In this document: piece by piece, positions 1-64,000 of the stretch | How the letters are laid out: every line of letters starts with the position of its first letter | Numbering within the stretch: position 1 is the stretch's first letter | Assembly: GCA_036567965.1 (NCBI GenBank) | Contig: DATCTN010000008.1 | Location: 1-64,000 of the forward strand | Reading direction: 5' to 3' | Origin: Candidatus Kryptoniota bacterium | GTDB lineage: Bacteria > Bacteroidota > Ignavibacteria > Kryptoniales > JAKASW01 | Length of the DNA: 64,000 nt | Notes under the pieces: generated by a model | Database searches by the model: none | What the model saw: only the letters and a program-made list of their open reading frames with translations | What the model was told of the DNA's origin: nothing | Translations under genes and position numbers: made by a program

Positions 1-139
1 ACTTTTTGAGTATCTCGAGATATTCTACAACCGGGTTCGTCGCCACTCCGCACTCGGTTACAAATCACCTGTGGCTTTTGAAAATGAACTATCAACTGTG
101 GCTTAACTCCTTGTCCACTTTTCGGGGTGAACTCCATCA
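1..139 (+). mobile_element. Right end of an IS3-family insertion sequence (cut by window edge)
   Basis: The first 106 bases encode the C-terminus of an IS3-type transposase. They are followed by a terminal repeat at about 112-139, beginning GTCCACTTTTCGGGGTG and closing with TCA, the usual IS3-family end (5'-TGA...TCA-3'). The boundary is supported by what follows: directly beyond it lies the interrupted reading frame of another transposase on the opposite strand. The left end and target duplication are outside the window. Confidence 0.65.
2..106 (+). CDS. IS3-family transposase OrfB, C-terminal fragment
   Basis: The frame is open from the window edge and ends with TAA at 104-106. It reads [20 protein letters not shown] followed by SPVAFE, the familiar C-terminal signature of the DDE integrase core of IS3/IS150-type OrfB proteins, which cut and join the element ends. 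Only about 34 residues are present, so the catalytic DDE residues cannot be checked. It is a partial gene because of the window edge, not necessarily a broken one. No ORF track start applies. Confidence 0.7.
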
Positions 140-545
140 TAAACGATTCATACTCTTCTGCAAACGTCTCCTTATGATGATGCCGCGGCTGATTAAGTAT
201 GTATTTGCAGACCTTATCCACATCAGCCTTCGACACCGAGAAGGCAGCCGCCGAGTCTTGCCATGAGAAGCGCCCGACGCAAAGCCTGTTTTTGTTTATG
301 AATCGTTCAGAGCTCTCAGCAACGATCGTAGCCAGGTCGTCTTCCGATAATTTCGGAGATCGTGAAACCAGAAAGTGTAAGTGTTCCGGGTTGGCATAAA
401 TTGCATATAATTTCGAATCGTTATTATTCACAATGCCGGTAATGTATTTCTCTATTCGCTCCCGGTTCTTTTCGTGAATAACGGGCTGGCGATCCCGTGT
501 TACCATGACGAAATGTGTGTACAGGTTGTTGTACTTTATCTTCAC
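140..545 (-). pseudogene. Y1 (IS200/RAYT-like) transposase truncated by the IS3 insertion
   Basis: Reading from a GTG at 545, the frame starts KIKYNNLYTHFVMVTRDRQP. It carries the HUH motif as HLH (in NPEHLHFLVS) and, near the end, the segment KYILNQPRHH, whose Tyr fits the single catalytic tyrosine of Y1 transposases. FSWQDSAAAFSVS is also typical of REP-associated tyrosine transposases. After about 135 residues the frame runs into the IS3 terminal repeat, so the native last residues are replaced by IS-encoded sequence with no stop before the window edge. HUH and Tyr are retained, so the product may be partly intact. The repeat array at 558-1456 lies directly upstream of the start, as RAYT genes often sit beside their REP targets. 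Family assignment is by motif only. Confidence 0.7.
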
Positions 546-557
546 TTATTCCTCAGC

Positions 558-1456
558 GATAAGGTAATAAGGTTGAGAAGGGCTGGTTGCTCTGGTTACT
601 AAGGTCTGTTGGCATGAAGGAGGAACTGCGCATCGATAAGGTTCTTCGTTCGTTCCTCGGGTTTGGTCGTTCAGTATTCTTGTGGGAATAAGGTAATAAG
701 GTTCGTAAGGACGCTTGTAGGTTTTGGTTACTAAGGTCTTTTGACATGAAGTAGCGGCCACCTTCTTATAAGGTTCTGCGGTCCTTCCTTGGGTTCGGCT
801 GTTCAGTGTTCTCATGGAGATCAGAACCTTATTCCCGTCTTCCAACCTTAGTAACACGCCACACTCCTCACGGTCTGACCTTATTAACTTATGCGACATC
901 AGAGTATCTCTTCCTCGCTTGGTCCACAGCGATAAGGTAATAAGGTTGACAAGGGCCGGTTGTTTTGGTTACTAAGGTTCGTTGGAGTGAAGTAGCAACC
1001 GCGCATCGATAAGGTTCTTCGTTCGTTCCTCGGGTTTGGTCGTTCAGTATTCTTGTGGGAATAAGGTAATAAGGTTGAGAAGGGCTGATTGCTCTGGTTA
1101 CTAAGGTCTGTCGGCGTGAAGGAGCGTCTGCGCATCGATAAGGTTCTCCGTTCGCTCGTTGAGTTCGTCTGTTCAATGTTCTCATAGAGATCAAAACCTT
1201 ATTCCGGTCTTCCAACCTTAGTAACACGCCACACTCCTCATAGCCAAACCTTATTAACTTATGCGGCATCAGAGTATCTCTTCCTCGCTTGGTCCACAAC
1301 GATAAGGTAATAAGGTGGTACAGCCGTTGTTTGCCCGGGTTACTAAGGTCCGCCACCATGGGATAGTTGTTTATGTTTCCGGTCAGATAGCGATAGTAAC
1401 ATTGGTAGCGGCCCAACTGCCTTGATAAGGTTCTTTCGCTTTTTACTGTAGGCATG
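558..1456. repeat. Tandem REP-like repeat array, units of about 372 bp
   Basis: Two full units (558-930 and 931-1300) and a partial third (1301 to about 1456) begin with GATAAGGTAATAAGGT and are spaced 373 and 370 bp apart. Within each unit a shorter repeat starts again about 128 bp in (686 and 1059: GAATAAGGTAATAAGGTT). Each unit carries short forward motifs (ATAAGGTT, GTTACTAAGGT) in its first two thirds and their reverse complements (AACCTTATT, AACCTTAGTAAC) in the last third. A unit is therefore a large imperfect inverted repeat, like a REP/inverted-REP pair (BIME). The array abuts the start of the Y1 transposase gene, suggesting it is that enzyme's substrate family. Long open frames across it are a by-product of the repetition. 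Confidence 0.75.
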
Positions 1457-1604
1457 GTGAACACTTCCAACTTGCTCCTCACTTTGTAAATAGCTATGAG
1501 TCCGCGCGGTTCGACCGTGAAACCTCAAAAGGGCTCGTGAACCGAATCTATATGGAAAGAAAATGTTAGCGGTTTGGTGTCAGGTATTAGCCGATAACTA
1601 GAAG

Positions 1605-1871
1605 CTACTCCTCATGCTTCCTGCTTGTGATGGTATTAAATACGGCATAAAAAGATCGCCCGATCCCGCAAGCCCTTTCAAGTATTGAGCCGTGCTCCCA
1701 ACGTTTCACGTATACTGCGGAACACTTAGGGAATATAGTCGTCGTTAAAAGGAATCCCAAGAGGAAGAACCAAAGATCTGTGAAGGCGCGCGTGACCGCA
1801 GGGATCGATGCAAAGCTCAGGAAAGATAGGAAAAGGAATGTGTCTCCTAACACTCTCAGGTTAACGTCCAA
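1605..1871 (-). CDS. Small predicted membrane protein (88 aa)
   Basis: The product has two hydrophobic stretches, roughly residues 8-25 and 31-46, and a basic C-terminal tail, so a two-span inner-membrane protein is plausible. The start is a TTG at 1871 inside the end of the upstream gene (16-nt overlap), which would mean translational coupling. No family is recognised. Codon content cannot separate this from a chance frame, so it is a tentative call. If real, it is the last gene of the accessory run that begins with the GHKL ATPase set. Confidence 0.38.
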   Translation of the reverse strand: MDVNLRVLGDTFLFLSFLSFASIPAVTRAFTDLWFFLLGFLLTTTIFPKCSAVYVKRWEHGSILERACGIGRSFYAVFNTITSRKHEE

Positions 1872-2638
1872 AGTCCTAATTCTTTCAAAACGGGCACACC
1901 ATCCGGATGGTCGTGAGTGAGTTGATGAATCGTTTTGCTATATGCTTTTCGAAATCCCTTTACATCCACATCTATGCCAATCGGCTGCACAATGTGTTTT
2001 TGAAGCATTGCAGTAATGCTGCGTGCTACAACCAAACATAGATGCATAAAAGCGTATATATGAAAATCCTGCTCCACGGTGTCATCAAAATAACTGATGC
2101 TGAGAAGAAAAGTATCAATGCTTGTTGCATCTAATCTGGAATGACGGAAGTAGTAGACGGGATTGAGGTGCATAAAGTCATCGTTTATCCTTGAAAGCAC
2201 AGCACGGATGTCTGCAGAATTGGGAAGGCTTCTCGACTCAAGTTTCCCACCAGAATATTCTCTTTGATATGACTGCCAATCCTCTTCCCGATTCTTCCAG
2301 ATTTCGGCATACCTCTTATCATCAATCCATTTCCCCATGATCAGGGCTGCTTCAAGTGCCGGACGGAGAAGAACCCACCCCTGATACGAATGTGCCTCCA
2401 TGAAAGACTCGAATGCATTTCTTATCTGTCGCTGTGCGATACCCATAAAGGGAACGAAACTGACAAGTGTTTTGTCTTGCTTTGTCCTTCCCTTAGACAC
2501 AGCAACCAAGAGAGCGCTGTAATAATCATCCATCCTTAAGAAATCCTGGAAAATGTTTGAGTATTTGAGTAAAGAATTCTCTCGATTCGCAGCTATTGTA
2601 CGTCGATAATCGACAAAGGGGTGTTCATTAATGTCCAT
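1856..2638 (-). CDS. Hypothetical helical protein (260 aa), third gene of the GHKL set
   Basis: A soluble, mostly helical protein with no signal peptide. The central part contains WVLLRPALEAALIMGKWID and, later, DDFMHLNPVYYFRH. The R-x-x-L-E arrangement is faintly like the DUF5677 type of helical domain, but I do not claim membership. A His-rich end (HQLTHDHPDG) is also notable. It lies 113 nt downstream of the GHKL-protease gene on the same strand with no clear terminator between them, so co-transcription is possible. It could be an effector or accessory factor of that set, or an unrelated cargo gene of the island. It was not identified further. Confidence 0.72.
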   Translation of the reverse strand: MDINEHPFVDYRRTIAANRENSLLKYSNIFQDFLRMDDYYSALLVAVSKGRTKQDKTLVSFVPFMGIAQRQIRNAFESFMEAHSYQGWVLLRPALEAALIMGKWIDDKRYAEIWKNREEDWQSYQREYSGGKLESRSLPNSADIRAVLSRINDDFMHLNPVYYFRHSRLDATSIDTFLLSISYFDDTVEQDFHIYAFMHLCLVVARSITAMLQKHIVQPIGIDVDVKGFRKAYSKTIHQLTHDHPDGVPVLKELGLWTLT

Positions 2639-2751
2639 GCAAAACTATTCTTTCTGTTGTAACTGTTGATGACTCGTTATTCCCAGTTCCGTGGTAGCGA
2701 TCTGAATAATCGAGCGTTGTTTTATGACGTGTCTGATTAGAACTCACACCG
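2639..2751. other. Gap between GHKL-protease and the 260-aa gene
   Basis: No gene, clear hairpin terminator or strong promoter is visible in this short AT-rich gap. Transcription from the GHKL gene could read through it. Confidence 0.4.
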
Positions 2752-4179
2752 TTAAACACCGAATATCCTTGAAAATACACTCGACTTGCGCTGACTATCT
2801 CCGATTCGTGATCCCGTCTTTCCCAGAAGTTCGGTCAGCGATTTTTCAAATTCGCTTGATATATCAGATGCACCACTGCGCGCATGGCCTATTTCATGGA
2901 GCAATGTTCCAGCAAACTGTTCCAAACTCCTAAGTTCAGTTCGTTTAATGATGATACTAGATGTAGCAGGATCCCAAAGCCCCGCTGCTTCCACAAAGGC
3001 AAAGGATTCCATTCTCATCGTCTCAGAAATCTTTATATGTTTCACGTTGTTTGGCAGTCCGCCTATCTGTTCGACAATTCCTGGAACTGCATCATAAATT
3101 GCCTTTTCCGATGGCATTAGAGAATGTGGTTCGATAAACTTGAATTGAAAACTATCGTTCCAATCTGTCTGGAATTGTGATAAGTCTTGAATCACATTGC
3201 CAGAAAAATCTTTCTGGCCTGAAATCTTGTCTTTCACGTTGTCGGGGATTGTGACTATTTCAAAACCTGCTTTCTTCGCCTCATCGACATATTTGGGTGC
3301 CTGTATAAGCTGGGATGGAGTGATAAATACTACCCTTTCCTGTGAATTCAAAATCTTGGTGGCATGCGCTGATACATCTGCCCATTTGAGTTCATCGTGA
3401 ATAGTACCGGTTTGAAACTGGCGCAGGTCGTTTACCATACGCTCGGCTACAATTTTCCCTTTAGAAGCAAGTAAAATAGATTTTACTCTCTCTGAATATG
3501 CTGTCCGCCCAACGTTTGTTCTCTCTCTGTTAAGGGCTTTCTTAATCGCCGCAGTCAACGAGGTAATATTATAGGAGAACAAGAAATTGTCCTCTTCAGC
3601 AACCTTGACTCCGTTTAAGTATATAATGCCTGAGTTGATCTTCTTTTGAAGAACTTCTCCATATTGAGTTTCTTCTAAAGAGGTTTCACCCGAGAATTTC
3701 AGAAATAGGTTCTTTGCTTTATCGACATCCGTTTTCGCACAACCCTGTAAAACGAAATCAGTACCAACTATCTCGGGGTCCGTAGCGTCGGAAAGATTGG
3801 CGTGCAATGTGATGATGTCCTCGAAATCTTGCTTTTCAGATTTCCCAAGTGTTATATCGTTGAACTTAGATTTTATCAACACCTTGATTCCTCTTCGATC
3901 AAAGGTTGCCAACGCATCTTTCAGGCCAACTCCGAACTTACCGATCAACTGCGGATTCTTCAGTTTTTCTTCGTTCTCGTTTTGAGTAAGGTGATCATAA
4001 CTCAAACCGCGACCAAAGTCACGAATATGCCAGTCGCTGTCTCCATCCTGAAAGATTTGGATATCCTTAGTTCCAGTCAGAACCTGCTCATCAAGAGCAT
4101 TGGCGATAACCTCCCTAATAGCGTGGTAAACTTCCCAATCCTCAAGAACTTTTTCTATGTTAAGATCAAACTTCTTCAT
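2752..4179 (-). CDS. GHKL-type ATPase fused to a C-terminal HExxH metalloprotease-like domain
   Basis: The N-terminal 200 residues carry the Bergerat-fold signatures of Hsp90/MutL/histidine-kinase ATPases. These are an N box (REVIANALDE, with E23, N27 and D30), a G1 box (DFGRG, 54-58) and a GKFGVGLK lid motif (80-87). The middle resembles no family I can name. Near the end, LLHEIGHARSG contains a HEIGH zinc site at 428-432. A downstream SSEFEKSLTELLG segment could supply the third, acidic ligand, as in zincin peptidases. At 475 aa it is a single-chain switch-plus-protease architecture. It overlaps the upstream 177-aa gene by 4 nt (ATGA), so the two are surely co-translated. Setting next to transposons suggests a defence or conflict role. 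That role is inference, while the two domains are read directly from motifs. Confidence 0.85.
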   Translation of the reverse strand: MKKFDLNIEKVLEDWEVYHAIREVIANALDEQVLTGTKDIQIFQDGDSDWHIRDFGRGLSYDHLTQNENEEKLKNPQLIGKFGVGLKDALATFDRRGIKVLIKSKFNDITLGKSEKQDFEDIITLHANLSDATDPEIVGTDFVLQGCAKTDVDKAKNLFLKFSGETSLEETQYGEVLQKKINSGIIYLNGVKVAEEDNFLFSYNITSLTAAIKKALNRERTNVGRTAYSERVKSILLASKGKIVAERMVNDLRQFQTGTIHDELKWADVSAHATKILNSQERVVFITPSQLIQAPKYVDEAKKAGFEIVTIPDNVKDKISGQKDFSGNVIQDLSQFQTDWNDSFQFKFIEPHSLMPSEKAIYDAVPGIVEQIGGLPNNVKHIKISETMRMESFAFVEAAGLWDPATSSIIIKRTELRSLEQFAGTLLHEIGHARSGASDISSEFEKSLTELLGKTGSRIGDSQRKSSVFSRIFGV

Positions 4180-4709
4180 GCTTTTGCACCCATTTCCGTC
4201 TCCAATTTATCTAATTCATTTACTGCTGTTGAGTAAGACGACGCCCCCGAACACTTTTGTTGAAGTTCCGCTTGCACAAGTTTTATTGTTTCAATAATCT
4301 TGGCGACTCTCCTTGTTTTAGCGGATTCGTTCTTTAGAGTTTCGATTTCTGCCAATCGTGCCCCGGAAAATCTTTTCATGGCGTTAACAAGTGAAGTACA
4401 ATAGAATTCGTTCAAATCAAACTTGTCTGGATTCTTAAGAAATGAAAATTGATAATCTTGAAGAATACTATTCGGATACATCGTCTTGTGTTGGCTTATA
4501 GCCCCTTGAATCAATGTTGGGTATTGCGGATTGTTTTGAGCGCTCCTCAATGTTCCGGTTACTGACTCGTTGAGACCTTGAGGAATCATTAGAAGAAAGT
4601 TGTATCGGCTTTCAATTGTTTCAAGATTCTTTGATGATGCGATAATATAGAGAGATTCTAAAGCTTGTACCGCTGCCCTCTGAACGTTCATTGCGAAGAA
4701 TGTATCCAT
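4176..4709 (-). CDS. Helical partner protein of the GHKL-protease (177 aa)
   Basis: No recognised family. The sequence looks all-alpha. The C-terminal third (about 115-175) is rich in E/K/L with heptad-like spacing (RLAEIETLKNESAKTRRVAK) and could form a coiled coil. The start ATG at 4709 is preceded by AAAGGAA at good spacing. The stop overlaps the ATG of the GHKL-protease by 4 nt, which points to fixed stoichiometry and probably a complex: a sensor, adaptor or inhibitor/substrate of the protease. It is the first gene after the hairpin at 4748-4780, so its promoter should lie between 4710 and about 4750. Confidence 0.8.
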   Translation of the reverse strand: MDTFFAMNVQRAAVQALESLYIIASSKNLETIESRYNFLLMIPQGLNESVTGTLRSAQNNPQYPTLIQGAISQHKTMYPNSILQDYQFSFLKNPDKFDLNEFYCTSLVNAMKRFSGARLAEIETLKNESAKTRRVAKIIETIKLVQAELQQKCSGASSYSTAVNELDKLETEMGAKA

Positions 4710-4747
4710 GATATGTTCCTTTCTGATGATGATAATTGTACGCTGAG

Positions 4748-4780
4748 TATGAAAACAGGTCGGAAATTGTTCGGACCTGC
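4748..4780 (-). terminator. Hairpin just after the 303-aa gene, terminator-like
   Basis: On the minus strand, two bases after the stop of the 303-aa gene, a 24-bp inverted repeat (4756-4779; arms CAGGTCCGAA and TTCCGACCTG, one mismatch per arm) is followed by TTTTC. This fits a Rho-independent terminator separating that gene from the 177-aa/GHKL pair. Because it is nearly palindromic and sits upstream of the pair, it might instead be an operator. Confidence 0.5.
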
Positions 4781-4781
4781 T

Positions 4782-5693
4782 TTATGTCCCAGTAAGCGAC
4801 TGGTACAACTTTTTAACACCAATTTTAGAGTTTAATCGTAGAGCATTACCAAGGTGGTCGATTGCCTTAGTCGTTTCTCCACAACGATTATACGTTTCTC
4901 CTAGGAGCCTATGAATAAGCGCTTGGGTGTTTTCTGATACGCCCTTGTCTAAAGCTCGATACAGCATATCAATCACTTCTGAATAGAGTGCAAGTTCCGA
5001 ACCATGAAGATTGTCCAAAAGAATCTCCGCAATATAAAGGATCTCATATCCTGAACCATTTAGTGCTCGATCTTTTTGCCATTGAGCTATATCTAGAAAG
5101 GTACCGTTGAAGCTATACCTGTAAGATGTATTGTCTTTGTAGACAAGAGAGACTGTGCGGTCAGGCCCGTCAAATTTATATTCCTTTGCATGGCCAGTAA
5201 TTGGAACAAATTTGCCGACCATGTTTTTACTCTCAAGATCAAAGATGCACAGCACATTACTGTCATCTTTATATTCACTACCGGCAGTCCCACAGGCGGC
5301 TAGTCGCCCGTCGGTCGACAAACCGTTGTCGTATAGGTTAGCTCTGAATGTTTCCTTAATTAACACATGGCCGGACGGAGAAAAGGCATAAAATGTTCCA
5401 TTCAACTCATCCCCAAACATCCAATCATTAAGAATAAAAATTCCTGTGTCCGAGACTTTTCCGTCATTGGGTCTCTCCATCTTACCTGTAAGGACAATGT
5501 TGGAGCCGTTGAGCAATAAGTATGTGCCCAATCCTTCCTTCCGCGAACCACCAACTCTACCCGAGGGATCGGCATCAGACCAGGCTATAGTGAAACGACC
5601 ATTAGGTGAACGAGAGCAGGGACCGAAGAAATGTGGTTGATCAACCTCTAAAAAAAGGATGTCCCCGATGGATTTTATTTGAACGTTACTCAT
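4782..5693 (-). CDS. Predicted beta-propeller plus TPR-like protein (303 aa)
   Basis: The first 200 residues alternate short beta segments with turn motifs of propeller blades (CSRSPNGRFTIAW, YAFSPSGHVLIKE, GLSTDGRLAACG). The last 100 are helical and end in a tetratricopeptide-like pair, with LLGETYNRCGETTKAIDHLG close to the TPR consensus. Such combinations usually make protein-binding scaffolds. There is no signal peptide, so it acts in the cytoplasm. It lies upstream of, and in the same direction as, the GHKL-protease pair, separated by a terminator-like hairpin, so it may be a separately expressed member of the same set or simply a neighbour. Family unknown. Confidence 0.8.
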   Translation of the reverse strand: MSNVQIKSIGDILFLEVDQPHFFGPCSRSPNGRFTIAWSDADPSGRVGGSRKEGLGTYLLLNGSNIVLTGKMERPNDGKVSDTGIFILNDWMFGDELNGTFYAFSPSGHVLIKETFRANLYDNGLSTDGRLAACGTAGSEYKDDSNVLCIFDLESKNMVGKFVPITGHAKEYKFDGPDRTVSLVYKDNTSYRYSFNGTFLDIAQWQKDRALNGSGYEILYIAEILLDNLHGSELALYSEVIDMLYRALDKGVSENTQALIHRLLGETYNRCGETTKAIDHLGNALRLNSKIGVKKLYQSLTGT

Positions 5694-5806
5694 TGAGCAA
5701 TTCCCGCTTGGTTTGGGAGCCTACCAATGTTTGACTAATGCCACCTGCTCTTGCAACGCTATGACCTGTTGCCAAACTCCCTCTTGATGTTTTCCCTCTG
5801 CCCTTC

Positions 5807-6040
5807 CTTACGATCCCGCCATCAGCCCGACACATTGGCAGTGGACCATTCCTGACATTCGTCAGGACAGGCTTGAACGAATATAGATGGTACAGGAGGG
5901 AGTGTCAAGCGGAGCGATCAGGGATCAGCTGTCAGTAATCAGCTATCAGCCATCAGCAAGTAGCAGTCAGCTGCTAGGAACTAGCGTTTAGCTAAAAGCT
6001 AATAGCTAATTTGCTAACAGCTGCCCCCCGGTTATCAGCT
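5807..6040. repeat. Dispersed intergenic element, copy 1
   Basis: A core at about 5813-5928 (CGCCATCAGCCCGAC, GGACCATTCCT, TCGTCAGGACAGGCTTGAAC, GAATATAGAT, GGAGTGTCAAG) is shared in order and orientation with 8805-8910. It is followed in both copies by a degenerate run of TCAG-type units (GATCAGCTGTCAGTAATCAG) and then one of GCTAA-type units. The rest of this 359-nt gap (5694-5806) has no gene that I can see. It ends just before the stop codon of the S10 peptidase. Confidence 0.65.
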
Positions 6041-6052
6041 ATCCTGCCGCAA

Positions 6053-7588
6053 TCACTTCTTCGGGTGTACCATGCTCTTTATGAATTCCGCGACGGTCGA
6101 TTTGAAAACCGGCAGGGATTCGGAATTGATATACATCATGTGGCCTGCCTGGAAGTATTTCATGTGAATCCTGTCCTTGATGCCCGGGATGTTGCTTCCG
6201 AGGTGATCCATGGTGTACTCGGTCTCAAAGAACGGCGTCGCGAGATCGAAGTAGCCGTTCAGGACTAGAACATTTAAGTATGGGTCTTTCTGCATTACAT
6301 CTGCCAGCTTCCTGGTCACATCCGGATACCCCATCCATTCCGACCTCCCTTGCGGTTTCCAGTCCCATCTAAAATCCTTGTTGTCGTAGGCGTCCGGGTG
6401 ATATGTCTGGTCTGTCGGGAAGTTGAGATCCGTATGCAAATAATTCATGAAGTCGGTCACGAATACGGGGCTGATCGTACTGCTCTGCGGGTCGTACTCG
6501 GAATATTCGCCGAGAAGATCGGGAGTCGGACCCTGGTAACGGGAATCCAACCTTCCGACCGTCACTCCGCGGCTGCGAAGCAGCTCCTCCGTGAACTGCG
6601 GCTCGTTCACCCTCAGATTCGCTTTCAACCAGTACGACTTGGAGATGCCGGTATATTCATTGAGTTTGTCGACGACGTCTTTGAGTTTCGAGCTGTCGAT
6701 TGAAGCGCCCTCGAAGAGCGCATCCGCATATTCTCCTTTTGCGAATTGCCGAACTGCCACAAGAAAAGAATCGAGATCAGAGACTTGCACGGGAAGTACA
6801 TGATGGTACCATGATATTGCCGCGTATGTCGGGAGATAAAGTACGTACGGCAAATCGTTGACATTCGTGAAATCGTCCGGCAAAAAGTTTAAGATGGTCG
6901 ACACGAGAATGACACCGTTCACCTCGATGCCCATGTTTTCGAACAGGTAGTCGGCCACTCCCGCAGACCTCGTAGTTCCGTAGCTCTCGCCCAGAAGAAA
7001 CTTCGGTGAATTCCATCTATTGTTCGCACCGATATATTGAAAAATAAACTGGCTGACCAACTTAATGTCCTGGTCGACGCCCCAGAAGTCGGAGCCTTTC
7101 GCTTTCCCCACAGGCCTGCTGAAACCTGTCCCGACGGGATCCACCATGACCAGGTCCGTCACGTCGAGAATCGAATACGGGTTGTCTTCCATTTTGTACG
7201 GAGGTGGCGGAGTCGCTTCCGGATCATCGATCACTACTTTTTTCGGCCCGAGCGCGCCCATATGAAGCCAAATCGAGGATGAACCCGGGCCGCCGTTGTA
7301 CGCAAACGTTATCGGCCGGTCGTCCTTTGAGCTGACGCCATCTTTTGTATAAGCAACGAACCCGATCAACGCGATTGCGCTGTCCCTGTCATTTTTCAGG
7401 AGGAACGTTCCCGCCGTGGCAGTATATGGGATTTGTTCACCGTTGATGGTAATGGTATGGTGTGTCACAACCTGGACAGGTTTTGGTATTCCAGCTTGAG
7501 TGGAATCATGTTTCTGTTCTCCCTGCTGGGCGAACCCCGTCATGGCAGAAAGAGAAATCACGAGGACCACGAGAATCGACTTATACAT
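6053..7588 (-). CDS. Secreted serine carboxypeptidase, peptidase family S10
   Basis: Removes C-terminal amino acids from peptides outside the cytoplasm. The fold signature FAYNGGPGSSSIWLHMG (oxyanion region) is followed by GESYGT holding the nucleophilic Ser (about residue 202). The catalytic Asp lies in NGYFDLATP (about 443) and the His in QAGHMMY (about 483). I place the start at the ATG at 7588, preceded by TGGGAG, because it opens a clean signal peptide (MYKSILVVLVISLSAMTGFA). The longer frame to 7696 lacks one. It stands alone, with no operon partner, and probably takes part in peptide scavenging along with the S9 peptidase at 13961-16000. Confidence 0.93.
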   Translation of the reverse strand: MYKSILVVLVISLSAMTGFAQQGEQKHDSTQAGIPKPVQVVTHHTITINGEQIPYTATAGTFLLKNDRDSAIALIGFVAYTKDGVSSKDDRPITFAYNGGPGSSSIWLHMGALGPKKVVIDDPEATPPPPYKMEDNPYSILDVTDLVMVDPVGTGFSRPVGKAKGSDFWGVDQDIKLVSQFIFQYIGANNRWNSPKFLLGESYGTTRSAGVADYLFENMGIEVNGVILVSTILNFLPDDFTNVNDLPYVLYLPTYAAISWYHHVLPVQVSDLDSFLVAVRQFAKGEYADALFEGASIDSSKLKDVVDKLNEYTGISKSYWLKANLRVNEPQFTEELLRSRGVTVGRLDSRYQGPTPDLLGEYSEYDPQSSTISPVFVTDFMNYLHTDLNFPTDQTYHPDAYDNKDFRWDWKPQGRSEWMGYPDVTRKLADVMQKDPYLNVLVLNGYFDLATPFFETEYTMDHLGSNIPGIKDRIHMKYFQAGHMMYINSESLPVFKSTVAEFIKSMVHPKK

Positions 7589-7696
7589 TTCCAACTCCCA
7601 CTTTTGATTTTTCAACGAGTTCATTTTAAGCGTGGTGGCTTTAGCAAACAAGCTGACCAGTGCTGGGCTACTTTCAAAGTGAAGTGACATTGACAA

Positions 7697-8015
7697 ATTC
7701 TCTCACTGTCATTCCGGTCCGACCGCAGGATCGGCGGCCGGATCGTGGGGACATGCTCTTAGCGGGAATCTATCTCCATTCTCCACCATGGATTCCCGAT
7801 GCCGCCTTGCGGCATGCCGTGAGCGCTTTTTGCGCCATCCCGACATATAAATAATTCTGACGGGACATACTCGTATAGAATAATTGAGCGGCATAGGAGC
7901 GTTCGGGAATGACATTTGTGTTTTTTTTGAACGCCGTAGAATACTCAACGATGGGACATTTCAGTAGCGTCAAAATAGCCCACTACCAGCTGACCCCCCT
8001 GGCAACAGCTCAGTC
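7697..8015. other. Gene-free stretch with small hairpins
   Basis: No convincing gene. It contains a perfect short hairpin (ATGCCGC CTT GCGGCAT, near 7799-7815) and G/C-rich near-palindromes around 7720-7745 (GGATCGGCGGCCGGATC). These look like repetitive extragenic sequence rather than terminators, as no T-run follows. Confidence 0.4.
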
Positions 8016-8061
8016 ACCTTGCGAAGGTTTCACAGCTATCTCTCAGATACCTTCGCAAGGT
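8016..8061. repeat. 13-bp perfect inverted repeat
   Basis: ACCTTGCGAAGGT (8016-8028) and ACCTTCGCAAGGT (8049-8061) are exact reverse complements separated by 20 nt. Both are followed by TTCA, so the arms are also near-direct repeats. It lies downstream of the minus-strand gene ending at 8112. No T-run follows, so an extragenic palindrome is more likely than a terminator. Confidence 0.55.
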
Positions 8062-8111
8062 TTCAGCGCCGCAGAACACAGCAAGCCCGACGCGCGCCTG
8101 ACGGTCCGTGT

Positions 8112-8678
8112 CTATTCTTTCGGATTATCATTCGCTTCGGGGAAGGACCTCATGTTATGCCACATGCGCTTCACCCGCTCGACTCCGACAAAGAGGTACA
8201 ACCCGAAAAGAGTCACCAGGAAAGAGCCGATGATGCTGAACCACGATGCCGCTGAATAGCGCGATCCGTACGGGCCGCTCGCGATCGAGATCCTGTCAAG
8301 CAGCTGTCCCACAGATATGCATGTTCGCTCGAGCGATAACCCGAATATGAGAAGTCCGATCCCCGAAAAGATCATGGACTCGAGTTCGTCAGAAGTTGCG
8401 CGGCCCTCCTCCGTCTCCTCTCCCTCTTCATCCTGAACTTCCCCGCCCCTCAACACTCTGTCGGCAACCGTGCCGGCGAACACGAACATCAGCACCCCGA
8501 TCAGAAGGTACAATATGAAACTTACCCCCAGACCCCATAGTGCGGCGACCGGCCCCATGTTCTCCGTACGATAGCTGGCTGCAACCGAAACGAACTGGAT
8601 CATCTGCCTGAACGATTCCAGGACGAAGAATATGGCAATCAGCCTCAATCCGACAAAGGAGAAGTCTCGTGGTTTCAT
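8112..8678 (-). CDS. Hypothetical integral membrane protein (188 aa)
   Basis: Four hydrophobic segments can be read: about 8-27, 46-68, 101-116 and 142-165. Between the second and third is a highly acidic cytoplasmic-type loop (EVQDEEGEETEEGRATSDE). No family is recognised. It is flanked by repeats on both sides and appears to be a single-gene unit. A membrane protein is all that can be said safely. Confidence 0.72.
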   Translation of the reverse strand: MKPRDFSFVGLRLIAIFFVLESFRQMIQFVSVAASYRTENMGPVAALWGLGVSFILYLLIGVLMFVFAGTVADRVLRGGEVQDEEGEETEEGRATSDELESMIFSGIGLLIFGLSLERTCISVGQLLDRISIASGPYGSRYSAASWFSIIGSFLVTLFGLYLFVGVERVKRMWHNMRSFPEANDNPKE

Positions 8679-8784
8679 CCGTTCACCTTTCGTTTTTGTA
8701 ACTGCGACTCACCATTGGAGTATCAGAATCCCATAGAACTCTATACAGCTGAGTCGTAGTCGCGTTCTTCCGGAGATTTCCCGC

Positions 8785-9005
8785 CGCCCTTCCATGAGAT
8801 TCCGCCATCAGCCCGACCCTTAGGCAGCGGACCATTCCTTCCTGTCGTCAGGACAGGCTTGAACGAATATAGATTGCACGAAACGGAGTGTCAAGAGGAG
8901 CGGTCAGCAATAGGCCATCAGCGATCAGAGATCAGGGATCAGTGATTAGCCATTAGAAGTTAGCTGTTAGCTAAATGCTAAGAGCTAAATTCCTAAGTGC
9001 TAACC
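8785..9005. repeat. Dispersed intergenic element, copy 2
   Basis: Same order and orientation as copy 1 (5807-6040): a conserved core (8805-8910), then TCAG-type units (GATCAGAGATCAGGGATCAG), then GCTAA-type units. Its last units run into the 3' end of the helicase gene. The stop codon of that gene (complement of CTA at 9000-9002) lies in the element's GCTAAC tail. The rest of the gap 8679-8784 shows nothing else. Confidence 0.65.
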
Positions 9006-12000
9006 CCTCGCTCCCTTTCCCAACAGGCAACTCTTCCCCGAATAATAGTCGCACTCCTGACAATGCGGAGTACGGACCGGCAGAGACTTCTCCAGCCCGC
9101 CCGGAATAAAGCCGCTCGGCGATTCTATTTTCTTTATCTCGCGAATCATTCCTTCCATCTCTTTTTCGAATTCACCGATCTCCGTCCGCGTGTACTTCTT
9201 TGTAAGATATTTCCCCGGCTCGCGCGTGAATATTATAGTGGCGTCGAATTCGTCCTGCTCCGGCGCGAGACTCGCACAAAGAGTCACGTAAAATTTCATT
9301 TGGACATCGTAGTCTGAAAAAATTTCGGAAGCAGGGCGATCGAGCCGGTTTGTCTTGTAATCGTAAATGTGATATCCTTTTTCATCCTTAACCAACAAAT
9401 CGAGTGTCCCCGTAAGAAAATCACTCCCGAACTTTCTAGTTATGGTCTGCTCGTAAAATTTCTCTCCGCCATTTATGATTTGACCGAGTGTCTGAATCGC
9501 ATTATGAACGTTTTCACTCACCGTCCCGACGAGCTCGTCCAACCCGACACCCTCTTCTTCCGCAATGCGGGATTTGATCGAAATCTCCGATGCAGATTTT
9601 ATGGCATCGTCTCCGGATTTCCCGCCCGACAAAATCAGCTGGAGGACTTCGTGTATGATCTCGCCCTTTAACGTCGACTTGATCGTATCGCTGAAGTCAA
9701 AGTCGTCGGCCGATCCGGCTTTCGCTCCCGGAACGGGCATTCCCAGGAGATACCTGAGGAAATATTTCGTTGGACATAACTTGAACGTCTGGAGGAGCGT
9801 CGCCGAATACATCTCGCCGTCTATCTCCGCGGGAACTGGACCAAGGAACAGTTCTCCAAGCCGACGGGTCGCGGTCTTCCCGCGCGGGACTGACACTTTT
9901 ACCTCAGGGAGCCCGGTCTGTATCTTCACGCGCACCCCCGGGAGATCGTAGTAACTGTCGCCCGGAATTTTTGAGAAATCCATTCTCTTCGCGATTATGT
10001 CGCCGAAGCATCCGATGCCCGGCTTTGGAGCGCTCTTCCTCCGCTTCGTTGTGAGAACGACCTTGTCCATCGCCCGAGTGCATGCCACATAGAAAAGTCT
10101 TGCGGTCTCCGCCTGCTCGCTCAGGTCCTCGAGCCGCCTGTAAATATTCATCTCGGGCGGGAATTCCCCTGAGATGACCGGCAGTACACCGACATTATCG
10201 TTAATGATTAGATCGTCTCCGCGGTTTGTACGCGAATCGCAGAAGGGGATGAACACAACTGGAAACTCGAGTCCCTTCGCGGCGTGGACCGTCATGATCT
10301 TCACAGCGTCCACGTTCTCTTCAAATGCCGCCTGCCCTTCGCGCGCGTTTACCTTGAGATATTTTATGCGTTCGACGAAGTCATAAAGATTATTGAACCC
10401 GCGTCCTTCGAACTCGCGCGCAATACCCATGAGTTTCCTGAGGTTTGCAATCCGCTGTCCGCCTGTAGGCGACTGCAAATACGCTCCGAGCCAGCCGGTT
10501 CGCCCGAGGATCCTGTCAAGAAGCTGGGGTATTGTAAGCCGGTGAGCCAGGTCGATCTCTTCGTCCAGAACTGCGACCGCGTACTTCGTTTCTTCCGTCC
10601 CTTTTTCCGATTGCGCAAAACTTTTTAACCGCTCTAAGAGCGTCCTTCCGCCGCAGAAGGACATTTCAAATAATTCATTTTCTGAAATGCCGAAGAAAGG
10701 AGACCTGAGAACGGTCAGAAGTGAAATGTCGGAATTGTTGTCGAGGAGGAAAGAGAGATAAGCGGTCAGGTCGTAGACTTCCTGGGACGAATAGAACCCG
10801 ATCCCCGAGCTCACGATATACGGCACTCTGTACCTGGTCAGCGCTTCTTCGAGGAGCGCGAGTCGCACACGCGACCTCAAGAGAATGGCGACGTCGCCAA
10901 ACTTTATCTCCTTCAGTCCTTCTGAAGACTTCACGTCCTTGCGCTTTTCTTTCGAGTCGACCATTGTCCTTATACGAGAAGCAGTAAACGCAGCCTGCAA
11001 CTCATCCGCTTTGAGAGCCAACGCCCTCTCTGGTGCTTCTTCGGTTTCGTCCTCGGATGAATACTCCTCAGGTATGAAGATCTCGACGGGATCCGCCTTC
11101 CCCTCCGTGCGCTTCGGGACCAGAGCATCGTAACCGGTCCGAGGAGGCATGATACCGTAATCACCTGATGAACTCATTACGCCCGAGAACATTTCGTTCA
11201 CGAATGAAGCGATGCCGGTATTCATCCGAAAGCTTTCTGTGAGCGAGACGCTCTTGCCGTCGGGCAACCCGACAAGATCGTTTTCGGTTTTCCTGGAGAC
11301 TTCGACCTGCGCGTTCCTGAAACGATATATCGATTGTTTCGGGTCGCCTACCACGAACAGTTTCGCGGCGCCTGAAAAATCTCTCAGTATGCTCCTGAAA
11401 ATATCGTACTGCAAAAAATTCGTGTCCTGGAATTCGTCGACCATTATGTGAGAGAATCTCGACGCGAGCATCTCTTTCACCGCCTCATTTGAACGGAGCA
11501 ACCGCACCATGAAGATTTGGAGGTCGTCGAAGTCGAGAGCTCCCATCGCGTATTTCTTCCGCGAGTAGTTTGACGCGCTCACTTCATACAACTGCATCAT
11601 GACTTTCAGCATTCCGAGATATTCCGCGGGAGAGGTCTTTACTGTGCCGCCGGAACTCTTTCTGAACGGCGAATACGCGAGATCGAGTAGTCCCGCCGCA
11701 CTATCCGGAATTCCAGCGACACCGGATTTCATTTTCACTTTTTTCCTGACAGTGCCATCCTTCGTGAGAAGTATTTCGAGGAGATCGGAAAGCGGCTTGA
11801 GAATTTCCGCGACACCCACATTCTTTACGGAGATTGCATTCTCAAGTGAAATAACCGCATCCCCGAATCCGTCATTTCTCGCGAGGTCTACGAATTCTCT
11901 GACTATCTTCACTACTTCACTTGCTATTCCGGTCCAGCTTTTGCGAATCTCGTCTTCATCCAGCAGCAGAGGTTTTTTCGCAATCTCGAGATGTTCGATC

Positions 12001-12593
12001 TTTTCTCTTCCCGCCAGGAGCAATTGAAGAAGCTCCATCGTTTTCTTGTAACCGATGCGGACAAGGAAGTTGTGCGCCTTCCGGTCCTGCTCCTCAGTAT
12101 TTGTGCGCTCCTCAACCAGCTTGCTTCGAATGGCCTCATCGCAAGATTCTTCTTTGAGTGTGGCGGCGTCGAATTCCTCGAGGACTTTGAAATTTGCGTC
12201 TATCCCCGCTTCTACCGGAAACTCTCTCAAGATTTGGGAGCAGAACGAATGGATCGTACTTATGTTTGCTTCGAGCATCTTTCGAGATGCCCGCCGCAGG
12301 AGACGGGCGCGTTCGGAGTTTCCCGGTTTCTGCCCGGGGACGGAAATCTCGGAGGATATCCTCTCGATTACTTTCTGCCGGAGCTCGAGCGCCGCCTTAT
12401 CCGTGAACGTGAGACAAAGAATGTTTTCGATGTCGACACCGCCGCCGACAGCTTCCACGTACCGCTCGACGAGGACTCGCGTCTTGCCAGAGCCGGCGTT
12501 CGCGGTTACCGAAATGTGCTTCTCTAACTCGAGCGCTTCCCTTTGCCTCTCTGTCAGTCCTACCATTTTATACCGGTGAGGAGTTCCTTCCAT
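9000..12593 (-). CDS. UvrD/AddA-type helicase-nuclease with C-terminal Fe-S nuclease domain
   Basis: A 1197-residue superfamily 1A helicase for double-strand-break processing (RecB/AddA class). Helicase motifs appear in order: Walker A TANAGSGKT (30-38), VDEFQDT, VVGDPKQSIYRFRNA, TVHAAKGLEFPVVF and FYVACTRA. The C-terminus has a PD-(D/E)xK nuclease core (GTLDLLV ... YDYKTNR, about 1060-1085). A cysteine near 940 (LCPTKYF) and C1178-x2-C1181-x7-C1189 match the four-cysteine Fe-S staple of AddB/Cas4-type nucleases. Adjacent AddB is absent. The start at 12593 overlaps the preceding exonuclease gene by 34 nt, and the ATG at 12566 is an alternative. The stop codon lies in the edge of a repeat, so the very C-terminus may be altered. 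Confidence 0.9.
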   Translation of the reverse strand: MEGTPHRYKMVGLTERQREALELEKHISVTANAGSGKTRVLVERYVEAVGGGVDIENILCLTFTDKAALELRQKVIERISSEISVPGQKPGNSERARLLRRASRKMLEANISTIHSFCSQILREFPVEAGIDANFKVLEEFDAATLKEESCDEAIRSKLVEERTNTEEQDRKAHNFLVRIGYKKTMELLQLLLAGREKIEHLEIAKKPLLLDEDEIRKSWTGIASEVVKIVREFVDLARNDGFGDAVISLENAISVKNVGVAEILKPLSDLLEILLTKDGTVRKKVKMKSGVAGIPDSAAGLLDLAYSPFRKSSGGTVKTSPAEYLGMLKVMMQLYEVSASNYSRKKYAMGALDFDDLQIFMVRLLRSNEAVKEMLASRFSHIMVDEFQDTNFLQYDIFRSILRDFSGAAKLFVVGDPKQSIYRFRNAQVEVSRKTENDLVGLPDGKSVSLTESFRMNTGIASFVNEMFSGVMSSSGDYGIMPPRTGYDALVPKRTEGKADPVEIFIPEEYSSEDETEEAPERALALKADELQAAFTASRIRTMVDSKEKRKDVKSSEGLKEIKFGDVAILLRSRVRLALLEEALTRYRVPYIVSSGIGFYSSQEVYDLTAYLSFLLDNNSDISLLTVLRSPFFGISENELFEMSFCGGRTLLERLKSFAQSEKGTEETKYAVAVLDEEIDLAHRLTIPQLLDRILGRTGWLGAYLQSPTGGQRIANLRKLMGIAREFEGRGFNNLYDFVERIKYLKVNAREGQAAFEENVDAVKIMTVHAAKGLEFPVVFIPFCDSRTNRGDDLIINDNVGVLPVISGEFPPEMNIYRRLEDLSEQAETARLFYVACTRAMDKVVLTTKRRKSAPKPGIGCFGDIIAKRMDFSKIPGDSYYDLPGVRVKIQTGLPEVKVSVPRGKTATRRLGELFLGPVPAEIDGEMYSATLLQTFKLCPTKYFLRYLLGMPVPGAKAGSADDFDFSDTIKSTLKGEIIHEVLQLILSGGKSGDDAIKSASEISIKSRIAEEEGVGLDELVGTVSENVHNAIQTLGQIINGGEKFYEQTITRKFGSDFLTGTLDLLVKDEKGYHIYDYKTNRLDRPASEIFSDYDVQMKFYVTLCASLAPEQDEFDATIIFTREPGKYLTKKYTRTEIGEFEKEMEGMIREIKKIESPSGFIPGGLEKSLPVRTPHCQECDYYSGKSCLLGKGARG

Positions 12594-13267
12594 TTCCTGT
12601 AGAGTTGCGCCGTGGCTATCACGTCGCCCATGCAGTACTCGGCGATATCGACAAACTTCTTCTGCCGGAAGTAATCGTTGATGTCGTATCCCGTCATGCC
12701 GTGCGACTTGGGACTCTCAATCCCGAAGGACTTGCAGTAGAAGTCGAGATTGAATCGCCGTGTAGCCCCGTGGTAGCTTAACTCCTCGAGAAGGTCGACA
12801 TGGTGCGGCATCTGGTACCTGGTTCCCGCCATCAGGTCCCTCGTTGGCTTGATTCCGAGTATCGCCGAGCGAAGCATTATAAACGGACAGTCGAAGCTCC
12901 TGCCGTTGAATGTAATGTAGTCGTCAAAATGTGAAATGTATTCCCAGAATTTCTCGAGTATTCTCCTCTCGTCCCCGGCAACGTACGTGAATGTTTTGTC
13001 GCCGTCTTTCCGCTCCGTCTCCGATTCTTCATCCGCCATGTACAGAGAGCTGCCGCTCCCGGACTCGACATTGAGAAGAGAGATCGCCACTATCCTGGCT
13101 GTGAGGGGCCAGAGATTGAACTGCTTAATGAGTTCGTCGCGCGCTTCCTGGCGCTTCTCGTCGTCGTCCTCTTTCTCAGCGTTCTTCATAAGGTAATCGA
13201 TCTGAGCCTTGTCGAAATCCTCAGGCGGGAACCCCGCCGTTTCAATATCGAATACAACCGCCGCCAT
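12560..13267 (-). CDS. Predicted 3'-5' exonuclease, PolB-exonuclease-like (DEDDy)
   Basis: A stand-alone DnaQ-fold exonuclease of the kind related to the proofreading domain of family B DNA polymerases. Exo I is VFDIETAG near the N-terminus, Exo II is FNGRSFDCPF, and Exo III is the Tyr-type YCMGDV near residue 210. The 235-aa length fits a single nuclease domain. It overlaps the helicase-nuclease gene, so the two form a probable DNA-repair operon: helicase, nuclease and a trimming exonuclease. Metal-dependent 3' end trimming is inferred from the family. Confidence 0.87.
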   Translation of the reverse strand: MAAVVFDIETAGFPPEDFDKAQIDYLMKNAEKEDDDEKRQEARDELIKQFNLWPLTARIVAISLLNVESGSGSSLYMADEESETERKDGDKTFTYVAGDERRILEKFWEYISHFDDYITFNGRSFDCPFIMLRSAILGIKPTRDLMAGTRYQMPHHVDLLEELSYHGATRRFNLDFYCKSFGIESPKSHGMTGYDINDYFRQKKFVDIAEYCMGDVIATAQLYRKWKELLTGIKW

Positions 13268-13291
13268 TTCTCCCTCCTGACTTTTTTGGAT

Positions 13292-13780
13292 CTACTGTTC
13301 CGCGTTTATCTCGAGCTGGACAATGTCGTAGCCCTTCTTCGACTCCAGCACGCCGAATACGACTCCGGAGAAAACCATGACCATGCCGATGAGGAAAGCA
13401 CCTGTCGAGAGATAATGAAGCTCCACGAACCCCTGGAACAGAGCGACTCCAAGGAGAAGCGAGCTCAGGACGAAGAAAGCGGCCGCGATGGAATAGCTCA
13501 TGACGGAGTTTCTCACGAGTCTCGCGCGCTCACCGAGATGCTTCAACTGTCTGGCGGTGCTCTCGAGGCGAAGATTTTCCTCGGGGGTGAAGTTGCGGTC
13601 GACCGCTCGGCTTGTAAGCCGTCGCTTCTCGTCGTTTATGAGTCGAATCCGGTTGAGAACGCTCGAGTACTTATTGTTCGCGCCGAGAAGGAGGAGTCCG
13701 CACGCGCTAATCATCACCGCAGGCGACAGCATTAACTGGATAAGTTTCGACGCGTCCAGACTTTGATCTGATCCTAACAT
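13292..13780 (-). CDS. DUF2721 family membrane protein
   Basis: The N-terminal hydrophobic segment SPAVMISACGLLLLGANNKY and the following basic stretch (SVLNRIRLINDEKRRL) are the hallmark of DUF2721. A helical, charged mid-section (55-90) precedes two further membrane spans (about 95-115 and 123-145). The function of the family is unknown. It lies 24 nt upstream of the exonuclease gene on the same strand and may be co-transcribed with it. Confidence 0.85.
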   Translation of the reverse strand: MLGSDQSLDASKLIQLMLSPAVMISACGLLLLGANNKYSSVLNRIRLINDEKRRLTSRAVDRNFTPEENLRLESTARQLKHLGERARLVRNSVMSYSIAAAFFVLSSLLLGVALFQGFVELHYLSTGAFLIGMVMVFSGVVFGVLESKKGYDIVQLEINAEQ

Positions 13781-13960
13781 AGCGTTATCCCGTTTCTATT
13801 AAATAATCTCTTGTGATCTGACATCCCGCCTCTTCAATCAATTTCTCATTTGAGGAGGAGAAAGCAAAACTTTTCGCGCGGATTGGCTCGCTTGTTGGTT
13901 TTTTCATCCGCACGAGAAGACAGCATATCACGAGAATATTTTCAGAATCATCGTCAACGA

Positions 13961-16000
13961 TCATCGAGCAATGTATTTCCCGATCCAGTTGAGGACAGTA
14001 TGGTACCACAACTTGGAGTCCTGCGGCTTTACGACGAAATGATATTCGTTCGGGAAATAGAGCATTTCGGACGGAACTCCCTGCATCTGCAGCGCCGTAA
14101 AGAGCTGGAAGCCCTGGCTCACGTCGAGCCGGAAATCGTTCTGGCTGTGGATCACGAGCATCGGCGTCTTGAAGTTCTGGACGTAACTGCTTGGAGACCA
14201 TTTGTGATACAAGGTCGGGTTCGACCAGGGCGTGCCTTTCAACTCCCAGATCGGGAACCACAATTCTTCCGTCGACCCGAACATGCTCGCCGCGTCATAC
14301 ACTCCATCGTGGCTCACAAGACATTTGAATATTCCCCTGTCGTTGTGGCCTTCCATCCAATTCATCATGTAACCGCCGTACGAAGCGCCCGCGGCCGCGA
14401 TCCTGTTTCTGTCTATAAATGAATAATGACTGGTGACGTAATCGACTCCGTTCATCAAGTCGGTGAAGACTCTCCCTCCCCAGTCTCCGCTTATCTCGTT
14501 TGTAAATTCCTGGCCGTAACCGGTCGAGCCGCGCGGGTTAACCATGACAGCCACATATCCCGGCGCAGCGAAAAGCTCGGCGTTCCACCTGTAGTGGAAT
14601 TCGTCCAGCCATTGTCCCTGCGGACCTCCGTGGACGAGATACACCATCGGGTACTTGGCGTGCGGATCGAAGTTGGGCGGCTTGATAATAAACCCTTCGA
14701 CTCTCGTCCCGTCCGCTCCCTTGAACCAGAACGGCTCCCACGGATTCATGTCGAGCTGACCGAGGAGTACGTCGTTTGCGTGAGTGAGCTGGGTTAGCGA
14801 CCGGGATGAAAGATCGAGCCCATAAATATCATTCGGATGAGTAACTGTCTGTTTCAGAAAAATCAATCCGCTTCCGTCGGGCGTTATCGAGAGATCTGTC
14901 GCGGTGAACTTGTCCGTGATTTTCGTGACCCGTCCTGAAGTCGCGTCAGCCCGATAAATATTATGATAGCCTTCGTCGTCTGAGTTGAAGTAGAGGTTCT
15001 TGCTGTCCGGAGACCAGATGACTTCATCCACGGATCGATCGTATTTGTCCGTGAGGTTTATGATGGTTCCATCCTTCCTGTCGTACAGCATTAGTCGCGA
15101 CCTGTCAGATTCAAATCCCGCGGTCAATTGCGCACGATAAGCTATATATCTCCCGTCGGGTGAGTAAAGAGGTTGATTGTCGTTCGACGGGTTTGTGGTA
15201 ATTCTATTTGCCTTTCCGCCCGTGACACTGACGGTGAAGAGATCGTTGTTCGTGCTTACCGCTACCATGCGATCTGTGTTGCGCACAAAACACACTTCCT
15301 TGCTGTCGGGAGAGAACGCGTAATCCATTCTTCCACCAAGATCGATCGGCGGCGTGTCGTAATCGCCGGGTGTCAGGTCGACTGTCGTGCTGCTGTCGAC
15401 ATTGACCACGAAGAGATGACTCCGCTTGCCGTCTTTCCAGTAATTCCAGACTCTGTATGGTAGGCTCGTGAATAATTTTGCCTTCACCTTGCTCTCTTCG
15501 ACTTGCTTGGCACGCACGGCATTGCACGAATCCGAATTGCAATCCGGATAAACATCCGAAGTGAATGCAATGTACTTCCCGTCCGGCGACCACAGGAGAC
15601 CGCCCGTGCCAAGTGCAATATGTGTCAGCTCCGTGACATTCGAACCGGTTGCAGTTGAAATATAGATCTGCGATGTCCCTGTCGAGTCGTCGGCAACAAA
15701 TGCTAGATCTTTTCCGTCGGGCGACCAGACCGGATCGCTGCTCGACTTCATGCCGTTGCTTAACTCGCTCGATTCGCCTCCGCCAACCGGGACAAGATAG
15801 ATCCTGGATGTTCCTTTGTTCTGTTCCATATCGTATGACGTGATGACATACGCAACGGTTTTTCCGTCGGGAGAGACTTGCGGAGCGGAGACTCTATTCA
15901 TCTTCCACATATCTTCGACGGTTATCGGGCGCTTCTGCGCGTTTGTAAGTGTTTGAAAAAGGAGAAGAGCGAGAAATGATACTGCGGCTCTCTTCAACAT
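13961..16000 (-). CDS. Secreted S9-family prolyl oligopeptidase / acylaminoacyl-peptidase-like enzyme
   Basis: A periplasmic or exported peptidase with an N-terminal signal peptide (MLKRAAVSFLALLLFQTLTN). A seven-bladed propeller follows, built of WSPDGK/ FSPDSK repeats (about 40-400), and then an alpha/beta-hydrolase. The catalytic Ser is in GASYGGYM (about 540), Asp in HSQNDFRL (about 623) and His in NEYHF (about 650). The 679-aa length is normal for S9C enzymes. The propeller gates access, so the substrates are short peptides. Transcribed alone, with about 400 nt of divergent intergenic space upstream shared with the suf promoter. The 180-nt gap downstream has no visible gene. Confidence 0.93.
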   Translation of the reverse strand: MLKRAAVSFLALLLFQTLTNAQKRPITVEDMWKMNRVSAPQVSPDGKTVAYVITSYDMEQNKGTSRIYLVPVGGGESSELSNGMKSSSDPVWSPDGKDLAFVADDSTGTSQIYISTATGSNVTELTHIALGTGGLLWSPDGKYIAFTSDVYPDCNSDSCNAVRAKQVEESKVKAKLFTSLPYRVWNYWKDGKRSHLFVVNVDSSTTVDLTPGDYDTPPIDLGGRMDYAFSPDSKEVCFVRNTDRMVAVSTNNDLFTVSVTGGKANRITTNPSNDNQPLYSPDGRYIAYRAQLTAGFESDRSRLMLYDRKDGTIINLTDKYDRSVDEVIWSPDSKNLYFNSDDEGYHNIYRADATSGRVTKITDKFTATDLSITPDGSGLIFLKQTVTHPNDIYGLDLSSRSLTQLTHANDVLLGQLDMNPWEPFWFKGADGTRVEGFIIKPPNFDPHAKYPMVYLVHGGPQGQWLDEFHYRWNAELFAAPGYVAVMVNPRGSTGYGQEFTNEISGDWGGRVFTDLMNGVDYVTSHYSFIDRNRIAAAGASYGGYMMNWMEGHNDRGIFKCLVSHDGVYDAASMFGSTEELWFPIWELKGTPWSNPTLYHKWSPSSYVQNFKTPMLVIHSQNDFRLDVSQGFQLFTALQMQGVPSEMLYFPNEYHFVVKPQDSKLWYHTVLNWIGKYIAR

Positions 16001-16324
16001 GACTGGCTCCAGTTCGGTTAATGAATTGATTGAACAAATTTAAGTCTCACTAGCTGAATATTCGCGGTTGAATTTGAGCTGAGGTCAACTCACCGATCAG
16101 GTGACGGATGTCCCCGCGCTCTCTGCGTCCTCTGCGGCTAAGAACTCCTCCGTGCCTAACCGCAAAGTACGCATAGATGTGATTCTCCCATCTACTTGCC
16201 AAAGGGGGCGATCAAAAGGAGGCAAGTCATCGCTACCGTCTAAATTCCTGTTCGACGGAATTTATCTGCGGAATAACTACAAATAGCCGAAAAAATCAGG
16301 ATTCCCGGGGGAAAAGCTTCAATC

Positions 16325-16353
16325 TTGACTTTAAAATCCAGATTAGGTAAAAT
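16325..16353 (+). promoter_or_regulatory. Sigma70-type promoter of the suf operon
   Basis: TTGACT (16325-16330) and TAAAAT (16348-16353) are separated by exactly 17 nt, about 50 nt before the sufB start. Between promoter and gene, GCCGG at 16363 and CCGGC at 16375 could pair as a small leader hairpin or serve as a regulator site. Rrf2 (20532-21011) is the obvious candidate regulator. The remaining intergenic DNA (16001-16324) has no gene that I can support. Confidence 0.6.
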
Positions 16354-16404
16354 AATACTGACGCCGGCCTGGAACCGGCTCGCGATTTTAGTTTGGAGAA
16401 TTTA

Positions 16405-17856
16405 ATGAAGAACAGCAGCAACGATCTTACTGTCGAACAGCTAGCCAACAGCGAATACAAGTACGGATTCGTCTCTGACGTCGAGGAAGAGAAAATCCCA
16501 AAGGGTCTGGACGAGGATGTAATCCGGCTCATCTCGAAGAAAAAGAACGAGCCCGAATGGATGCTCGAGTGGCGGCTTAAGTCTTACCGGCACTGGCTCA
16601 CGATGAAGGAACCGCACTGGTCGAACGTGAAGTACGGTCCGATCGACTACCAGGACATCATTTATTACGCCGCCCCAAAAAGGAAACCACAGCTCAATGA
16701 CCTCGGCGAAGCGGACCCGAGTCTCGTCAAGGCCTTTGAAAAGCTGGGAATCCCGATCGAAGAACAGAAGCGGCTTGCCGGCGTTGCTGTGGACGCGGTG
16801 TTCGACAGTGTTTCGGTCGCGACTACATTCAAAGAAAAGCTGAGCGAGCTCGGAATTATTTTCTGCTCGATGTCGGAAGCTCTTCAGAAATATCCTGACC
16901 TTGTAAGGAAGTATCTTGGAACGGTAGTACCGTACACGGATAATTTTTTCGCGTCACTCAACTCGGCTGTGTTCAGCGACGGCTCATTTGCATATGTACC
17001 GAAGGGCGTCCGCTGTCCGATGGAACTATCGACTTATTTTCGTATTAACGCTTCCGAGACAGGCCAATTCGAAAGAACTCTCATCGTCGCGGAAGATGGC
17101 GCGTATGTCAGCTACCTCGAGGGATGTACGGCACCCATACGGGACACGAACCAGCTTCACGCCGCGGTGGTGGAGCTCATCGCGCTTGATGACGCGGAAA
17201 TAAAATATTCGACCGTTCAGAATTGGTATCCCGGCGACAAGGAAGGCAAGGGCGGAATTTACAACTTCGTCACCAAGCGCGGCGCGTGCAGGGGAGTCAA
17301 TTCCAAAATTTCCTGGACACAGGTCGAGACCGGTTCCGCAATCACCTGGAAATATCCGAGCTGTTTGCTGCAGGGCGATAATTCTGTCGGTGCATTTTAC
17401 TCGGTCGCAATGACAAATAACCTTCAGCAGGCGGACACCGGCACTAAGATGATACACATCGGAAAGAACACCAGGAGTACTATTATTTCAAAAGGCATCT
17501 CTGCGGGACGAAGCAACAACAGTTACCGCGGCCAGGTAAGAATCACGAAGAAAGCTGAGAACGCCCGGAACTACTCGCAGTGCGATTCTCTTCTCATCGG
17601 TGATAAATGCGGCGCTCATACCTTCCCGTACCTGGAGACGAACAATCCCACGGCGCAGGTTGAGCACGAAGCCACGACATCAAAGATCGGTGCGGATCAG
17701 ATATTCTATTTGAACCAACGGGGAATCTCGACCGAAGACGCGGTCAGGATGATAGTGAATGGGTACTGCAAAGAAGTCTTCAAGCAGCTCCCGATGGAAT
17801 TCGCGGTTGAGGCGACGCGTCTCCTCGGGATGAGCCTCGAAGGAAGTGTCGGTTGA
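16405..17856 (+). CDS. sufB: Fe-S cluster assembly protein SufB
   Basis: Scaffold subunit of the SufBCD complex that builds Fe-S clusters in the cytoplasm. Typical SufB sequence runs throughout: [17 protein letters not shown] near the start, [50 protein letters not shown] and QCDSLLIG. It ends with the [15 protein letters not shown] segment of the C-terminal helical pair. The ATG at 16405 with GGAGA upstream is chosen over the TTG at 16393. It is the first gene of sufB-sufC-sufD-sufT-rrf2, read from the promoter at 16325. The 130-nt gap to sufC carries a short TCAGC-type repeat. Confidence 0.97.
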
Positions 17857-17864
17857 GGAGCAGC

Positions 17865-17895
17865 TATGAGCCGTCAGCAGTCAGCTTTAAGCAGG
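17865..17895. repeat. Short TCAGC-type degenerate repeat between sufB and sufC
   Basis: AGCTATGAGCCGTCAGCAGTCAGC resembles the TCAG-rich tails of the elements at 5807-6040 and 8785-9005 and the tract at 33462-33490. It occupies the otherwise compact sufB-sufC junction. Confidence 0.4.
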
Positions 17896-17986
17896 TGGAA
17901 TTGCCGCACATCGCGCCATGCCATATGCGCATTGCTCTCTGCTCCATGCGCTTTGCGCGAATAATTGAATTTAGAACTATCGGTGA

Positions 17987-18754
17987 ATGATGTTAGAAAT
18001 TAAAAACTTGTTTGTCTCTGTCGAAGGCAAGGAAATCCTGAAGGGTATCTCTCTTTCTGTCCATGCCGGTGAGGTTCATGCGATAATGGGACCGAACGGT
18101 TCAGGCAAGAGCACGCTCGCGAATGTGCTCGCCGGCCGATCGGACTACAAAATCACCGCGGGCGAAGTGACTTACGAAGGCAAAGATCTTCTTGCCATGA
18201 CTCCGGAAGTAAGGGCTCGTGAAGGCCTGTTCCTGGCGTTCCAATATCCAGTGGAGCTGCCGGGCGTAAACAACACCACATTCCTCCGCACGGCACTTAA
18301 CGAGATCAGAAGGTACCGCGGCGAAGCGGAGATCAGTGCGGGCGCATTCCTTTCTCTCCTCAAGAAGAGAATGCAGCTTGTAGAAATGCCCGACACGCTA
18401 TTGAGCCGCGCGGTCAATGAAGGTTTTTCAGGCGGCGAGAAAAAGAGGAACGAAATCCTCCAGATGGCCGTACTCGGACCGAAACTCGCCATACTCGACG
18501 AGACCGACTCCGGACTCGATATCGACGCTTTGAGGACGGTGGCAAACGGCGTCAACAAACTCAGGACAAAGGAAAATGCGATAGTTCTCGTCACGCATTA
18601 CCAGAGACTTTTAAACTACATCGTTCCCGACTTCGTGCACGTTCTTTACCAGGGTAAGATCGTGAAATCCGGCGGCAAGGAGCTGGCACTCGAGCTTGAG
18701 GAAAAGGGATACGATTGGGCAAAGGACAAAAACGAGATTGTCACCGCAGATTAA
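17987..18754 (+). CDS. sufC: Fe-S assembly ATPase SufC
   Basis: ABC-type ATPase of the SufBCD scaffold. Walker A is GPNGSGKST, the signature motif reads GFSGGEKKRNEI, Walker B is LAILDETDSGLD, and VTHYQRLLNYI contains the switch His. These are all in the SufC-specific form, which lacks a transporter partner. The length of 255 aa is normal. Two ATGs in a row (17987 and 17990) leave the exact start open by one codon. The gene is followed 30 nt later by sufD. Confidence 0.97.
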   Translation: MMLEIKNLFVSVEGKEILKGISLSVHAGEVHAIMGPNGSGKSTLANVLAGRSDYKITAGEVTYEGKDLLAMTPEVRAREGLFLAFQYPVELPGVNNTTFLRTALNEIRRYRGEAEISAGAFLSLLKKRMQLVEMPDTLLSRAVNEGFSGGEKKRNEILQMAVLGPKLAILDETDSGLDIDALRTVANGVNKLRTKENAIVLVTHYQRLLNYIVPDFVHVLYQGKIVKSGGKELALELEEKGYDWAKDKNEIVTAD

Positions 18755-18784
18755 CGCAACAAATATCAATTAAAAGAAGATTGG

Positions 18785-20107
18785 ATGCCTGATACAAGCA
18801 GTATTAAGAACTGGTACTTGACTTTATTCAAGGATTTCGAAAACCAGTTGAACGGAGAGAAATCGGGAGCATTTCACAGGTTCCGGAAAGAGGCGATAGA
18901 TCGGTTCGCGCATCTCGATTTTCCCGACACACACCAGGAAGACTGGCGGTTCACGGACATCGGTCCGATACTGGAGCATAGCTTTGCGTTCGCGCCCGGC
19001 ACCAATCCATCGGCACCCGACAAGAATGTTCTGGAGCGAAACCGGTTGTCGAGCGGCCACACACTCGTATTCGTAAACGGCTTCATTAATGAAAACGCGT
19101 CCGACATTTCTTCGCTTCCTGATGGAGTGACTGCCGGAAGTCTCGCACGTCTGCTCAAATCTGGCGACTCGTCTGCCGTCGAGAATGTCCGCCGTTATGC
19201 GCCTGCGGTCGAAGACGCTTTCACTGCGCTCAACTCCGCGTTTGCCGTCGACGGCGCGTACATTGCGGTACCCGACAACACCACCGTTGAAGATCCGATA
19301 AATGTGATTTTCATTTCTCAACCGACCGATAAAATCATTATCCAGCCGAGGAACCTTGTGATCGCAGGCAGAAACTCCCGCGTGAAAGTCATCGAACAGT
19401 ATGTGGGTGCGAACGACGGGGTGTACTTCACAAATGCCGTCACGGCAATACACGGCTCGGAAGGCTCGACAATCGACTCGACGATCGTGCAATCGGAAAG
19501 CCGGAACTCGTACCACGTCGCGACGACGGCGGCGTCTCTGGAATCCGGCGCCGGGTATACGTCGCACGCGATCTCTCTCGGCGCGAAAATATACCGGCAC
19601 AACCTGAACGTAGCCCTGACCGGCGAAGGAAGCAGCACGAACCTCGAAGGATTGTATTTACTATCGGGCGACCAGCTTTCCGACACTCACTCGTTCATAG
19701 ATCACATTGCGCCGCATTGCACGAGCGGGGAGCATTATAAAGGAATACTAGACGGCAGGTCGCGAGGCGTTTTTAACGGGAAGATCATGGTGCGCAAAGG
19801 CGCGCAGCAAACCAACTCGTACCAGGAAAACAGGAACATAATTTTATCGAACGACGCGAAGGTGGACACCAAACCGCAGCTAGAAATATTTGCAGACGAT
19901 GTGAAATGCTCGCACGGCGCGACCGTCGGACAGCTTAGCAAAGAATCGATGTTTTACCTGAGATCGCGCGGCATCAGCGAAGAGGAAGCTCGGCTCATAT
20001 TGATTTACGCTTTCGCGAGCGACGTGCTGAAAGACATGACCACCGATGAGTTGAAGACCAGACTTGAGAATTTACTTTCTCAGAGATTCCTCGGGACTGA
20101 GAAGTGA
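18785..20107 (+). CDS. sufD: Fe-S cluster assembly protein SufD
   Basis: SufB paralogue that completes the SufBC2D complex. The N-terminal helical part has FPDTHQEDWRFTDI, a usual SufD signature. The beta-helix core follows. The C-terminal part includes LDGRSRGVFNGKIMV, QTNSYQENRNIILS, DVKCSHGATVGQL and FYLRSRGISEEEAR. The Cys/His pair in KCSHGA is present, as needed for the SufB-SufD interface. The 440-aa length is normal. A cysteine desulfurase (SufS) is not encoded next, where it is often found. Confidence 0.96.
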   Translation: MPDTSSIKNWYLTLFKDFENQLNGEKSGAFHRFRKEAIDRFAHLDFPDTHQEDWRFTDIGPILEHSFAFAPGTNPSAPDKNVLERNRLSSGHTLVFVNGFINENASDISSLPDGVTAGSLARLLKSGDSSAVENVRRYAPAVEDAFTALNSAFAVDGAYIAVPDNTTVEDPINVIFISQPTDKIIIQPRNLVIAGRNSRVKVIEQYVGANDGVYFTNAVTAIHGSEGSTIDSTIVQSESRNSYHVATTAASLESGAGYTSHAISLGAKIYRHNLNVALTGEGSSTNLEGLYLLSGDQLSDTHSFIDHIAPHCTSGEHYKGILDGRSRGVFNGKIMVRKGAQQTNSYQENRNIILSNDAKVDTKPQLEIFADDVKCSHGATVGQLSKESMFYLRSRGISEEEARLILIYAFASDVLKDMTTDELKTRLENLLSQRFLGTEK

Positions 20108-20149
20108 TTCGGCCCCCGGAATCATCCCTATCGACATGAAGAGGGAGTA

Positions 20150-20470
20150 ATGGAACAGGCAGATAAAAAAGTAATAGAAGACAAGGTGATCGAGGCAGTC
20201 AAGGAGTGCTTCGATCCGGAGATACCGGTGAACATCTGGGAGCTCGGCCTGATATACGAGATCGATGTCAACGATGACCCGGTTGTCAACATAAAGATGA
20301 CACTGACTGCGCCGGGATGTCCTGCGGCGCGTTCGCTTCCGATCGAAGTGCATGAGCGAGTAGCACAGATACCGGAGGTGAAGGATGTGAATGTCGAAAT
20401 AGTCTGGGATCCGCCGTGGACGCCCGAGATGATGTCACAGGAAGCGAAACTGGAATTAGGATTTATGTAA
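20150..20470 (+). CDS. sufT: SufT / MIP18-family Fe-S assembly factor (DUF59)
   Basis: A 106-aa single-domain DUF59 protein with the family signature CFDPEIPVNIWELGLIYEI and the reactive-site segment LTAPGCPAARSLP containing the conserved Cys. It ends with IVWDPPWTPEMMS. Proteins of this family help deliver or mature Fe-S clusters and commonly follow sufD, as here (42 nt downstream). The gene symbol is by context and homology and no activity is proved. Confidence 0.92.
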   Translation: MEQADKKVIEDKVIEAVKECFDPEIPVNIWELGLIYEIDVNDDPVVNIKMTLTAPGCPAARSLPIEVHERVAQIPEVKDVNVEIVWDPPWTPEMMSQEAKLELGFM

Positions 20471-20531
20471 AATGGCAGCCGCGGAACATCGCACCGATTG
20501 CCGTTCAACAAATAAAACGAGTTGAGGACAA

Positions 20532-21011
20532 ATGAAAGTCACCGCACAGGAAGAGTACGGATTGCGCTGCCTATTGCGCATCGGGAGTACCAATCTCCCG
20601 GAAGGAATGACAATACCGGATATCAGCCAGCTGGAAGGTCTCAGTCCCGCGAATGTGGCGAAGCTCCTGCGAATACTTCGGCTCGGCGGGTTCATCGGGA
20701 GTGCCCGCGGTCGATCGGGCGGTTATAAACTCGCACGACCGGCTGAGAATATAATCGTGGGTGAAGTGCTGGCTGCACTCGGCGGAAGAATTTATAACCC
20801 CACGTTCTGCGACGCCCACACCGGAACAAACCCGGTCTGCAATCATATTATCGACTGCTCGATGCGATCGCTATGGCGATCGATACAGAACGCGCTAGAT
20901 GTCGTTCTCAGCAAGGTTACTCTTAAAGACATGCTCGGGAACGAAAAAGTTGTGACGGATCTTGTTATGGCATTGAGCAGCAGTATAGGTGAGCAGCAGT
21001 CGGTGAATTGA
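20532..21011 (+). CDS. Rrf2-family transcriptional regulator, probable Fe-S sensor of the suf operon
   Basis: A winged-helix Rrf2 protein of 159 aa: EEYGLRCLLRI start, helix-turn-helix around 26-55, RSGGYKLARP wing. Three cysteines at 93, 103 and 109 (C-x9-C-x5-C) could hold a cluster. IscR uses C-x5-C-x5-C, so the first spacing here is longer. Being the last gene of the suf operon, it most likely senses Fe-S status and feeds back on the 16325 promoter. GAGG upstream of the ATG supports the start. No terminator is evident in the 72 nt before the convergent gene. Confidence 0.9.
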   Translation: MKVTAQEEYGLRCLLRIGSTNLPEGMTIPDISQLEGLSPANVAKLLRILRLGGFIGSARGRSGGYKLARPAENIIVGEVLAALGGRIYNPTFCDAHTGTNPVCNHIIDCSMRSLWRSIQNALDVVLSKVTLKDMLGNEKVVTDLVMALSSSIGEQQSVN

Positions 21012-21083
21012 GAAACGCCATAACGAGCTTCTCTCCCATCGCGGCTGGTCTATCGGGCCGGATTCAGATAGGAAATTCACCCG

Positions 21084-22001
21084 TCACATCGTCCACTGTT
21101 CGGCATGCATGTCAACTTCATCTGACCAGCGGTGGTGAAGTTTGACGATCTCATTCCGGATATCGGCCGGCAGCGGCTGAACATCTCGAACTGCTGACAG
21201 GAACTCGTCCAGGTTTTCCTTGTGGCTTGTCGAGCCCACTGTGGCACGTACCTGAGGAAAGCCGAAAGCAAACCTGACACAGAATTCAGTCCAGCTCTTT
21301 ATTCCTGAGCGCTCAAATATCGGCGCTACTTCCACCGCGCGTTTCTGGATATAATCTTTCCATGCCGCGCCGGGCACGTCGCGAAGCCGGTGGACGGGCG
21401 CTCCGCATACCGTCCGCATGGCGATCATTGGCTCATGCCGCTCTCTCAACATGTCCCACAATTCATTCGAAGCAAATCTCTGAAGTGGATTCAAGTAGAA
21501 AATAAATCCGTCAACGACGCGTTCAGTATAACCGCCGCGGAGCGCGTTCAGCGCAACATGCGACGTCCATGGAAATACTTCGAGCAGAAAACGTTTCACC
21601 AACCCTTCCTCTTTCAGCCGGGAAAAAGTCGAGTAGCATTTCCCTCCCGAGGCGAATTCCTCAGCAAGTTTTCCGCCAAGGCACAACTGACCCACCTCCA
21701 GTGTATTCAGTCCCAGCGGGTCCAGATTCTGGTGTATCACGTCTCTCAGCTCTTCGGCGCTGTTCCACCCGATCTTGACAATCAGCTTCGGTACGCGAGA
21801 TCGATCCTGGTCGAAGGCCGTTTTCAAAACCTCGAGCGCGTTGCCGTAGGTATGACTCGTGTGGAACCAGACGCCCGCGTTCATTGCGGCTCTCGCAATT
21901 CTGACGCGGTCATCAAAGGGAATCTTCGCGTCGCCGAGGCGAGTAGTGCCATACACGTAACGAGAAATGTCGGTCATTAGATTCGATTTGTGCGATGACA
22001 T
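21084..22001 (-). CDS. Aldo/keto reductase family protein
   Basis: A TIM-barrel oxidoreductase of the NADPH-dependent AKR superfamily. YVYGTTRLGD at the start and FHTSHTYGNALEVL carry the family's Tyr. The active-site Lys would be in LIVKIGW, and VRATVGSTSHKENLDE near the end is the usual cofactor-binding region. The DXY motif is not in standard form (SHTYG), so catalysis is less certain. The start at 22001 is backed by AAAGGGG seven bases upstream. It is a single gene convergent with the Rrf2 gene. Substrate unknown. Confidence 0.83.
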   Translation of the reverse strand: MSSHKSNLMTDISRYVYGTTRLGDAKIPFDDRVRIARAAMNAGVWFHTSHTYGNALEVLKTAFDQDRSRVPKLIVKIGWNSAEELRDVIHQNLDPLGLNTLEVGQLCLGGKLAEEFASGGKCYSTFSRLKEEGLVKRFLLEVFPWTSHVALNALRGGYTERVVDGFIFYLNPLQRFASNELWDMLRERHEPMIAMRTVCGAPVHRLRDVPGAAWKDYIQKRAVEVAPIFERSGIKSWTEFCVRFAFGFPQVRATVGSTSHKENLDEFLSAVRDVQPLPADIRNEIVKLHHRWSDEVDMHAEQWTM

Positions 22002-22871
22002 TACGGAACCCCTTTCTGAACCTGGGAAATCAACCGGCGGTTATTCCCGAGTTGTTACCACTTTTCGGTATCGTATCAGAGTGAGTTCTAATCAGATACC
22101 TGCATAAACGGCCTTCGAAAAAAATGGCGATTAGTCCCGATCCCGCCCTGCAGGATCGAGGATGCCGCATCATAAATTGAACCATAATGTAGAAGCGGCA
22201 GAAATTTCCTGTAGTGCCCTGACCTGGCCCTAACAAACAAATCGCCGACGCCGTCAGGCGGAGGCTTGATTTGTTTCCAACTTGAGCGGAAATTTCCAGC
22301 CATTTTTTCCGATAGCTACACTTCACGAAGCGTTTCGCGTAGTGAACGCTTGATTTTTCTCCGCCAGAGGACGGATCCGCCTTCGGCAGACTTTGCTACT
22401 TTCCGGCGCCTGTCCCGATTTTGATCGGGATGTCAAGACAAAGGAAAGTACATAATCAATCATTGTATCTAGTACACTTTATCTTGTCCACTTTCTTTTG
22501 CTCGTCCAAAAGTCCCGCAGGGATCCCTTACATATGAGAGTATTAATGAACGCGAAAAGTGGACCGAAAGTCCGCCTTCTGCGGATGCGCCACATGTAAT
22601 AATCGAGGTGCAAAAAAGACGCCCCGCGAAAATGGTCCGCCTGCGGCGGATCGTCCCGCCCTCCGTTGTACGCGATTTTTTGAATAGCTCCGTTAGGTCC
22701 TCTCTTAACAAAAAATCGCTATAACCATTCTCTGGGGGCATGAATAGACTGTTCCTCTTAAGCAGGACTCTCCCGAAGGGATCCCTTTCCCTAAGGGACT
22801 CCTTCGGAGCGGGACATTTTCGCAAGGGGGTAGATCGAGGAGCGATTTCAAACTGAGACAGTGCTCGCTTT
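22002..22871. other. 870-bp gene-free, hairpin-rich stretch
   Basis: No credible gene. Several short perfect hairpins occur: TCCCGAT/ATCGGGA (22413-22430), TCCGCCTGCGGCGGA (near 22640) and interleaved CCCGAAGGGAT/CTAAGGGACTCCTTCGGAG (near 22775-22815). The composition varies sharply from AT-rich to GC-rich within tens of bases, unlike the flanking genes. A 118-codon frame (22469-22825, minus) is low-complexity in R/S/T and not accepted. It may be an accreted set of extragenic repeats or a decayed element. Confidence 0.45.
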
Positions 22872-24710
22872 TCAATTTACGAGTCCCGCTGCTTTTCCGA
22901 CGTATACAAGTTTCAAACCCCAGTCTTCCTCATTCGGGGGCGGAGGAAGATTTATGATTCCAATCTTGTTCGCGGTCACGTTCCCGATGTCTTTCCACGT
23001 CCCGTCTCTCGGGTTGAACCACTGTGCGTGATAGATGCTGTTGAGCCTCGCGCCTCTCACCTGCGATTGAGGACACCCTCTCTCAAAGTAAATCATGAAT
23101 ATATTCTTGTCGTCGGTTCGCGCGCAGTATGCCCACCCCTGGTAGCCGAGCGTAGTCTGCGTCTTGTTCGGTGACACAAGGTCTGCAAGGGGAACGAGAT
23201 CCTGATACCGCTCGCCTATTGAGAACGCGAAGGTCTTCAGGTATTGCATCTCGGCACCCGACTTCCACTGGAACGCATCCCACATGTGCGTCGGTGCAGT
23301 CGGTTCGATGTCTGCGCCCCAGATACCTTCAGCTCCATAGACATGTCCCGCGAGTCCGCCCGAGAGGAAACTTCCGTAGATTCCCGACCGCACGAACGCG
23401 TCGTCGAGCTCCGATCCTCCAGCGGCGCCGCGAGTATAATTCGCCGCACCCGGTCCTCGCGCATCCTTGTAGCCCGCGTAATACGGCTCTCCGGTGAGCG
23501 CCGGCTTCGGATCTTTGAGATTGAAAATTTCCGTGAGGTACCAGTAATTGTTGTGCTCCCGCATATTCCCGATCTGGTGGAGCGTCACCCATGACGAGTC
23601 ACCCCAGTTCTCGAGTGTCGAAGGATTAGCATTCGCCGAGAGCAGCAGGCCGAAAGGCGGCGGGCCGAATTTTCTTTCCACCTCGCGCACCGCTGCGGTG
23701 TAGTCGGCCGGGCTCACCGTCTCGTCGATTATGTCGAGATGAATCGGGCTGAGTACCGAATTGTTAGCCTGGTACCGTGCGAAAATATATTCGATGAACC
23801 GCGCGTATGAATCGGGCCAGCCGTAGTACTTGTACCAGCACAGACCTGCATCACGCCGCGAGACCTCAATGAAGGGAATGAAACCGTTTGCGTTAAGATA
23901 ATCGATTTTCCTGTCGAGATATTTAAAATATTCCGGGTTAATGCTGTCGACGTTCGGAAATTCCATCGGGTAGCCGGGGACTTTTCCCGGGAAGTAGAAC
24001 GGGCGTCCGCCTTCGTTGTCCATGTTCTTCGCGCTGCCTGTGCCGAACTCGAGCCAGGCCGACCTGATCGTGGTCTTTGCGGAATCATCCATGAGAAGAT
24101 GCCATGGTTTGCCGTCGGTCATCCAGTTGGGAAACGCGGCAATGACGTTCACCCAATTATAACCCTGAGCTTTGCGAAAACGAACGTAATCCTTGAATCC
24201 AGCAGTTGGACCGATCGGGCGCTCTTTATCGTCATCGTACCATTTGAAGCGGTTCGTGCCGACGGCGTACCATGTATCGCCGATTGCCAGGAACGGAGTT
24301 CCGTCAGCGTAGTCGAGCGCGTGGTTGTTGACGGACGCCCGAAGGAAACCGTGGCGGAGTGGATCTTCATTCTTCTCCGCGTCGGTCCACTCAACCGCAG
24401 TAAACAAACCCGAGTTGCCTGCAAGTCCCGGATCCTCAGGATCCGACCCGCTCTCCCAGGTCCAGACACCTGGAACGGTCGCAACGAGCCGCACTCTGAA
24501 TGTCTGCCCACCGTCCCAGAAACCGTATACTCTTTTTTCAAACCCCGGTCCCTTCAAGTCGACCCAAACCATTACTTCCTTGTAAGCGTTTGAATACTTG
24601 TTGACCGCCGTGAACGCAAGCTCCTGCTTTTCCCACACGTGGACGTCCGCCGCATTTGCGAGAGAGATAGCAACTAGAAGAGTCATCAAGCACGTATTCA
24701 CAGATTTCAT
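22872..24710 (-). CDS. Secreted apiosidase-like glycoside hydrolase (DUF5060-DUF4038 architecture)
   Basis: An exported polysaccharide-degrading enzyme of 612 aa. After a signal peptide (MKSVNTCLMTLLVAISLANA) comes a beta-sandwich like DUF5060 (20-115: WEKQELAF, VPGVWTWESGSDPED). A TIM-barrel of the apiosidase-like DUF4038 type follows (about 125-500: ADGTPFLAIGDTWYA, GYNWVNVIAAFPNW, DIIDETVSP, ALTGEPYY). A C-terminal beta-domain ends the protein (about 515-610, YCARTDDKNIFMIYF). The acidic residues in DIIDE and LTGEPYY are likely catalytic. It is a single gene, with no SusCD pair or regulator beside it. Likely substrate is plant or algal glycan, not determined. Confidence 0.85.
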   Translation of the reverse strand: MKSVNTCLMTLLVAISLANAADVHVWEKQELAFTAVNKYSNAYKEVMVWVDLKGPGFEKRVYGFWDGGQTFRVRLVATVPGVWTWESGSDPEDPGLAGNSGLFTAVEWTDAEKNEDPLRHGFLRASVNNHALDYADGTPFLAIGDTWYAVGTNRFKWYDDDKERPIGPTAGFKDYVRFRKAQGYNWVNVIAAFPNWMTDGKPWHLLMDDSAKTTIRSAWLEFGTGSAKNMDNEGGRPFYFPGKVPGYPMEFPNVDSINPEYFKYLDRKIDYLNANGFIPFIEVSRRDAGLCWYKYYGWPDSYARFIEYIFARYQANNSVLSPIHLDIIDETVSPADYTAAVREVERKFGPPPFGLLLSANANPSTLENWGDSSWVTLHQIGNMREHNNYWYLTEIFNLKDPKPALTGEPYYAGYKDARGPGAANYTRGAAGGSELDDAFVRSGIYGSFLSGGLAGHVYGAEGIWGADIEPTAPTHMWDAFQWKSGAEMQYLKTFAFSIGERYQDLVPLADLVSPNKTQTTLGYQGWAYCARTDDKNIFMIYFERGCPQSQVRGARLNSIYHAQWFNPRDGTWKDIGNVTANKIGIINLPPPPNEEDWGLKLVYVGKAAGLVN

Positions 24711-24851
24711 TTCAATTTCTCCTGAGAGATCTGGGCGATTACTCTAAATAGTTCCGGTAGATTCCTTATGGGATTTATCCCAGAACGAGCTGCCTTATGA
24801 CACACATTCTCATTCATTGTGATCTTCCAAATTCATTTTTGAGCGATCGAC

Positions 24852-25775
24852 TTAAATCTTCTCCTTGAAAAATTGCATCACTGTGGGTGTGACGTCCATG
24901 ATTGAATCGATTTTGTTCCTGAAGAAACTGGCGCCTTCGCCCGCGACTGCCAGCAATGATGGGTTGAAAGTATGCGTCTTCATCGACAGATCTTCTATGT
25001 TGCCGTGATCGCTTGATATAAGTATCGTGATCCCGTCAAGTCCTCCTGCCATGATTCCTCCGAGGAGTCCGTCAAAATTGCGAAGGACAACTTTGGCGTG
25101 GTCCATGTCTTTATCGTGTCCCGCTTTGTCCGTCAGAAAATATTCAAACATGGTGAAGTCGTGTTTATCCGTTATTTTCCTGAGAGTCTTACCCGCTTCG
25201 ACCGGATCGACCGGCACAATATCAGGATATCCGAGATCAGACTGCCATCTGCCCGCCGTGATGTCGGCGGAGATTCCCTCACCGTTCCTCAACGAATCGG
25301 CGGTACAGAGCGGGATGCCGCTGAGCATGCACGATAATGTTGTCGCGCTCAGCTTGCGCTGCCCGGACTCGACGTAATCGAAGAACTGGCGGGGGAATGC
25401 ATTGGCAAAATGCACGTCGGCGCCGAGAGATTTCAGTACCTTGAAAATATTTTTCTCTTCCAGGACCGGCCGGATTCCCGAATGCGGGTAGGGACCGAAG
25501 TGCATTCCGATTGCCTTCGCCGCGTTCACTCCCGTGAACAGAGCCGTCTGCCCCGTACCACTTTGAGGAAAACCTTCGACGTCCAGAAGAGCGTCGGCGG
25601 GTTGAACGAACCCCGTGCCATTACCGATGAACCGATTCTTCGAAGAGGGAACGCCGCCGAATATTTTCCTGAAGTTCTCAAGTTCAACAGCAAAAAAAGG
25701 GTTCGAGACGGGATCCTCATCTCCGATCCCGACCCCGTCGAGGAAAAGGAACAGGAAATGGATCCGGGGTCTCAT
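24852..25775 (-). CDS. Alkaline-phosphatase-superfamily metalloenzyme (iPGM-like)
   Basis: The metal-binding motifs of the phosphopentomutase/iPGM group of the alkaline phosphatase superfamily are all present. They are LFLDGVGIG (first metal Asp), PQSGTGQTALFTG (nucleophile Thr/Ser region), TDKAGHDKD, ISSDHGNIED and KTHTFNP. At 307 aa it is shorter than iPGM (about 510) and lacks its inserted domain, so a phosphoglycerate mutase role is unlikely. It probably acts as a phosphatase or phosphomutase on an unknown substrate. No signal peptide is seen. It is the last gene of a run with the secreted protein 24 nt upstream, dtd and prmC. Confidence 0.82.
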   Translation of the reverse strand: MRPRIHFLFLFLDGVGIGDEDPVSNPFFAVELENFRKIFGGVPSSKNRFIGNGTGFVQPADALLDVEGFPQSGTGQTALFTGVNAAKAIGMHFGPYPHSGIRPVLEEKNIFKVLKSLGADVHFANAFPRQFFDYVESGQRKLSATTLSCMLSGIPLCTADSLRNGEGISADITAGRWQSDLGYPDIVPVDPVEAGKTLRKITDKHDFTMFEYFLTDKAGHDKDMDHAKVVLRNFDGLLGGIMAGGLDGITILISSDHGNIEDLSMKTHTFNPSLLAVAGEGASFFRNKIDSIMDVTPTVMQFFKEKI

Positions 25776-25799
25776 CGGTAAATCAGGAACGGTCGCCGG

Positions 25800-26531
25800 C
25801 TATCCGTGGGTCTGGCTCGCGAGAAAGTCGTGCCAGTCCTGCTCTACCCTGTCGAGGTCCGCATGAAACAATCTCCCGGCAGCCTCGCGCATCGTCGTCG
25901 GATGGTTGAATTGCTGGATGAGCTTGATAAACGATCCAGAACCGTACTTGAAATCGAAAAACTTTCCGGTGGCGCCGAAATAAAAGCATAGGTCGTTCAG
26001 CTCGCTGGGCGTGGTCGCGTTCTGGATCTTCTCATCCAGGTCGGCGAAATACTGGACGTTTTCGATTGGCGGCGCTCCGCAGTCCTTATACTGGCCGCTT
26101 TCATAAACCGCAGCCGAATGTATCAACCACCACGGGGCACCGTTTATGCGAATACGATCGAGAATGATGCGGATGACTCCGGCCTCAACTCTCGATTTGA
26201 AAACAACGTCCTTGAAATCGGATCCCCTGATCAAGTAAAGCACTTCGTCCTTATTGAGAGGAGCAGCGATAGAGTCGGAGCCCGTCAGGTTGGAAAACTC
26301 GAAACCGTCACCGCATATCCTTACTCTCATTTTATCGCTTGTCCCGATCCTGAACCGATCACTTTCAACTTTGTACATCTGTTCCGTGACACTCAGGCAG
26401 GTATTTGCAAAGGCGGCCGACACCGTCGAAGGATAAAAAACCGTGACGTGCCTATCCGCGACTGAATGTACGCCCGCCTGGGAGGAGGAAGCTCCCATGA
26501 GCATCGCACCTACAAGTAATAAGTTAATCAT
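25800..26531 (-). CDS. Exported protein, degenerate MA-type peptidase-like
   Basis: The signal peptide is short (MINLLLVGAMLMGASSSQAG). The middle of this 243-aa protein has the layout of gluzincin-like domains: ILDRIRINGAPWWLIHSAAVYESG recalls the W-L-x-E-G-x-A-x-Y stretch downstream of HExxH in Peptidase MA proteins. The Glu is replaced by His and no HExxH is seen upstream, so it is probably inactive. The helical C-terminus (ATTPSELNDL ... HDFLASQ) completes the resemblance. It overlaps dtd by 8 nt, indicating co-translation. Function unknown. Confidence 0.72.
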   Translation of the reverse strand: MINLLLVGAMLMGASSSQAGVHSVADRHVTVFYPSTVSAAFANTCLSVTEQMYKVESDRFRIGTSDKMRVRICGDGFEFSNLTGSDSIAAPLNKDEVLYLIRGSDFKDVVFKSRVEAGVIRIILDRIRINGAPWWLIHSAAVYESGQYKDCGAPPIENVQYFADLDEKIQNATTPSELNDLCFYFGATGKFFDFKYGSGSFIKLIQQFNHPTTMREAAGRLFHADLDRVEQDWHDFLASQTHG

Positions 26532-26979
26532 GTTCCTTCGTCTCCATTATTATTGTAACAGGACCATCATTAACGAGTTCTACTTCCATCATCTCCCGGA
26601 AGACTCCGGTCACCACTTTTCCGTTGCCGAGAGCGCCCCCGAGTCGCTCCACAAATTTCTGGTAAAGTTGATTGGCCGGCTCCGGTCTGGCAGCCTGCAT
26701 GAAGTTCGGTCGGTTACCTCTTCGCGTGTCTCCGTACAAAGTAAATTGAGAAACGACCATGGCGGAACCGTCCACATCTTTCACGGAAAGATTCATTTTT
26801 CCTTCGTTGTCTTCGAATATTCTTAGACCGGCGCATTTTTCCGCGAGCGATTTGGCATCGTCCGGAGTATCGGACTCGTGGACGCCGAGCAAAATCAAGA
26901 GCCCGCCGGCGATCCGGCAGTGCGTCTTCCCTTTTATCCTGATCTCGGACCGGCTAACGCGCTGCACGACGGCCTTCAT
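26524..26979 (-). CDS. dtd: D-aminoacyl-tRNA deacylase
   Basis: Removes D-amino acids (and glycine from tRNA-Ala) wrongly attached to tRNA. The two invariant motifs are present, SQFTLYGDTRRGNRP with the catalytic-loop Thr/Gln region, and NDGPVTI near the end containing the cross-subunit Gly-Pro motif. The length of 151 aa is exactly typical. The start overlaps the prmC stop by 4 nt (ATGA), so the two translation-quality genes are coupled. Confidence 0.97.
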   Translation of the reverse strand: MKAVVQRVSRSEIRIKGKTHCRIAGGLLILLGVHESDTPDDAKSLAEKCAGLRIFEDNEGKMNLSVKDVDGSAMVVSQFTLYGDTRRGNRPNFMQAARPEPANQLYQKFVERLGGALGNGKVVTGVFREMMEVELVNDGPVTIIMETKEHD

Positions 26980-27878
26980 TTGAAAAACCTCGCGCCGACA
27001 ACTCTGTCAATGTTAGAAAGGTCCTTCTTTACAATCAAATCTCGCCCGCCATGCTCAGAAAAGATTTCGCAGACCTTCCCTGATTGTCCGTACGAGGTTT
27101 CAACGAAAACCATGCCGCCGTTCTTCAGCAGGGATCTCGCCATGGAAGCAATTTTCCTGAAGAAGGTGAACCCGTCTCCGTTATCGCTGACCGCTTTGAC
27201 CGGTTCGTAGTTCTTTATCTGTTCATCCAGCGTCTTAAACTCACTTACGGAAACGTAAGGCGGATTTGATACGATTACATCGAATTCCTTGTCGAATGAA
27301 TCTGCTTTCACGTTGAGGAAATCGAGTTCACGAAAAACAATCCTTTCCGAGGTCCCGGATCCCGAAGCGTTCTCTCCCGCGAGACCAAGAGCATCGCGAC
27401 TGCTATCGATCGCGGTGACCTCCGAATCGGGAACGAACTTTGCAATCGCAATGGCAATGCACCCTGACCCGGTGCCTATGTCAAGGACGCGCACTTTGTC
27501 TCCTCCGGCTTGAAGCGATTTGCAGTGACTTATGACAGTATCGGCAAGGATTTCGGTTTCAGGACGCGGAATAAGCGCGCGACTGTCCACTTTCAGCTCG
27601 ATGGAATAAAAATTCGTGCTCCCGAGGATGTATTGGATAGGCTCATGTGCAAGCCGCCTCTTGAGAAGCGGCCTGAGTATATCGAGCTCGGATTTCTTCA
27701 AAGGCTGATCGTGCTTGACATACAGATCAAACCGTTTCATCCCGAGTGCGGCGGAAAGCAGGAGCTCCATGTTCAGCCGGGCCTCGTCGAATCCGCGCGA
27801 GCCTAAATACTCCGTCCCCCATCTTATCATCTCGATTATTGTCCAGGTCTTCTCTTCAACAGCCATTCTAACCGTCAC
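26976..27878 (-). CDS. prmC: Release factor glutamine N5-methyltransferase
   Basis: Methylates the Gln of the GGQ motif in release factors using SAM. It has the class I methyltransferase motif VLDIGTGSGCIAIAIAKFVP and the diagnostic NPPYVS, which binds the target glutamine. The N-terminal helical domain (1-95) contains ARLNMELLLSAALG and PIQYILGSTNFYS. The GTG at 27878, with GGAAG upstream, and the ATG at 27866 are both possible starts. It leads the dtd - exported protein - metalloenzyme run. Confidence 0.96.
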   Translation of the reverse strand: MTVRMAVEEKTWTIIEMIRWGTEYLGSRGFDEARLNMELLLSAALGMKRFDLYVKHDQPLKKSELDILRPLLKRRLAHEPIQYILGSTNFYSIELKVDSRALIPRPETEILADTVISHCKSLQAGGDKVRVLDIGTGSGCIAIAIAKFVPDSEVTAIDSSRDALGLAGENASGSGTSERIVFRELDFLNVKADSFDKEFDVIVSNPPYVSVSEFKTLDEQIKNYEPVKAVSDNGDGFTFFRKIASMARSLLKNGGMVFVETSYGQSGKVCEIFSEHGGRDLIVKKDLSNIDRVVGARFFK

Positions 27879-27945
27879 GCACTTATCTTCCGCGAATTCG
27901 GATTCCGGCCCGCGACCGATTTATCCTTTTTCCATTTACAGAATA

Positions 27946-28440
27946 TTACTTTTCGCCTCGCAAGATCTTTACGACGTTGTCTCCGAGATCACCTTTAGGC
28001 TCTTCTTCGATCCTCCCTAGCTCCCGGCCTCCACGGTAGAATATGAACGTCGGGACTTTTTCGATGGCGAGGCCCGGCGTCAACTGATCCCGCCAGCCTC
28101 TCGACCTCGGCACCGCGATAAACGAAATATGCTTCGCAAGGCCGGTCGAATCTGTAATCCGGAGAAACATGGGGACCCACATGTAGCTGTCGGAACACCA
28201 CGACCCGAACACTACAGCCACCGAATCACCGGCGCCGGTAGAATCGATCTTGCGGATCAATTCTCCGGACGGATTGTAGAGGTTGTAGTTCGCATGGTAC
28301 CACGTGGAATCTTGAAACGCCGACCTTGAGACCGGTCCAATGAGGACACGCTCCTGAGTGATCGAATCGGCAGCGACCATCTGTGCGCCGGCGTCCGCGA
28401 TGAAAGCAAATATCGAAATCAAAACCAACAAAACCTTCAT
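27946..28440 (-). CDS. Exported thioredoxin-fold protein with a single-cysteine active site
   Basis: The signal peptide (MKVLLVLISIFAFIADAGAQ) is followed by a thioredoxin-like domain. AVVFGSWCSDSYMWVPMFL occupies the active-site position, but the second Cys of CxxC is Ser-Tyr, leaving C-x-x-S-type chemistry at most. The later IEKVPTFIFYRGGRELGRIEE contains the cis-Pro loop of the fold. So it is probably a redox sensor, a monothiol enzyme or a binding protein rather than an oxidoreductase. Its start overlaps the nadK stop by 4 nt. Confidence 0.82.
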   Translation of the reverse strand: MKVLLVLISIFAFIADAGAQMVAADSITQERVLIGPVSRSAFQDSTWYHANYNLYNPSGELIRKIDSTGAGDSVAVVFGSWCSDSYMWVPMFLRITDSTGLAKHISFIAVPRSRGWRDQLTPGLAIEKVPTFIFYRGGRELGRIEEEPKGDLGDNVVKILRGEK

Positions 28441-29357
28441 TCGTGTTCCTCCGATCTTATGTCAACGCCCCACATCAGTTTTGACCTGAGCAAACCGAAA
28501 AATCCGTTCCTCCTTTTTCTCAAAAGATTTATACGATGCGGCGCGATCGAAATATTAAATTCGGCCGGCGCCGAAAGAAGGCTGGACGATTGCCCGTCTG
28601 CCGAGATCATGACCTTCTTGAACGCAGCCCGCACGGCAATCCTGATCTCAGACGTATCGGGCACAATCACCGGACGAGCCGACAACGTGTGAGGTGAAAT
28701 CGGACTGATAGCTATTACGCGGCTCTCAGGCGTGATGATCGGGCCGCCGGTCGAGAGACAATAACCGGTAGATCCTGTCGGCGTGCTTAGCACGATCCCG
28801 TCTGCCCTGTATGTTATCAGGTATTCGGAGTCGACGTACGTTTCGAGATCGATCATCCTCGGCGATCCGGCTTTATCAACCACTATATCGTTAAGCGCAT
28901 AGAATGTCGACGTCTTTGATTCCTCGCGGAACGTAGCTTTCAACACCGTTCTTTCTTCAAGATTGAAGTCACCCTTGAGAAGTTCGTCAATGCTGTCTCG
29001 CAGTTCGCTGAAGTTCAGCTCCGCTAGGAACCCGAGCTTGCCCAGGTTGACGCCAAGTATCGGTTTCCCGATTTCACCGGCCGTCCTCGCGGTTCGCAGT
29101 ATCGTGCCGTCCCCGCCGAGCGACACGATTACATCGGATTCCTTCGCGACATCAAACGACGAGGCACTCTTGTAATTGGCATTATGACCGAACCGCTTCT
29201 CCAGTTCGCGCGTTATCTCTTCCTGAAGAACGAATCTGATTCCGCGTTCCTGGAGTATTTTCGTCAACTCGTAGGCGGTATCGAAAGTTGACGGCTTATC
29301 GGTGTTACCGAGAATACCGATCGTGAGATTTTTCGATGGAATGAATTTCTTTTTCAT
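28437..29357 (-). CDS. nadK: NAD kinase
   Basis: Phosphorylates NAD to NADP. The GGDGT loop (SLGGDGTILRTAR) with the catalytic Asp is present, followed by ILGVNLGKLGFLAE, ALNDIVVDKAG (the substrate-binding N-D pair) and YRADGIVLSTPTGSTGYCLS, all standard. I prefer the ATG at 29357, giving MKKKFIPSKNLTIGILGNT; a GTG at 29384 would add nine residues without a better ribosome site. It is followed by the thioredoxin-like gene in the same transcript. Confidence 0.95.
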   Translation of the reverse strand: MKKKFIPSKNLTIGILGNTDKPSTFDTAYELTKILQERGIRFVLQEEITRELEKRFGHNANYKSASSFDVAKESDVIVSLGGDGTILRTARTAGEIGKPILGVNLGKLGFLAELNFSELRDSIDELLKGDFNLEERTVLKATFREESKTSTFYALNDIVVDKAGSPRMIDLETYVDSEYLITYRADGIVLSTPTGSTGYCLSTGGPIITPESRVIAISPISPHTLSARPVIVPDTSEIRIAVRAAFKKVMISADGQSSSLLSAPAEFNISIAPHRINLLRKRRNGFFGLLRSKLMWGVDIRSEEHE

Positions 29358-29472
29358 TTGTCGGTCGTGAAGTGCAATCCTCACTTAGTTTATCGATTAC
29401 CGAAGAAAATTTCAATCTGACGTGGAATATTCCCGGTCAATTAGGCCGGACCGCATAGGGTTAACGTAACTA

Positions 29473-29486
29473 TCGCAATTTTGCGA
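29473..29486. promoter_or_regulatory. 14-bp palindrome upstream of nadK
   Basis: TCGCAATTTTGCGA is a perfect palindrome in the 168-nt gap upstream of nadK (minus strand). It could be an operator for nadK, but it is short and no regulator is linked to it. The rest of the gap shows nothing else. Confidence 0.3.
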
Positions 29487-29552
29487 CCATAATGACAGGT
29501 GCGTCTTTGTCCGCTTAAGTTCCGGAGATATTGAAGAGCCTTCAGTCAAAAA

Positions 29553-30053
29553 TCATCTGAGGAGTTTTGTAGCGGACTCCCAGATCTTGTTCTCACGTGT
29601 GGGATCCATTCCGTTCACCGTAGCTTCCCTGAATTCCTTTGTTACGTTGTCTATGTTTGATTTTCCCACTCCCGCATTCTGCAACCTGATAATCAGAACA
29701 GCATCGATTATCGGGACCTGCAAGTTGCGATCGTCTACGTAAAATGAATCAAGGCCATCCCTGACTTGTCCGACATTCATTCCCAGAAAGGCGTCATTGT
29801 AGTCCACCGCCTCCGGCTTGAGTTGTGCATGCTGTGACCAGAAAACGGAAAGGTTGAACATCCCCTCGACGTAGAAAGTCTTTCTCGTGGTAGTCTCGTC
29901 CTGGGTGCCAATGACAAGGTTTCTCCACGTCAGTCCGTTCTGTGCGCCAGGCATCAGCTCCTGTGCGGAAGCTTGCAGCGGATCAACCAGCGCAAGACCG
30001 AGCAGTGTGAGAAGTAAGAGCAAGTTACAATTGGCGATTTTCATAAACTTCAT
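29553..30053 (-). CDS. Exported hypothetical protein (166 aa)
   Basis: A clear Sec signal peptide (MKFMKIANCNLLLLLTLLGL, ending near ASAQE). The mature part is short and soluble with no lipobox, repeats or known motif. WRNLVIGTQDETTTRKTFYV and YVDDRNLQVPIIDAVLIIRL suggest a beta strand and helix mix. Periplasmic location is inferred. It has its own gaps on both sides and no obvious partner. No family recognised. Confidence 0.72.
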   Translation of the reverse strand: MKFMKIANCNLLLLLTLLGLALVDPLQASAQELMPGAQNGLTWRNLVIGTQDETTTRKTFYVEGMFNLSVFWSQHAQLKPEAVDYNDAFLGMNVGQVRDGLDSFYVDDRNLQVPIIDAVLIIRLQNAGVGKSNIDNVTKEFREATVNGMDPTRENKIWESATKLLR

Positions 30054-30097
30054 TTTTATTCCTCCGCAGCTTTAATCGAAAATCATTATAAAGAATA

Positions 30098-31099
30098 TTA
30101 CCCCTTCGGAAAATCGAGGGCACCCGATTCCCATTTACGCGCGGAATCCAGCGCTTTGACCATCGCGCGAAAGTCCTTGCACGCTTTCTCGAAACTGCTC
30201 AGCGGTTTCTTCCCGTGGACAACGCAATCGTGGAAATCAACAAATTGCCCGCCATAACCCCTGTCGGTCTCAATACTTTCTACCACATCTGTTTTCCCCT
30301 GCCGCTTCAATACAATTTTGTTTCCCTCGGCGACAATCGTTCCTGTGGTGCCGAGAATCATCAACCGGTTCTCGTTTAAACCCTGCGCGCTGAAATACAT
30401 GTTGAACACGCCGTTCACGCCGCTGCCGAACGCAAATTGGAAAGACATGGAGTCCATTCGACCGATAGCGGGATTGACACTTCTCGTGAACGCGATCCCT
30501 TTCTCGATTTCTCCGAAGAGGTCGCGGAACACAGCGATGTTGTGGATCCCGGCATCGGTCACGAACCCGCCCGGATATTTATGATTGATTCTCCATTGCG
30601 TTTTCGCGTATTTGTTATCCGTATCGGTGACTGTGAACTGATCCCAGAAAACCGAATACGGTTCACCGATTGTGCCGTCCTCGGTCAACGACTTGATTTT
30701 CTTGAAGACCGGATTATACCGGTAATTTTCCGCGACCATCATTACACGGTCATATTTGCCCGGAAAGCTCGACATTGTATCGGCGTCCTGGAGGTTTGGC
30801 GCGATCGGTTTTTCCACTATGACATGTTTTCCGGCGTCGAGCGAATCTCTTGTCACCTGCAGATTCAGCTCGATCGGGAGAACAATATCCACAGCTTCCA
30901 CCTCGCGGTTCTTCAGGAGATCACGGTAGTCCAGAAAGTATGGTACTCCGCCCACGAGTGCCGAAAACTCCTTGGCTTTTGGTTCGGTGTGGTTGCAAAC
31001 GCAGACTATTTCAAATTTGTCTTTTAGCTTTTCCAGTGCCGGAAGGTGCAGGTCGTGCGCGGCGATACCCGTACCGATAATACCAAGCTTGATAGTCAT
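30098..31099 (-). CDS. Gfo/Idh/MocA-family NAD(P)-dependent oxidoreductase
   Basis: The N-terminal Rossmann domain opens with KLGIIGTGIAAHDLHLPAL (GxGxxA). The family's EKP signature appears in KHVIVEKPIAPN near residue 95, whose Lys takes part in catalysis. The C-terminal alpha/beta domain includes GGFVTDAGIHNIAVFRDLFG, in which the GxxxDxxxH-like stretch carries the catalytic Asp and His. The start is set at the ATG at 31099; an in-frame ATG at 31111 is possible. Probably a sugar or cyclitol dehydrogenase, with no neighbouring pathway genes. Confidence 0.9.
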   Translation of the reverse strand: MTIKLGIIGTGIAAHDLHLPALEKLKDKFEIVCVCNHTEPKAKEFSALVGGVPYFLDYRDLLKNREVEAVDIVLPIELNLQVTRDSLDAGKHVIVEKPIAPNLQDADTMSSFPGKYDRVMMVAENYRYNPVFKKIKSLTEDGTIGEPYSVFWDQFTVTDTDNKYAKTQWRINHKYPGGFVTDAGIHNIAVFRDLFGEIEKGIAFTRSVNPAIGRMDSMSFQFAFGSGVNGVFNMYFSAQGLNENRLMILGTTGTIVAEGNKIVLKRQGKTDVVESIETDRGYGGQFVDFHDCVVHGKKPLSSFEKACKDFRAMVKALDSARKWESGALDFPKG

Positions 31100-31252
31100 C
31101 GGCCAATCCATCTCTCGGTGATCAGCATGAAACGTGTTTTCAACAGTAAATCTATCCGATTATTTCCCACGTTCAAAGACAAATCTTTAAGAATAATTGC
31201 CGGAAATCAATCAAAAGATTGATTTTCACGGCTCTCATATATATTTTATCAA

Positions 31253-32407
31253 GTGCAAAGCGGAACGAATTTCGCGAACCGTTTCTTTCCAGCCTTTACA
31301 CGCCATCTATCCCCTGACGAGTCCGATCCATCAGGAACTTATCTCCGAAAAAGAATCTCTCTATCGATCTTCAGCCTTACGTTTACAATTATATATCTGG
31401 CGCTTCTCGCGTTCACCGGACTGAAATCGTCGTTCGTTCACCTCGCGGCGTTATCGACTAACCTGTACTTAAGTTTTCTGATTTTTGCATTCTCAATAGA
31501 ATTATTTTTCTCGATCGTAAAATTTCCATTCGACTATTACGCGGATTTCCTCCTCGAACACAAATTCCATCTTTCGAACCAGACTTTCAGCAGGTGGATC
31601 ACCAGGAAACTCAAGGGCGCTTTAGTGGGAAGCATTCTCGGTGTCGTGGTCCTGGTAGTGTTTTATTTCTTACTCACCACGTTTCCTGGGACGTGGTGGA
31701 TGCTCTTCGCGGCGTTCTTCTTCCTGTTCCAGGTAGTGGTTGCTCAGCTTTTCCCATCGCTCATACTTCCCCTCTTTTATAAACTGAAGCCGCTCCAAGA
31801 CGAACAGCTTACCACGAAACTTGAATCGTTGGTTCACAGGTTCGGGTATGCCATGAGCGGGGTCTACTCATTCGACCTCAGCCGCGAAACGAGAAAAGCG
31901 AATGCGGGCCTTACCGGACTCGGAAGGTCGAGGAAAATTATCATTAGTGACACCCTGCTCGAGGATTTTTCGCATGAAGAAATAGAGGTAGTACTGGCAC
32001 ATGAGCTCGGACATCTGGTCAAGCATCACATGATGAAAGGTATAGCCGTCAGCGGAATTACGAGCGTGATCGGATTCTTCGTGATGGCACAGATCTACTC
32101 AATTTATACCACTAGCAACATGCTCGCTCCGATCGCACTTTCTGCAATCCTATTTCTGGCTCTGATCCTTGCTGTTTTTGGCGTATTTGCCTTGCCGGCA
32201 GGCAACTATTTTTCGAGGAAACTCGAGCGAGAGGCGGATCAATTCGCACTCGAGTCCACCGGGATGGTGTCCCAGTTCACGAGCTCGATGAGAAAGCTCG
32301 GGAGACTCAACCTGACGCCGGAGAATCCGCCGGTGTGGATCGAGAAGATATTTTTCAGTCATCCATCCATCGGCGCACGGATCCGCACCGCGGAGAATAT
32401 GAAATGA
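31253..32407 (+). CDS. M48-family membrane metalloprotease (Ste24/CAAX protease 1-like)
   Basis: An integral membrane zinc protease. The N-terminal hydrophobic spans (about 40-200) are followed by the motif VVLAHELGHLVKHHMMKG (HELGH near residue 250), two more spans, and READQFALESTG supplying the third zinc ligand Glu. NAGLTGLGRSRKIIISDTLL is the typical substrate-groove strand. At 384 aa with several N-terminal spans it resembles Ste24 rather than the shorter HtpX. The start codon is GTG. It overlaps plsC by 4 nt, so membrane-protein quality control and lipid synthesis are co-translated. Confidence 0.92.
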   Translation: MQSGTNFANRFFPAFTRHLSPDESDPSGTYLRKRISLSIFSLTFTIIYLALLAFTGLKSSFVHLAALSTNLYLSFLIFAFSIELFFSIVKFPFDYYADFLLEHKFHLSNQTFSRWITRKLKGALVGSILGVVVLVVFYFLLTTFPGTWWMLFAAFFFLFQVVVAQLFPSLILPLFYKLKPLQDEQLTTKLESLVHRFGYAMSGVYSFDLSRETRKANAGLTGLGRSRKIIISDTLLEDFSHEEIEVVLAHELGHLVKHHMMKGIAVSGITSVIGFFVMAQIYSIYTTSNMLAPIALSAILFLALILAVFGVFALPAGNYFSRKLEREADQFALESTGMVSQFTSSMRKLGRLNLTPENPPVWIEKIFFSHPSIGARIRTAENMK

Positions 32408-33138
32408 GATTTTTCCTCGGCGCGATAACCGCAGGCGTTCTGACGATCGTGTTCTCCGCGTTTTACCTCCTTACGATCCCGTTCGACAAGAAGAACAGGA
32501 GCTTCTCGTTTTTCGCCTACCATTGGTCGAACACGGTGTTGAAAGTGGCGGGAATCAAGGTGCGGACGATCGGCAGGGAAATCATCGACATTTCGAAACC
32601 ATACGTCTACGTGTCGAATCACGCAAGCATGTTCGACATAACGGCGGTCGTAGTGGGAGTAAACAGGTACGTCAGGTTTCTCGTGAAGAAAGAGCTCGGA
32701 AGAGTCCCATTATTCGGATGGGCAACCGGGCGGGCGCATATCATGGTCGACAGGAAGAGCGGGCCGGAAGCGGTGAAGAGCTTAAAAAAAATAGCCGAGA
32801 GGATATCGCTCGGCGAAAGCGCGATCCTGTTTGCCGAAGGGACGCGCACACGCGACGGGAAGCTGCAGCCATTCAAGCGCGGAGCATTTGTCCTCGCGAT
32901 CGAGGCGGGAGTACCAGTAGTCCCCCTGACGATCCTCGGGAGTTACGAAATCATGAAGAGAGGAAGCGTCGGGTTAAGGAAAGGTGAGATAATCATAGTC
33001 GTCGATCCGCCGATCGATGTAACGCCGTACCGCGACAAACAGGGTTCTATAGAACTGATGAACAGAGTTCACGGCATAATAGAAAGGAATTACACCGCGA
33101 AGGAACCCGCCGCACAGATGGCGGTGTCGCTTCACTGA
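32404..33138 (+). CDS. plsC: 1-acyl-sn-glycerol-3-phosphate acyltransferase
   Basis: Converts lysophosphatidic acid to phosphatidic acid at the inner membrane. The acyltransferase motifs are SNHASMFD (H73-x4-D78) and FAEGTRTRDG, then GVPVVPLTILGS. A hydrophobic N-terminal anchor occupies residues 3-25. The ATG at 32404 overlaps the M48 gene stop (ATGA), so the longer frame from 32335 is not used. The 31-nt gap before gatC holds a ribosome-binding site (GGAG). Confidence 0.94.
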   Translation: MRFFLGAITAGVLTIVFSAFYLLTIPFDKKNRSFSFFAYHWSNTVLKVAGIKVRTIGREIIDISKPYVYVSNHASMFDITAVVVGVNRYVRFLVKKELGRVPLFGWATGRAHIMVDRKSGPEAVKSLKKIAERISLGESAILFAEGTRTRDGKLQPFKRGAFVLAIEAGVPVVPLTILGSYEIMKRGSVGLRKGEIIIVVDPPIDVTPYRDKQGSIELMNRVHGIIERNYTAKEPAAQMAVSLH

Positions 33139-33170
33139 CCGCTCGTAGAGCGGCTTTACAGGAGATACAT

Positions 33171-33461
33171 ATGGCAGTAACAATCAAAGACGTCGAACAT
33201 ATTGCGAAGCTCGCCAAGCTTAGTTTCACAGAAGACGAGAAATCGAAATTCACAGAGCAGTTTAATGAGATCCTCGCCTTCGTTGAGAAGCTGAAAGAGC
33301 TGGACACATCAAATGTTGAGCCCTTGTCGCATGTAATCGAGTTGCAAAATGTTTTCAGGGAAGATGCAGTCAAACCATCCCTCACGACCGATGAAGCTCT
33401 CAAGAACGCGCCGGCAAAGAACGATAAGTTTTTCAAGGTGCCGAAGGTGATCGACAAATAG
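33171..33461 (+). CDS. gatC: Aspartyl/glutamyl-tRNA(Asn/Gln) amidotransferase subunit C
   Basis: Small helical subunit that ties GatA and GatB together in the tRNA transamidation complex. The N-terminal VEHIAKLAKLSFTEDEKSKF and central LDTSNVEPLSHVIELQNVFRED are the two signature segments, and 96 aa is the normal length. gatA and gatB are not in this window. Downstream is a TCAGC-type repeat and a probable inserted gene. Confidence 0.96.
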   Translation: MAVTIKDVEHIAKLAKLSFTEDEKSKFTEQFNEILAFVEKLKELDTSNVEPLSHVIELQNVFREDAVKPSLTTDEALKNAPAKNDKFFKVPKVIDK

Positions 33462-33490
33462 CTGTCTGCTATCAGCAGTCAGCGTTCAGT
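33462..33490. repeat. TCAGC-type repeat flanking the four-helix-bundle gene
   Basis: CTGTCTGCTATCAGCAGTCAGC at the gatC stop echoes the TCAG-rich tails of the dispersed element at 5807-6040 and 8785-9005. A looser copy (CTGAAATCTGAAAGCTGATGG) covers the other end of the inserted gene at about 33855-33878. Confidence 0.42.
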
Positions 33491-33502
33491 TATTAAAGTC
33501 GT

Positions 33503-33871
33503 GTGAAGAAGATGAAGGATTTTAAAGAACTGAAAGTCTGGCAAAAAGCGCATGAGGTGACGTTGAGCTTGTACAAAATTTCCGAATCATTTCCGAAGGA
33601 GGAAGCCTTTGGACTTACCAGCCAGATCAAGCGAGCGGCGGTATCTGTGCCTGCAAATATCGCAGAAGGTTGCGGAAAGGACAGCAGTGCCGAGCTGGCG
33701 CGTTTTATGCAAATATCCGCCGGCTCAACGAGCGAGTTGGAGTATCACGTCCTCCTCGCCCACGATCTTGGTTTTATAGACTCTAAAACACACCAGGAAT
33801 TATCATCGAGGATAATCGAAGTAAGAAAGATGCTGTACGCATTTTTGAAGAAGCTGAAATCTGAAAGCTGA
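33503..33871 (+). CDS. Four-helix bundle protein (23S rRNA intervening-sequence protein family)
   Basis: A 122-aa member of the family first known from ORFs within 23S rRNA intervening sequences. The family signature appears as FKELKVWQKAHEVTLSLYKI, FGLTSQIKRAAVSVPANIAEG and GSTSELEYHVLLAHDLGFID. It forms a helical oligomer whose biochemical function is unknown. Here it sits between two housekeeping genes, gatC and kdsB, with repeat tracts on each side, so it is probably mobile cargo rather than an operon member. Its stop shares one base with the kdsB ATG. Confidence 0.92.
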   Translation: MKKMKDFKELKVWQKAHEVTLSLYKISESFPKEEAFGLTSQIKRAAVSVPANIAEGCGKDSSAELARFMQISAGSTSELEYHVLLAHDLGFIDSKTHQELSSRIIEVRKMLYAFLKKLKSES

Positions 33872-34677
33872 TGGCTGCCCGCTCACCCAGAATCATCGCC
33901 TTCATTCCCGCCCGGTATGCTTCCACCCGGTTCCCCGGCAAGCCGCTCGCACTTATCGACGGATCGCCGATGATCCAACACGTGTATGAACGTGTAAGTT
34001 CGGCGAGGAAAGTCAAAGAAGTATATGTCGCGACGGACGACAAGAGAATTGCGGACGCGGTTGAAGGCTTCGGCGGAAAATACATTATGACTCCACCTGC
34101 ACTTGGAAGTGGAACCGACAGGTGCGCATTCGCTGCAAGAAAAATAAAAGCCGATGTGGTCGTGAACGTGCAGGGAGACGAACCCGTCATCTCGCCTAAG
34201 ACAATTGACGCGGCAATTTCAATTCTCCTGAAATCTCCGGATTGTGACGCGTCTACGGCCGCATTCCCTATTTCAGATCACGATACACTTTTCTCCGAAA
34301 ACGCGGTGAAAGTAGTGTTGAACCGGGGAGGTGACGCGCTCTATTTCACCCGGGCTGTGGTTCCTTTCCTGCGCGGCGTAAACTCCAATCATTACCTGGA
34401 ACACCCCCATTTTCTCAAACATCTCGGAATTTATGTTTACAGGAACGCTTTCCTACAAAAGCTCACAAAGATGAAACAAACGCCTCTCGAGGCAGCGGAG
34501 AAACTCGAGCAACTCAGGATTCTCGAAAACGGTTATCGAATAAAAGTCGCGATCGTGGACGAAGACTCGATCTCTGTCGACGTCCCGTCAGACGTGATCG
34601 CGGTTGAAAAGTATCTGTCCGATGGGTCGATCGGACCGGACTCAACCTCAAAGAATAAGAGGAGCAGCCTTGGCTAA
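33871..34677 (+). CDS. kdsB: 3-deoxy-manno-octulosonate cytidylyltransferase
   Basis: Activates Kdo as CMP-Kdo for lipid A inner-core synthesis, showing the cell makes LPS. The nucleotidyltransferase signature [18 protein letters not shown], then [28 protein letters not shown] and [12 protein letters not shown], are all in place. It is followed by pyrG with an 8-nt overlap, and the two CTP-linked genes are commonly adjacent in this group. Start ATG overlaps the preceding stop by one base (TGATG). Confidence 0.95.
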
Positions 34678-36286
34678 ACGGAATATCAAATATATTTTTG
34701 TGACGGGTGGCGTGGTATCGTCGCTCGGAAAAGGAATCGCAGCGGCATCTCTCGGACTATTGCTAAAGTCAAGAGGCCTCAGCGTCGCGATGCAGAAGTT
34801 CGACCCGTACATAAACGTGGACGCCGGAACGATGAACCCTTTTCAACACGGCGAAGTCTACGTTACCGACGACGGGGCCGAGACAGATCTGGACCTCGGC
34901 CATTATGAGCGATTCCTTGACATTACTACGACCCGCGCGAGTAACACTACAACCGGTCAGGTCTACTATGAAGTCATTTCGAAGGAGCGACGCGGCGACT
35001 ACCTTGGAGCGTGCGTCCAGGTTGTCCCGCATGTTACGGACGAGATCAAAAGAAGATTTTCTGCACCTTACGAAAACGGGAATTACGACGTTGTCATTAC
35101 CGAGATCGGCGGCACAGTTGGCGATATAGAGGGCCTCCCGTTTCTCGAGGCAATGAGACAATTCATGCTTAAGATCGGGAGAAAGAACGCGATCAACATT
35201 CACGTTACGCTTGTCCCCTATATCGAGGCCGCCGGCGAGATAAAGACGAAACCGACACAACACAGCGTGAAGAATCTGCTCGAGATAGGGGTACAGCCGG
35301 AAATCCTGATATGCAGGACATCCAGAAGGATTACAAGGGAAGCGAAGGAAAAGATCGCGATGTTCACGAACATCGAGGCGGATTCTGTGATCGAGGGGCG
35401 CGACGTCGAGACAATATACGAGGTGCCTCTGATTTTCCGGAAGCAGCGCCTGGACCAGATTGTTCTCGACAAACTCGGACTACAGGCAAGAGAGCCCGAT
35501 TTGACGCCATGGGAGACGCTCGTCGAACGTATCAAGAACCCGAAACACTCCGTCAAGATCGGCATCTGCGGAAAGTACACCGAACTCATGGACGCATACA
35601 AGAGTATCCGCGAAGCTTTCATTCACGCCGGCGCCGAGAACGACGCGAAGGTTGAACTCAAGTGGATTGCGGCAGAGCAGGTCGAAAAAGAAGGCGCCCA
35701 GGCTCACCTCTCGGGTATGGACGGGCTCCTGGTGCCGGGCGGATTCGGTGAGCGGGGAATCGAAGGAATGATAATGGCGATAAAGTACGCGAGGGAAAGC
35801 AAGCTTCCCTTTTTCGGGATATGCCTCGGCATGCAAACCGCCATCATTGAATTTGCCCGTAATGTGGTGGGCTGGAAGGACGCGAACTCCACAGAATTCA
35901 AGAAGACCGCACACAACGTCATCGACATAATGCCCGGTCAGAAGAACGTAAAGGAAAAAGGCGGGACGATGAGAGTCGGCGCTTACATCTGCATGCTGCA
36001 GAAGGGATCGCGTGCGTTCGACGCTTACGGGACAGAGGTTATCAGCGAGCGCCATCGGCACAGGTTCGAAGTGAATAACAAGTTCAGGAGGAAAATTGCC
36101 GAGTCGGGAATGAGATTCAGCGGGTTGTCGCCGGACGGAGAACTCGTCGAGATGTCGGAGCTTCCTGATCATCCGTGGTTCGTCGGCTGTCAGTTTCATC
36201 CCGAACTAAAATCGCGCGCGACGAAAGCACATCCGCTGTTCAGGGAATTCGTGCGCGCCTCACTTGAGGGCAAATTGAAAGACTGA
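34670..36286 (+). CDS. pyrG: CTP synthase
   Basis: Makes CTP from UTP, ATP and glutamine. The synthetase domain begins [20 protein letters not shown] and contains [15 protein letters not shown] and the metal-binding [11 protein letters not shown]. The C-terminal class I glutaminase domain carries the nucleophile in [12 protein letters not shown] and the His/Glu pair in CQFHPELKS. The start is a TTG at 34670, preceded at good spacing by AGGAG and overlapping the kdsB end by 8 nt; an upstream in-frame ATG (34604) lies wholly inside kdsB. The length of about 538 aa is normal. Confidence 0.97.
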
Positions 36287-36473
36287 ACCTCTCGTCTCGA
36301 TTTCATTTTATCAATCCGGCGGAAGGTGAAACCCCATTTCATCTGTCACTTTCATTTCTCACGGCCGGTTGCTAATATTTAAAAGTTACTCACAGCAGAG
36401 GATAAGCATTGCGTAAACACCCGTTAATGTTCCTGTTGTGCGCACGAATTGAACGAAATTGGAGGTTCATTTA

Positions 36474-37127
36474 ATGAAATTTTTCATAGACACCGCAAAC
36501 CTTGATGAGATAAAGGAAGCTTCAGAGTTAGGTGTGCTCGACGGAGTCACCACTAATCCGAGTTTGGTTGCGAAAGAGAAATACGACATTAGTTTCAAAG
36601 ATCTAATAAAAGAAATCTGCAAAATTGTCCCCGGCCCGGTCAGCGCGGAGGTCGTATCGACGGACGTCGACGGAATGATGAACGAAGGCCGGGAGCTCGC
36701 GAAGATAGCAAACAATGTTGTCGTGAAGATTCCCCTGATTAAGGACGGGCTGAAGGCCGTTAAGAAGTTGAAGGCAGAAGGAATCAAGACCAATGTCACT
36801 CTTTGCTTTTCTCCCAACCAGGCGCTTCTTGCAGCGAAAGCGGGCGCGTCGTTTATCAGCCCATTTATCGGAAGGTTGGACGATATAAGCTACGAAGGCA
36901 TGGAATTGATCGAACAGATTGTCACCATTTACGGAAACTATAGCTATGATACGGAAGTCCTCGTCGCCAGCGTCCGCCATCCGATGCACGTGGTCCAGGC
37001 GGCGATGATCGGCGCCGATATCGTCACGATGCCTTTCAAAGTGATCGACCAGCTCATAAAACATCCTCTGACGGACATCGGACTTCAGAAGTTTCTCGCG
37101 GATTGGAAAAAGACAAACACAAAATGA
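36474..37127 (+). CDS. Transaldolase-like protein (fructose-6-phosphate aldolase subfamily)
   Basis: A short (217-aa) class I aldolase of the transaldolase C/FSA type: [32 protein letters not shown], the Schiff-base Lys in [17 protein letters not shown], and [10 protein letters not shown]. It transfers dihydroxyacetone units in the non-oxidative pentose phosphate path or cleaves fructose-6-phosphate, and sequence alone does not settle which. The ATG at 36474 has GGAGG upstream. The ATGA overlap with gcvT shows a two-gene unit. The 187-nt gap upstream shows no gene. Confidence 0.93.
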
Positions 37128-38239
37128 AGAAGACTCCTTTTAACGAAATCCACAAGGGATTAGGTGCGAAGATGGTCGAGTTCGCCGGGTTCGAAATGCC
37201 GGTCCAGTACTCGAGCATCGTCAGCGAACATAACTGCGTTCGCGAGAAGGTCGGCGTGTTCGATGTCTCCCACATGGGTGAGTTCTTCGTACACGGAAAG
37301 GACGCTCAGAAATTTCTCCAACAAAACACTTTGAATGATGTAAGCAAACTGACGCCGGGAAAAGCACAGTACACCGCACTCGTAAACGAAGGAGGATATC
37401 TCCTCGACGACCTGATAGTATACCGACTTGCCGATCCCGATTGCAGTCACATGATCGTTGCGAACGCGGCGAACGTTGACAAGGATTTCAAAGCTTTCTC
37501 GTCGCGCGTCTCAGGTGATGCGAAGCTCGAGGACGCGAGCGACCGTACCGCGCTTTTGTCGGTTCAGGGACCCGCATCCGTTTCGACGTTGCAGAAACTT
37601 ACAAGCGTCGATCTCGCATCGATTCAATATTATCATTTTGTCGAGGGAAAGATCGCAGGCATACAGTCTATGATTTCACGAACGGGTTATACAGGCGAAA
37701 TCGGATTTGAAATATTCTTCACGGTTGACGGAACAAATTCAGATAAGATGTGGAATTCGATTTTCGAAGCGGGGAAAGAATTCGGAATCATGCCGATCGG
37801 GCTGGGCGCGAGAGATACGTTAAGGCTTGAGATGGGCTATTGTCTTTACGGAAACGACATAGACGAAACGACTAACCCCATTGAAGCCGGTTTAGGTTGG
37901 ATCACCAAAATCGACAAAGGTGAATTCGTCGGTAGAGATGCAATATTAAAAGCAAAGCAGAACATTTCTCGCAGGCTGGTGGGATTTAGAATGGAAATCG
38001 AAGATCCCGTCCGCGGTAAGAGCGCCATTCCCCGCCACGGCTACGAGATCCACACGGAGAGCGGAAAAATCGGCGGCGTTACGAGCGGAACATTCTCACC
38101 AAGCCTGGAACGCGGTATTGGAATGGGATACGTTCAAATAAAACACGCGGCGGAAAACAGCGAGATACTCGTCGATATTCGCGGCAAGAAGGCCCGGGCG
38201 CAAGTCGTAAAGCTGCCATTTGTGCCAAAGAAAAACTGA
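37124..38239 (+). CDS. gcvT: Aminomethyltransferase, glycine cleavage T protein
   Basis: Releases ammonia and passes the methylene group to tetrahydrofolate in the glycine cleavage system. The family marks are [60 protein letters not shown] and [20 protein letters not shown] with the folate-binding Asp region. [16 protein letters not shown] is near the end. The start ATG at 37124 overlaps the transaldolase stop, so the seven upstream codons of the longer frame are not used. The other gcv genes are not in the window. Confidence 0.95.
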
Positions 38240-38247
38240 GAGGATAG

Positions 38248-38988
38248 ATGAAGATTGAAGTTTTCTTTTCACCCGCGGGTGTGGACGAACTCGGCATGCG
38301 CGGCAGGAACGTTGTCATCATCGATGTCTTGCGCGCGACCACGACGATCTGCACAGCTCTCCGAAACGGTGCGCGCGAAATCATCCCAACACCTGACCTG
38401 GAAAACGCGACCAAGATCTCATCAAACCTGAGCGCCGAGTCGAAACTTCTCGGCGGTGAGCGCATGGGAAAGAAGATCGACGGCTTCGACCTTGGGAATT
38501 CCCCACTCGAATACACTCCCCTTGTAGTCGGGGGCAAGACCGTCGTGTTTACTACCACCAACGGAGCCGGCGCGATTCACAAATGTCGGTACGCGTCAAT
38601 GGCGCTCATAGGAAGTTTCGTTAATGTCTCCTCAGTGGTCCAGGCAATTGTCGACGTAGGCGGGACGTGGACGATTCTCTGCTCCGGACAGCAGGGATCA
38701 TTCTCTGTCGAAGACGCGACATGTGCCGGAATGATCATTTCAAAAGTCGAAGCGGTATCGGAAGTTGAGACGGATGACGCGGGACTGAACGCGGTCATTC
38801 TCTACAAGAATTATAAGAAAAGCATTTTAGGCATGTTGAGAAAGTCTGCTCACGGGAAGTATCTAATCTCCATCGGGTTCGCCGACGATCTGGAATTTTG
38901 CGCGGCCGTAGATAGCGTACCGGTGCTTCCTTCGGCGGACGGGCTCGGAGTAAAACTGAAGGCAAATAAACTTGCGGCAAATGGTTGA
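38248..38988 (+). CDS. 2-phosphosulfolactate phosphatase family (ComB) protein
   Basis: ComB-family phosphatase fold: VVIIDVLRATTTICTAL at the start, LLGGERMGKKIDGFDLGNSP and TTTNGAGAIH, with the conserved acidic residues for a magnesium ion. In methanogens ComB serves coenzyme M synthesis, but most bacterial members act on unknown substrates, so no gene name is given. It runs between gcvT and ftsK with 8-nt spacings or overlaps, part of a tightly packed plus-strand run. Confidence 0.88.
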   Translation: MKIEVFFSPAGVDELGMRGRNVVIIDVLRATTTICTALRNGAREIIPTPDLENATKISSNLSAESKLLGGERMGKKIDGFDLGNSPLEYTPLVVGGKTVVFTTTNGAGAIHKCRYASMALIGSFVNVSSVVQAIVDVGGTWTILCSGQQGSFSVEDATCAGMIISKVEAVSEVETDDAGLNAVILYKNYKKSILGMLRKSAHGKYLISIGFADDLEFCAAVDSVPVLPSADGLGVKLKANKLAANG

Positions 38989-41488
38989 AATAAAAGAATC
39001 GCCTAAGAAAAATCAAAAGGCGCAGGACAGCGCGCCGAAAGAAAGAAAGCCGAAAAAATCCCTCCGATCAGAATTAATTAACTTTTCCCTGATCGTGATT
39101 TCAATCCTCGTAACTCTTAGCATCTGTTCCTACTCTCAAGCGGACGACTCGAAGCTGGATCAAATCGGATCCGGATTCACCGATATGTTCAAAAACATTT
39201 TCAAACTCCTTATCGGCGACGAAAGCATACGTACGACTGCAGACACCGTGCATAACTGGCTTGGAATTTTCGGCGCGTACATCGCTGAATTCTTTGTCAA
39301 TTCAACGCTGGGGTATTTCGCGATCGGATTCCCGCTAATCCTGTTTGTATTCAGCTGGACCGCACTTCTGAAGAAGGACTTTAAGAAAGCCGCCCGCGTC
39401 AGCACGATGGTATTGATTTACTCGATTGCAATTGCGGTTTTGTCGGGATATTTGAAGACCCTGTTCGGTACCGATAAATTCGGAAAAGAGTGGTACGGAC
39501 TCGTCGGCGAATTTTCGGCGCTTACACTCGTCCGGGCGTTCGGTGCCGTAGGCGGGGGAGCCGTCATCTTCCTCCTTATCTTTGCTCTTGTGGTGTTTAC
39601 GCTGAAGATCTCGCCGCAGGAATTGATCTCCGCGTTCGGCTGGGCCGCAGCAACTCTTGCCGCCGGTATAAGGAACGCTGCGGTTTCAATTTTCTCGAGG
39701 AAGACTCAAGCAGAAGGAATCAGAATCGCGAAACCGGCCGACCAGCCGAGGTCCTCACGTGAGGAGGAAACACAGGTCAAGATCGTCCGCGACGATTTGA
39801 AATCGAAACCTGATACCGGCCTCATCGATGAAGCGAAGGAACTTGTGAGAAGGACCCTTTCCAGAACCGAAGACGAGGAAGAGCCGGTTCCGGAAGAGGA
39901 GCCGGAGGAGGAAGAGGCCGGGGAACGCACGCTTTACACGAGGAAGAGCGTGCCGGTTCGGGATGAAGCCGACGAATCGACTGCCGGGAATGTCGAGGAA
40001 GAGATCGAATATACCGCGCCGCCGCTCGACCTGCTCGATATTCCGATACAGGTGGACAAAATCCCGGACGAGGAACTACGCGCGAACGCGGAGCTCCTGC
40101 GATCAAAACTCGAAGTCTTCGATATCCAGATAGAGAGCGTCAGCGTAATCCCCGGACCGGTGGTGACCCTTTACGAACTTGTGCCGGCAAGCGGGGTGAA
40201 GATCAGCCGTATCACAAGTCTCTCAGACGATCTGGCGCTCGCGCTTCAGGCTCGCGGCATCAGGATAATCGCGCCGATACCGGGAAAAGGCGCCGTGGGA
40301 GTCGAGATCCCGAACCACAAGCCGCAGCTCGTTAATTTCCGAAGCGTGGTATCATCCGCAAAATTCCAGGACCTCCGCTTCAATCTTCCCATCGCAATGG
40401 GGAAGACCATCACCGGTGAAATCTTTGTCGACGATCTGTCACGCATGCCGCATCTCCTGATCGCCGGTGCGACGGGATCAGGCAAGAGCGTCGGGATCAA
40501 CACGATAATGATGAGCATGATCTATAAGCTTCATCCGAGCGAAATCAAATTTGTAATTATAGATCCGAAAAAAATCGAGCTGTCGCTGTACAGGAAACTC
40601 AACAGACATTTTCTCGCGGTGTCGCCGGATGTCCCGGAGGAAATCATAACGGAAGCCGGCAACGCGGTACTCGCGTTGAAATCGGCCGAGGCGGAAATGG
40701 ACGCGCGATATTCGCTTCTCGCGAAAGCCGGCGTCAGAAATATTCAGGATTTCAACAAGAAACTCGAAGATGGCAAACTGAAAGACTCCGAAGAGTCGAA
40801 GTTCATTAAACTACCATATATCGTGATTGTAATCGACGAGCTCGCCGACCTTATGCTGACCGCCGCGCACGAAGTTGAGGACCCAATCACCAGGCTGGCA
40901 CAGCTCGCAAGAGCGGTAGGGATACATCTCGTCCTCGCGACACAGCGACCTTCAGTGGATGTCATCACCGGGCTCATCAAAGCAAACTTTCCTGCCCGTA
41001 TTGCGTACCAGGTTGCGTCGCGCATAGATTCCCGCACGATTCTCGACCAGAATGGAGCGGAACAACTTCTCGGGAACGGCGACATGCTTTATCTTCCCGC
41101 CGGCAGCTCCAAGCCGGAAAGAATGCAGAACTCGTTCCTCACGTCTGACGAAATCGAAAAGGTGGTAGACTTTATTGCAGCCCAGAAAGGTTACTCGAGG
41201 CCCTACCAGCTCCCTTCGGTCCTCACAAGAAAGAAGAACGGCGGCGGCGAGACGGGCGAATTCGACGATATGTTTGAGGAAGCCGCTATCCTGGTTGTCA
41301 GACATCAGCAAGCATCGACCTCGTTCCTTCAAAGACGTCTGAAACTTGGTTACGGAAGAGCAGCGAGGGTGATAGACGAACTCGAGAATGCCGGCATCAT
41401 CGGACCGTTCGAGGGAAGTAAAGGACGAGAAGTCCTCGTTGAAAACGAGGAACAACTCGACCAGAAACTTCGCGAGATGGGAATATAA
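38981..41488 (+). CDS. ftsK: DNA translocase FtsK
   Basis: Septal DNA pump that clears the chromosome terminus. Membrane spans at about 25-45, 95-125, 140-165 and 175-205, then an acidic linker rich in E (about 300-325). The motor domain has Walker A GATGSGKS (about 494), Walker B IVIVIDELADLML and QRPSVDVITGLIKANFPARI. The C-terminal winged-helix gamma domain ends the protein (ASTSFLQRRLKLGYGRAARV). The start at ATG 38981 overlaps comB by 8 nt; the TTG at 38972 is an alternative. The length is in the short FtsK/SpoIIIE range. Confidence 0.96.
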   Translation: MVEIKESPKKNQKAQDSAPKERKPKKSLRSELINFSLIVISILVTLSICSYSQADDSKLDQIGSGFTDMFKNIFKLLIGDESIRTTADTVHNWLGIFGAYIAEFFVNSTLGYFAIGFPLILFVFSWTALLKKDFKKAARVSTMVLIYSIAIAVLSGYLKTLFGTDKFGKEWYGLVGEFSALTLVRAFGAVGGGAVIFLLIFALVVFTLKISPQELISAFGWAAATLAAGIRNAAVSIFSRKTQAEGIRIAKPADQPRSSREEETQVKIVRDDLKSKPDTGLIDEAKELVRRTLSRTEDEEEPVPEEEPEEEEAGERTLYTRKSVPVRDEADESTAGNVEEEIEYTAPPLDLLDIPIQVDKIPDEELRANAELLRSKLEVFDIQIESVSVIPGPVVTLYELVPASGVKISRITSLSDDLALALQARGIRIIAPIPGKGAVGVEIPNHKPQLVNFRSVVSSAKFQDLRFNLPIAMGKTITGEIFVDDLSRMPHLLIAGATGSGKSVGINTIMMSMIYKLHPSEIKFVIIDPKKIELSLYRKLNRHFLAVSPDVPEEIITEAGNAVLALKSAEAEMDARYSLLAKAGVRNIQDFNKKLEDGKLKDSEESKFIKLPYIVIVIDELADLMLTAAHEVEDPITRLAQLARAVGIHLVLATQRPSVDVITGLIKANFPARIAYQVASRIDSRTILDQNGAEQLLGNGDMLYLPAGSSKPERMQNSFLTSDEIEKVVDFIAAQKGYSRPYQLPSVLTRKKNGGGETGEFDDMFEEAAILVVRHQQASTSFLQRRLKLGYGRAARVIDELENAGIIGPFEGSKGREVLVENEEQLDQKLREMGI

Positions 41489-42171
41489 TGCCCATGCCAA
41501 GCCGGAACTTCAAAGTCCGACTCCTCCTGATTTCGTCGGCGCAATTCTTCTTATTCTATTTCTCTCCTATTCAATTATCCCGGGCGGGGGACAATCCCAC
41601 GGCTTCCGAAATCGTCCGGAACGTTCAGGACAAGTACAAGCAGATCGATGACGCGGTAATAAAATTTACACAGACAGTTGTACTTCCGCTTTCGAAGATC
41701 GTGAAAACTACCGAGGGAACTCTTTATCTCAAGAAGGGAAACAAATACAGGATAGAATCGGAAAACCGGATCGTTGTCACCGACGGCAAAACCTCTTGGT
41801 TCTATCTTGCCGGACCGAAGCAGGTCGTCATCGACAATTACCGCGACGACAAGAACACGGTGAACCCCGACAGATTCCTCCTCGATGTCCCGACGGACTA
41901 TTTTGCCGTCCTCCTCGCGACACAGAAGTCCGACAAAGATACGACTTACATCCTTCGCCTCACCCCGAAGAGTGACGACTCATTCATTCGCGCCATAAAG
42001 ATTTCGATCGACGGAAGCTGGACGGTGCGCAGAGCGGAAGTCTCCGACATGAACGATACGAAATCCACTTACACTGTCGACGATCTGAAGATCAACACGG
42101 GATTATCAGATTCTGATTTCAAATTCATTCCCCCGAAGGACGCCCAGGTCGTGGACATGAGAAGCCGCTGA
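41488..42171 (+). CDS. lolA: Outer-membrane lipoprotein carrier protein LolA
   Basis: Periplasmic chaperone that moves lipoproteins to the outer membrane. After a hydrophobic signal region (about 10-33) come ASEIVRNVQDKYKQIDDA and KFTQTV, then GTLYLKKGNKYRIES and VVTDGKTSWFYLAG, the open-barrel strands of LolA. The ATG shares its first base with the ftsK stop (TAATG). LolA downstream of ftsK is a widespread gene order, which supports the name. Confidence 0.9.
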   Translation: MPMPSRNFKVRLLLISSAQFFLFYFSPIQLSRAGDNPTASEIVRNVQDKYKQIDDAVIKFTQTVVLPLSKIVKTTEGTLYLKKGNKYRIESENRIVVTDGKTSWFYLAGPKQVVIDNYRDDKNTVNPDRFLLDVPTDYFAVLLATQKSDKDTTYILRLTPKSDDSFIRAIKISIDGSWTVRRAEVSDMNDTKSTYTVDDLKINTGLSDSDFKFIPPKDAQVVDMRSR

Positions 42172-42211
42172 ATTGAGAATCTTCATCATCTCTGTTTACG
42201 GAAATTAATCA

Positions 42212-43249
42212 TTGAAGCAATCGAGCTGGAAGCGATCGCTGGTCGGGATAATTATAGCCCTCCTTTTCGTTTTCATTGCGTTTAAAGATATATCCTTCAG
42301 CTCATTGATCAGAGACGCGCTCAAGGCCAACTTCGGAATTCTGCTTCTGACAACCGCGGTTGTCCTTTCGAGTCACGTTATCCGCGCGCTCCGCTGGCGC
42401 GTAATACTCCGGGAGCTGAAGAAAGAAATCTCATTGATAGATACCTGGGGAAGCGTGATGGTTGGGTATCTTGCCAATAATTTTGTCCCGCGGCTCGGAG
42501 AACTTGTGCGCGCCTACTCCACCGGACGGCTTGAGAGCATCAGTGTCAGCGGTGTCTTTGGAACAATCGTATTGGAGAGACTCTTCGACATGCTGTCGGC
42601 GGGTATACTATTCGGCCTCGCCCTCTCAACTTACAGTGGCCATATCACACAGACTTTTCCGTTCCTTAAATTTGCGGGATTTATTCTCATCGCCGGATCG
42701 GTCGCTGCAGGCGCGACACTCTACATCGCGACTACCTTTCCGAAGGCGAGAGGATGGTTGATGACCGCCGTGAAGTTTCTTCTACCGAAACGTTTTCATG
42801 ACCGCGCCGAAGACACTGTCGGGTCGTTCCTGACGTCGTTCTCGCTTCTGCGTTCTCCGCGATGCATGCTGGAAATTTCAATCTATACAGCCTTTGTCTG
42901 GATCGCTTATGTTTTCACTCTCTACATTCCGTTCTTCGCTTTCGGCGCCACGTCAGGACTTACTCTATACGACGCGTTCATTCTAATCCTGATTACTTCC
43001 ATTGCCTGGATGATCCCCACACCGGGCGCGGTAGGTGTGTACCACCTTTTTGTCTCGCAGTCTCTGATAAAACTCTTCGGCGTTTCCCCTGACCAGGCTC
43101 TCGCCTATGCAACTTTGACTCATTTGTTTGGGTATGTGGCAATCACTGTAGTGGGTTCGATCTTTCTGTTCGCGTTTGCACAAAAACTGAAAGTGAGATC
43201 AATCCGCAGGTTATGGCAGGGGAGCGAAGAAATTGAGAAACCACATTGA
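42212..43249 (+). CDS. Flippase-like integral membrane protein (lysylphosphatidylglycerol synthase TM family)
   Basis: About eight membrane spans over 345 aa, in the UPF0104/LPG_synthase_TM pattern. The key segments are SSHVIRALRWRVILRELKK, VGYLANNFVPRLGELVRAY and ERLFDMLSAG, with TPGAVGVYHLFVS near the end. Family members move lipids or modify them with partner enzymes, and the substrate here is unknown. The start is a TTG with GGAAATTAATCA upstream, so it is not firm. It closes the plus-strand housekeeping run. No terminator is plain. Confidence 0.85.
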   Translation: MKQSSWKRSLVGIIIALLFVFIAFKDISFSSLIRDALKANFGILLLTTAVVLSSHVIRALRWRVILRELKKEISLIDTWGSVMVGYLANNFVPRLGELVRAYSTGRLESISVSGVFGTIVLERLFDMLSAGILFGLALSTYSGHITQTFPFLKFAGFILIAGSVAAGATLYIATTFPKARGWLMTAVKFLLPKRFHDRAEDTVGSFLTSFSLLRSPRCMLEISIYTAFVWIAYVFTLYIPFFAFGATSGLTLYDAFILILITSIAWMIPTPGAVGVYHLFVSQSLIKLFGVSPDQALAYATLTHLFGYVAITVVGSIFLFAFAQKLKVRSIRRLWQGSEEIEKPH

Positions 43250-43569
43250 TCCTCCCTGCCCGGAACGATTTAAATTTTGCATCCGGTTGCTGCCAAATGA
43301 GTTCGGACCCCTCTTCCCCTCAATGTAAAATAGTTTCACATTTGGAATTCCCGTCCTTAATGGCTGCGACTTTCGGCGGCCGGGCAGAAAGAGCGCTTCG
43401 GGTGTTTTACGCGACGGGTCCAAACACCTATACGCATGCAGACTTCTGGTTCTAGTATTTGATGGCACGCTGTCAGAGCTTCGCCGCCATTCAGGGCGAA
43501 AATACGCGCCATGCATCGCTGATTCCCATTCAATTCGAAAATTATTCGTCTCCGAATAACCCACACCGG

Positions 43570-43608
43570 TTCACAAATCCTTAACACAACTTTAACAAAC
43601 ACGTCAAA
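43570..43608 (+). promoter_or_regulatory. Pho-box-like direct repeats upstream of the porin
   Basis: TTCACA (43570), TTAACA (43581) and TTAACA (43592) recur at exactly 11-bp steps, and a fourth position (43603, GTCAAA) is partly similar. Direct repeats at 11 bp, with a TTAACA-like half-site in Bacillus PhoP sites, are how OmpR-class phosphate regulators bind. A TATCTT or TATTTT -10 lies about 20 nt further on, so the repeats replace the -35. The remainder of this 395-nt gap (43250-43569) shows no gene. Confidence 0.6.
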
Positions 43609-43644
43609 GCTTGGGAATATCTTATTTTCAAAAAAGGAGATAAC

Positions 43645-44667
43645 GTGCATTTGCGTAAGACGTACACTCTTGCCGCCATCCTGATGTTTTCAGGACTGGC
43701 ATCCGCTCAAAATCTTCCCAAATTTTCAGGATTGTTCTTCGGCGATTACTACTACGTGCTAGCGCACGATCCGAGTAATCCGCTTGGAAGCTTCACGGCT
43801 ACTCCGCTTCAGACCTCCATGCAACAGTTCGAGTACAGGCGGATCTATCTTACAGCCGACTACGATATCGCACAGGATTTCGCTGCGAGGTTTCGCCTCG
43901 AGTCTGATCCGACCGCATCAGCCTTAGGAAACGGTAAGCTGACCACAATGGTCAAGGACGCTTTCATCAACTGGAAGAATATCACCGACGGTGGCAACGT
44001 CATGATCGGTCTGCAGGGAACGCCGGAAATAAACATGGCGGAAGGAATATTCGGCTACAGGTCTTTGGAGAAGACGATCCAGGATCTACACGGAATTTCG
44101 TCATCGAGAGATCTCGGCGTTTCGTACAATCAGAAATTCTCCGACGAGTTCATGGCTGGGTTACTTGTAGGAAACAACAGCGGTAACAGCGTACCTGGCA
44201 ATAAATACAAGGCTGCCTACCTTTACGTTCAGTACAACCCGATGAAAGAATTCACAATTCTCTTAAACGGGCAATACAACGGCGCCGGTGTCGATCTCTT
44301 CAACAGGACCGCTGATATCATTATTAACTATGCAAACAGCATGTTCAGCCTCGGCGGACAATATTTCATGAATGGCATAAACCAGGCCGGTGGAACCACA
44401 TTGAAGAGAAACGGTTTCAGCATAAACGGCTGGGTCGCATTCATGGATGAGTTGCGGCTAGTCGCCAGGTTCGACAATTACACGCCGAACGCCGACATAA
44501 AAAACACGACGTTTGCTACCAGCACACAGAGTTTCATACTCGCCGGACTCGATTGGAGTGTAAGGAAGAACGTTCACTTAATGCCGAACTTCTATTATAC
44601 CGCTTATGGCTTGTCCGGCAGCAAGGCGGACGCGATTCTGCGAGCGACCTTTTTCATCACCTTTTAG
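43645..44667 (+). CDS. Outer-membrane porin, phosphate-selective type
   Basis: The signal peptide (HLRKTYTLAAILMFSGLASA) leads to a 16-strand-type barrel: alternating strands such as FEYRRIYLTADYDIAQDFAA, MFSLGGQYFMNG and FSINGWVAFMDELRLVARFD. It ends in Phe (FFITF), as outer-membrane barrels do. The layout matches OprO/OprP-like porins, and the genes that follow bind phosphate, so anion or phosphate passage is the likely role. The start is GTG 43645 behind GGAGA. The Pho-box-like repeats directly upstream suggest induction by phosphate starvation. Confidence 0.85.
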   Translation: MHLRKTYTLAAILMFSGLASAQNLPKFSGLFFGDYYYVLAHDPSNPLGSFTATPLQTSMQQFEYRRIYLTADYDIAQDFAARFRLESDPTASALGNGKLTTMVKDAFINWKNITDGGNVMIGLQGTPEINMAEGIFGYRSLEKTIQDLHGISSSRDLGVSYNQKFSDEFMAGLLVGNNSGNSVPGNKYKAAYLYVQYNPMKEFTILLNGQYNGAGVDLFNRTADIIINYANSMFSLGGQYFMNGINQAGGTTLKRNGFSINGWVAFMDELRLVARFDNYTPNADIKNTTFATSTQSFILAGLDWSVRKNVHLMPNFYYTAYGLSGSKADAILRATFFITF

Positions 44668-44733
44668 ACCGGCTCGTGAAATTTTACGATCCTAAAAAGA
44701 TAACAAAGCACATAACTTAGGAGGAGGAAAGAG

Positions 44734-45777
44734 ATGCCGAAGAAGTTTCTAATACTGGTAGCAGCTGTTTTCATTGCAGCTGCTTCACAGGCACAGACAG
44801 TGGTCAATGGAGCGGGGTCCACATTCGTCTATCCGCTATTCTCAAAGTGGTCGGAAGAATATCATAAGATGAAACCCGATATTCAGATCAATTACCAGTC
44901 TATTGGCAGTGGAGGTGGGATACAACAGCTTATTGCCGGCACGGTAAACATCGGCGCAAGCGATGCACCACTGACCGACCAGCAAACTGCAACGGCGGAA
45001 AAAGCTCACGGGCCGGTGCTCCACATTCCCGAGACAATGGGTGGAGTAGTAATGATGTACAATATCCCGGGTGTAAACCAGACGTTGAAATTTGACGGTC
45101 CGACCATCGCGGACATCTACCTCGGCAAGATCAAGTCGTGGGATGATCAGAGATTGAAGGATCTTAATCCCGGCGTGAATTTCCCCAGTACACCGATTAT
45201 CCCGGTGCATCGCGCTGACGGCAGTGGCACGACATATATATTTGCCGACTACCTGTCAAAGATCAGCTCAGACTGGAAGAACCAAGTCGGCGTTTCAACA
45301 AGTCTAAACTGGCCTGTTGGTCTCGGCGCGAAGGGAAGCGAGGGTGTGGCGGGCCAAGTCGAAAGGACTCCGGGTGCGATCGGTTATGCAGACTTAATCT
45401 ACGCACTCCAAAATAACATAAGCTATGGAGATGTGAAGAACGCTGCTGGCGTTTACATCCACCCGAGCCTTGACGGCGTCACGGCTGCGGCTGCCGCAGC
45501 AGCAAAGAGCTTCCCCAAGGATCTCAGGTTTTCTATCACTGATGCGCCGGGAAAGGCATCGTACCCCATTTCGAGCGCAACATGGCTTCTCGTTTTCGAG
45601 AATCAGACGGATTATGCGTCCGGGAAAGCAAGCGTGGAGTTCATCCATTGGGTGATCACCAACGGCCAGAAGTACTGCGCAGATCTTGATTATGCTCCAA
45701 TACCAAAGCAACTCGAAAAATTGGACTTGGTGAAACTGAGCCTCATCAGGTACAACGGGAAGAAACTGTTGAAATAG
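44734..45777 (+). CDS. pstS: Phosphate ABC transporter substrate-binding protein PstS (copy 1)
   Basis: Periplasmic phosphate-binding protein of 347 aa with a signal peptide (MPKKFLILVAAVFIAAASQA). Phosphate-contact loops are in QSIGSGGGIQQL, GASDAPLTD and HRADGSGTTYIF, then RTPGAIGYADLIYAL. It reads from AGGAGGAGG, following the porin by 66 nt, so it belongs to the porin's transcript. A strong hairpin terminator follows at 45804. The permease genes pstCAB are not in the window. It is a close paralogue of the next pstS and clearly arose by tandem duplication. Confidence 0.95.
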   Translation: MPKKFLILVAAVFIAAASQAQTVVNGAGSTFVYPLFSKWSEEYHKMKPDIQINYQSIGSGGGIQQLIAGTVNIGASDAPLTDQQTATAEKAHGPVLHIPETMGGVVMMYNIPGVNQTLKFDGPTIADIYLGKIKSWDDQRLKDLNPGVNFPSTPIIPVHRADGSGTTYIFADYLSKISSDWKNQVGVSTSLNWPVGLGAKGSEGVAGQVERTPGAIGYADLIYALQNNISYGDVKNAAGVYIHPSLDGVTAAAAAAAKSFPKDLRFSITDAPGKASYPISSATWLLVFENQTDYASGKASVEFIHWVITNGQKYCADLDYAPIPKQLEKLDLVKLSLIRYNGKKLLK

Positions 45778-45803
45778 TCTTAGCAACATCGGGGCAAGAG
45801 GAT

Positions 45804-45845
45804 GCGGGGCCGAAAGCGAAAGCCAAGGCTCCGCTTCTATTTTTA
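45804..45845 (+). terminator. Terminator after pstS copy 1
   Basis: GCGGGGCC and GGCTCCGC form an 8-bp stem (one G-T pair) around a GAAAGCGAAAG loop, followed by TTCTATTTTTA. The stem and loop are nearly identical to the terminator of pstS copy 2. Confidence 0.75.
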
Positions 45846-45909
45846 GAGACGCCGGCCGGCATTTCCTATCCCCACTTCCAAGAGTCTCCACACGGGTTCT
45901 CAACCGCGT

Positions 45910-45963
45910 TTCACTTCTCCTTAACGGAGGATTAACGCATACTTCATACCAACCAGTTAAATT
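45910..45963 (+). promoter_or_regulatory. Pho-box-like direct repeats upstream of pstS copy 2
   Basis: TTCACT (45910), TTAACG (45921), TTAACG (45932) and TTCATA (45943) follow each other at exactly 11-bp steps. A TAAATT -10 candidate (45958-45963) sits just beyond. The order TTCAC-TTAAC-TTAAC matches the array upstream of the porin, giving two independent instances of one operator. Confidence 0.62.
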
Positions 45964-46066
45964 ATCGCGAGCAATTGGGCACCACAAGCATCCTTTATTG
46001 CGAGCGGTTTAAGTTTCCGCAGCAAAATAAACACACTTCCATAACAGTAAAATTAGGAGACATAAT

Positions 46067-47113
46067 ATGCTTAAGCGAGTGATGTTGGCGTTTGCAATTG
46101 TGGCACTCTGCGCAGCCCTTACGGACGCACAGACAATCATAAACGGTGCCGGCGCTACCTTTCCTTATCCGTTGATTTCGAAGTGGTCCAACGAGTACCA
46201 CAACCTCAAGCCGGATGTACAGATCAACTATCAATCGATCGGCAGCGGCGGCGGCATAAAACAGATGATTGCCGGAACGGTAAATTGGGGAGCCAGTGAC
46301 GCTCCACTTAACGACGAACAGCTCCATGCTGCCGACTCGGCGCACGGCCCGATCCTTCATATTCCTGAAACTCTGGGTGCCGATGTCATTGCCTACAACC
46401 TCCCCGGCGTCAATGAGATTTTGAAATTCGACGCAGAAACAATTGCAGATATTTTTCTCGGAAAGATAACGATGTGGAACGACGAAAGCATAAAGAAGCT
46501 GAATCCAAAAGTCGATCTTCCTAACCAACAGATCATCGTCGTTCATCGCGCAGACGGAAGCGGAACAACGTACATCTTCGTGGACTACCTTTGCAAAGTT
46601 TCGAAAGAGTGGAACGACAAAGTCGGCAAAGGAACAAGCGTGAACTGGCCGGTCGGAATCGGTGGAAAAGGCAACGAAGGAGTGTCCGGACAGGTTTCTC
46701 GTACGCCAGGAGCAATCGGATACATCGAGTTGATTTACGCTCTTCAAAACAACATTCCATTTGCGGACGTTAAGAATGTGGAGGGTGTGTTCGTTCACCC
46801 TTCAATCAAGGGAGTTACAGAAGCTCTTGCGAACGCTGCGAAGACATTACCAGAAGACTTGAGATTCTCGATCACGAACGCGCCGGGAAAAGATTCCTAT
46901 CCGATCTCCAGTGCAACATGGCTCCTTATTTACGTTCACCAGACGAACTACGAACTTGGAAAGGCGACAGTCGAGTTTATGAAGTGGGTAGTCACCGAAG
47001 GACAGCAATATTCGACTGCATTGGACTATGCACCGCTTCCAAAAAAGATCCAGGAGCTGGATGTTCAAAAACTCAAAATGGTAGAGTACAACGGAAGCAG
47101 CATCTTAAAGTAA
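46067..47113 (+). CDS. pstS: Phosphate ABC transporter substrate-binding protein PstS (copy 2)
   Basis: A 348-aa paralogue of the preceding PstS. Identical or near-identical binding loops run throughout (QSIGSGGGIKQM, GASDAPLND, HRADGSGTTYIF, ISSATWLLIY), and it has its own signal peptide. It is well conserved in the core and diverged in surface positions, such as LHAADSAHGP for TATAEKAHGP. The start has AGGAGA in front. It has a private promoter region with four 11-bp repeats and its own terminator, so the two copies can be expressed at different levels. A difference in affinity or phosphate/arsenate selectivity is possible. Confidence 0.95.
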   Translation: MLKRVMLAFAIVALCAALTDAQTIINGAGATFPYPLISKWSNEYHNLKPDVQINYQSIGSGGGIKQMIAGTVNWGASDAPLNDEQLHAADSAHGPILHIPETLGADVIAYNLPGVNEILKFDAETIADIFLGKITMWNDESIKKLNPKVDLPNQQIIVVHRADGSGTTYIFVDYLCKVSKEWNDKVGKGTSVNWPVGIGGKGNEGVSGQVSRTPGAIGYIELIYALQNNIPFADVKNVEGVFVHPSIKGVTEALANAAKTLPEDLRFSITNAPGKDSYPISSATWLLIYVHQTNYELGKATVEFMKWVVTEGQQYSTALDYAPLPKKIQELDVQKLKMVEYNGSSILK

Positions 47114-47140
47114 CCAGCCAAACCGCTAAACCGAATGAGT

Positions 47141-47180
47141 GCGGAGCCGAAAGCGAAAGCTCAGGCTCCGTTTCTTATCT
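47141..47180 (+). terminator. Terminator after pstS copy 2
   Basis: GCGGAGCC and GGCTCCG pair around the GAAAGCGAAAGC loop and are followed by TTTCTTATCTTC. It matches the terminator of pstS copy 1 almost base for base and separates the phosphate block from the convergent arsenic operon. The remaining gap (47181-47370) has no gene. Confidence 0.68.
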
Positions 47181-47370
47181 TCACTCATCCACAAGACCTA
47201 AAGCGCCGCGAGTGGTTACAAGCACGATTCGCTCGATGCCAGCGGAAAGATGACGCGGTGCAGCTGGAAAAAAACAGGATCACCTCCGAGTTATTCGCAT
47301 CCGGGAACGCCCGACTCCCGGCATACTTTTCCTGGCGGTCTCACGCCTTCCAGAATCAAAGACCGACTTA

Positions 47371-48426
47371 CTAATAGATAAGATTGAACAGATAGCCTAC
47401 GATAATAATGCCGACGGCAACGACTCCGACAAATATGAGAATAAGGCGAAGCTTCAGCACCTTACGAAGGATGATTGTCTCGGGTAGTGACAGACCGATC
47501 ACCGACATCATGAATGCCAGCACAGTGCCGAGCGATGCCCCCTTCTCGAGAAGCGCCTGAACTATTGGGATGATCCCTGCTGCATTCGAGTAAAGCGGAA
47601 TGCCGATGGCTACCGCAGCGGGCACCGACCACCATGCAGACTTTCCCATTAACCCAGCCATGAAGTTTTCAGGTACGTAACCGTGAATCCATGCGCCGAC
47701 TGCTATGCCTGCGAGGACATACGGCCAGACTTTTCCGACGATTTCATTCACCGAATAGATGCCACGGTTGATTCTGTCAGAAAAAGTCAAGGTTTCTTCG
47801 AGTTCTCCAGAGTTGCCGGCTCTCGTTTTGTAAACCCAATCCTCAACGTGCTTCTCCATTCGCAGACGGCCGATTACAAATCCAGACGCGATTGCAATAA
47901 CCAGTCCAGTCGAGATATAAAGAAGTGCGGTTTTCCAGCCGAACAACCCGAATAACAGAACCAGTGCAATTTCATTTATCATTGGTGCCGAGATAAGGAA
48001 TGAGAAAGTCACACCGAGCGGAACGCCCGCTTCGACAAATCCTATGAAGAGCGGAACCGCTGAACATGAACAGAACGGCGTCACTATGCCGAGCGCAGCC
48101 GCAAGAATATTCCCAACGAAAGTTTTCTTTCCACCTAAAAGTCTCTTTGTCTTTTCCGGAGAAAAGTACGTCCGGATTATTCCAATTCCGAACACGATTA
48201 GGACCAGCAACATCAATACCTTCGGTGCTTCAAAAAGGAAAAAGCGAACCGTTTCAGTCACACGACTCGCCGGCTGCATTTTGATAATTCCGAAGACTAT
48301 TCCGTCGCTGATCGATTGGAGAGAAACATATACGATTATCCACACGAGCAGCAGACTTGATATGATAAGAGCTTTTTTCCTCAAGTTACCGGGATGATCT
48401 TGCTTTTCGGCAGCCGCTAAAGCCAT
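47371..48426 (-). CDS. COG0701-type permease, ArsP-like
   Basis: About eight membrane spans with the family's cysteine motif GIVTPFCSCSAVPLFIGF, used by ArsP to bind trivalent organoarsenicals, then SAPMINEIALV and IPLYSNAAGIIPIV. The cytoplasmic loop between about 190 and 215 is charged. ArsP exports methylated arsenite, which suits a cluster encoding the methyltransferase ArsM. The permease family (also called DUF318/UPF0718) is diverse, so the substrate is inferred from neighbours. It is the distal gene of the arsenic run, with a 16-nt gap from the thioredoxin gene. Confidence 0.85.
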   Translation of the reverse strand: MALAAAEKQDHPGNLRKKALIISSLLLVWIIVYVSLQSISDGIVFGIIKMQPASRVTETVRFFLFEAPKVLMLLVLIVFGIGIIRTYFSPEKTKRLLGGKKTFVGNILAAALGIVTPFCSCSAVPLFIGFVEAGVPLGVTFSFLISAPMINEIALVLLFGLFGWKTALLYISTGLVIAIASGFVIGRLRMEKHVEDWVYKTRAGNSGELEETLTFSDRINRGIYSVNEIVGKVWPYVLAGIAVGAWIHGYVPENFMAGLMGKSAWWSVPAAVAIGIPLYSNAAGIIPIVQALLEKGASLGTVLAFMMSVIGLSLPETIILRKVLKLRLILIFVGVVAVGIIIVGYLFNLIY

Positions 48427-48442
48427 TTCTCTTCTCTCTTTA

Positions 48443-48694
48443 TTAAGCGTGCGCGCTATTGAACCTTGCGACGATCTCCTTTAGTGCTTCGATCTTCGGA
48501 ACCATTCCCTGAAATATGACCTTCTCGTCGATCACCAGCGCAGGCGTGGACATAACGCCGTATGCGGCAATATCCTGGAACGACTGGATCTTATCGATCG
48601 TGGCATCGACCTTCAACTCATTCAATGCGGTGATCATTCTCTTTTCCAAAGTCTGACAATTCATACATCCCGAACCAAGAATTTTGATTTTCAT
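48443..48694 (-). CDS. Small redox-active thioredoxin-fold protein
   Basis: An 83-aa MTH895/redox-active-disulfide-type protein: MKIKILGSGCMNCQTLEKRM with the CMNC active site at residues 10-13, and the cis-Pro segment MSTPALVIDEK. Such proteins typically sit beside COG0701 permeases in arsenic or heavy-metal loci and may supply electrons or carry the metal. The ferredoxin gene ends 48 nt upstream. Confidence 0.9.
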   Translation of the reverse strand: MKIKILGSGCMNCQTLEKRMITALNELKVDATIDKIQSFQDIAAYGVMSTPALVIDEKVIFQGMVPKIEALKEIVARFNSAHA

Positions 48695-48741
48695 TGTTTT
48701 CTCTTTTTGTTATTTGTTAATTCGCTTTATTGAAAGCGAAC

Positions 48742-49386
48742 TTATGCCTTTATCTCATTGACCAAAACGAGTCCGTTATCTTTTATTAGCTTGCGTAATT
48801 TATCCATAAAACCAGTCACGTCTTCCTGCCCTGTTGATGTCAGGTCATACGACATGTATGAGGGGGCACCTTCTGTAGAGCCTTTTACAGTCGGGACTTC
48901 CATTTTTAGGTTGACGATATCATACGGGTTGTCCGCAATCAGACTCTGGAGTTTCACGAGAAATTTCTTTTCACCAAATGCCCCTGCAAGCTCGATGTGC
49001 ACATGCGTGGTGAGGTTATTTAGTTGTTCCTGTGCTTGTTCGCGTGCTCGCTGAACGGTCTCTTTTTCTTTTTTTGTACGCGCTGCTTGCCGCACGATCC
49101 CAAATATCTTAAACTCCCGCTCAATCTTCCAAACGGCGTCCCGCTGCGGGAAGCTAATCGCCTGTGTTGGACACACAGTTGCACAGGTCGAGCAGCCGAC
49201 CATACAATTATACGGGCGAGGAACATCTACATGACGATTTTTGTCGTCGTACTCATACACTTCACGGCCGCACGAGACGTAGCAGAGACCGCAGCCAATG
49301 CATGCTTCTTCATCAAGTGTTGGGAACCATGGGATATCTCTCCGTGGAATTCCGTGCCATTTAAGTTGGGTCAAATCCTTTGACAT
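48742..49386 (-). CDS. 4Fe-4S dicluster ferredoxin with an added C-terminal domain
   Basis: Two 4Fe-4S signatures are seen in the first 75 residues: CIGCGLCYVSC with GREVYEY, and CMVGCSTCATVCPTQ. They are followed by a charged helical linker (about 95-125) and a separate C-terminal domain of about 90 residues (HVHIELAGAFGE ... LVLVNEIKA) of unknown function. It lies within the arsenic operon between the small thioredoxin and acr3. Electron supply for arsenate reduction or a methylation step is a fair inference. It is not a known ars family by name. Confidence 0.85.
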   Translation of the reverse strand: MSKDLTQLKWHGIPRRDIPWFPTLDEEACIGCGLCYVSCGREVYEYDDKNRHVDVPRPYNCMVGCSTCATVCPTQAISFPQRDAVWKIEREFKIFGIVRQAARTKKEKETVQRAREQAQEQLNNLTTHVHIELAGAFGEKKFLVKLQSLIADNPYDIVNLKMEVPTVKGSTEGAPSYMSYDLTSTGQEDVTGFMDKLRKLIKDNGLVLVNEIKA

Positions 49387-49477
49387 GTTTTTCTCCCTTC
49401 GATTTCACTATCGAAAACTTTGATTTTCATTTTTAGCTCCCCGACTAATATTTATTTCTGAAGATTTCGATCGTTTG

Positions 49478-50548
49478 TTAATCTGACAAGGTTTCTAGCC
49501 GTTCCTTTGAATGGAAATACTTTTTTTGAAACCTAAGCGACATATTTACGAGGCTGATCAACACCGGCACTTCGACAAGTGGCCCGATCACCGCCGCAAA
49601 AGCCTCGCCTGAATTGATGCCGAAGACGGCAATCGCTACTGCTATCGCCAGCTCAAAGTTGTTGCTCGCTGCTGTGAATGAAAGGGTTGCCGTCTTACTG
49701 TAATCTGCGCCGACTCTCTTTCCCATCCAGAATGAGACGAAGAACATCGCCACAAAATACAATATGAGCGGCACTGCGATCCTGACCACGTCCACCGGTA
49801 TCTGGACGATCAATCTTCCTTTCAGCGAAAACATGACGAAGATTGTGAACAGCAGCGCGATCAGTGTAATCGGACTGATCTTTGGAATGAACTTGATATG
49901 ATACCATTCTTTTCCTTTGACTCTGATAAGAGTAAACCGCGTAATGATACCAGCGATGAACGGAATTCCAAGATAGACGAAAACACTCTCAGCTATCTGT
50001 CGAATGGTCACATCAACCTTGAATGAGTTCAGTCCCAACCAGTTGGGAAGAATCGTCAGGAAAACATAAGCGTAGAGCGAGTAAAACAGGACCTGGAATA
50101 TCGAATTGAGCGCGACAAGTCCGGCGGCATACTCCGTGTTCCCCTGTGCAAGCTCGTTCCAGACTATCACCATCGCGATGCAGCGCGCAAGCCCGATCAA
50201 TATCAATCCCGCCATGTATTCAGGATAATTGTGAAGGAAGATCACCGCGAGCAGGAACATGACTATCGGTCCAATCACCCAGTTCTGAATCAGAGAAAGC
50301 GACAGAATCTTACCGTTCCGAAAGACTTTCCCTAATTCCTCGTATTTCACCTTCGCCAGCGGCGGATACATCATCAATATCAATCCGACGGCGATGGGAA
50401 TGTTAGTTGTGCCGCTCTGGAACTCACTCCAGAAGCCGGCTACTGAAGTGAAGAAATATCCTGCCGATACTCCTAAAAACATTACTCCGAATATCCACAA
50501 CGTCAAATATCTGTCCAGGAACGAGAGCCTGCGTGTATCCGGTTTCAT
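49478..50548 (-). CDS. acr3: Arsenite efflux permease, ACR3 family
   Basis: About ten membrane spans over 356 aa, of the ACR3/ArsB bile-acid-transporter fold. [20 protein letters not shown] carries the residues typical of ACR3, and [20 protein letters not shown] is the family's signature helix region. It expels arsenite driven by the proton gradient. The ATG at 50548 overlaps the arsC stop (ATGA), so the two are coupled. The 91-nt gap downstream separates the ferredoxin, which has its own ribosome site. Confidence 0.95.
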
Positions 50549-50985
50549 CTCACAACGACCTGGTCGGCAGCCAATTCTTTGACCCACTGTTGCACGCGGG
50601 TGCTAATCTCATCTCTAATTATCCTTGTCCCCGCAAGTTTCTCCTCGCGACTTCCCGTCAGCACCGAGGGATCGTTGAAACTCCAATGAAGCGTCTTCAA
50701 TGCCCCCGGAAAAATCGGGCACTTCTCGGAATTTGATTCGTCGCAGACCGTGATGACATAACTGTACCTTCTTCCCTGCTTGAAGAATTCCAAGACACTT
50801 TTCGTTTCATTACGAGATATATCTATTCCGATCTCACTCATTGCCTGAACAACGATGGGATTAAGTTTCCCCGGCTCGAGACCGGCGCTCTCGGCCACAA
50901 ATTTTCCTCCGCCGTACTTGTTGAGGAACGCTTCAGCCATCTGGCTTCTTGCGCTGTTGTGAACGCAGACAAAGAGCACTTTCAT
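50545..50985 (-). CDS. arsC: Arsenate reductase, thioredoxin-coupled (LMW phosphatase type)
   Basis: Reduces arsenate to arsenite. The P-loop is [16 protein letters not shown] with nucleophile C7 and R13 (C-x5-R). The relay cysteines C81 (VCDES) and C89 (EKCPIFPG) complete the three-cysteine cascade of the thioredoxin-linked ArsC class, as in Bacillus and Staphylococcus. The ATG at 50985 is preferred to the track's earlier start, as it opens the fold. It overlaps acr3, and the small thioredoxin at 48443 or a cellular one would recycle it. Confidence 0.95.
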
Positions 50986-51073
50986 TATATCCAACTGGAC
51001 CTCCAACCTATTTTGTTCATCCGTTCTAAACGCCCCGACGCACAACTGCGATCGAGGGATCGATTGAAAACCA

Positions 51074-51832
51074 CTACTTAGTTGCTGTTACTGTTATCGA
51101 GTAGACACTTGCTCCGCTTGACAACTGGTAGTCGGTCTTGCTTTCAGCCGTGACACGAACATCTTCAAAGCCTGCGTTGGTAATGATGTTCAGATATTCC
51201 TTCTTGTCAAGCGCACCGCTTACGCACCCCGCCCATAACGACGCGTCGAGCCGTTCTGCTTCTGTGATCTGGCCGTCTGTCACAATGTCCGAAACCGTGA
51301 GCTTGCCGCCCTTTTTCAAGACACGACAGATTTCGCCGAATGCCTTTTCCTTGTTCGGTACAAGATTAATTACACAATTGCTGATGACGCGGTCGACCGT
51401 ATTTTCTTCGACAGGAAGTGATTCGATTTCGCCAAGTCGGAATTCGACATTGCCGGCATTAATCTTAGCCTTATTTTGGTTCGCTTTGTCGATCATCTCT
51501 TTCGTCATGTCAACTCCGATGACTTTTCCGCGCGGCCCGACCTCTTTCGCCGCAATGAAGCAATCGACTCCGGCGCCGGAGCCGAGATCAAGCACGGTCA
51601 TTCCTTCCAGGATGTCCGCGAACGCGGTAGGAGTCCCGCAGCCAAGTCCTAGATCGGCTCCGTCAGGGATGGAAGCGGTGTCCGAGTCCTTGTAGTGAAG
51701 AGAAAGGTCGACGACTTCCTTGCTTCCGCAGCTGCAGGATTTTGAAGTGTTCTTGATCGACTTCATGTCCCCCCTCGCTATTTCTGCATACTTTTCTCTC
51801 ACTTCTTCCTTGATCTGAGAATCACTTTTCAT
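51074..51832 (-). CDS. arsM: Arsenite S-adenosylmethyltransferase
   Basis: Methylates arsenite with SAM, forming mono- to trimethylated arsenicals. The SAM site reads VLDLGSGAGVDCFIAAKEVG. The arsenic-binding cysteines appear as SCSCGS (33-36), LGCGTPTAF (65), ISNCVINLV and WAGCVSGAL, matching the conserved set of ArsM. The ATG at 51832 with GGAG five bases upstream is chosen over 51850. It directly follows arsR. Its trivalent methylated products could be exported by the ArsP-like permease at 47371. Confidence 0.95.
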   Translation of the reverse strand: MKSDSQIKEEVREKYAEIARGDMKSIKNTSKSCSCGSKEVVDLSLHYKDSDTASIPDGADLGLGCGTPTAFADILEGMTVLDLGSGAGVDCFIAAKEVGPRGKVIGVDMTKEMIDKANQNKAKINAGNVEFRLGEIESLPVEENTVDRVISNCVINLVPNKEKAFGEICRVLKKGGKLTVSDIVTDGQITEAERLDASLWAGCVSGALDKKEYLNIITNAGFEDVRVTAESKTDYQLSSGASVYSITVTATK

Positions 51833-51881
51833 GACAACTCCTTTCATCAAACTAAGTTGATGCGTTTTGACAAAAAATTTT

Positions 51882-52244
51882 TCAGGCGTGCATTTTCCTA
51901 TACGAACCTACAGTGCTGCACTGTTTCGCCTTCAGGAGGGACTTCCGGTCTTTTTCGAGTGTCTCATCGTTTACAAGCCAGCGTGACAGTGAGATTACCA
52001 ACTCGCGGTTTAACGTGTCGAGAGCTTTCGTCGTGGCACGGTAGTAATTCCATTTGCCGCGCTTCTCATCCTGCAGCAGCCCCGCATCGCGGAGGGTGAT
52101 GAGGTGATGCGAGAGTTTCGATTGGGCCATTCCGAACACCGACATCAGCTCGCATACGCATGCTTCCCGGTCCATCAGAAGCATGAGCAGCCTTACACGG
52201 ATCTCTTCGGAGACGGCCTTGATCGATATTAGAACTTTATCCAT
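51882..52244 (-). CDS. arsR: ArsR-family arsenic-responsive repressor
   Basis: A 120-aa winged-helix repressor. The arsenite-binding motif CVCEL is in DREACVCELMSVFG at the start of the DNA-recognition helix pair, which continues AQSKLSHHLITLRDAGLLQ. Arsenite binding to the cysteines releases it from DNA. It heads the operon arsR-arsM-arsC-acr3-ferredoxin-thioredoxin-permease, and its own operator lies just upstream. No Shine-Dalgarno site is visible, so a leaderless message is possible. Confidence 0.95.
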   Translation of the reverse strand: MDKVLISIKAVSEEIRVRLLMLLMDREACVCELMSVFGMAQSKLSHHLITLRDAGLLQDEKRGKWNYYRATTKALDTLNRELVISLSRWLVNDETLEKDRKSLLKAKQCSTVGSYRKMHA

Positions 52245-52249
52245 GTAGT

Positions 52250-52279
52250 CATATCAATTTGTATTGATATGATAATCAA
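52250..52279 (-). promoter_or_regulatory. Palindromic ArsR operator and probable promoter of the ars operon
   Basis: CATATCAAT (52250-52258) and ATTGATATG (52263-52271) are perfect 9-bp arms around a 4-bp centre, six bases from the arsR start. On the minus strand a TTGATT (52274-52279) could be a -35 and the palindrome would cover the -10 region, blocking polymerase. This resembles ATCAA/TTGAT sites bound by ArsR-type repressors. Gap 52280-52410 has no gene. Confidence 0.75.
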
Positions 52280-52410
52280 CCGCCATTTAAGAAGCAAGTA
52301 CAACTCCAGAAAGAGATTTTTTACCGGCGGAGGAATGCGGAATAAGCTCCTGGCATCAGCGATAAATGAAAGGAAGTTTTGGATTCAGCCCAGGAAGCAG
52401 CGAAGGAGAG

Positions 52411-53766
52411 TCAGCCTTTTGCGGTGGGGGTTTGAATATTATAGCTCTTGATCTTTAAGTAGAGCGTCTTCAGGCTTATTCCGAGAGCCTGAGCAGAGTG
52501 CGCCCTGTTGTACCCGTTTGCTTTAAGTACGTTCTCTATGTGAATCTTTTCGAGCTCGGCAATCGAAAGTCTGGTGGGAATCCTCCTCAGGTCGGGTGTC
52601 CTCGTCCTGGCCGCGAGTGCGATGAACTCAGGTGTGATCTCTTCAGCTGTCGCGAGAATTGCGGCGCGCTCAATCACGTTTTCGAGCTCGCGGATATTTC
52701 CAGGCCAGTCGTAATTCATCAAAAGCTTGAGTGCCTCTGGTGATATGTTTCTCACACGACGCGACGTTTGTTTTTTCGAAAGAAAGTGATCGACAAGAAG
52801 AGGAATATCTTCGCGCCGTTGGTTGAGAGGCGGGATTTCGACGTGCACAACATTCAAGCGGTACAACAGATCTTCCCGGAACTTCCCGTCCTCTACTTCG
52901 CGCTCAATATCCTTGTTTGTCGCCGAGATGATTCTTGTATTGACAAGCATTTCCACCGTGCCGCCAACTCTCCTGAATGTTCCGGTTTCGATGAACCGGA
53001 GAAGCTTCGGTTGGACCAAGTAACTGATGTCGCCGACTTCATCGAGAAAGAGGGTGCCGCCATCGGCAATTTCCGTGAGTCCCTGTTTGAGGGAGTGCGC
53101 GTCGGTAAAGGCGCCTTTTTCGTGGCCGAACAACTCGCTCTCTATAAGCGTGTCGGGGATTGAAGCGCAGTTAACTGCGACAAACGGCTTTTGGGCCCTC
53201 TCGCTGTTGCGGTGGATGAGATGTGCTATCAGCTCTTTTCCAGAGCCGCTCGGACCGGTGATCATGACCGAGGCGTCGCTCTGTGCCACCTTCAGCGCTA
53301 GATCCACAACGCTTTTGAGCGCAGGGCTGTCTCCGATAATCTCGTACTTCCCGTCGTCAAGCTGAAGCTTCATCAGTTTGTTGTCGACAAGGAGGCGCCG
53401 CATCTCTATGGCGTTCTTAATTGAAACGAGGAGCTCGTCAAAATTATACGGTTTTGTGATGAAATCGAAGGCGCCGAGTTTTATCGTGTCTACCGCAGTT
53501 TTAATGTCCCCATAGCCGGTCAGAATGATTACTTGCGCGTCCGGCTGGTTCTCCTTAGCGAATTTAAGGACTTCTATCCCGTTTATGCGCGGCATTTTCA
53601 GATCAAGCAAAATTACATCATAGTGCTTGGCCTGAATTTTGTTGATAGCTACTGCACCGTCGCCCGCCGTGTCGACGGAATAACCGATTTCTACGAGTTG
53701 AAGCTTGAGAAGATCGGTTACGTTCTTTTCATCATCGACTACAAGCGCCTGTACAATGTCGGCCAT
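52411..53766 (-). CDS. Sigma54-dependent response regulator, NtrC family
   Basis: Receiver domain (1-120) with phospho-acceptor D55 (VILLDLKMPR) and Lys in TKPYNF. An AAA+ domain follows, with Walker A TGPSGSGKE, the sigma54-contact loop ELFGHEKGAFTDA (normally GAFTGA, Asp variants occur), Walker B GGTLFLDEVGD and YDWPGNIREL. The C-terminal Fis-type HTH is NGYNRAHSAQALGISLKTLY. It activates RpoN promoters when phosphorylated. It lies 5 nt after the REC-HisKA gene, so they likely form one signalling pair. Target genes are not evident. Confidence 0.94.
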   Translation of the reverse strand: MADIVQALVVDDEKNVTDLLKLQLVEIGYSVDTAGDGAVAINKIQAKHYDVILLDLKMPRINGIEVLKFAKENQPDAQVIILTGYGDIKTAVDTIKLGAFDFITKPYNFDELLVSIKNAIEMRRLLVDNKLMKLQLDDGKYEIIGDSPALKSVVDLALKVAQSDASVMITGPSGSGKELIAHLIHRNSERAQKPFVAVNCASIPDTLIESELFGHEKGAFTDAHSLKQGLTEIADGGTLFLDEVGDISYLVQPKLLRFIETGTFRRVGGTVEMLVNTRIISATNKDIEREVEDGKFREDLLYRLNVVHVEIPPLNQRREDIPLLVDHFLSKKQTSRRVRNISPEALKLLMNYDWPGNIRELENVIERAAILATAEEITPEFIALAARTRTPDLRRIPTRLSIAELEKIHIENVLKANGYNRAHSAQALGISLKTLYLKIKSYNIQTPTAKG

Positions 53767-53770
53767 TTCG

Positions 53771-54460
53771 TCATTCAGACAGGTCTATCATCTTGATGTT
53801 GCCGATATAAGCCGTCACCTTGTCGCCCTTGAGATCTCTGAGTTTGGCAACCACACCTTCAATGCGTTCGGTGTTTTCCTTCATGATGGCAAGGTAACTC
53901 ATGATATCGGGCGAAAGCTGCTTGCGCTGGAGAACATTTATTGCAAGCTTCAAAGCCGCGAGTGGATTGTTCAGCTCGTGAGAAATAGTGACGATCAGAC
54001 TCTTTATGCCGTCGATCCTTTCACGCTGAGCAACCTTGTTGACTTCAGCCTCAGCCAATTTTTCACGAAGCCTTACACGCTCAACTACATTGAGAATGAT
54101 GCTCGGAAGAATCGAAGTTATCGCCTCTTCTTTCAGGAGATAGTCTTCCACATCGAGCTTCATCGCTTCGATAGCGAGTTTGAAATCGATCGCGTTCGTC
54201 AGAAAGACTATCGGAGCCTTGAGTCCTTTTTCGCGAATCAACCTTGTGGTCTCGAGACCGTTCATTCCGGGAAGCTGATAGTCGACTAAGATGATATCGA
54301 GATTCTGACTATCCTGCAAAAACTTCATCGCATCTTCACCGGTCTCAACCCACACGAGATTGAATTCGGCATCTTTATAAGGTTTGAGGTAAAGACGCGC
54401 CAGTTTCGGAATATCCGGATCGTCTTCGATCATCATAATATTTAATTCGCGCTTTTCCAT
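53771..54460 (-). CDS. Receiver-HisKA hybrid lacking an ATPase domain
   Basis: The first 120 residues form a receiver domain with acceptor D60 (IILVDYQLPG) and ED pair. A helical linker (about 125-160, VERVRLREKLAEAEVNKVAQ) leads to a HisKA dimerisation domain with its H-box SHELNNPLAALKL. The protein ends about 60 residues later with no HATPase_c (N or G boxes). So it could take or pass phosphate but cannot autophosphorylate, acting as a phosphotransfer or allosteric partner of another kinase. The ATG at 54460 has AGGAAG upstream; the longer frame overlaps ftsZ. Confidence 0.88.
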   Translation of the reverse strand: MEKRELNIMMIEDDPDIPKLARLYLKPYKDAEFNLVWVETGEDAMKFLQDSQNLDIILVDYQLPGMNGLETTRLIREKGLKAPIVFLTNAIDFKLAIEAMKLDVEDYLLKEEAITSILPSIILNVVERVRLREKLAEAEVNKVAQRERIDGIKSLIVTISHELNNPLAALKLAINVLQRKQLSPDIMSYLAIMKENTERIEGVVAKLRDLKGDKVTAYIGNIKMIDLSE

Positions 54461-54528
54461 AGCAAAAAGCTTCCTTATCTCGGTTACAGAGTTTAAAGCT
54501 TCCATTTGATTAATCCAATTGTCAATTG

Positions 54529-55770
54529 TCAATCCATCACCTTCCTAAGAAACGCCGGCCTTTCTCCCGTCTTTTGTTCCACAGGCTGACCGGATTCGTT
54601 TTCTTCGTCAAGTTTGTTGAGATGAATATTAATTCCATTTCTTTCGAACGTCGGTTCGTCGAACGAACGCCAGTCTTTGATGCTCCACGTCTGTTCTTTC
54701 GCCCGATCCTTCTCCTTAAACGTGAGGCGTTTTCTCGGATCCGGCGTCGGTGTCGGCAGAGTCTGCGGACGGCTGTTAAGTCCGGCTGCGATGACGGTGA
54801 CCATGACGTCCTTCTCGAGTTTTTCATCGATAGATACGCCGACGATCACTTTAGTCTCGTCGTCTCCATTTTTCGCGACGCTTCTTACGGTCTTGACGAT
54901 CTCATCGAACTCATGGAGACTGAAACTGGTGCCGGCAGTGATGCTGACGAGAATCCCTTCGACGCGTTCCAGTGAAACTTCCTCAAGGAGCGGGTTGGAG
55001 ATTGCTGCCGATGCCGCTTCCGCCGCGCGTCTTTCTCCGCTTGCCACGCCGGTTCCGATTATTGCGTCGCCCCTGGAGGCTAGGACCGTCCGCACATCTG
55101 CGAAATCGACATTGACAAAGCCGGGTTTCGTGATAATCTCGGATATCCCTCTGATCGCGTCGTAGAGGACATCGTATATTCTCTGCAGGGAAGCAAGATA
55201 ACCCGCAGTTTTGTCCGAAATTGTGAGAAGTTTCTCATTCGGGATGACAATTAATGCATCGACATATTTCTTCAGTTCTTCAATGCCGCTGTCGGCATTC
55301 CGCATCCTCTCTTTCGCCTCGTTCACGAACGGCTTTGTTACCACCGCAACTACGAGGGGAGTACGCTCGTCCTGGACTTCTTTCTTGACGTCGTCCCGGT
55401 CGAGGCCTTTGAGAATGCTGGCAACAATCGGCGCGGCGCCTGTGCCTGTTCCTCCGCCCATTCCGGCGGTGACAAACACCATGTCGCTGTCCTTCAGCGC
55501 GCGGTAAATATCTTCACGCGCTTCGATAGCGGCACGCCTGCCGATGTCGGGGTTCGAACCTGCACCCAATCCGCGAGTAGTGTTCTTCCCGATCTGGATC
55601 TTGTTCTGTACAACGCTTCGCTCGAGATCCTGTAAGTCGGTGTTCATCGCGATCAGATCAACACCGTGGATGCCGCGCTTGGCGATGCTGTTTACAGCAT
55701 TTCCGCCGCATCCGCCAATGCCTACGACTCTGATCCGCGGGCCTTGTTTTTCTGTGTCAAGTTCGAACAC
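54529..55770 (-). CDS. ftsZ: Cell division protein FtsZ
   Basis: Tubulin-like GTPase that forms the Z ring. The nucleotide-binding sequences VVGIGGCGGNAVN and AGMGGGTGTGAAPI are standard, followed by the T7 loop region with VNVDFADVRTVL. The C-terminal linker is about 90 residues and the tail ERPAFLRKVMD is the conserved anchor for FtsA and other tethers. It is the last gene of the division and wall cluster, 17 nt after ftsA. A ribosome site (AGGAGG) precedes the ATG. Confidence 0.98.
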   Translation of the reverse strand: MFELDTEKQGPRIRVVGIGGCGGNAVNSIAKRGIHGVDLIAMNTDLQDLERSVVQNKIQIGKNTTRGLGAGSNPDIGRRAAIEAREDIYRALKDSDMVFVTAGMGGGTGTGAAPIVASILKGLDRDDVKKEVQDERTPLVVAVVTKPFVNEAKERMRNADSGIEELKKYVDALIVIPNEKLLTISDKTAGYLASLQRIYDVLYDAIRGISEIITKPGFVNVDFADVRTVLASRGDAIIGTGVASGERRAAEAASAAISNPLLEEVSLERVEGILVSITAGTSFSLHEFDEIVKTVRSVAKNGDDETKVIVGVSIDEKLEKDVMVTVIAAGLNSRPQTLPTPTPDPRKRLTFKEKDRAKEQTWSIKDWRSFDEPTFERNGINIHLNKLDEENESGQPVEQKTGERPAFLRKVMD

Positions 55771-55787
55771 GTTGTTATGCCTCCTTT

Positions 55788-57080
55788 TTAAACATTGTCG
55801 ATGTTTTTATTAATAAACTTTTTCAGAAACTGCATTCCCTTGCCGAAGATGCCTTTGCCTTCCTGACGATTAGCCTTCTCTTCTGCACGCTCTGCCTGCT
55901 GTTTTTCTGCAAACTCGATCGTCGATTTTCCCATGCCTCTCTTGAGACCGTACTGAACCAGTCCGACTGCGGTGGCATAAATCGGGTTCTCCACTTCCCT
56001 CGCAAATCCGCCGTCGAATGATTGCGGTATCCCGATCTTTGCGGGTACGCCCAGCACGTATTCGACCAATTCCGGCATCCCTTTCAGGAGCGCGCCTCCA
56101 CCGGTCAAGACAATTCCCGCAGACAGATGCCGTGAATAACCTGACCTCTTCACTTCCATCGCCACGATGTCGAGCAGCTCCTCGACGCGCGGCTGAATTA
56201 TCTGCGCCAGGAGTTTCTTGTTTATCTCGATCGGCTTGCGGCCGCCGATTCCCGGAATTAATATCGGTTCATCGTCCACGACCTCCGACACCATCGCGTA
56301 GCCGTGGTTCACCTTTAGGTCCTCGGCCTGCTCCGGCAGAATCCCCAGACCTTTTCTAATGTCCGTCGTTATGTGATCGCCGGCGATAGGGATTACTGCT
56401 GTGTGCCTGATTGTCCTGTCTTCGAAAACAGCCAGGTCTGTCGTTCCGCCGCCGATGTCGAGAAGTGCGACGCCGACTTCCTTCTCGTCTTCGGTCAGGA
56501 CGGCGTAACTCGACGCGAGCGGCTGGAGCACGAGCTCGTCCACTTTCAATCCCGCTCTCTCGACGCACTTGTGGATGTTCTGCGCGGCGGTAACGAGCCC
56601 GGTGACGACGTGCATGGATGCTTCCACTCTGACGCCTGCCATTCCGATCGGATCATGAGTCACGGTCTGACCATCGATCACGAATTCCTGTGGTATGATA
56701 TGTATGATTTCCCTGTCGCGCGAGAGATGGACCCGCCGGGAATCTTCGATGAGCCGGTCGATATCAGATTCGGTAATTTCGTGATCGGGATTGCTGATCG
56801 TGATAATGCTGTTCGTCTTGAAACTGTCTATGTGCTCGCCGGCAATCCCGACGATAGCGCTCTTGATTTTCGTGCCCGGTTTCGATTCCGCAATCTGAAT
56901 TGCTTCCTGAATCGACTTGACCGTTCTATCGATATTCGCGACGACACCGCGGCTCATCCCGCCGGACTTGCTTGTTCCGATGCCGAGGACGTTCAGTTTC
57001 CCGTTCTGGTCACTCTCAACTACAAGTACACAGACTTTCGTCGTCCCGATATCCAGCGCCACGATAATGTTACTATTCAT
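55788..57080 (-). CDS. ftsA: Cell division protein FtsA
   Basis: Actin-like ATPase that tethers FtsZ to the membrane. ALDIGTTKVCVLVVE at the start, SHMA-type 1C domain in the middle, DIGGGTTDLAVF, and LTGGGALLKGMPE. The last 15 residues, KGMQFLKKFINKNIDNV, can form an amphipathic membrane helix. ftsA lies 9 nt after ftsQ and 17 nt before ftsZ in the usual order. Confidence 0.97.
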   Translation of the reverse strand: MNSNIIVALDIGTTKVCVLVVESDQNGKLNVLGIGTSKSGGMSRGVVANIDRTVKSIQEAIQIAESKPGTKIKSAIVGIAGEHIDSFKTNSIITISNPDHEITESDIDRLIEDSRRVHLSRDREIIHIIPQEFVIDGQTVTHDPIGMAGVRVEASMHVVTGLVTAAQNIHKCVERAGLKVDELVLQPLASSYAVLTEDEKEVGVALLDIGGGTTDLAVFEDRTIRHTAVIPIAGDHITTDIRKGLGILPEQAEDLKVNHGYAMVSEVVDDEPILIPGIGGRKPIEINKKLLAQIIQPRVEELLDIVAMEVKRSGYSRHLSAGIVLTGGGALLKGMPELVEYVLGVPAKIGIPQSFDGGFAREVENPIYATAVGLVQYGLKRGMGKSTIEFAEKQQAERAEEKANRQEGKGIFGKGMQFLKKFINKNIDNV

Positions 57081-57089
57081 TTACACTCC

Positions 57090-57881
57090 TCAGTTTACTT
57101 TACCAGCCGATCCCCGAGATTGTGACGCTACGGCTTCCGAGGAAACTTTCTCAAGAGAGCTTTCCGAATCGGTTCCCACGATAATCTGTCCGTTGTATCT
57201 GAGATCGACATAACTGCATTGCAGGCCACCGGCGGCGAGCTTCAAGAAAAATTCCTGCAAGTAAAGAAGTTTCCTATCAAAGTCGTTCTTTCCAATGAAG
57301 ACAGGAAGAGACGCGGAGGTGGTGTAAGCCACAAGTCCGTCCCCCGCCAGCCTGACCTCTGAAATACCTGCACTGATCGACGGGCTGATACGTTTTGCAT
57401 CGGTGAGAAACTTGACCGCCTGCATCAAGCTACCCTTGGCAGTATCGCCCACCTGTACGCTGCTATACACATTAGTAATCACCGGAAGATCGTTTTTCCG
57501 ACCAAGCGGAAGCGGGAGGATGATGCCTGCGTCGTCCACGGAAAGAACCTGGCCGCTTGCGGCCACAAGACCTATCGGATTGCGTTCACGGATCGTAATC
57601 GTCAGATCGTACGGAATAGCCCGCACCACGATGGCCTGTTTTACGAACGGATTCTTCTCGACACGCTTCGAGACATCAGACAGACTCACGGCAAACAACG
57701 GGCGCCCGCTCGACAGATCGGCCAGCGCTTTTATTTCATCGGGCCCGAGGATTCTTGTGTCATACACGACCACATTGTCCAGAGTCAACTGATTCTTCCA
57801 GTTCTGTGAAATAAGGAAAAGAGCGACGAACGCCGAGATGGTCAGAACAAAATTCAGATATGTCCTTTCAATTTTGTTCAC
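57090..57881 (-). CDS. ftsQ: Cell division protein FtsQ / DivIB
   Basis: Bitopic divisome protein of 263 aa. One membrane span (about 8-24) is followed by the POTRA domain (LDNVVVYDTRILGPDEIKAL) and NPFVKQAIVVRAIPYDLTIT, then the beta domain with PVITNV. The end is IIVGTDSESSLEKV. It connects FtsBL to the wall machinery. It overlaps none of its neighbours; murC ends 4 nt upstream and ftsA begins 9 nt downstream. Sequence similarity in this family is low, so the name rests on position plus POTRA pattern. Confidence 0.9.
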   Translation of the reverse strand: MNKIERTYLNFVLTISAFVALFLISQNWKNQLTLDNVVVYDTRILGPDEIKALADLSSGRPLFAVSLSDVSKRVEKNPFVKQAIVVRAIPYDLTITIRERNPIGLVAASGQVLSVDDAGIILPLPLGRKNDLPVITNVYSSVQVGDTAKGSLMQAVKFLTDAKRISPSISAGISEVRLAGDGLVAYTTSASLPVFIGKNDFDRKLLYLQEFFLKLAAGGLQCSYVDLRYNGQIIVGTDSESSLEKVSSEAVASQSRGSAGKVN

Positions 57882-57885
57882 CGGT

Positions 57886-59289
57886 TTATTTCCTGGTTCC
57901 TTGTCTGCCGGAAGCAGACTTCAGTTTCGAAACAAACTCTTCACCGTACTTCGTGATGTCGCCCGCGCCCAGTGTAACTACGATGTCACCCGCTTTCCCG
58001 ACTTTGAGCAGGAAATCCGGAAGCTGTCTCTTGTCAGCCACGTAGAACGCCTCTTTGTGTCCGAACGCGCGCGCGTCGTTGACGATCAGCTCTCCGGTGA
58101 TTCCCTGAATCGGCTCTTCACGGGCAGCATAAATCTCGGTGACGACAAGGACGTCGGCATTCAGGAAGCTCCGTCCGAATTCGTCATGAAAATCACGGGT
58201 GCGCGAAAATAGATGCGGTTGAAAAACTGCGACAACCCTTTTCTGCGGCCAGCCTGATTTCAGCGCGGAAAGGGTCGCTTCGACTTCAGTCGGATGGTGG
58301 GCATAATCGTCCACCACCATCACGCCGTCAACTTCCGCCTTCAACTCCAGCCGGCGATAAACGCCGGTAAACATCTCGACGGCTTTCTTGATGCTCGGGA
58401 ATTCTATGCCCAGCTCCAATCCGATTCCGATAGCCGCAAGTGAATTCTTCACGTTATGGACTCCCGGCACGTTCAGAGCGATCTCGCCCAAATCTTTTCC
58501 GTTCCGCAAAAGTGTATACTTGCAGTGGTTGGTGTTAAAAGAAATATTCACAGCTCTCAGATCGGCCTGCGCGTTCAGGCCGTAGGTGACAACTTTCTTC
58601 CTGACTAGCGGGAGTATTTCCTGAATCGACGGCTCATCGAGACAAAGGATTACAAAGCCGTAAAATGGAACCTTGTTCGCAAATTCCACGAATGCCCGCT
58701 TGATGTCTTCAAGATCCGTATAGATGTCGAGATGTTCGCGTTCCAGGGTGGTAATCGCGCCGATCACAGGCGTGAGCTGAAGGAACGACCTGTCGAATTC
58801 GTCCGCCTCTACGACGATATACTCGCCATGTCCGAGCCGCGCATTCGTCCCTCCGAAACTCGAGAGTTTGCCGCCGACAATAACAGTCGGGTCGAGCCCG
58901 CCCTCCATCAGCACCAGGCTTGTCATACTTGTCGTGGTCGTCTTGCCATGTGTGCCGGCGATCGCGATTCCGTATTTCATGCGCATCAATTCCGCGAGCA
59001 TCTCCGCACGCCGAATGACAGGAATCTTCTTGTCCATTGCCGCAAGAAGTTCCGGATTATCCTGATGGACCGCAGACGAATAAACGACCACATCGGCTTG
59101 CCCAAGATTTTTTGAGCTGTGACCCTTATAGATCTTCGCGCCCAATTTTTTCAACCGGTCGGTTATCTCGGAGAGCTGCCTGTCTGATCCGCTCACTTCA
59201 AAGCCCTGGTCCAGGAGAATCTCAGCAATGCCGCTCATGCCGATTCCTCCGATTCCGACCATGTGGATTCTTCTAACGCTCTTAAACAT
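57886..59289 (-). CDS. murC: UDP-N-acetylmuramate-L-alanine ligase
   Basis: Adds L-Ala to UDP-MurNAc. The first domain has HMVGIGGIGMSGIAEIL, and the ATP loop GTHGKTTTTSM and the DYAHHPTEVEATL segment of the ligase C-terminus are typical. EADEFDRSFLQL contains the metal-binding Glu region. The length of 467 aa is normal. Its start overlaps the small membrane gene by 8 nt. murB and ddl, often next in line, are not present between it and ftsQ. Confidence 0.97.
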   Translation of the reverse strand: MFKSVRRIHMVGIGGIGMSGIAEILLDQGFEVSGSDRQLSEITDRLKKLGAKIYKGHSSKNLGQADVVVYSSAVHQDNPELLAAMDKKIPVIRRAEMLAELMRMKYGIAIAGTHGKTTTTSMTSLVLMEGGLDPTVIVGGKLSSFGGTNARLGHGEYIVVEADEFDRSFLQLTPVIGAITTLEREHLDIYTDLEDIKRAFVEFANKVPFYGFVILCLDEPSIQEILPLVRKKVVTYGLNAQADLRAVNISFNTNHCKYTLLRNGKDLGEIALNVPGVHNVKNSLAAIGIGLELGIEFPSIKKAVEMFTGVYRRLELKAEVDGVMVVDDYAHHPTEVEATLSALKSGWPQKRVVAVFQPHLFSRTRDFHDEFGRSFLNADVLVVTEIYAAREEPIQGITGELIVNDARAFGHKEAFYVADKRQLPDFLLKVGKAGDIVVTLGAGDITKYGEEFVSKLKSASGRQGTRK

Positions 59290-59743
59290 TTCCGCCTACT
59301 CGCCGGCTTAATTCTCTGAATGTCTCCGTCATCTCCTGCTCGTCGTGGAAATGGACGGGATTGATCCTGACTGCTCTCATCTGGTCTTTCAGTTTCAGCT
59401 TAATGACCTTGAAGCTGCCGCGTACCTTCATGCGTTTCGCCCTGCCCACGCGGATCCATTCGAGATCGCTCAGCTTGATAGTCTTGCTGTCGAACCGGTT
59501 TTGCAGTATGATCGAATCGTCCGTGACAACGATATCCCGCTGGTACAGCATATTGTAGAAAAGGATATAGATTGAATAGACCAGGACAACAGCAAACGCA
59601 TAAACGATCGGGTCCTTAAACACGATTTTGAACTCGCTTTCTGCGAACGTGCCTCTCACCAGCGCATATAGAATAAGCGCGACCGCGTAACCGGCTACAG
59701 ATTGGTAATAGAATTCAAATCTCCGTTTGAAATGTTTACTCAT
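59282..59743 (-). CDS. Small membrane protein with PH-like domain inside the dcw cluster
   Basis: Two hydrophobic spans (about 15-30 and 44-63) followed by a basic beta-rich domain of about 85 residues (IVVTDDSIILQNRFDSKTIK, VIKLKLKDQMRAVRINPVHF), in the manner of bacterial PH or YcxB-like domains. It overlaps murG (8 nt) upstream and murC (8 nt) downstream, so it is translated in step with wall enzymes and should be a genuine cluster member. No standard dcw gene has this make-up. Role unknown: a septal membrane factor is a reasonable guess. Confidence 0.82.
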   Translation of the reverse strand: MSKHFKRRFEFYYQSVAGYAVALILYALVRGTFAESEFKIVFKDPIVYAFAVVLVYSIYILFYNMLYQRDIVVTDDSIILQNRFDSKTIKLSDLEWIRVGRAKRMKVRGSFKVIKLKLKDQMRAVRINPVHFHDEQEMTETFRELSRRVGGNV

Positions 59744-60827
59744 TTGCGCCGCCTATCGCCATGATAGACTTCGCGATCGTTTCAGCTGCGTCACGGTGTG
59801 AAAGGTTCTTTATTCTGTCCCTCATCCTCTCCAGCTTTTCCGGGTGGTCGATGAGATCGAGAAGGGTAGCACGGAATATGTCCGCAATTTGCGACTCTTC
59901 CACCATGACTGCCGCACCCGAATCGACGAGCGCGCGTGCATTCTCGACCTGATGATTTGCCGCGGCGTACGGATAGGGGACGATGAGAGAGGGGAGATTA
60001 AAATAGACGAGTTCAGCGACGGTTGTCGCCCCGCCTCTGCAGACGGCGATATCAGCCGCCGCATAAGCGTACTCCATTTTTTCTACGAACTTCTCGACCC
60101 TGATGCTGTCGGGGTGAATGTTCCGGCATTCGCTGACTCGTTCAAAGTCAGACGCGCCCGTCTGCCAGATCAACTGATAATTGCGGCCTGTTAAATCGTC
60201 AACGACTTGCAGTACTGCGCTGTTGAGTCTCACTGCTCCCAGGCTGCCACCTGTTACCAGGAGCGTTCGCCTCGAGGCGCTAAGTCCGAAATAGCTCAAC
60301 CCTTCCTCGCGACTGAGCTTCGGCATTCGCCTCACGGGACTTCCCGTAAGCCGAAGATTTTTTTGCACACGAAAATATCTCCTCGATGCCTCAAATGCAA
60401 TGTGTGTCTCTCGCGCAAACGGCGCGAACATTCTTGTCATCACTCCCGGATAACTGTTGTGCTCCTGGAGTACGATTGGCGTTCCGGTCATGACCGCCGC
60501 GGCACAGATCGGGCCCGAAACATATCCGCCGGTGCCGACGACGACATTTGGCCTGTAGGAAAAAAGAAGTCTCAACGATTGAATGATCGAAACGATGACC
60601 TTCAACGGTAAAAGAAGGTTCGACATCCTGAACTTTCTTGAGAAACCTCCGATCCACAGAGTCCGGAATTTGTAGCCGAGTTGTGGAACCACGCGCGCTT
60701 CAATTTTATTTTTCGTGCCGACGAACATTACGTCGATGCCACTCGAACCGACAAGTCGTTCCGCGATGGCAATGGCAGGGAAGAGATGGCCCCCCGTTCC
60801 GCCTCCAGCGAAAAGAACTTTCATCAT
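59736..60827 (-). CDS. murG: UDP-GlcNAc-undecaprenyl-PP-MurNAc-pentapeptide transferase
   Basis: Makes lipid II on the inner face of the membrane. Signature loops: MKVLFAGGGTGGHLFPA at the N-terminus, GGYVSGP, VLQEHNSYPG, VTGGSLGAVRLN and the UDP-sugar site CRGGATTVAELV with PYPYAANHQ-like segment. The 360-aa length is normal for this GT28 enzyme. Two adjacent ATGs exist; the ATG at 60827 touches the ftsW stop. It is followed by the PH-like membrane gene. Confidence 0.97.
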   Translation of the reverse strand: MMKVLFAGGGTGGHLFPAIAIAERLVGSSGIDVMFVGTKNKIEARVVPQLGYKFRTLWIGGFSRKFRMSNLLLPLKVIVSIIQSLRLLFSYRPNVVVGTGGYVSGPICAAAVMTGTPIVLQEHNSYPGVMTRMFAPFARETHIAFEASRRYFRVQKNLRLTGSPVRRMPKLSREEGLSYFGLSASRRTLLVTGGSLGAVRLNSAVLQVVDDLTGRNYQLIWQTGASDFERVSECRNIHPDSIRVEKFVEKMEYAYAAADIAVCRGGATTVAELVYFNLPSLIVPYPYAAANHQVENARALVDSGAAVMVEESQIADIFRATLLDLIDHPEKLERMRDRIKNLSHRDAAETIAKSIMAIGGANE

Positions 60828-62074
60828 CAACTGTACACCCTCCCGACTACCGGGTCATCGTTGAGAGGCTTCGACTTCCTGCAGGCTTTCGCATTCGCCT
60901 CGGCAGATTCAGCACGAACTTCCATCGGAATTTGTTTCGAGACGTTCAGAAGAATCCCGACAACTACAGAATTTATTATCATAGCCGTTCCGCCATAGCT
61001 GATGAACGGCATCGGAAGTCCGGTCGTCGGGAAGAGACCGATCGCAACACCGGCATTCACGAAAGCGTAAAGGCAAATCCCGCTTGTGATTCCAGTGGTG
61101 ATAAGAAAACCGAACCTGTCAGGCGCCTTCTTTGCGATCGCCGTTCCGCGGAATGCAATGAACAGGAACATGAGCATTACGATTACAGAGCCCCATAAAC
61201 CGTATTCTTCGCCAATCACGGAGTAGATGAAGTCACCGTATGATTCCGGCAGGAACAAGTTCCGCTGCCTGCTGTTACCGGGTCCCACTCCGAAGATCCC
61301 CCCGTTGCCAAAACCAATTACTGACTGTTGTACCTGGTAGTTCCCCCCGCCTTGTTTCATCCACGACTCTACTCTGGCGACTCGATACGATTCAAACATC
61401 ATTATGGCAGCTCCGAGGACGAGAGCAATTGCGACAAGCGCTGCCAGATGACTCTTTTTCACACCGCCAGCGACGAAGAGAATACCAACGACAGCCATTA
61501 TCATTAAAGCGGTACTGAAATTCGGCTGCAAAGCAATAAGACCGGTGATTACTGCGGCAGCAGCTATGGGATAGAAAAGACTTCGATAATCGTCGAGTTT
61601 ATCCGCGTTTTCGGCAAGATATGCGGCGACGAAGAAAAGAATCGCTACTCTCGCGATTTCCGAGGGCTCGAAGCTGACTATTCCCAAATGAATCCATCGC
61701 GCTGCACCTTTTATAATGACCCTTTGGGCTAGAGCGGCGAGCAGCAGGAATCCGGCAAGCAACATCAGCTGTAAAGCATATTTCCGATACCTGTGATAAT
61801 CGAGCTTTGCAAATACAAAAATCATAACGGCACCGACAAGCACCTTAAAGAGATGACTGCGCAGGAGGTACGCCGGGTTCTGAAATTTCAGCTCGGCCCA
61901 AAATGCACTAGCGCTATATACGACCACGAGGCTCATGAACATGAGCGACAGCACCGCGAACAGAAACCATTTGTCCGCGGGTCTCATCGGTCTTCTCTGT
62001 GCGCGCAAGGATTCCTCGCCGGTCTGACCGGGCTGCGTGTCGACGGCGGGTTTATGTAATGTTATGCGACTCAA
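60827..62074 (-). CDS. ftsW: Septal peptidoglycan polymerase FtsW (SEDS)
   Basis: SEDS-family glycosyltransferase with about ten membrane spans. Family signatures: LVVYSASAFWAELK, GAARWIHLGIVSFEPSEIAR, IGFGNGGIFGVGPGNSRQRN and TTGLPMPFISYGGTAMI. It makes glycan strands with the class B penicillin-binding protein. The N-terminus has an additional charged stretch of about 30 residues before the first span. The start overlaps murD by 4 nt (ATGA). Confidence 0.97.
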   Translation of the reverse strand: MSRITLHKPAVDTQPGQTGEESLRAQRRPMRPADKWFLFAVLSLMFMSLVVVYSASAFWAELKFQNPAYLLRSHLFKVLVGAVMIFVFAKLDYHRYRKYALQLMLLAGFLLLAALAQRVIIKGAARWIHLGIVSFEPSEIARVAILFFVAAYLAENADKLDDYRSLFYPIAAAAVITGLIALQPNFSTALMIMAVVGILFVAGGVKKSHLAALVAIALVLGAAIMMFESYRVARVESWMKQGGGNYQVQQSVIGFGNGGIFGVGPGNSRQRNLFLPESYGDFIYSVIGEEYGLWGSVIVMLMFLFIAFRGTAIAKKAPDRFGFLITTGITSGICLYAFVNAGVAIGLFPTTGLPMPFISYGGTAMIINSVVVGILLNVSKQIPMEVRAESAEANAKACRKSKPLNDDPVVGRVYS

Positions 62075-63444
62075 AGCTCCATCACCAAACGTTTAAATTC
62101 TCTGCCTCTGTGTTCGTAATCCTGAAACATGTCGAAGCTCGCGCATGCCGGCGATAACAAAACTATGTCGCCGTCCTTTGCATCGGCCCGCGCTTTCAGG
62201 ACTGCGTCTTCCATCGATGCGGCCATCACACACTTCGTCTTGTCGGAAAACTCTTTTTGCATCTTCGAGGCAGCCTGACCGATGAGCACCATCGACCTGA
62301 CTTTCTTTCTGACGAGAGTAAAGAGAGGCGAGTAATCGTTGCCCTTGTCCTTGCCGCCGGCGATCAGGACAATAGGAGAATCGAAACTTCCGAGCGCATA
62401 CCAGACCGCATCGACATTTGTCGCCTTCGAGTCGTTGATATACCGGACTCCATCCAGTTCACGTACCGGCTCAAGCCGGTGTTCCACGCCCGCAAACTCC
62501 CGCAGCGTGTCAGCTATGACCGACATCGGTACCTCTAGGGCTCTCGCTGCAAGTGCTGACGCCAGAGAATTATATAGATTGTGAATCCCGCGGATCTTGA
62601 TGTCGTCCGCATTGATAAGGAACTCCGAATCTCCGTCCTTTACCAGGTAGACTTTACCTTCTTCGGCATACGCGCCGCATGTTATCCTCTCTTTTCCGAA
62701 CGCGCTGTCCGTCGTGCTGAAAGCCAGCTTCAAAGTGGACAGATCCTCACAATATTTTCTGACCGCTTCGTCATCGTTATTGTAGATGGAAAAATCTTGT
62801 GGCGATTGATTTATGAAGATCCGGAACTTCGACGTCATGTACGCCTGGTAATTCTCATATCTGTCAAGATGATCCGGAGTAATGTTAAGAAGTACCGCGA
62901 CCTTAGGTTTGAAAGTGTCGATATGATCAAGCTGGAAGCTCGACACTTCCAGGACAGCTACAGAGTCTTCGTCCACATCGGTAACGTAATCGGACATCGG
63001 AAAACCGATGTTGCCTGCGACCACGGTTTTTCTTCCCGATCGCTCGAAAATTTTTCCTGTAAGAGTCGTAGTGGTTGTTTTTCCGTTCGATCCCGTGATC
63101 GCAACTATCGGTGCCCGGCAGAACCACCATGCCACTTCGACCTCGCTGTAGACGTTCAGCCCGACTTTCATCGCATGCTGTACGAGATTTGAATTTGAAG
63201 GAACACCCGGACTGACCACTATAAAATCACAATCGAATATTTTGTCCGAATGCGCTCCGAACTCGTACTGAATTCCCATTTCGTCGAGCGTCCGCATTTC
63301 CTGGGCCGCTTTATCGAGAGGTTTATTATCACTCACGAACACGCTCGCGCCCTGGTTCTTCAGGAGTTTTGCCGCGGCCAACCCGCTCCGAGCCGCACCG
63401 AGGATCGACACTCTTGCAGATTTTATTTTCTCAGGCCTGCCCAA
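62071..63444 (-). CDS. murD: UDP-N-acetylmuramoyl-L-alanine-D-glutamate ligase
   Basis: Adds D-Glu to UDP-MurNAc-L-Ala. ATP loop GSNGKTTTTTLTGK, then LEVSSFQLDHI, INDSKATNVDAVWYAL and the C-terminal SPACASFDMFQDYEHRG, all in the usual order. The length of 457 aa is normal. It is one base upstream of mraY's stop on the other side, so mraY and murD are co-transcribed, and it overlaps ftsW by 4 nt. murE and murF are presumably upstream, beyond the window. Confidence 0.97.
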   Translation of the reverse strand: MGRPEKIKSARVSILGAARSGLAAAKLLKNQGASVFVSDNKPLDKAAQEMRTLDEMGIQYEFGAHSDKIFDCDFIVVSPGVPSNSNLVQHAMKVGLNVYSEVEVAWWFCRAPIVAITGSNGKTTTTTLTGKIFERSGRKTVVAGNIGFPMSDYVTDVDEDSVAVLEVSSFQLDHIDTFKPKVAVLLNITPDHLDRYENYQAYMTSKFRIFINQSPQDFSIYNNDDEAVRKYCEDLSTLKLAFSTTDSAFGKERITCGAYAEEGKVYLVKDGDSEFLINADDIKIRGIHNLYNSLASALAARALEVPMSVIADTLREFAGVEHRLEPVRELDGVRYINDSKATNVDAVWYALGSFDSPIVLIAGGKDKGNDYSPLFTLVRKKVRSMVLIGQAASKMQKEFSDKTKCVMAASMEDAVLKARADAKDGDIVLLSPACASFDMFQDYEHRGREFKRLVMEL

Positions 63445-63445
63445 A

Positions 63446-64000
63446 TTATCTCACCTTGAAAGTCGTTAGACTCAGGATCGCCAGGAGAATCCCGGCGATA
63501 TAAAACCTTGTCACAATTTTCGGCTCGGGTACGCCGTCCAGCTCGAAATGATGATGAAGCGGAGCCATCCGGAATACCCGTCTTCCTTCACCAAACTTCT
63601 TCTTCGTATATCTGAAATAGAGGACCTGGATGATTACCGAAAGCTCTTCGGCGAGGAAGATTCCCCCCAGTATCGGGAGGACGAGCTCCTTTTTTATCAT
63701 CACTGAAATGCCAGCCACCGCCCCGCCGAGCGCAAGCGACCCGGTATCGCCCATGAACACCTGTGCCGGGTATGAATTGTACCAGAGGAATCCGAGCGAC
63801 GCGCCGACAAGGGCAAAGCAATAAACGGTCAGCTCGCCGGAGCCGCGGAGATAAATGATGTTCAGATAGCGGCTGAACTCGACGTTGCCCGAAACATAAC
63901 ACATCAGTGCGAGCGTCAATGCTGTTATCCCGACTATTCCGATCGCCAGGCCGTCGAGCCCGTCAGTAAGATTTACGGCGTTCGATGTCGCCGTGATTAC
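63446..64000 (-). CDS. mraY: Phospho-MurNAc-pentapeptide transferase, C-terminal part (cut by window edge)
   Basis: First membrane step of peptidoglycan synthesis. Only about 185 residues are inside the window. The frame is open at the edge and begins [19 protein letters not shown], the MraY signature with catalytic Asp residues. [14 protein letters not shown] and [14 protein letters not shown] near the end, with the three-His motif, confirm MraY. Membrane spans alternate as expected. Start and N-terminus lie past 64000. Confidence 0.96.

Follow-up and report, generated by a model that had tools for sequence, protein, structure and literature searches.

Genes and operators at the locus

The window, the 64,000-nucleotide stretch of DNA analysed here, corresponds to C8:1-64000 in a Candidatus Kryptoniota genome of 4,145,171 bp and 32 contigs. 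It carries pstS1 (44734..45777, plus strand; TIGR00975, E 2e-113), encoding a phosphate-binding protein of the Pst ABC transporter, and pstS2 (46067..47113, plus strand; TIGR00975, E 4e-115), encoding a second one; the two share 65% identity. The gene at 43645..44667 (plus strand) opens a unit that also contains pstS1. Its product, described as a porin in the original prediction, has no match in Pfam, NCBIfam or PDB sequences, and its AlphaFold model (pLDDT 32, with strands predicted) is too poor to use. What stands of the description is a predicted beta-rich, exported outer-membrane protein; we keep ‘porin’ as a label. A hairpin followed by a T-run at 45803..45843 (plus strand, fold z -3.1) is a probable intrinsic terminator 3′ of pstS1, which a simple terminator scan did not pick up because of its long loop, and a near copy at 47136..47180 (plus strand, fold z -3.4) probably serves as terminator 3′ of pstS2. 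Since the first hairpin lies between pstS1 and the operator preceding pstS2, the latter gene is probably a separate transcription unit. Directly 5′ of the porin unit, at 42212-43249, lies a gene for an LPG-synthase-TM protein (PF03706), for which no Pho operator was found.

Two series of direct repeats precede these units, both on the plus strand. Operator 1 (43570..43608) consists of TTCACA (43570), TTAACA (43581), TTAACA (43592) and GTCAAA (43603), while operator 2 (45899..45948) consists of a weak half-site CTCAAC (45899) followed by TTCACT (45910), TTAACG (45921), TTAACG (45932) and TTCATA (45943). Re-reading of the sequence confirmed the 11-bp steps and the exact positions of the half-sites originally predicted, and added one half-site per operator, GTCAAA at 43603 and CTCAAC at 45899, both in the 11-bp register. 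The -10-like sites that had also been predicted are present as TATCTT (43618..43623, plus strand) and TAAATT (45958..45963, plus strand), each 15 bp from the start of the last half-site. Both operators thus contain at least two direct repeats of 11 bp, placed in the -35 region at a fixed distance from the -10 hexamer; the distance is 15 bp at all three sites found in this genome (before porin, pstS2 and pstC). A simple sigma-70 scan recognised no sigma-70 promoter at the operator promoters because they lack a -35 element.

Triples of TTMAY half-sites occur in the window at a spacing of 11 bp only, and only at these two operators; none was found at spacings of 8-10 or 12-15 bp. A first-order Markov sequence would yield 0.025 such triples per 64 kb, both strands included; for each of the two intergenic regions, a triple has a probability of about 1.5e-4. 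By their sequence, the sites at 43570-43608 and 45899-45948 are Pho boxes of a known kind in a lineage-specific form.

Genome-wide distribution of the operator

We scored the whole genome by pattern searches with reversed-pattern controls. Three TTMAY half-sites at 11-bp spacing were found in five places, against none in the reversed control: at operators 1 and 2, before pstC (C30:90110), before a glycosyltransferase gene (C17:70751, minus strand) and at C30:184626. The last match (L006) overlaps the start of a 504-aa open reading frame and belongs to no recurring pattern; it is probably due to chance. The full pattern, which comprises three half-sites and the -10 hexamer (TTMAC-N6-TTMAC-N6-KTCA-N11-TANNTT), has exactly three perfect matches in 4.145 Mb, before the porin-pstS1 unit at 43645, before pstS2 and before pstC, the last of which is preceded on contig C30 by ppx and ppk and followed by pstA and pstB. 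The enrichment upstream of phosphate genes by which the original prediction was to be judged is therefore observed, with three of three perfect matches preceding such genes and none in the reversed control. No further match appeared when one mismatch was allowed; beyond that, the background resembled the control. Weak matches in single genomes (the full pattern with three mismatches, or three TTMAC half-sites with two) were at control level, and we believed them only if they were repeated across species.

Conservation in the genus and the sister family

The best named relatives of PstS (63-75% identity) come from metagenome-assembled genomes that are listed under Bacteroidetes or Candidatus Kryptoniota and in which the operator is found about 2.5 kb (before the porin gene) and about 130 bp (before pstS2) 5′ of pstS2. 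The nearest PstS relatives outside Kryptoniota (L079-L095) are archaeal, from Methanoperedens and others, at about 46-56% identity, and gene transfer is possible. Operator 1 is conserved in 13 of 13 congeneric genomes and operator 2 before pstS2 in the 11 that were aligned. Across species the half-sites and the -10 hexamer are kept while the intervening DNA drifts, and the operator is retained between species whose outer-membrane proteins share 57-70% identity.

A strict pattern with KTYA as the last half-site gave 20 matches in the 13 congeneric genomes, compared to none for the reversed control; a version with one mismatch gave 71 matches against 14. Nineteen of the 20 strict matches precede porin, pstS or pstC, and the remaining one precedes a gene for an LPG-synthase-TM-like protein, of which its genome also encodes a paralogue. 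Within the genus, as in the genome studied here (3/3), the operator is thus enriched at phosphate-acquisition genes and not elsewhere. In one congeneric genome (G003), two paralogous LPG-synthase-TM-like membrane protein genes (L173, L174) each start directly after a Pho-type operator.

The pstC promoters contain five half-sites in register. A matrix was built from 51 sites. Of these, 46-50 have TT in the -33 half-site, which was not part of most of the searches that yielded them, and 47 have a C before the second half-site. Four clusters of the sister family, which belongs to the same order, show the gene order phoB-phoR-pstS-pstC-pstA-pstB-phoU. Seven genomes of this family were scanned, and between phoR and pstS they carry three to four TTAAC-type repeats with a -10 hexamer at 15 bp; the -10 is weaker in one of them (L205 in G377, 71% complete).

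The probable cognate regulator

The genome contains phoB-phoR-phoU on contig C6 and pstCAB on contig C30, so that a cognate two-component system and the Pst/PhoU proteins are all present. Among five OmpR-family regulators of this genome that were compared, the one on C6 (C6:85998-86681, minus strand) is the best match of E. coli PhoB (42% identity vs at most 33% for the others), and it is also the best match of the PhoB proteins of the sister family (43-46%). It has the recognition helix DRTVDVHIR in common with E. coli PhoB, which is absent from the two other aligned regulators of the same genome. Against the NCBIfam PhoB equivalog TIGR02154, its best NCBIfam model, it scores 245.5 bits, below the cut-off of 296.2; the sister-family PhoB encoded beside pst and the operator likewise remains below it at 241.1 bits. 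Because of this score, the name PhoB is based on gene context and the recognition helix. At phoB itself, where tRNA genes lie upstream, no recognisable box was found. Altogether, six OmpR-type DNA-binding domains are encoded in the genome.

Further members of the predicted regulon

The glycosyltransferase operator lies at C17:70735-70777 (minus strand) and precedes a GT21 gene (L013 9562-10749, minus strand; PF13506) whose best NCBIfam model is HpnI, with a score below the HpnI cut-off. Its convergent neighbour (L013 8306-9502, plus strand; DUF6938 in Pfam) shows weak similarity to diglucosyl-diacylglycerol synthase. The GT21 gene with its operator was found in five genomes (the one studied here, G002, G003, G009 and G012), and in four of these five the gene pair is kept. 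In Caulobacter crescentus, the PhoB-regulated sphingolipid glycosyltransferases Sgt1 and Sgt2 produce glycosphingolipid under phosphate starvation (PMC6445935); by this analogy, the likely role of GT21 is the replacement of phospholipid by glycolipid when phosphate is scarce. For ppk, two half-sites were found in a 26-nt stretch that is identical in this genome and in L075; the stretch contains no clear -10, and nothing similar is present in L072. We include ppk in the Pho regulon tentatively.

A further Pho-type promoter appears to drive a small RNA. The match at C27:87271 had been set aside as a chance match before a gene for a sugar-degrading enzyme, a view that was overturned by its recurrence in other genomes and by the terminator that follows. 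Located 3′ of hflX and a 135-aa gene, the promoter (TTAAA-TTCAC-TTAAN, -10 at 15 bp) and transcript occupy C27:87260-87408 (L169 about 2260-2408; homologues L160-L168, L190, L191), and the predicted RNA of about 85-110 nt is placed at C27:87320-87408 on the basis of the Pho-type promoter, the terminator and a conserved core. It would consist of a stem arm GGCGCUGC, the core GGCCUCCACAAGACCAAACCAUCCAAGCCACAGUUC and a closing arm GCGGCGCC-UUUUU. The core is CU-rich, contains CCUCC and has an identity of 0.86 among 10 genomes, compared to about 0.3 in the flanks. With a covariance model the RNA was detected in 12 of the 13 congeneric genomes, each time preceded by a Pho-type promoter, and in 0 of 184 other genomes of the class; an Rfam search gave no match at E<=1. 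The copy in G006 was found by the covariance model only, and the presence of the promoter there in the same register provides an independent check. Full-length copies are present in 11 genomes; in G012 (L191, G012:C12:193637-193696) the Pho-type promoter is kept and the 5′ stem arm is lost. Covariation in the stem is slight, and the case for the small RNA therefore rests on the promoter, the terminator and the conservation of the core. With its own promoter, no conserved open reading frame, an intrinsic terminator and a conserved unpaired core, the RNA has the features of a trans-acting small RNA. The CCUCC core suggests pairing with Shine-Dalgarno sequences. On balance, we lean towards a function in which the small RNA represses the translation of phosphate-costly genes through CCUCC and forms, together with GT21, a phosphate-sparing arm of the regulon.

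Repeats outside the order

The idea that this is the Pho operator of an FCB-type lineage holds for the lineage itself and extends neither to the phylum as a whole nor to the FCB group: in a phylum sample of 296 genomes the strict pattern gave 7 matches outside the genus against about 12 in the control, i.e. no enrichment, in a scan that required KTYA at the end and passes over sites ending in TTAAC, as found in the sister family. For such sites, another pattern was run in the class only. The class scan (three half-sites and -10) gave about 51 matches against 12 in the control, and the downstream genes encode PstS in two further families, TonB receptors and small Lys-rich secreted proteins. Since these repeats also precede genes with no obvious relation to phosphate, the repeat alone is no proof of PhoB control outside the order.

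Several families of the class (L229, L231, L232, L243, L223, L227) carry TTAAY repeats of 11 bp, together with a -10, before genes for the small Lys-rich secreted proteins; the families concerned are AT-rich. At L232, the gene is followed by one for an OmpR-type response regulator that differs from PhoB. A second regulator, whose operator resembles that of PhoB, possibly acts on these repeats.

Proposed mechanism and alternatives

The half-sites, their register, the spacing to the -10, the gene context, the conservation and the presence of phoB-phoR-phoU are all features of sequence, and they lead us to consider it highly probable that phosphorylated PhoB, bound to the 11-bp repeats, activates the porin-pstS1 unit, pstS2 and pstCAB in low phosphate. 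When phosphate is scarce, PhoR would phosphorylate PhoB, dimers of which would then line up head-to-tail along the direct repeats of 11 bp (CTTMACN), which stand in for the -35 element. Bound PhoB would bring RNA polymerase with sigma-70 to the -10 located 15 bp past the start of the last half-site. As a result, the outer-membrane protein with pstS1, pstS2 and, on another contig, pstCAB should be switched on; very likely, the GT21 lipid glycosyltransferase and the small RNA are also switched on by the same operator. The original assignment to a PhoB-class regulator agrees with the phosphate-gene context, the retention in relatives and the adjacency to phoBR in the sister family. The predicted regulon extends beyond the two sites of that assignment and gains the lipid glycosyltransferase and the small RNA.

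The repeats might instead be the operator of another OmpR-family regulator that happens to control transport genes. The genome has six OmpR-type DNA-binding domains to choose from, regulators of this family besides PhoB can bind 11-bp repeats, and in other families of the class, genes not obviously related to phosphate are preceded by similar repeats and, in one case, followed by another response-regulator gene. We nevertheless regard this as improbable: the genes targeted within the genus are those for Pst and for the outer-membrane protein, the sister-family operator abuts phoBR and pstSCAB-phoU, and among the regulators aligned only the one on C6 has the DRTVDVHIR helix of E. coli PhoB. It is very improbable that PhoB or another regulator blocks these promoters rather than activating them. 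Some Pho boxes in other bacteria do act in repression; here, however, position and distance to the -10 (15 bp) are as in the activated E. coli phoA and pstS promoters, and there is no -35 hexamer, so that the operator promoters should need an activator. A chance origin of the repeats from AT-rich promoter DNA (UP elements or -35-like motifs), with no regulator involved, would fit the base composition, since GC makes up 47% of these regions compared to 50% of the window. Such an origin is already contradicted by the chance of about 1.5e-4 for a triple in each intergenic region, by the absence of reversed-control matches in 13 genomes and by the preservation of the pattern across species with 57-70% identity of the outer-membrane protein, which leaves it a negligible probability. 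Activation by PhoB remains our preferred reading.

Comparison with known Pho systems

Our analysis provides a first predicted phosphate regulon for the Kryptoniota lineage, comprising the outer-membrane protein, two PstS proteins, PstCAB and, tentatively, ppk; added to these are a gene pair with a likely role in glycolipid replacement and a family of small RNAs without database match. We found no paper linking Kryptonia with phosphate starvation. The small RNA is the component that could surprise, the operator itself being of a known kind. For the operator, a testable consensus results, in which CTTMACN5 repeats are set at 15 bp from a TANNTT -10.

Lipid glycosylation under predicted Pho control resembles the Caulobacter system, with the difference that the gene here belongs to GT21 (HpnI/ceramide glucosyltransferase-like) and Sgt1 and Sgt2 to GT4. 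Bacteroides fragilis belongs to the same phylum-level group as the bacterium studied here; its PhoB binds the pst (pstC) promoter and, when phosphate is low, activates transcription from it, and the accessible part of the report describes EMSA with a 512-bp fragment and maps no box (PMC3547664). Within the accessible portion of the literature, we found no mapped PhoB box for any member of Bacteroidota.

In general, a Pho box consists of two 11-nt direct repeats with a consensus that varies by species (PMC4415409). The half-sites here read (C)TTAAC or (C)TTCAC, the last one often being GTCA or GTTA, in contrast to (CT)GTCAT in E. coli, and an operator usually contains four to five of them rather than two or four. 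In Bacillus subtilis, the PhoP box is made of TT[A/C/T]A[C/T]A repeats, with half-site letters nearly identical to those found here. This likeness implies no kinship, and the promoter spacing was compared with E. coli only; the earlier hint at Bacillus PhoP, drawn from TTAACA, is uninformative, as the geometry is that of the PhoB class in general and equals that of E. coli phoA and pstS. In the Pho boxes of these two E. coli genes, as in ours, 11-bp direct repeats take the -35 position, and the E. coli record gives the same 15 bp to the -10 for phoA (GTCACG-N9-TATAGT; GTCACGGCCGAGACT-TATAGT) and pstS (GTCACC-N9-TATTTT; GTCACCTGTTTGTCC-TATTTT). The recognition-helix sequence of E. coli PhoB is identical to that of the PhoB encoded on C6. 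Thus, E. coli and a distant Kryptoniota lineage have the PhoB promoter geometry in common despite different half-site letters.
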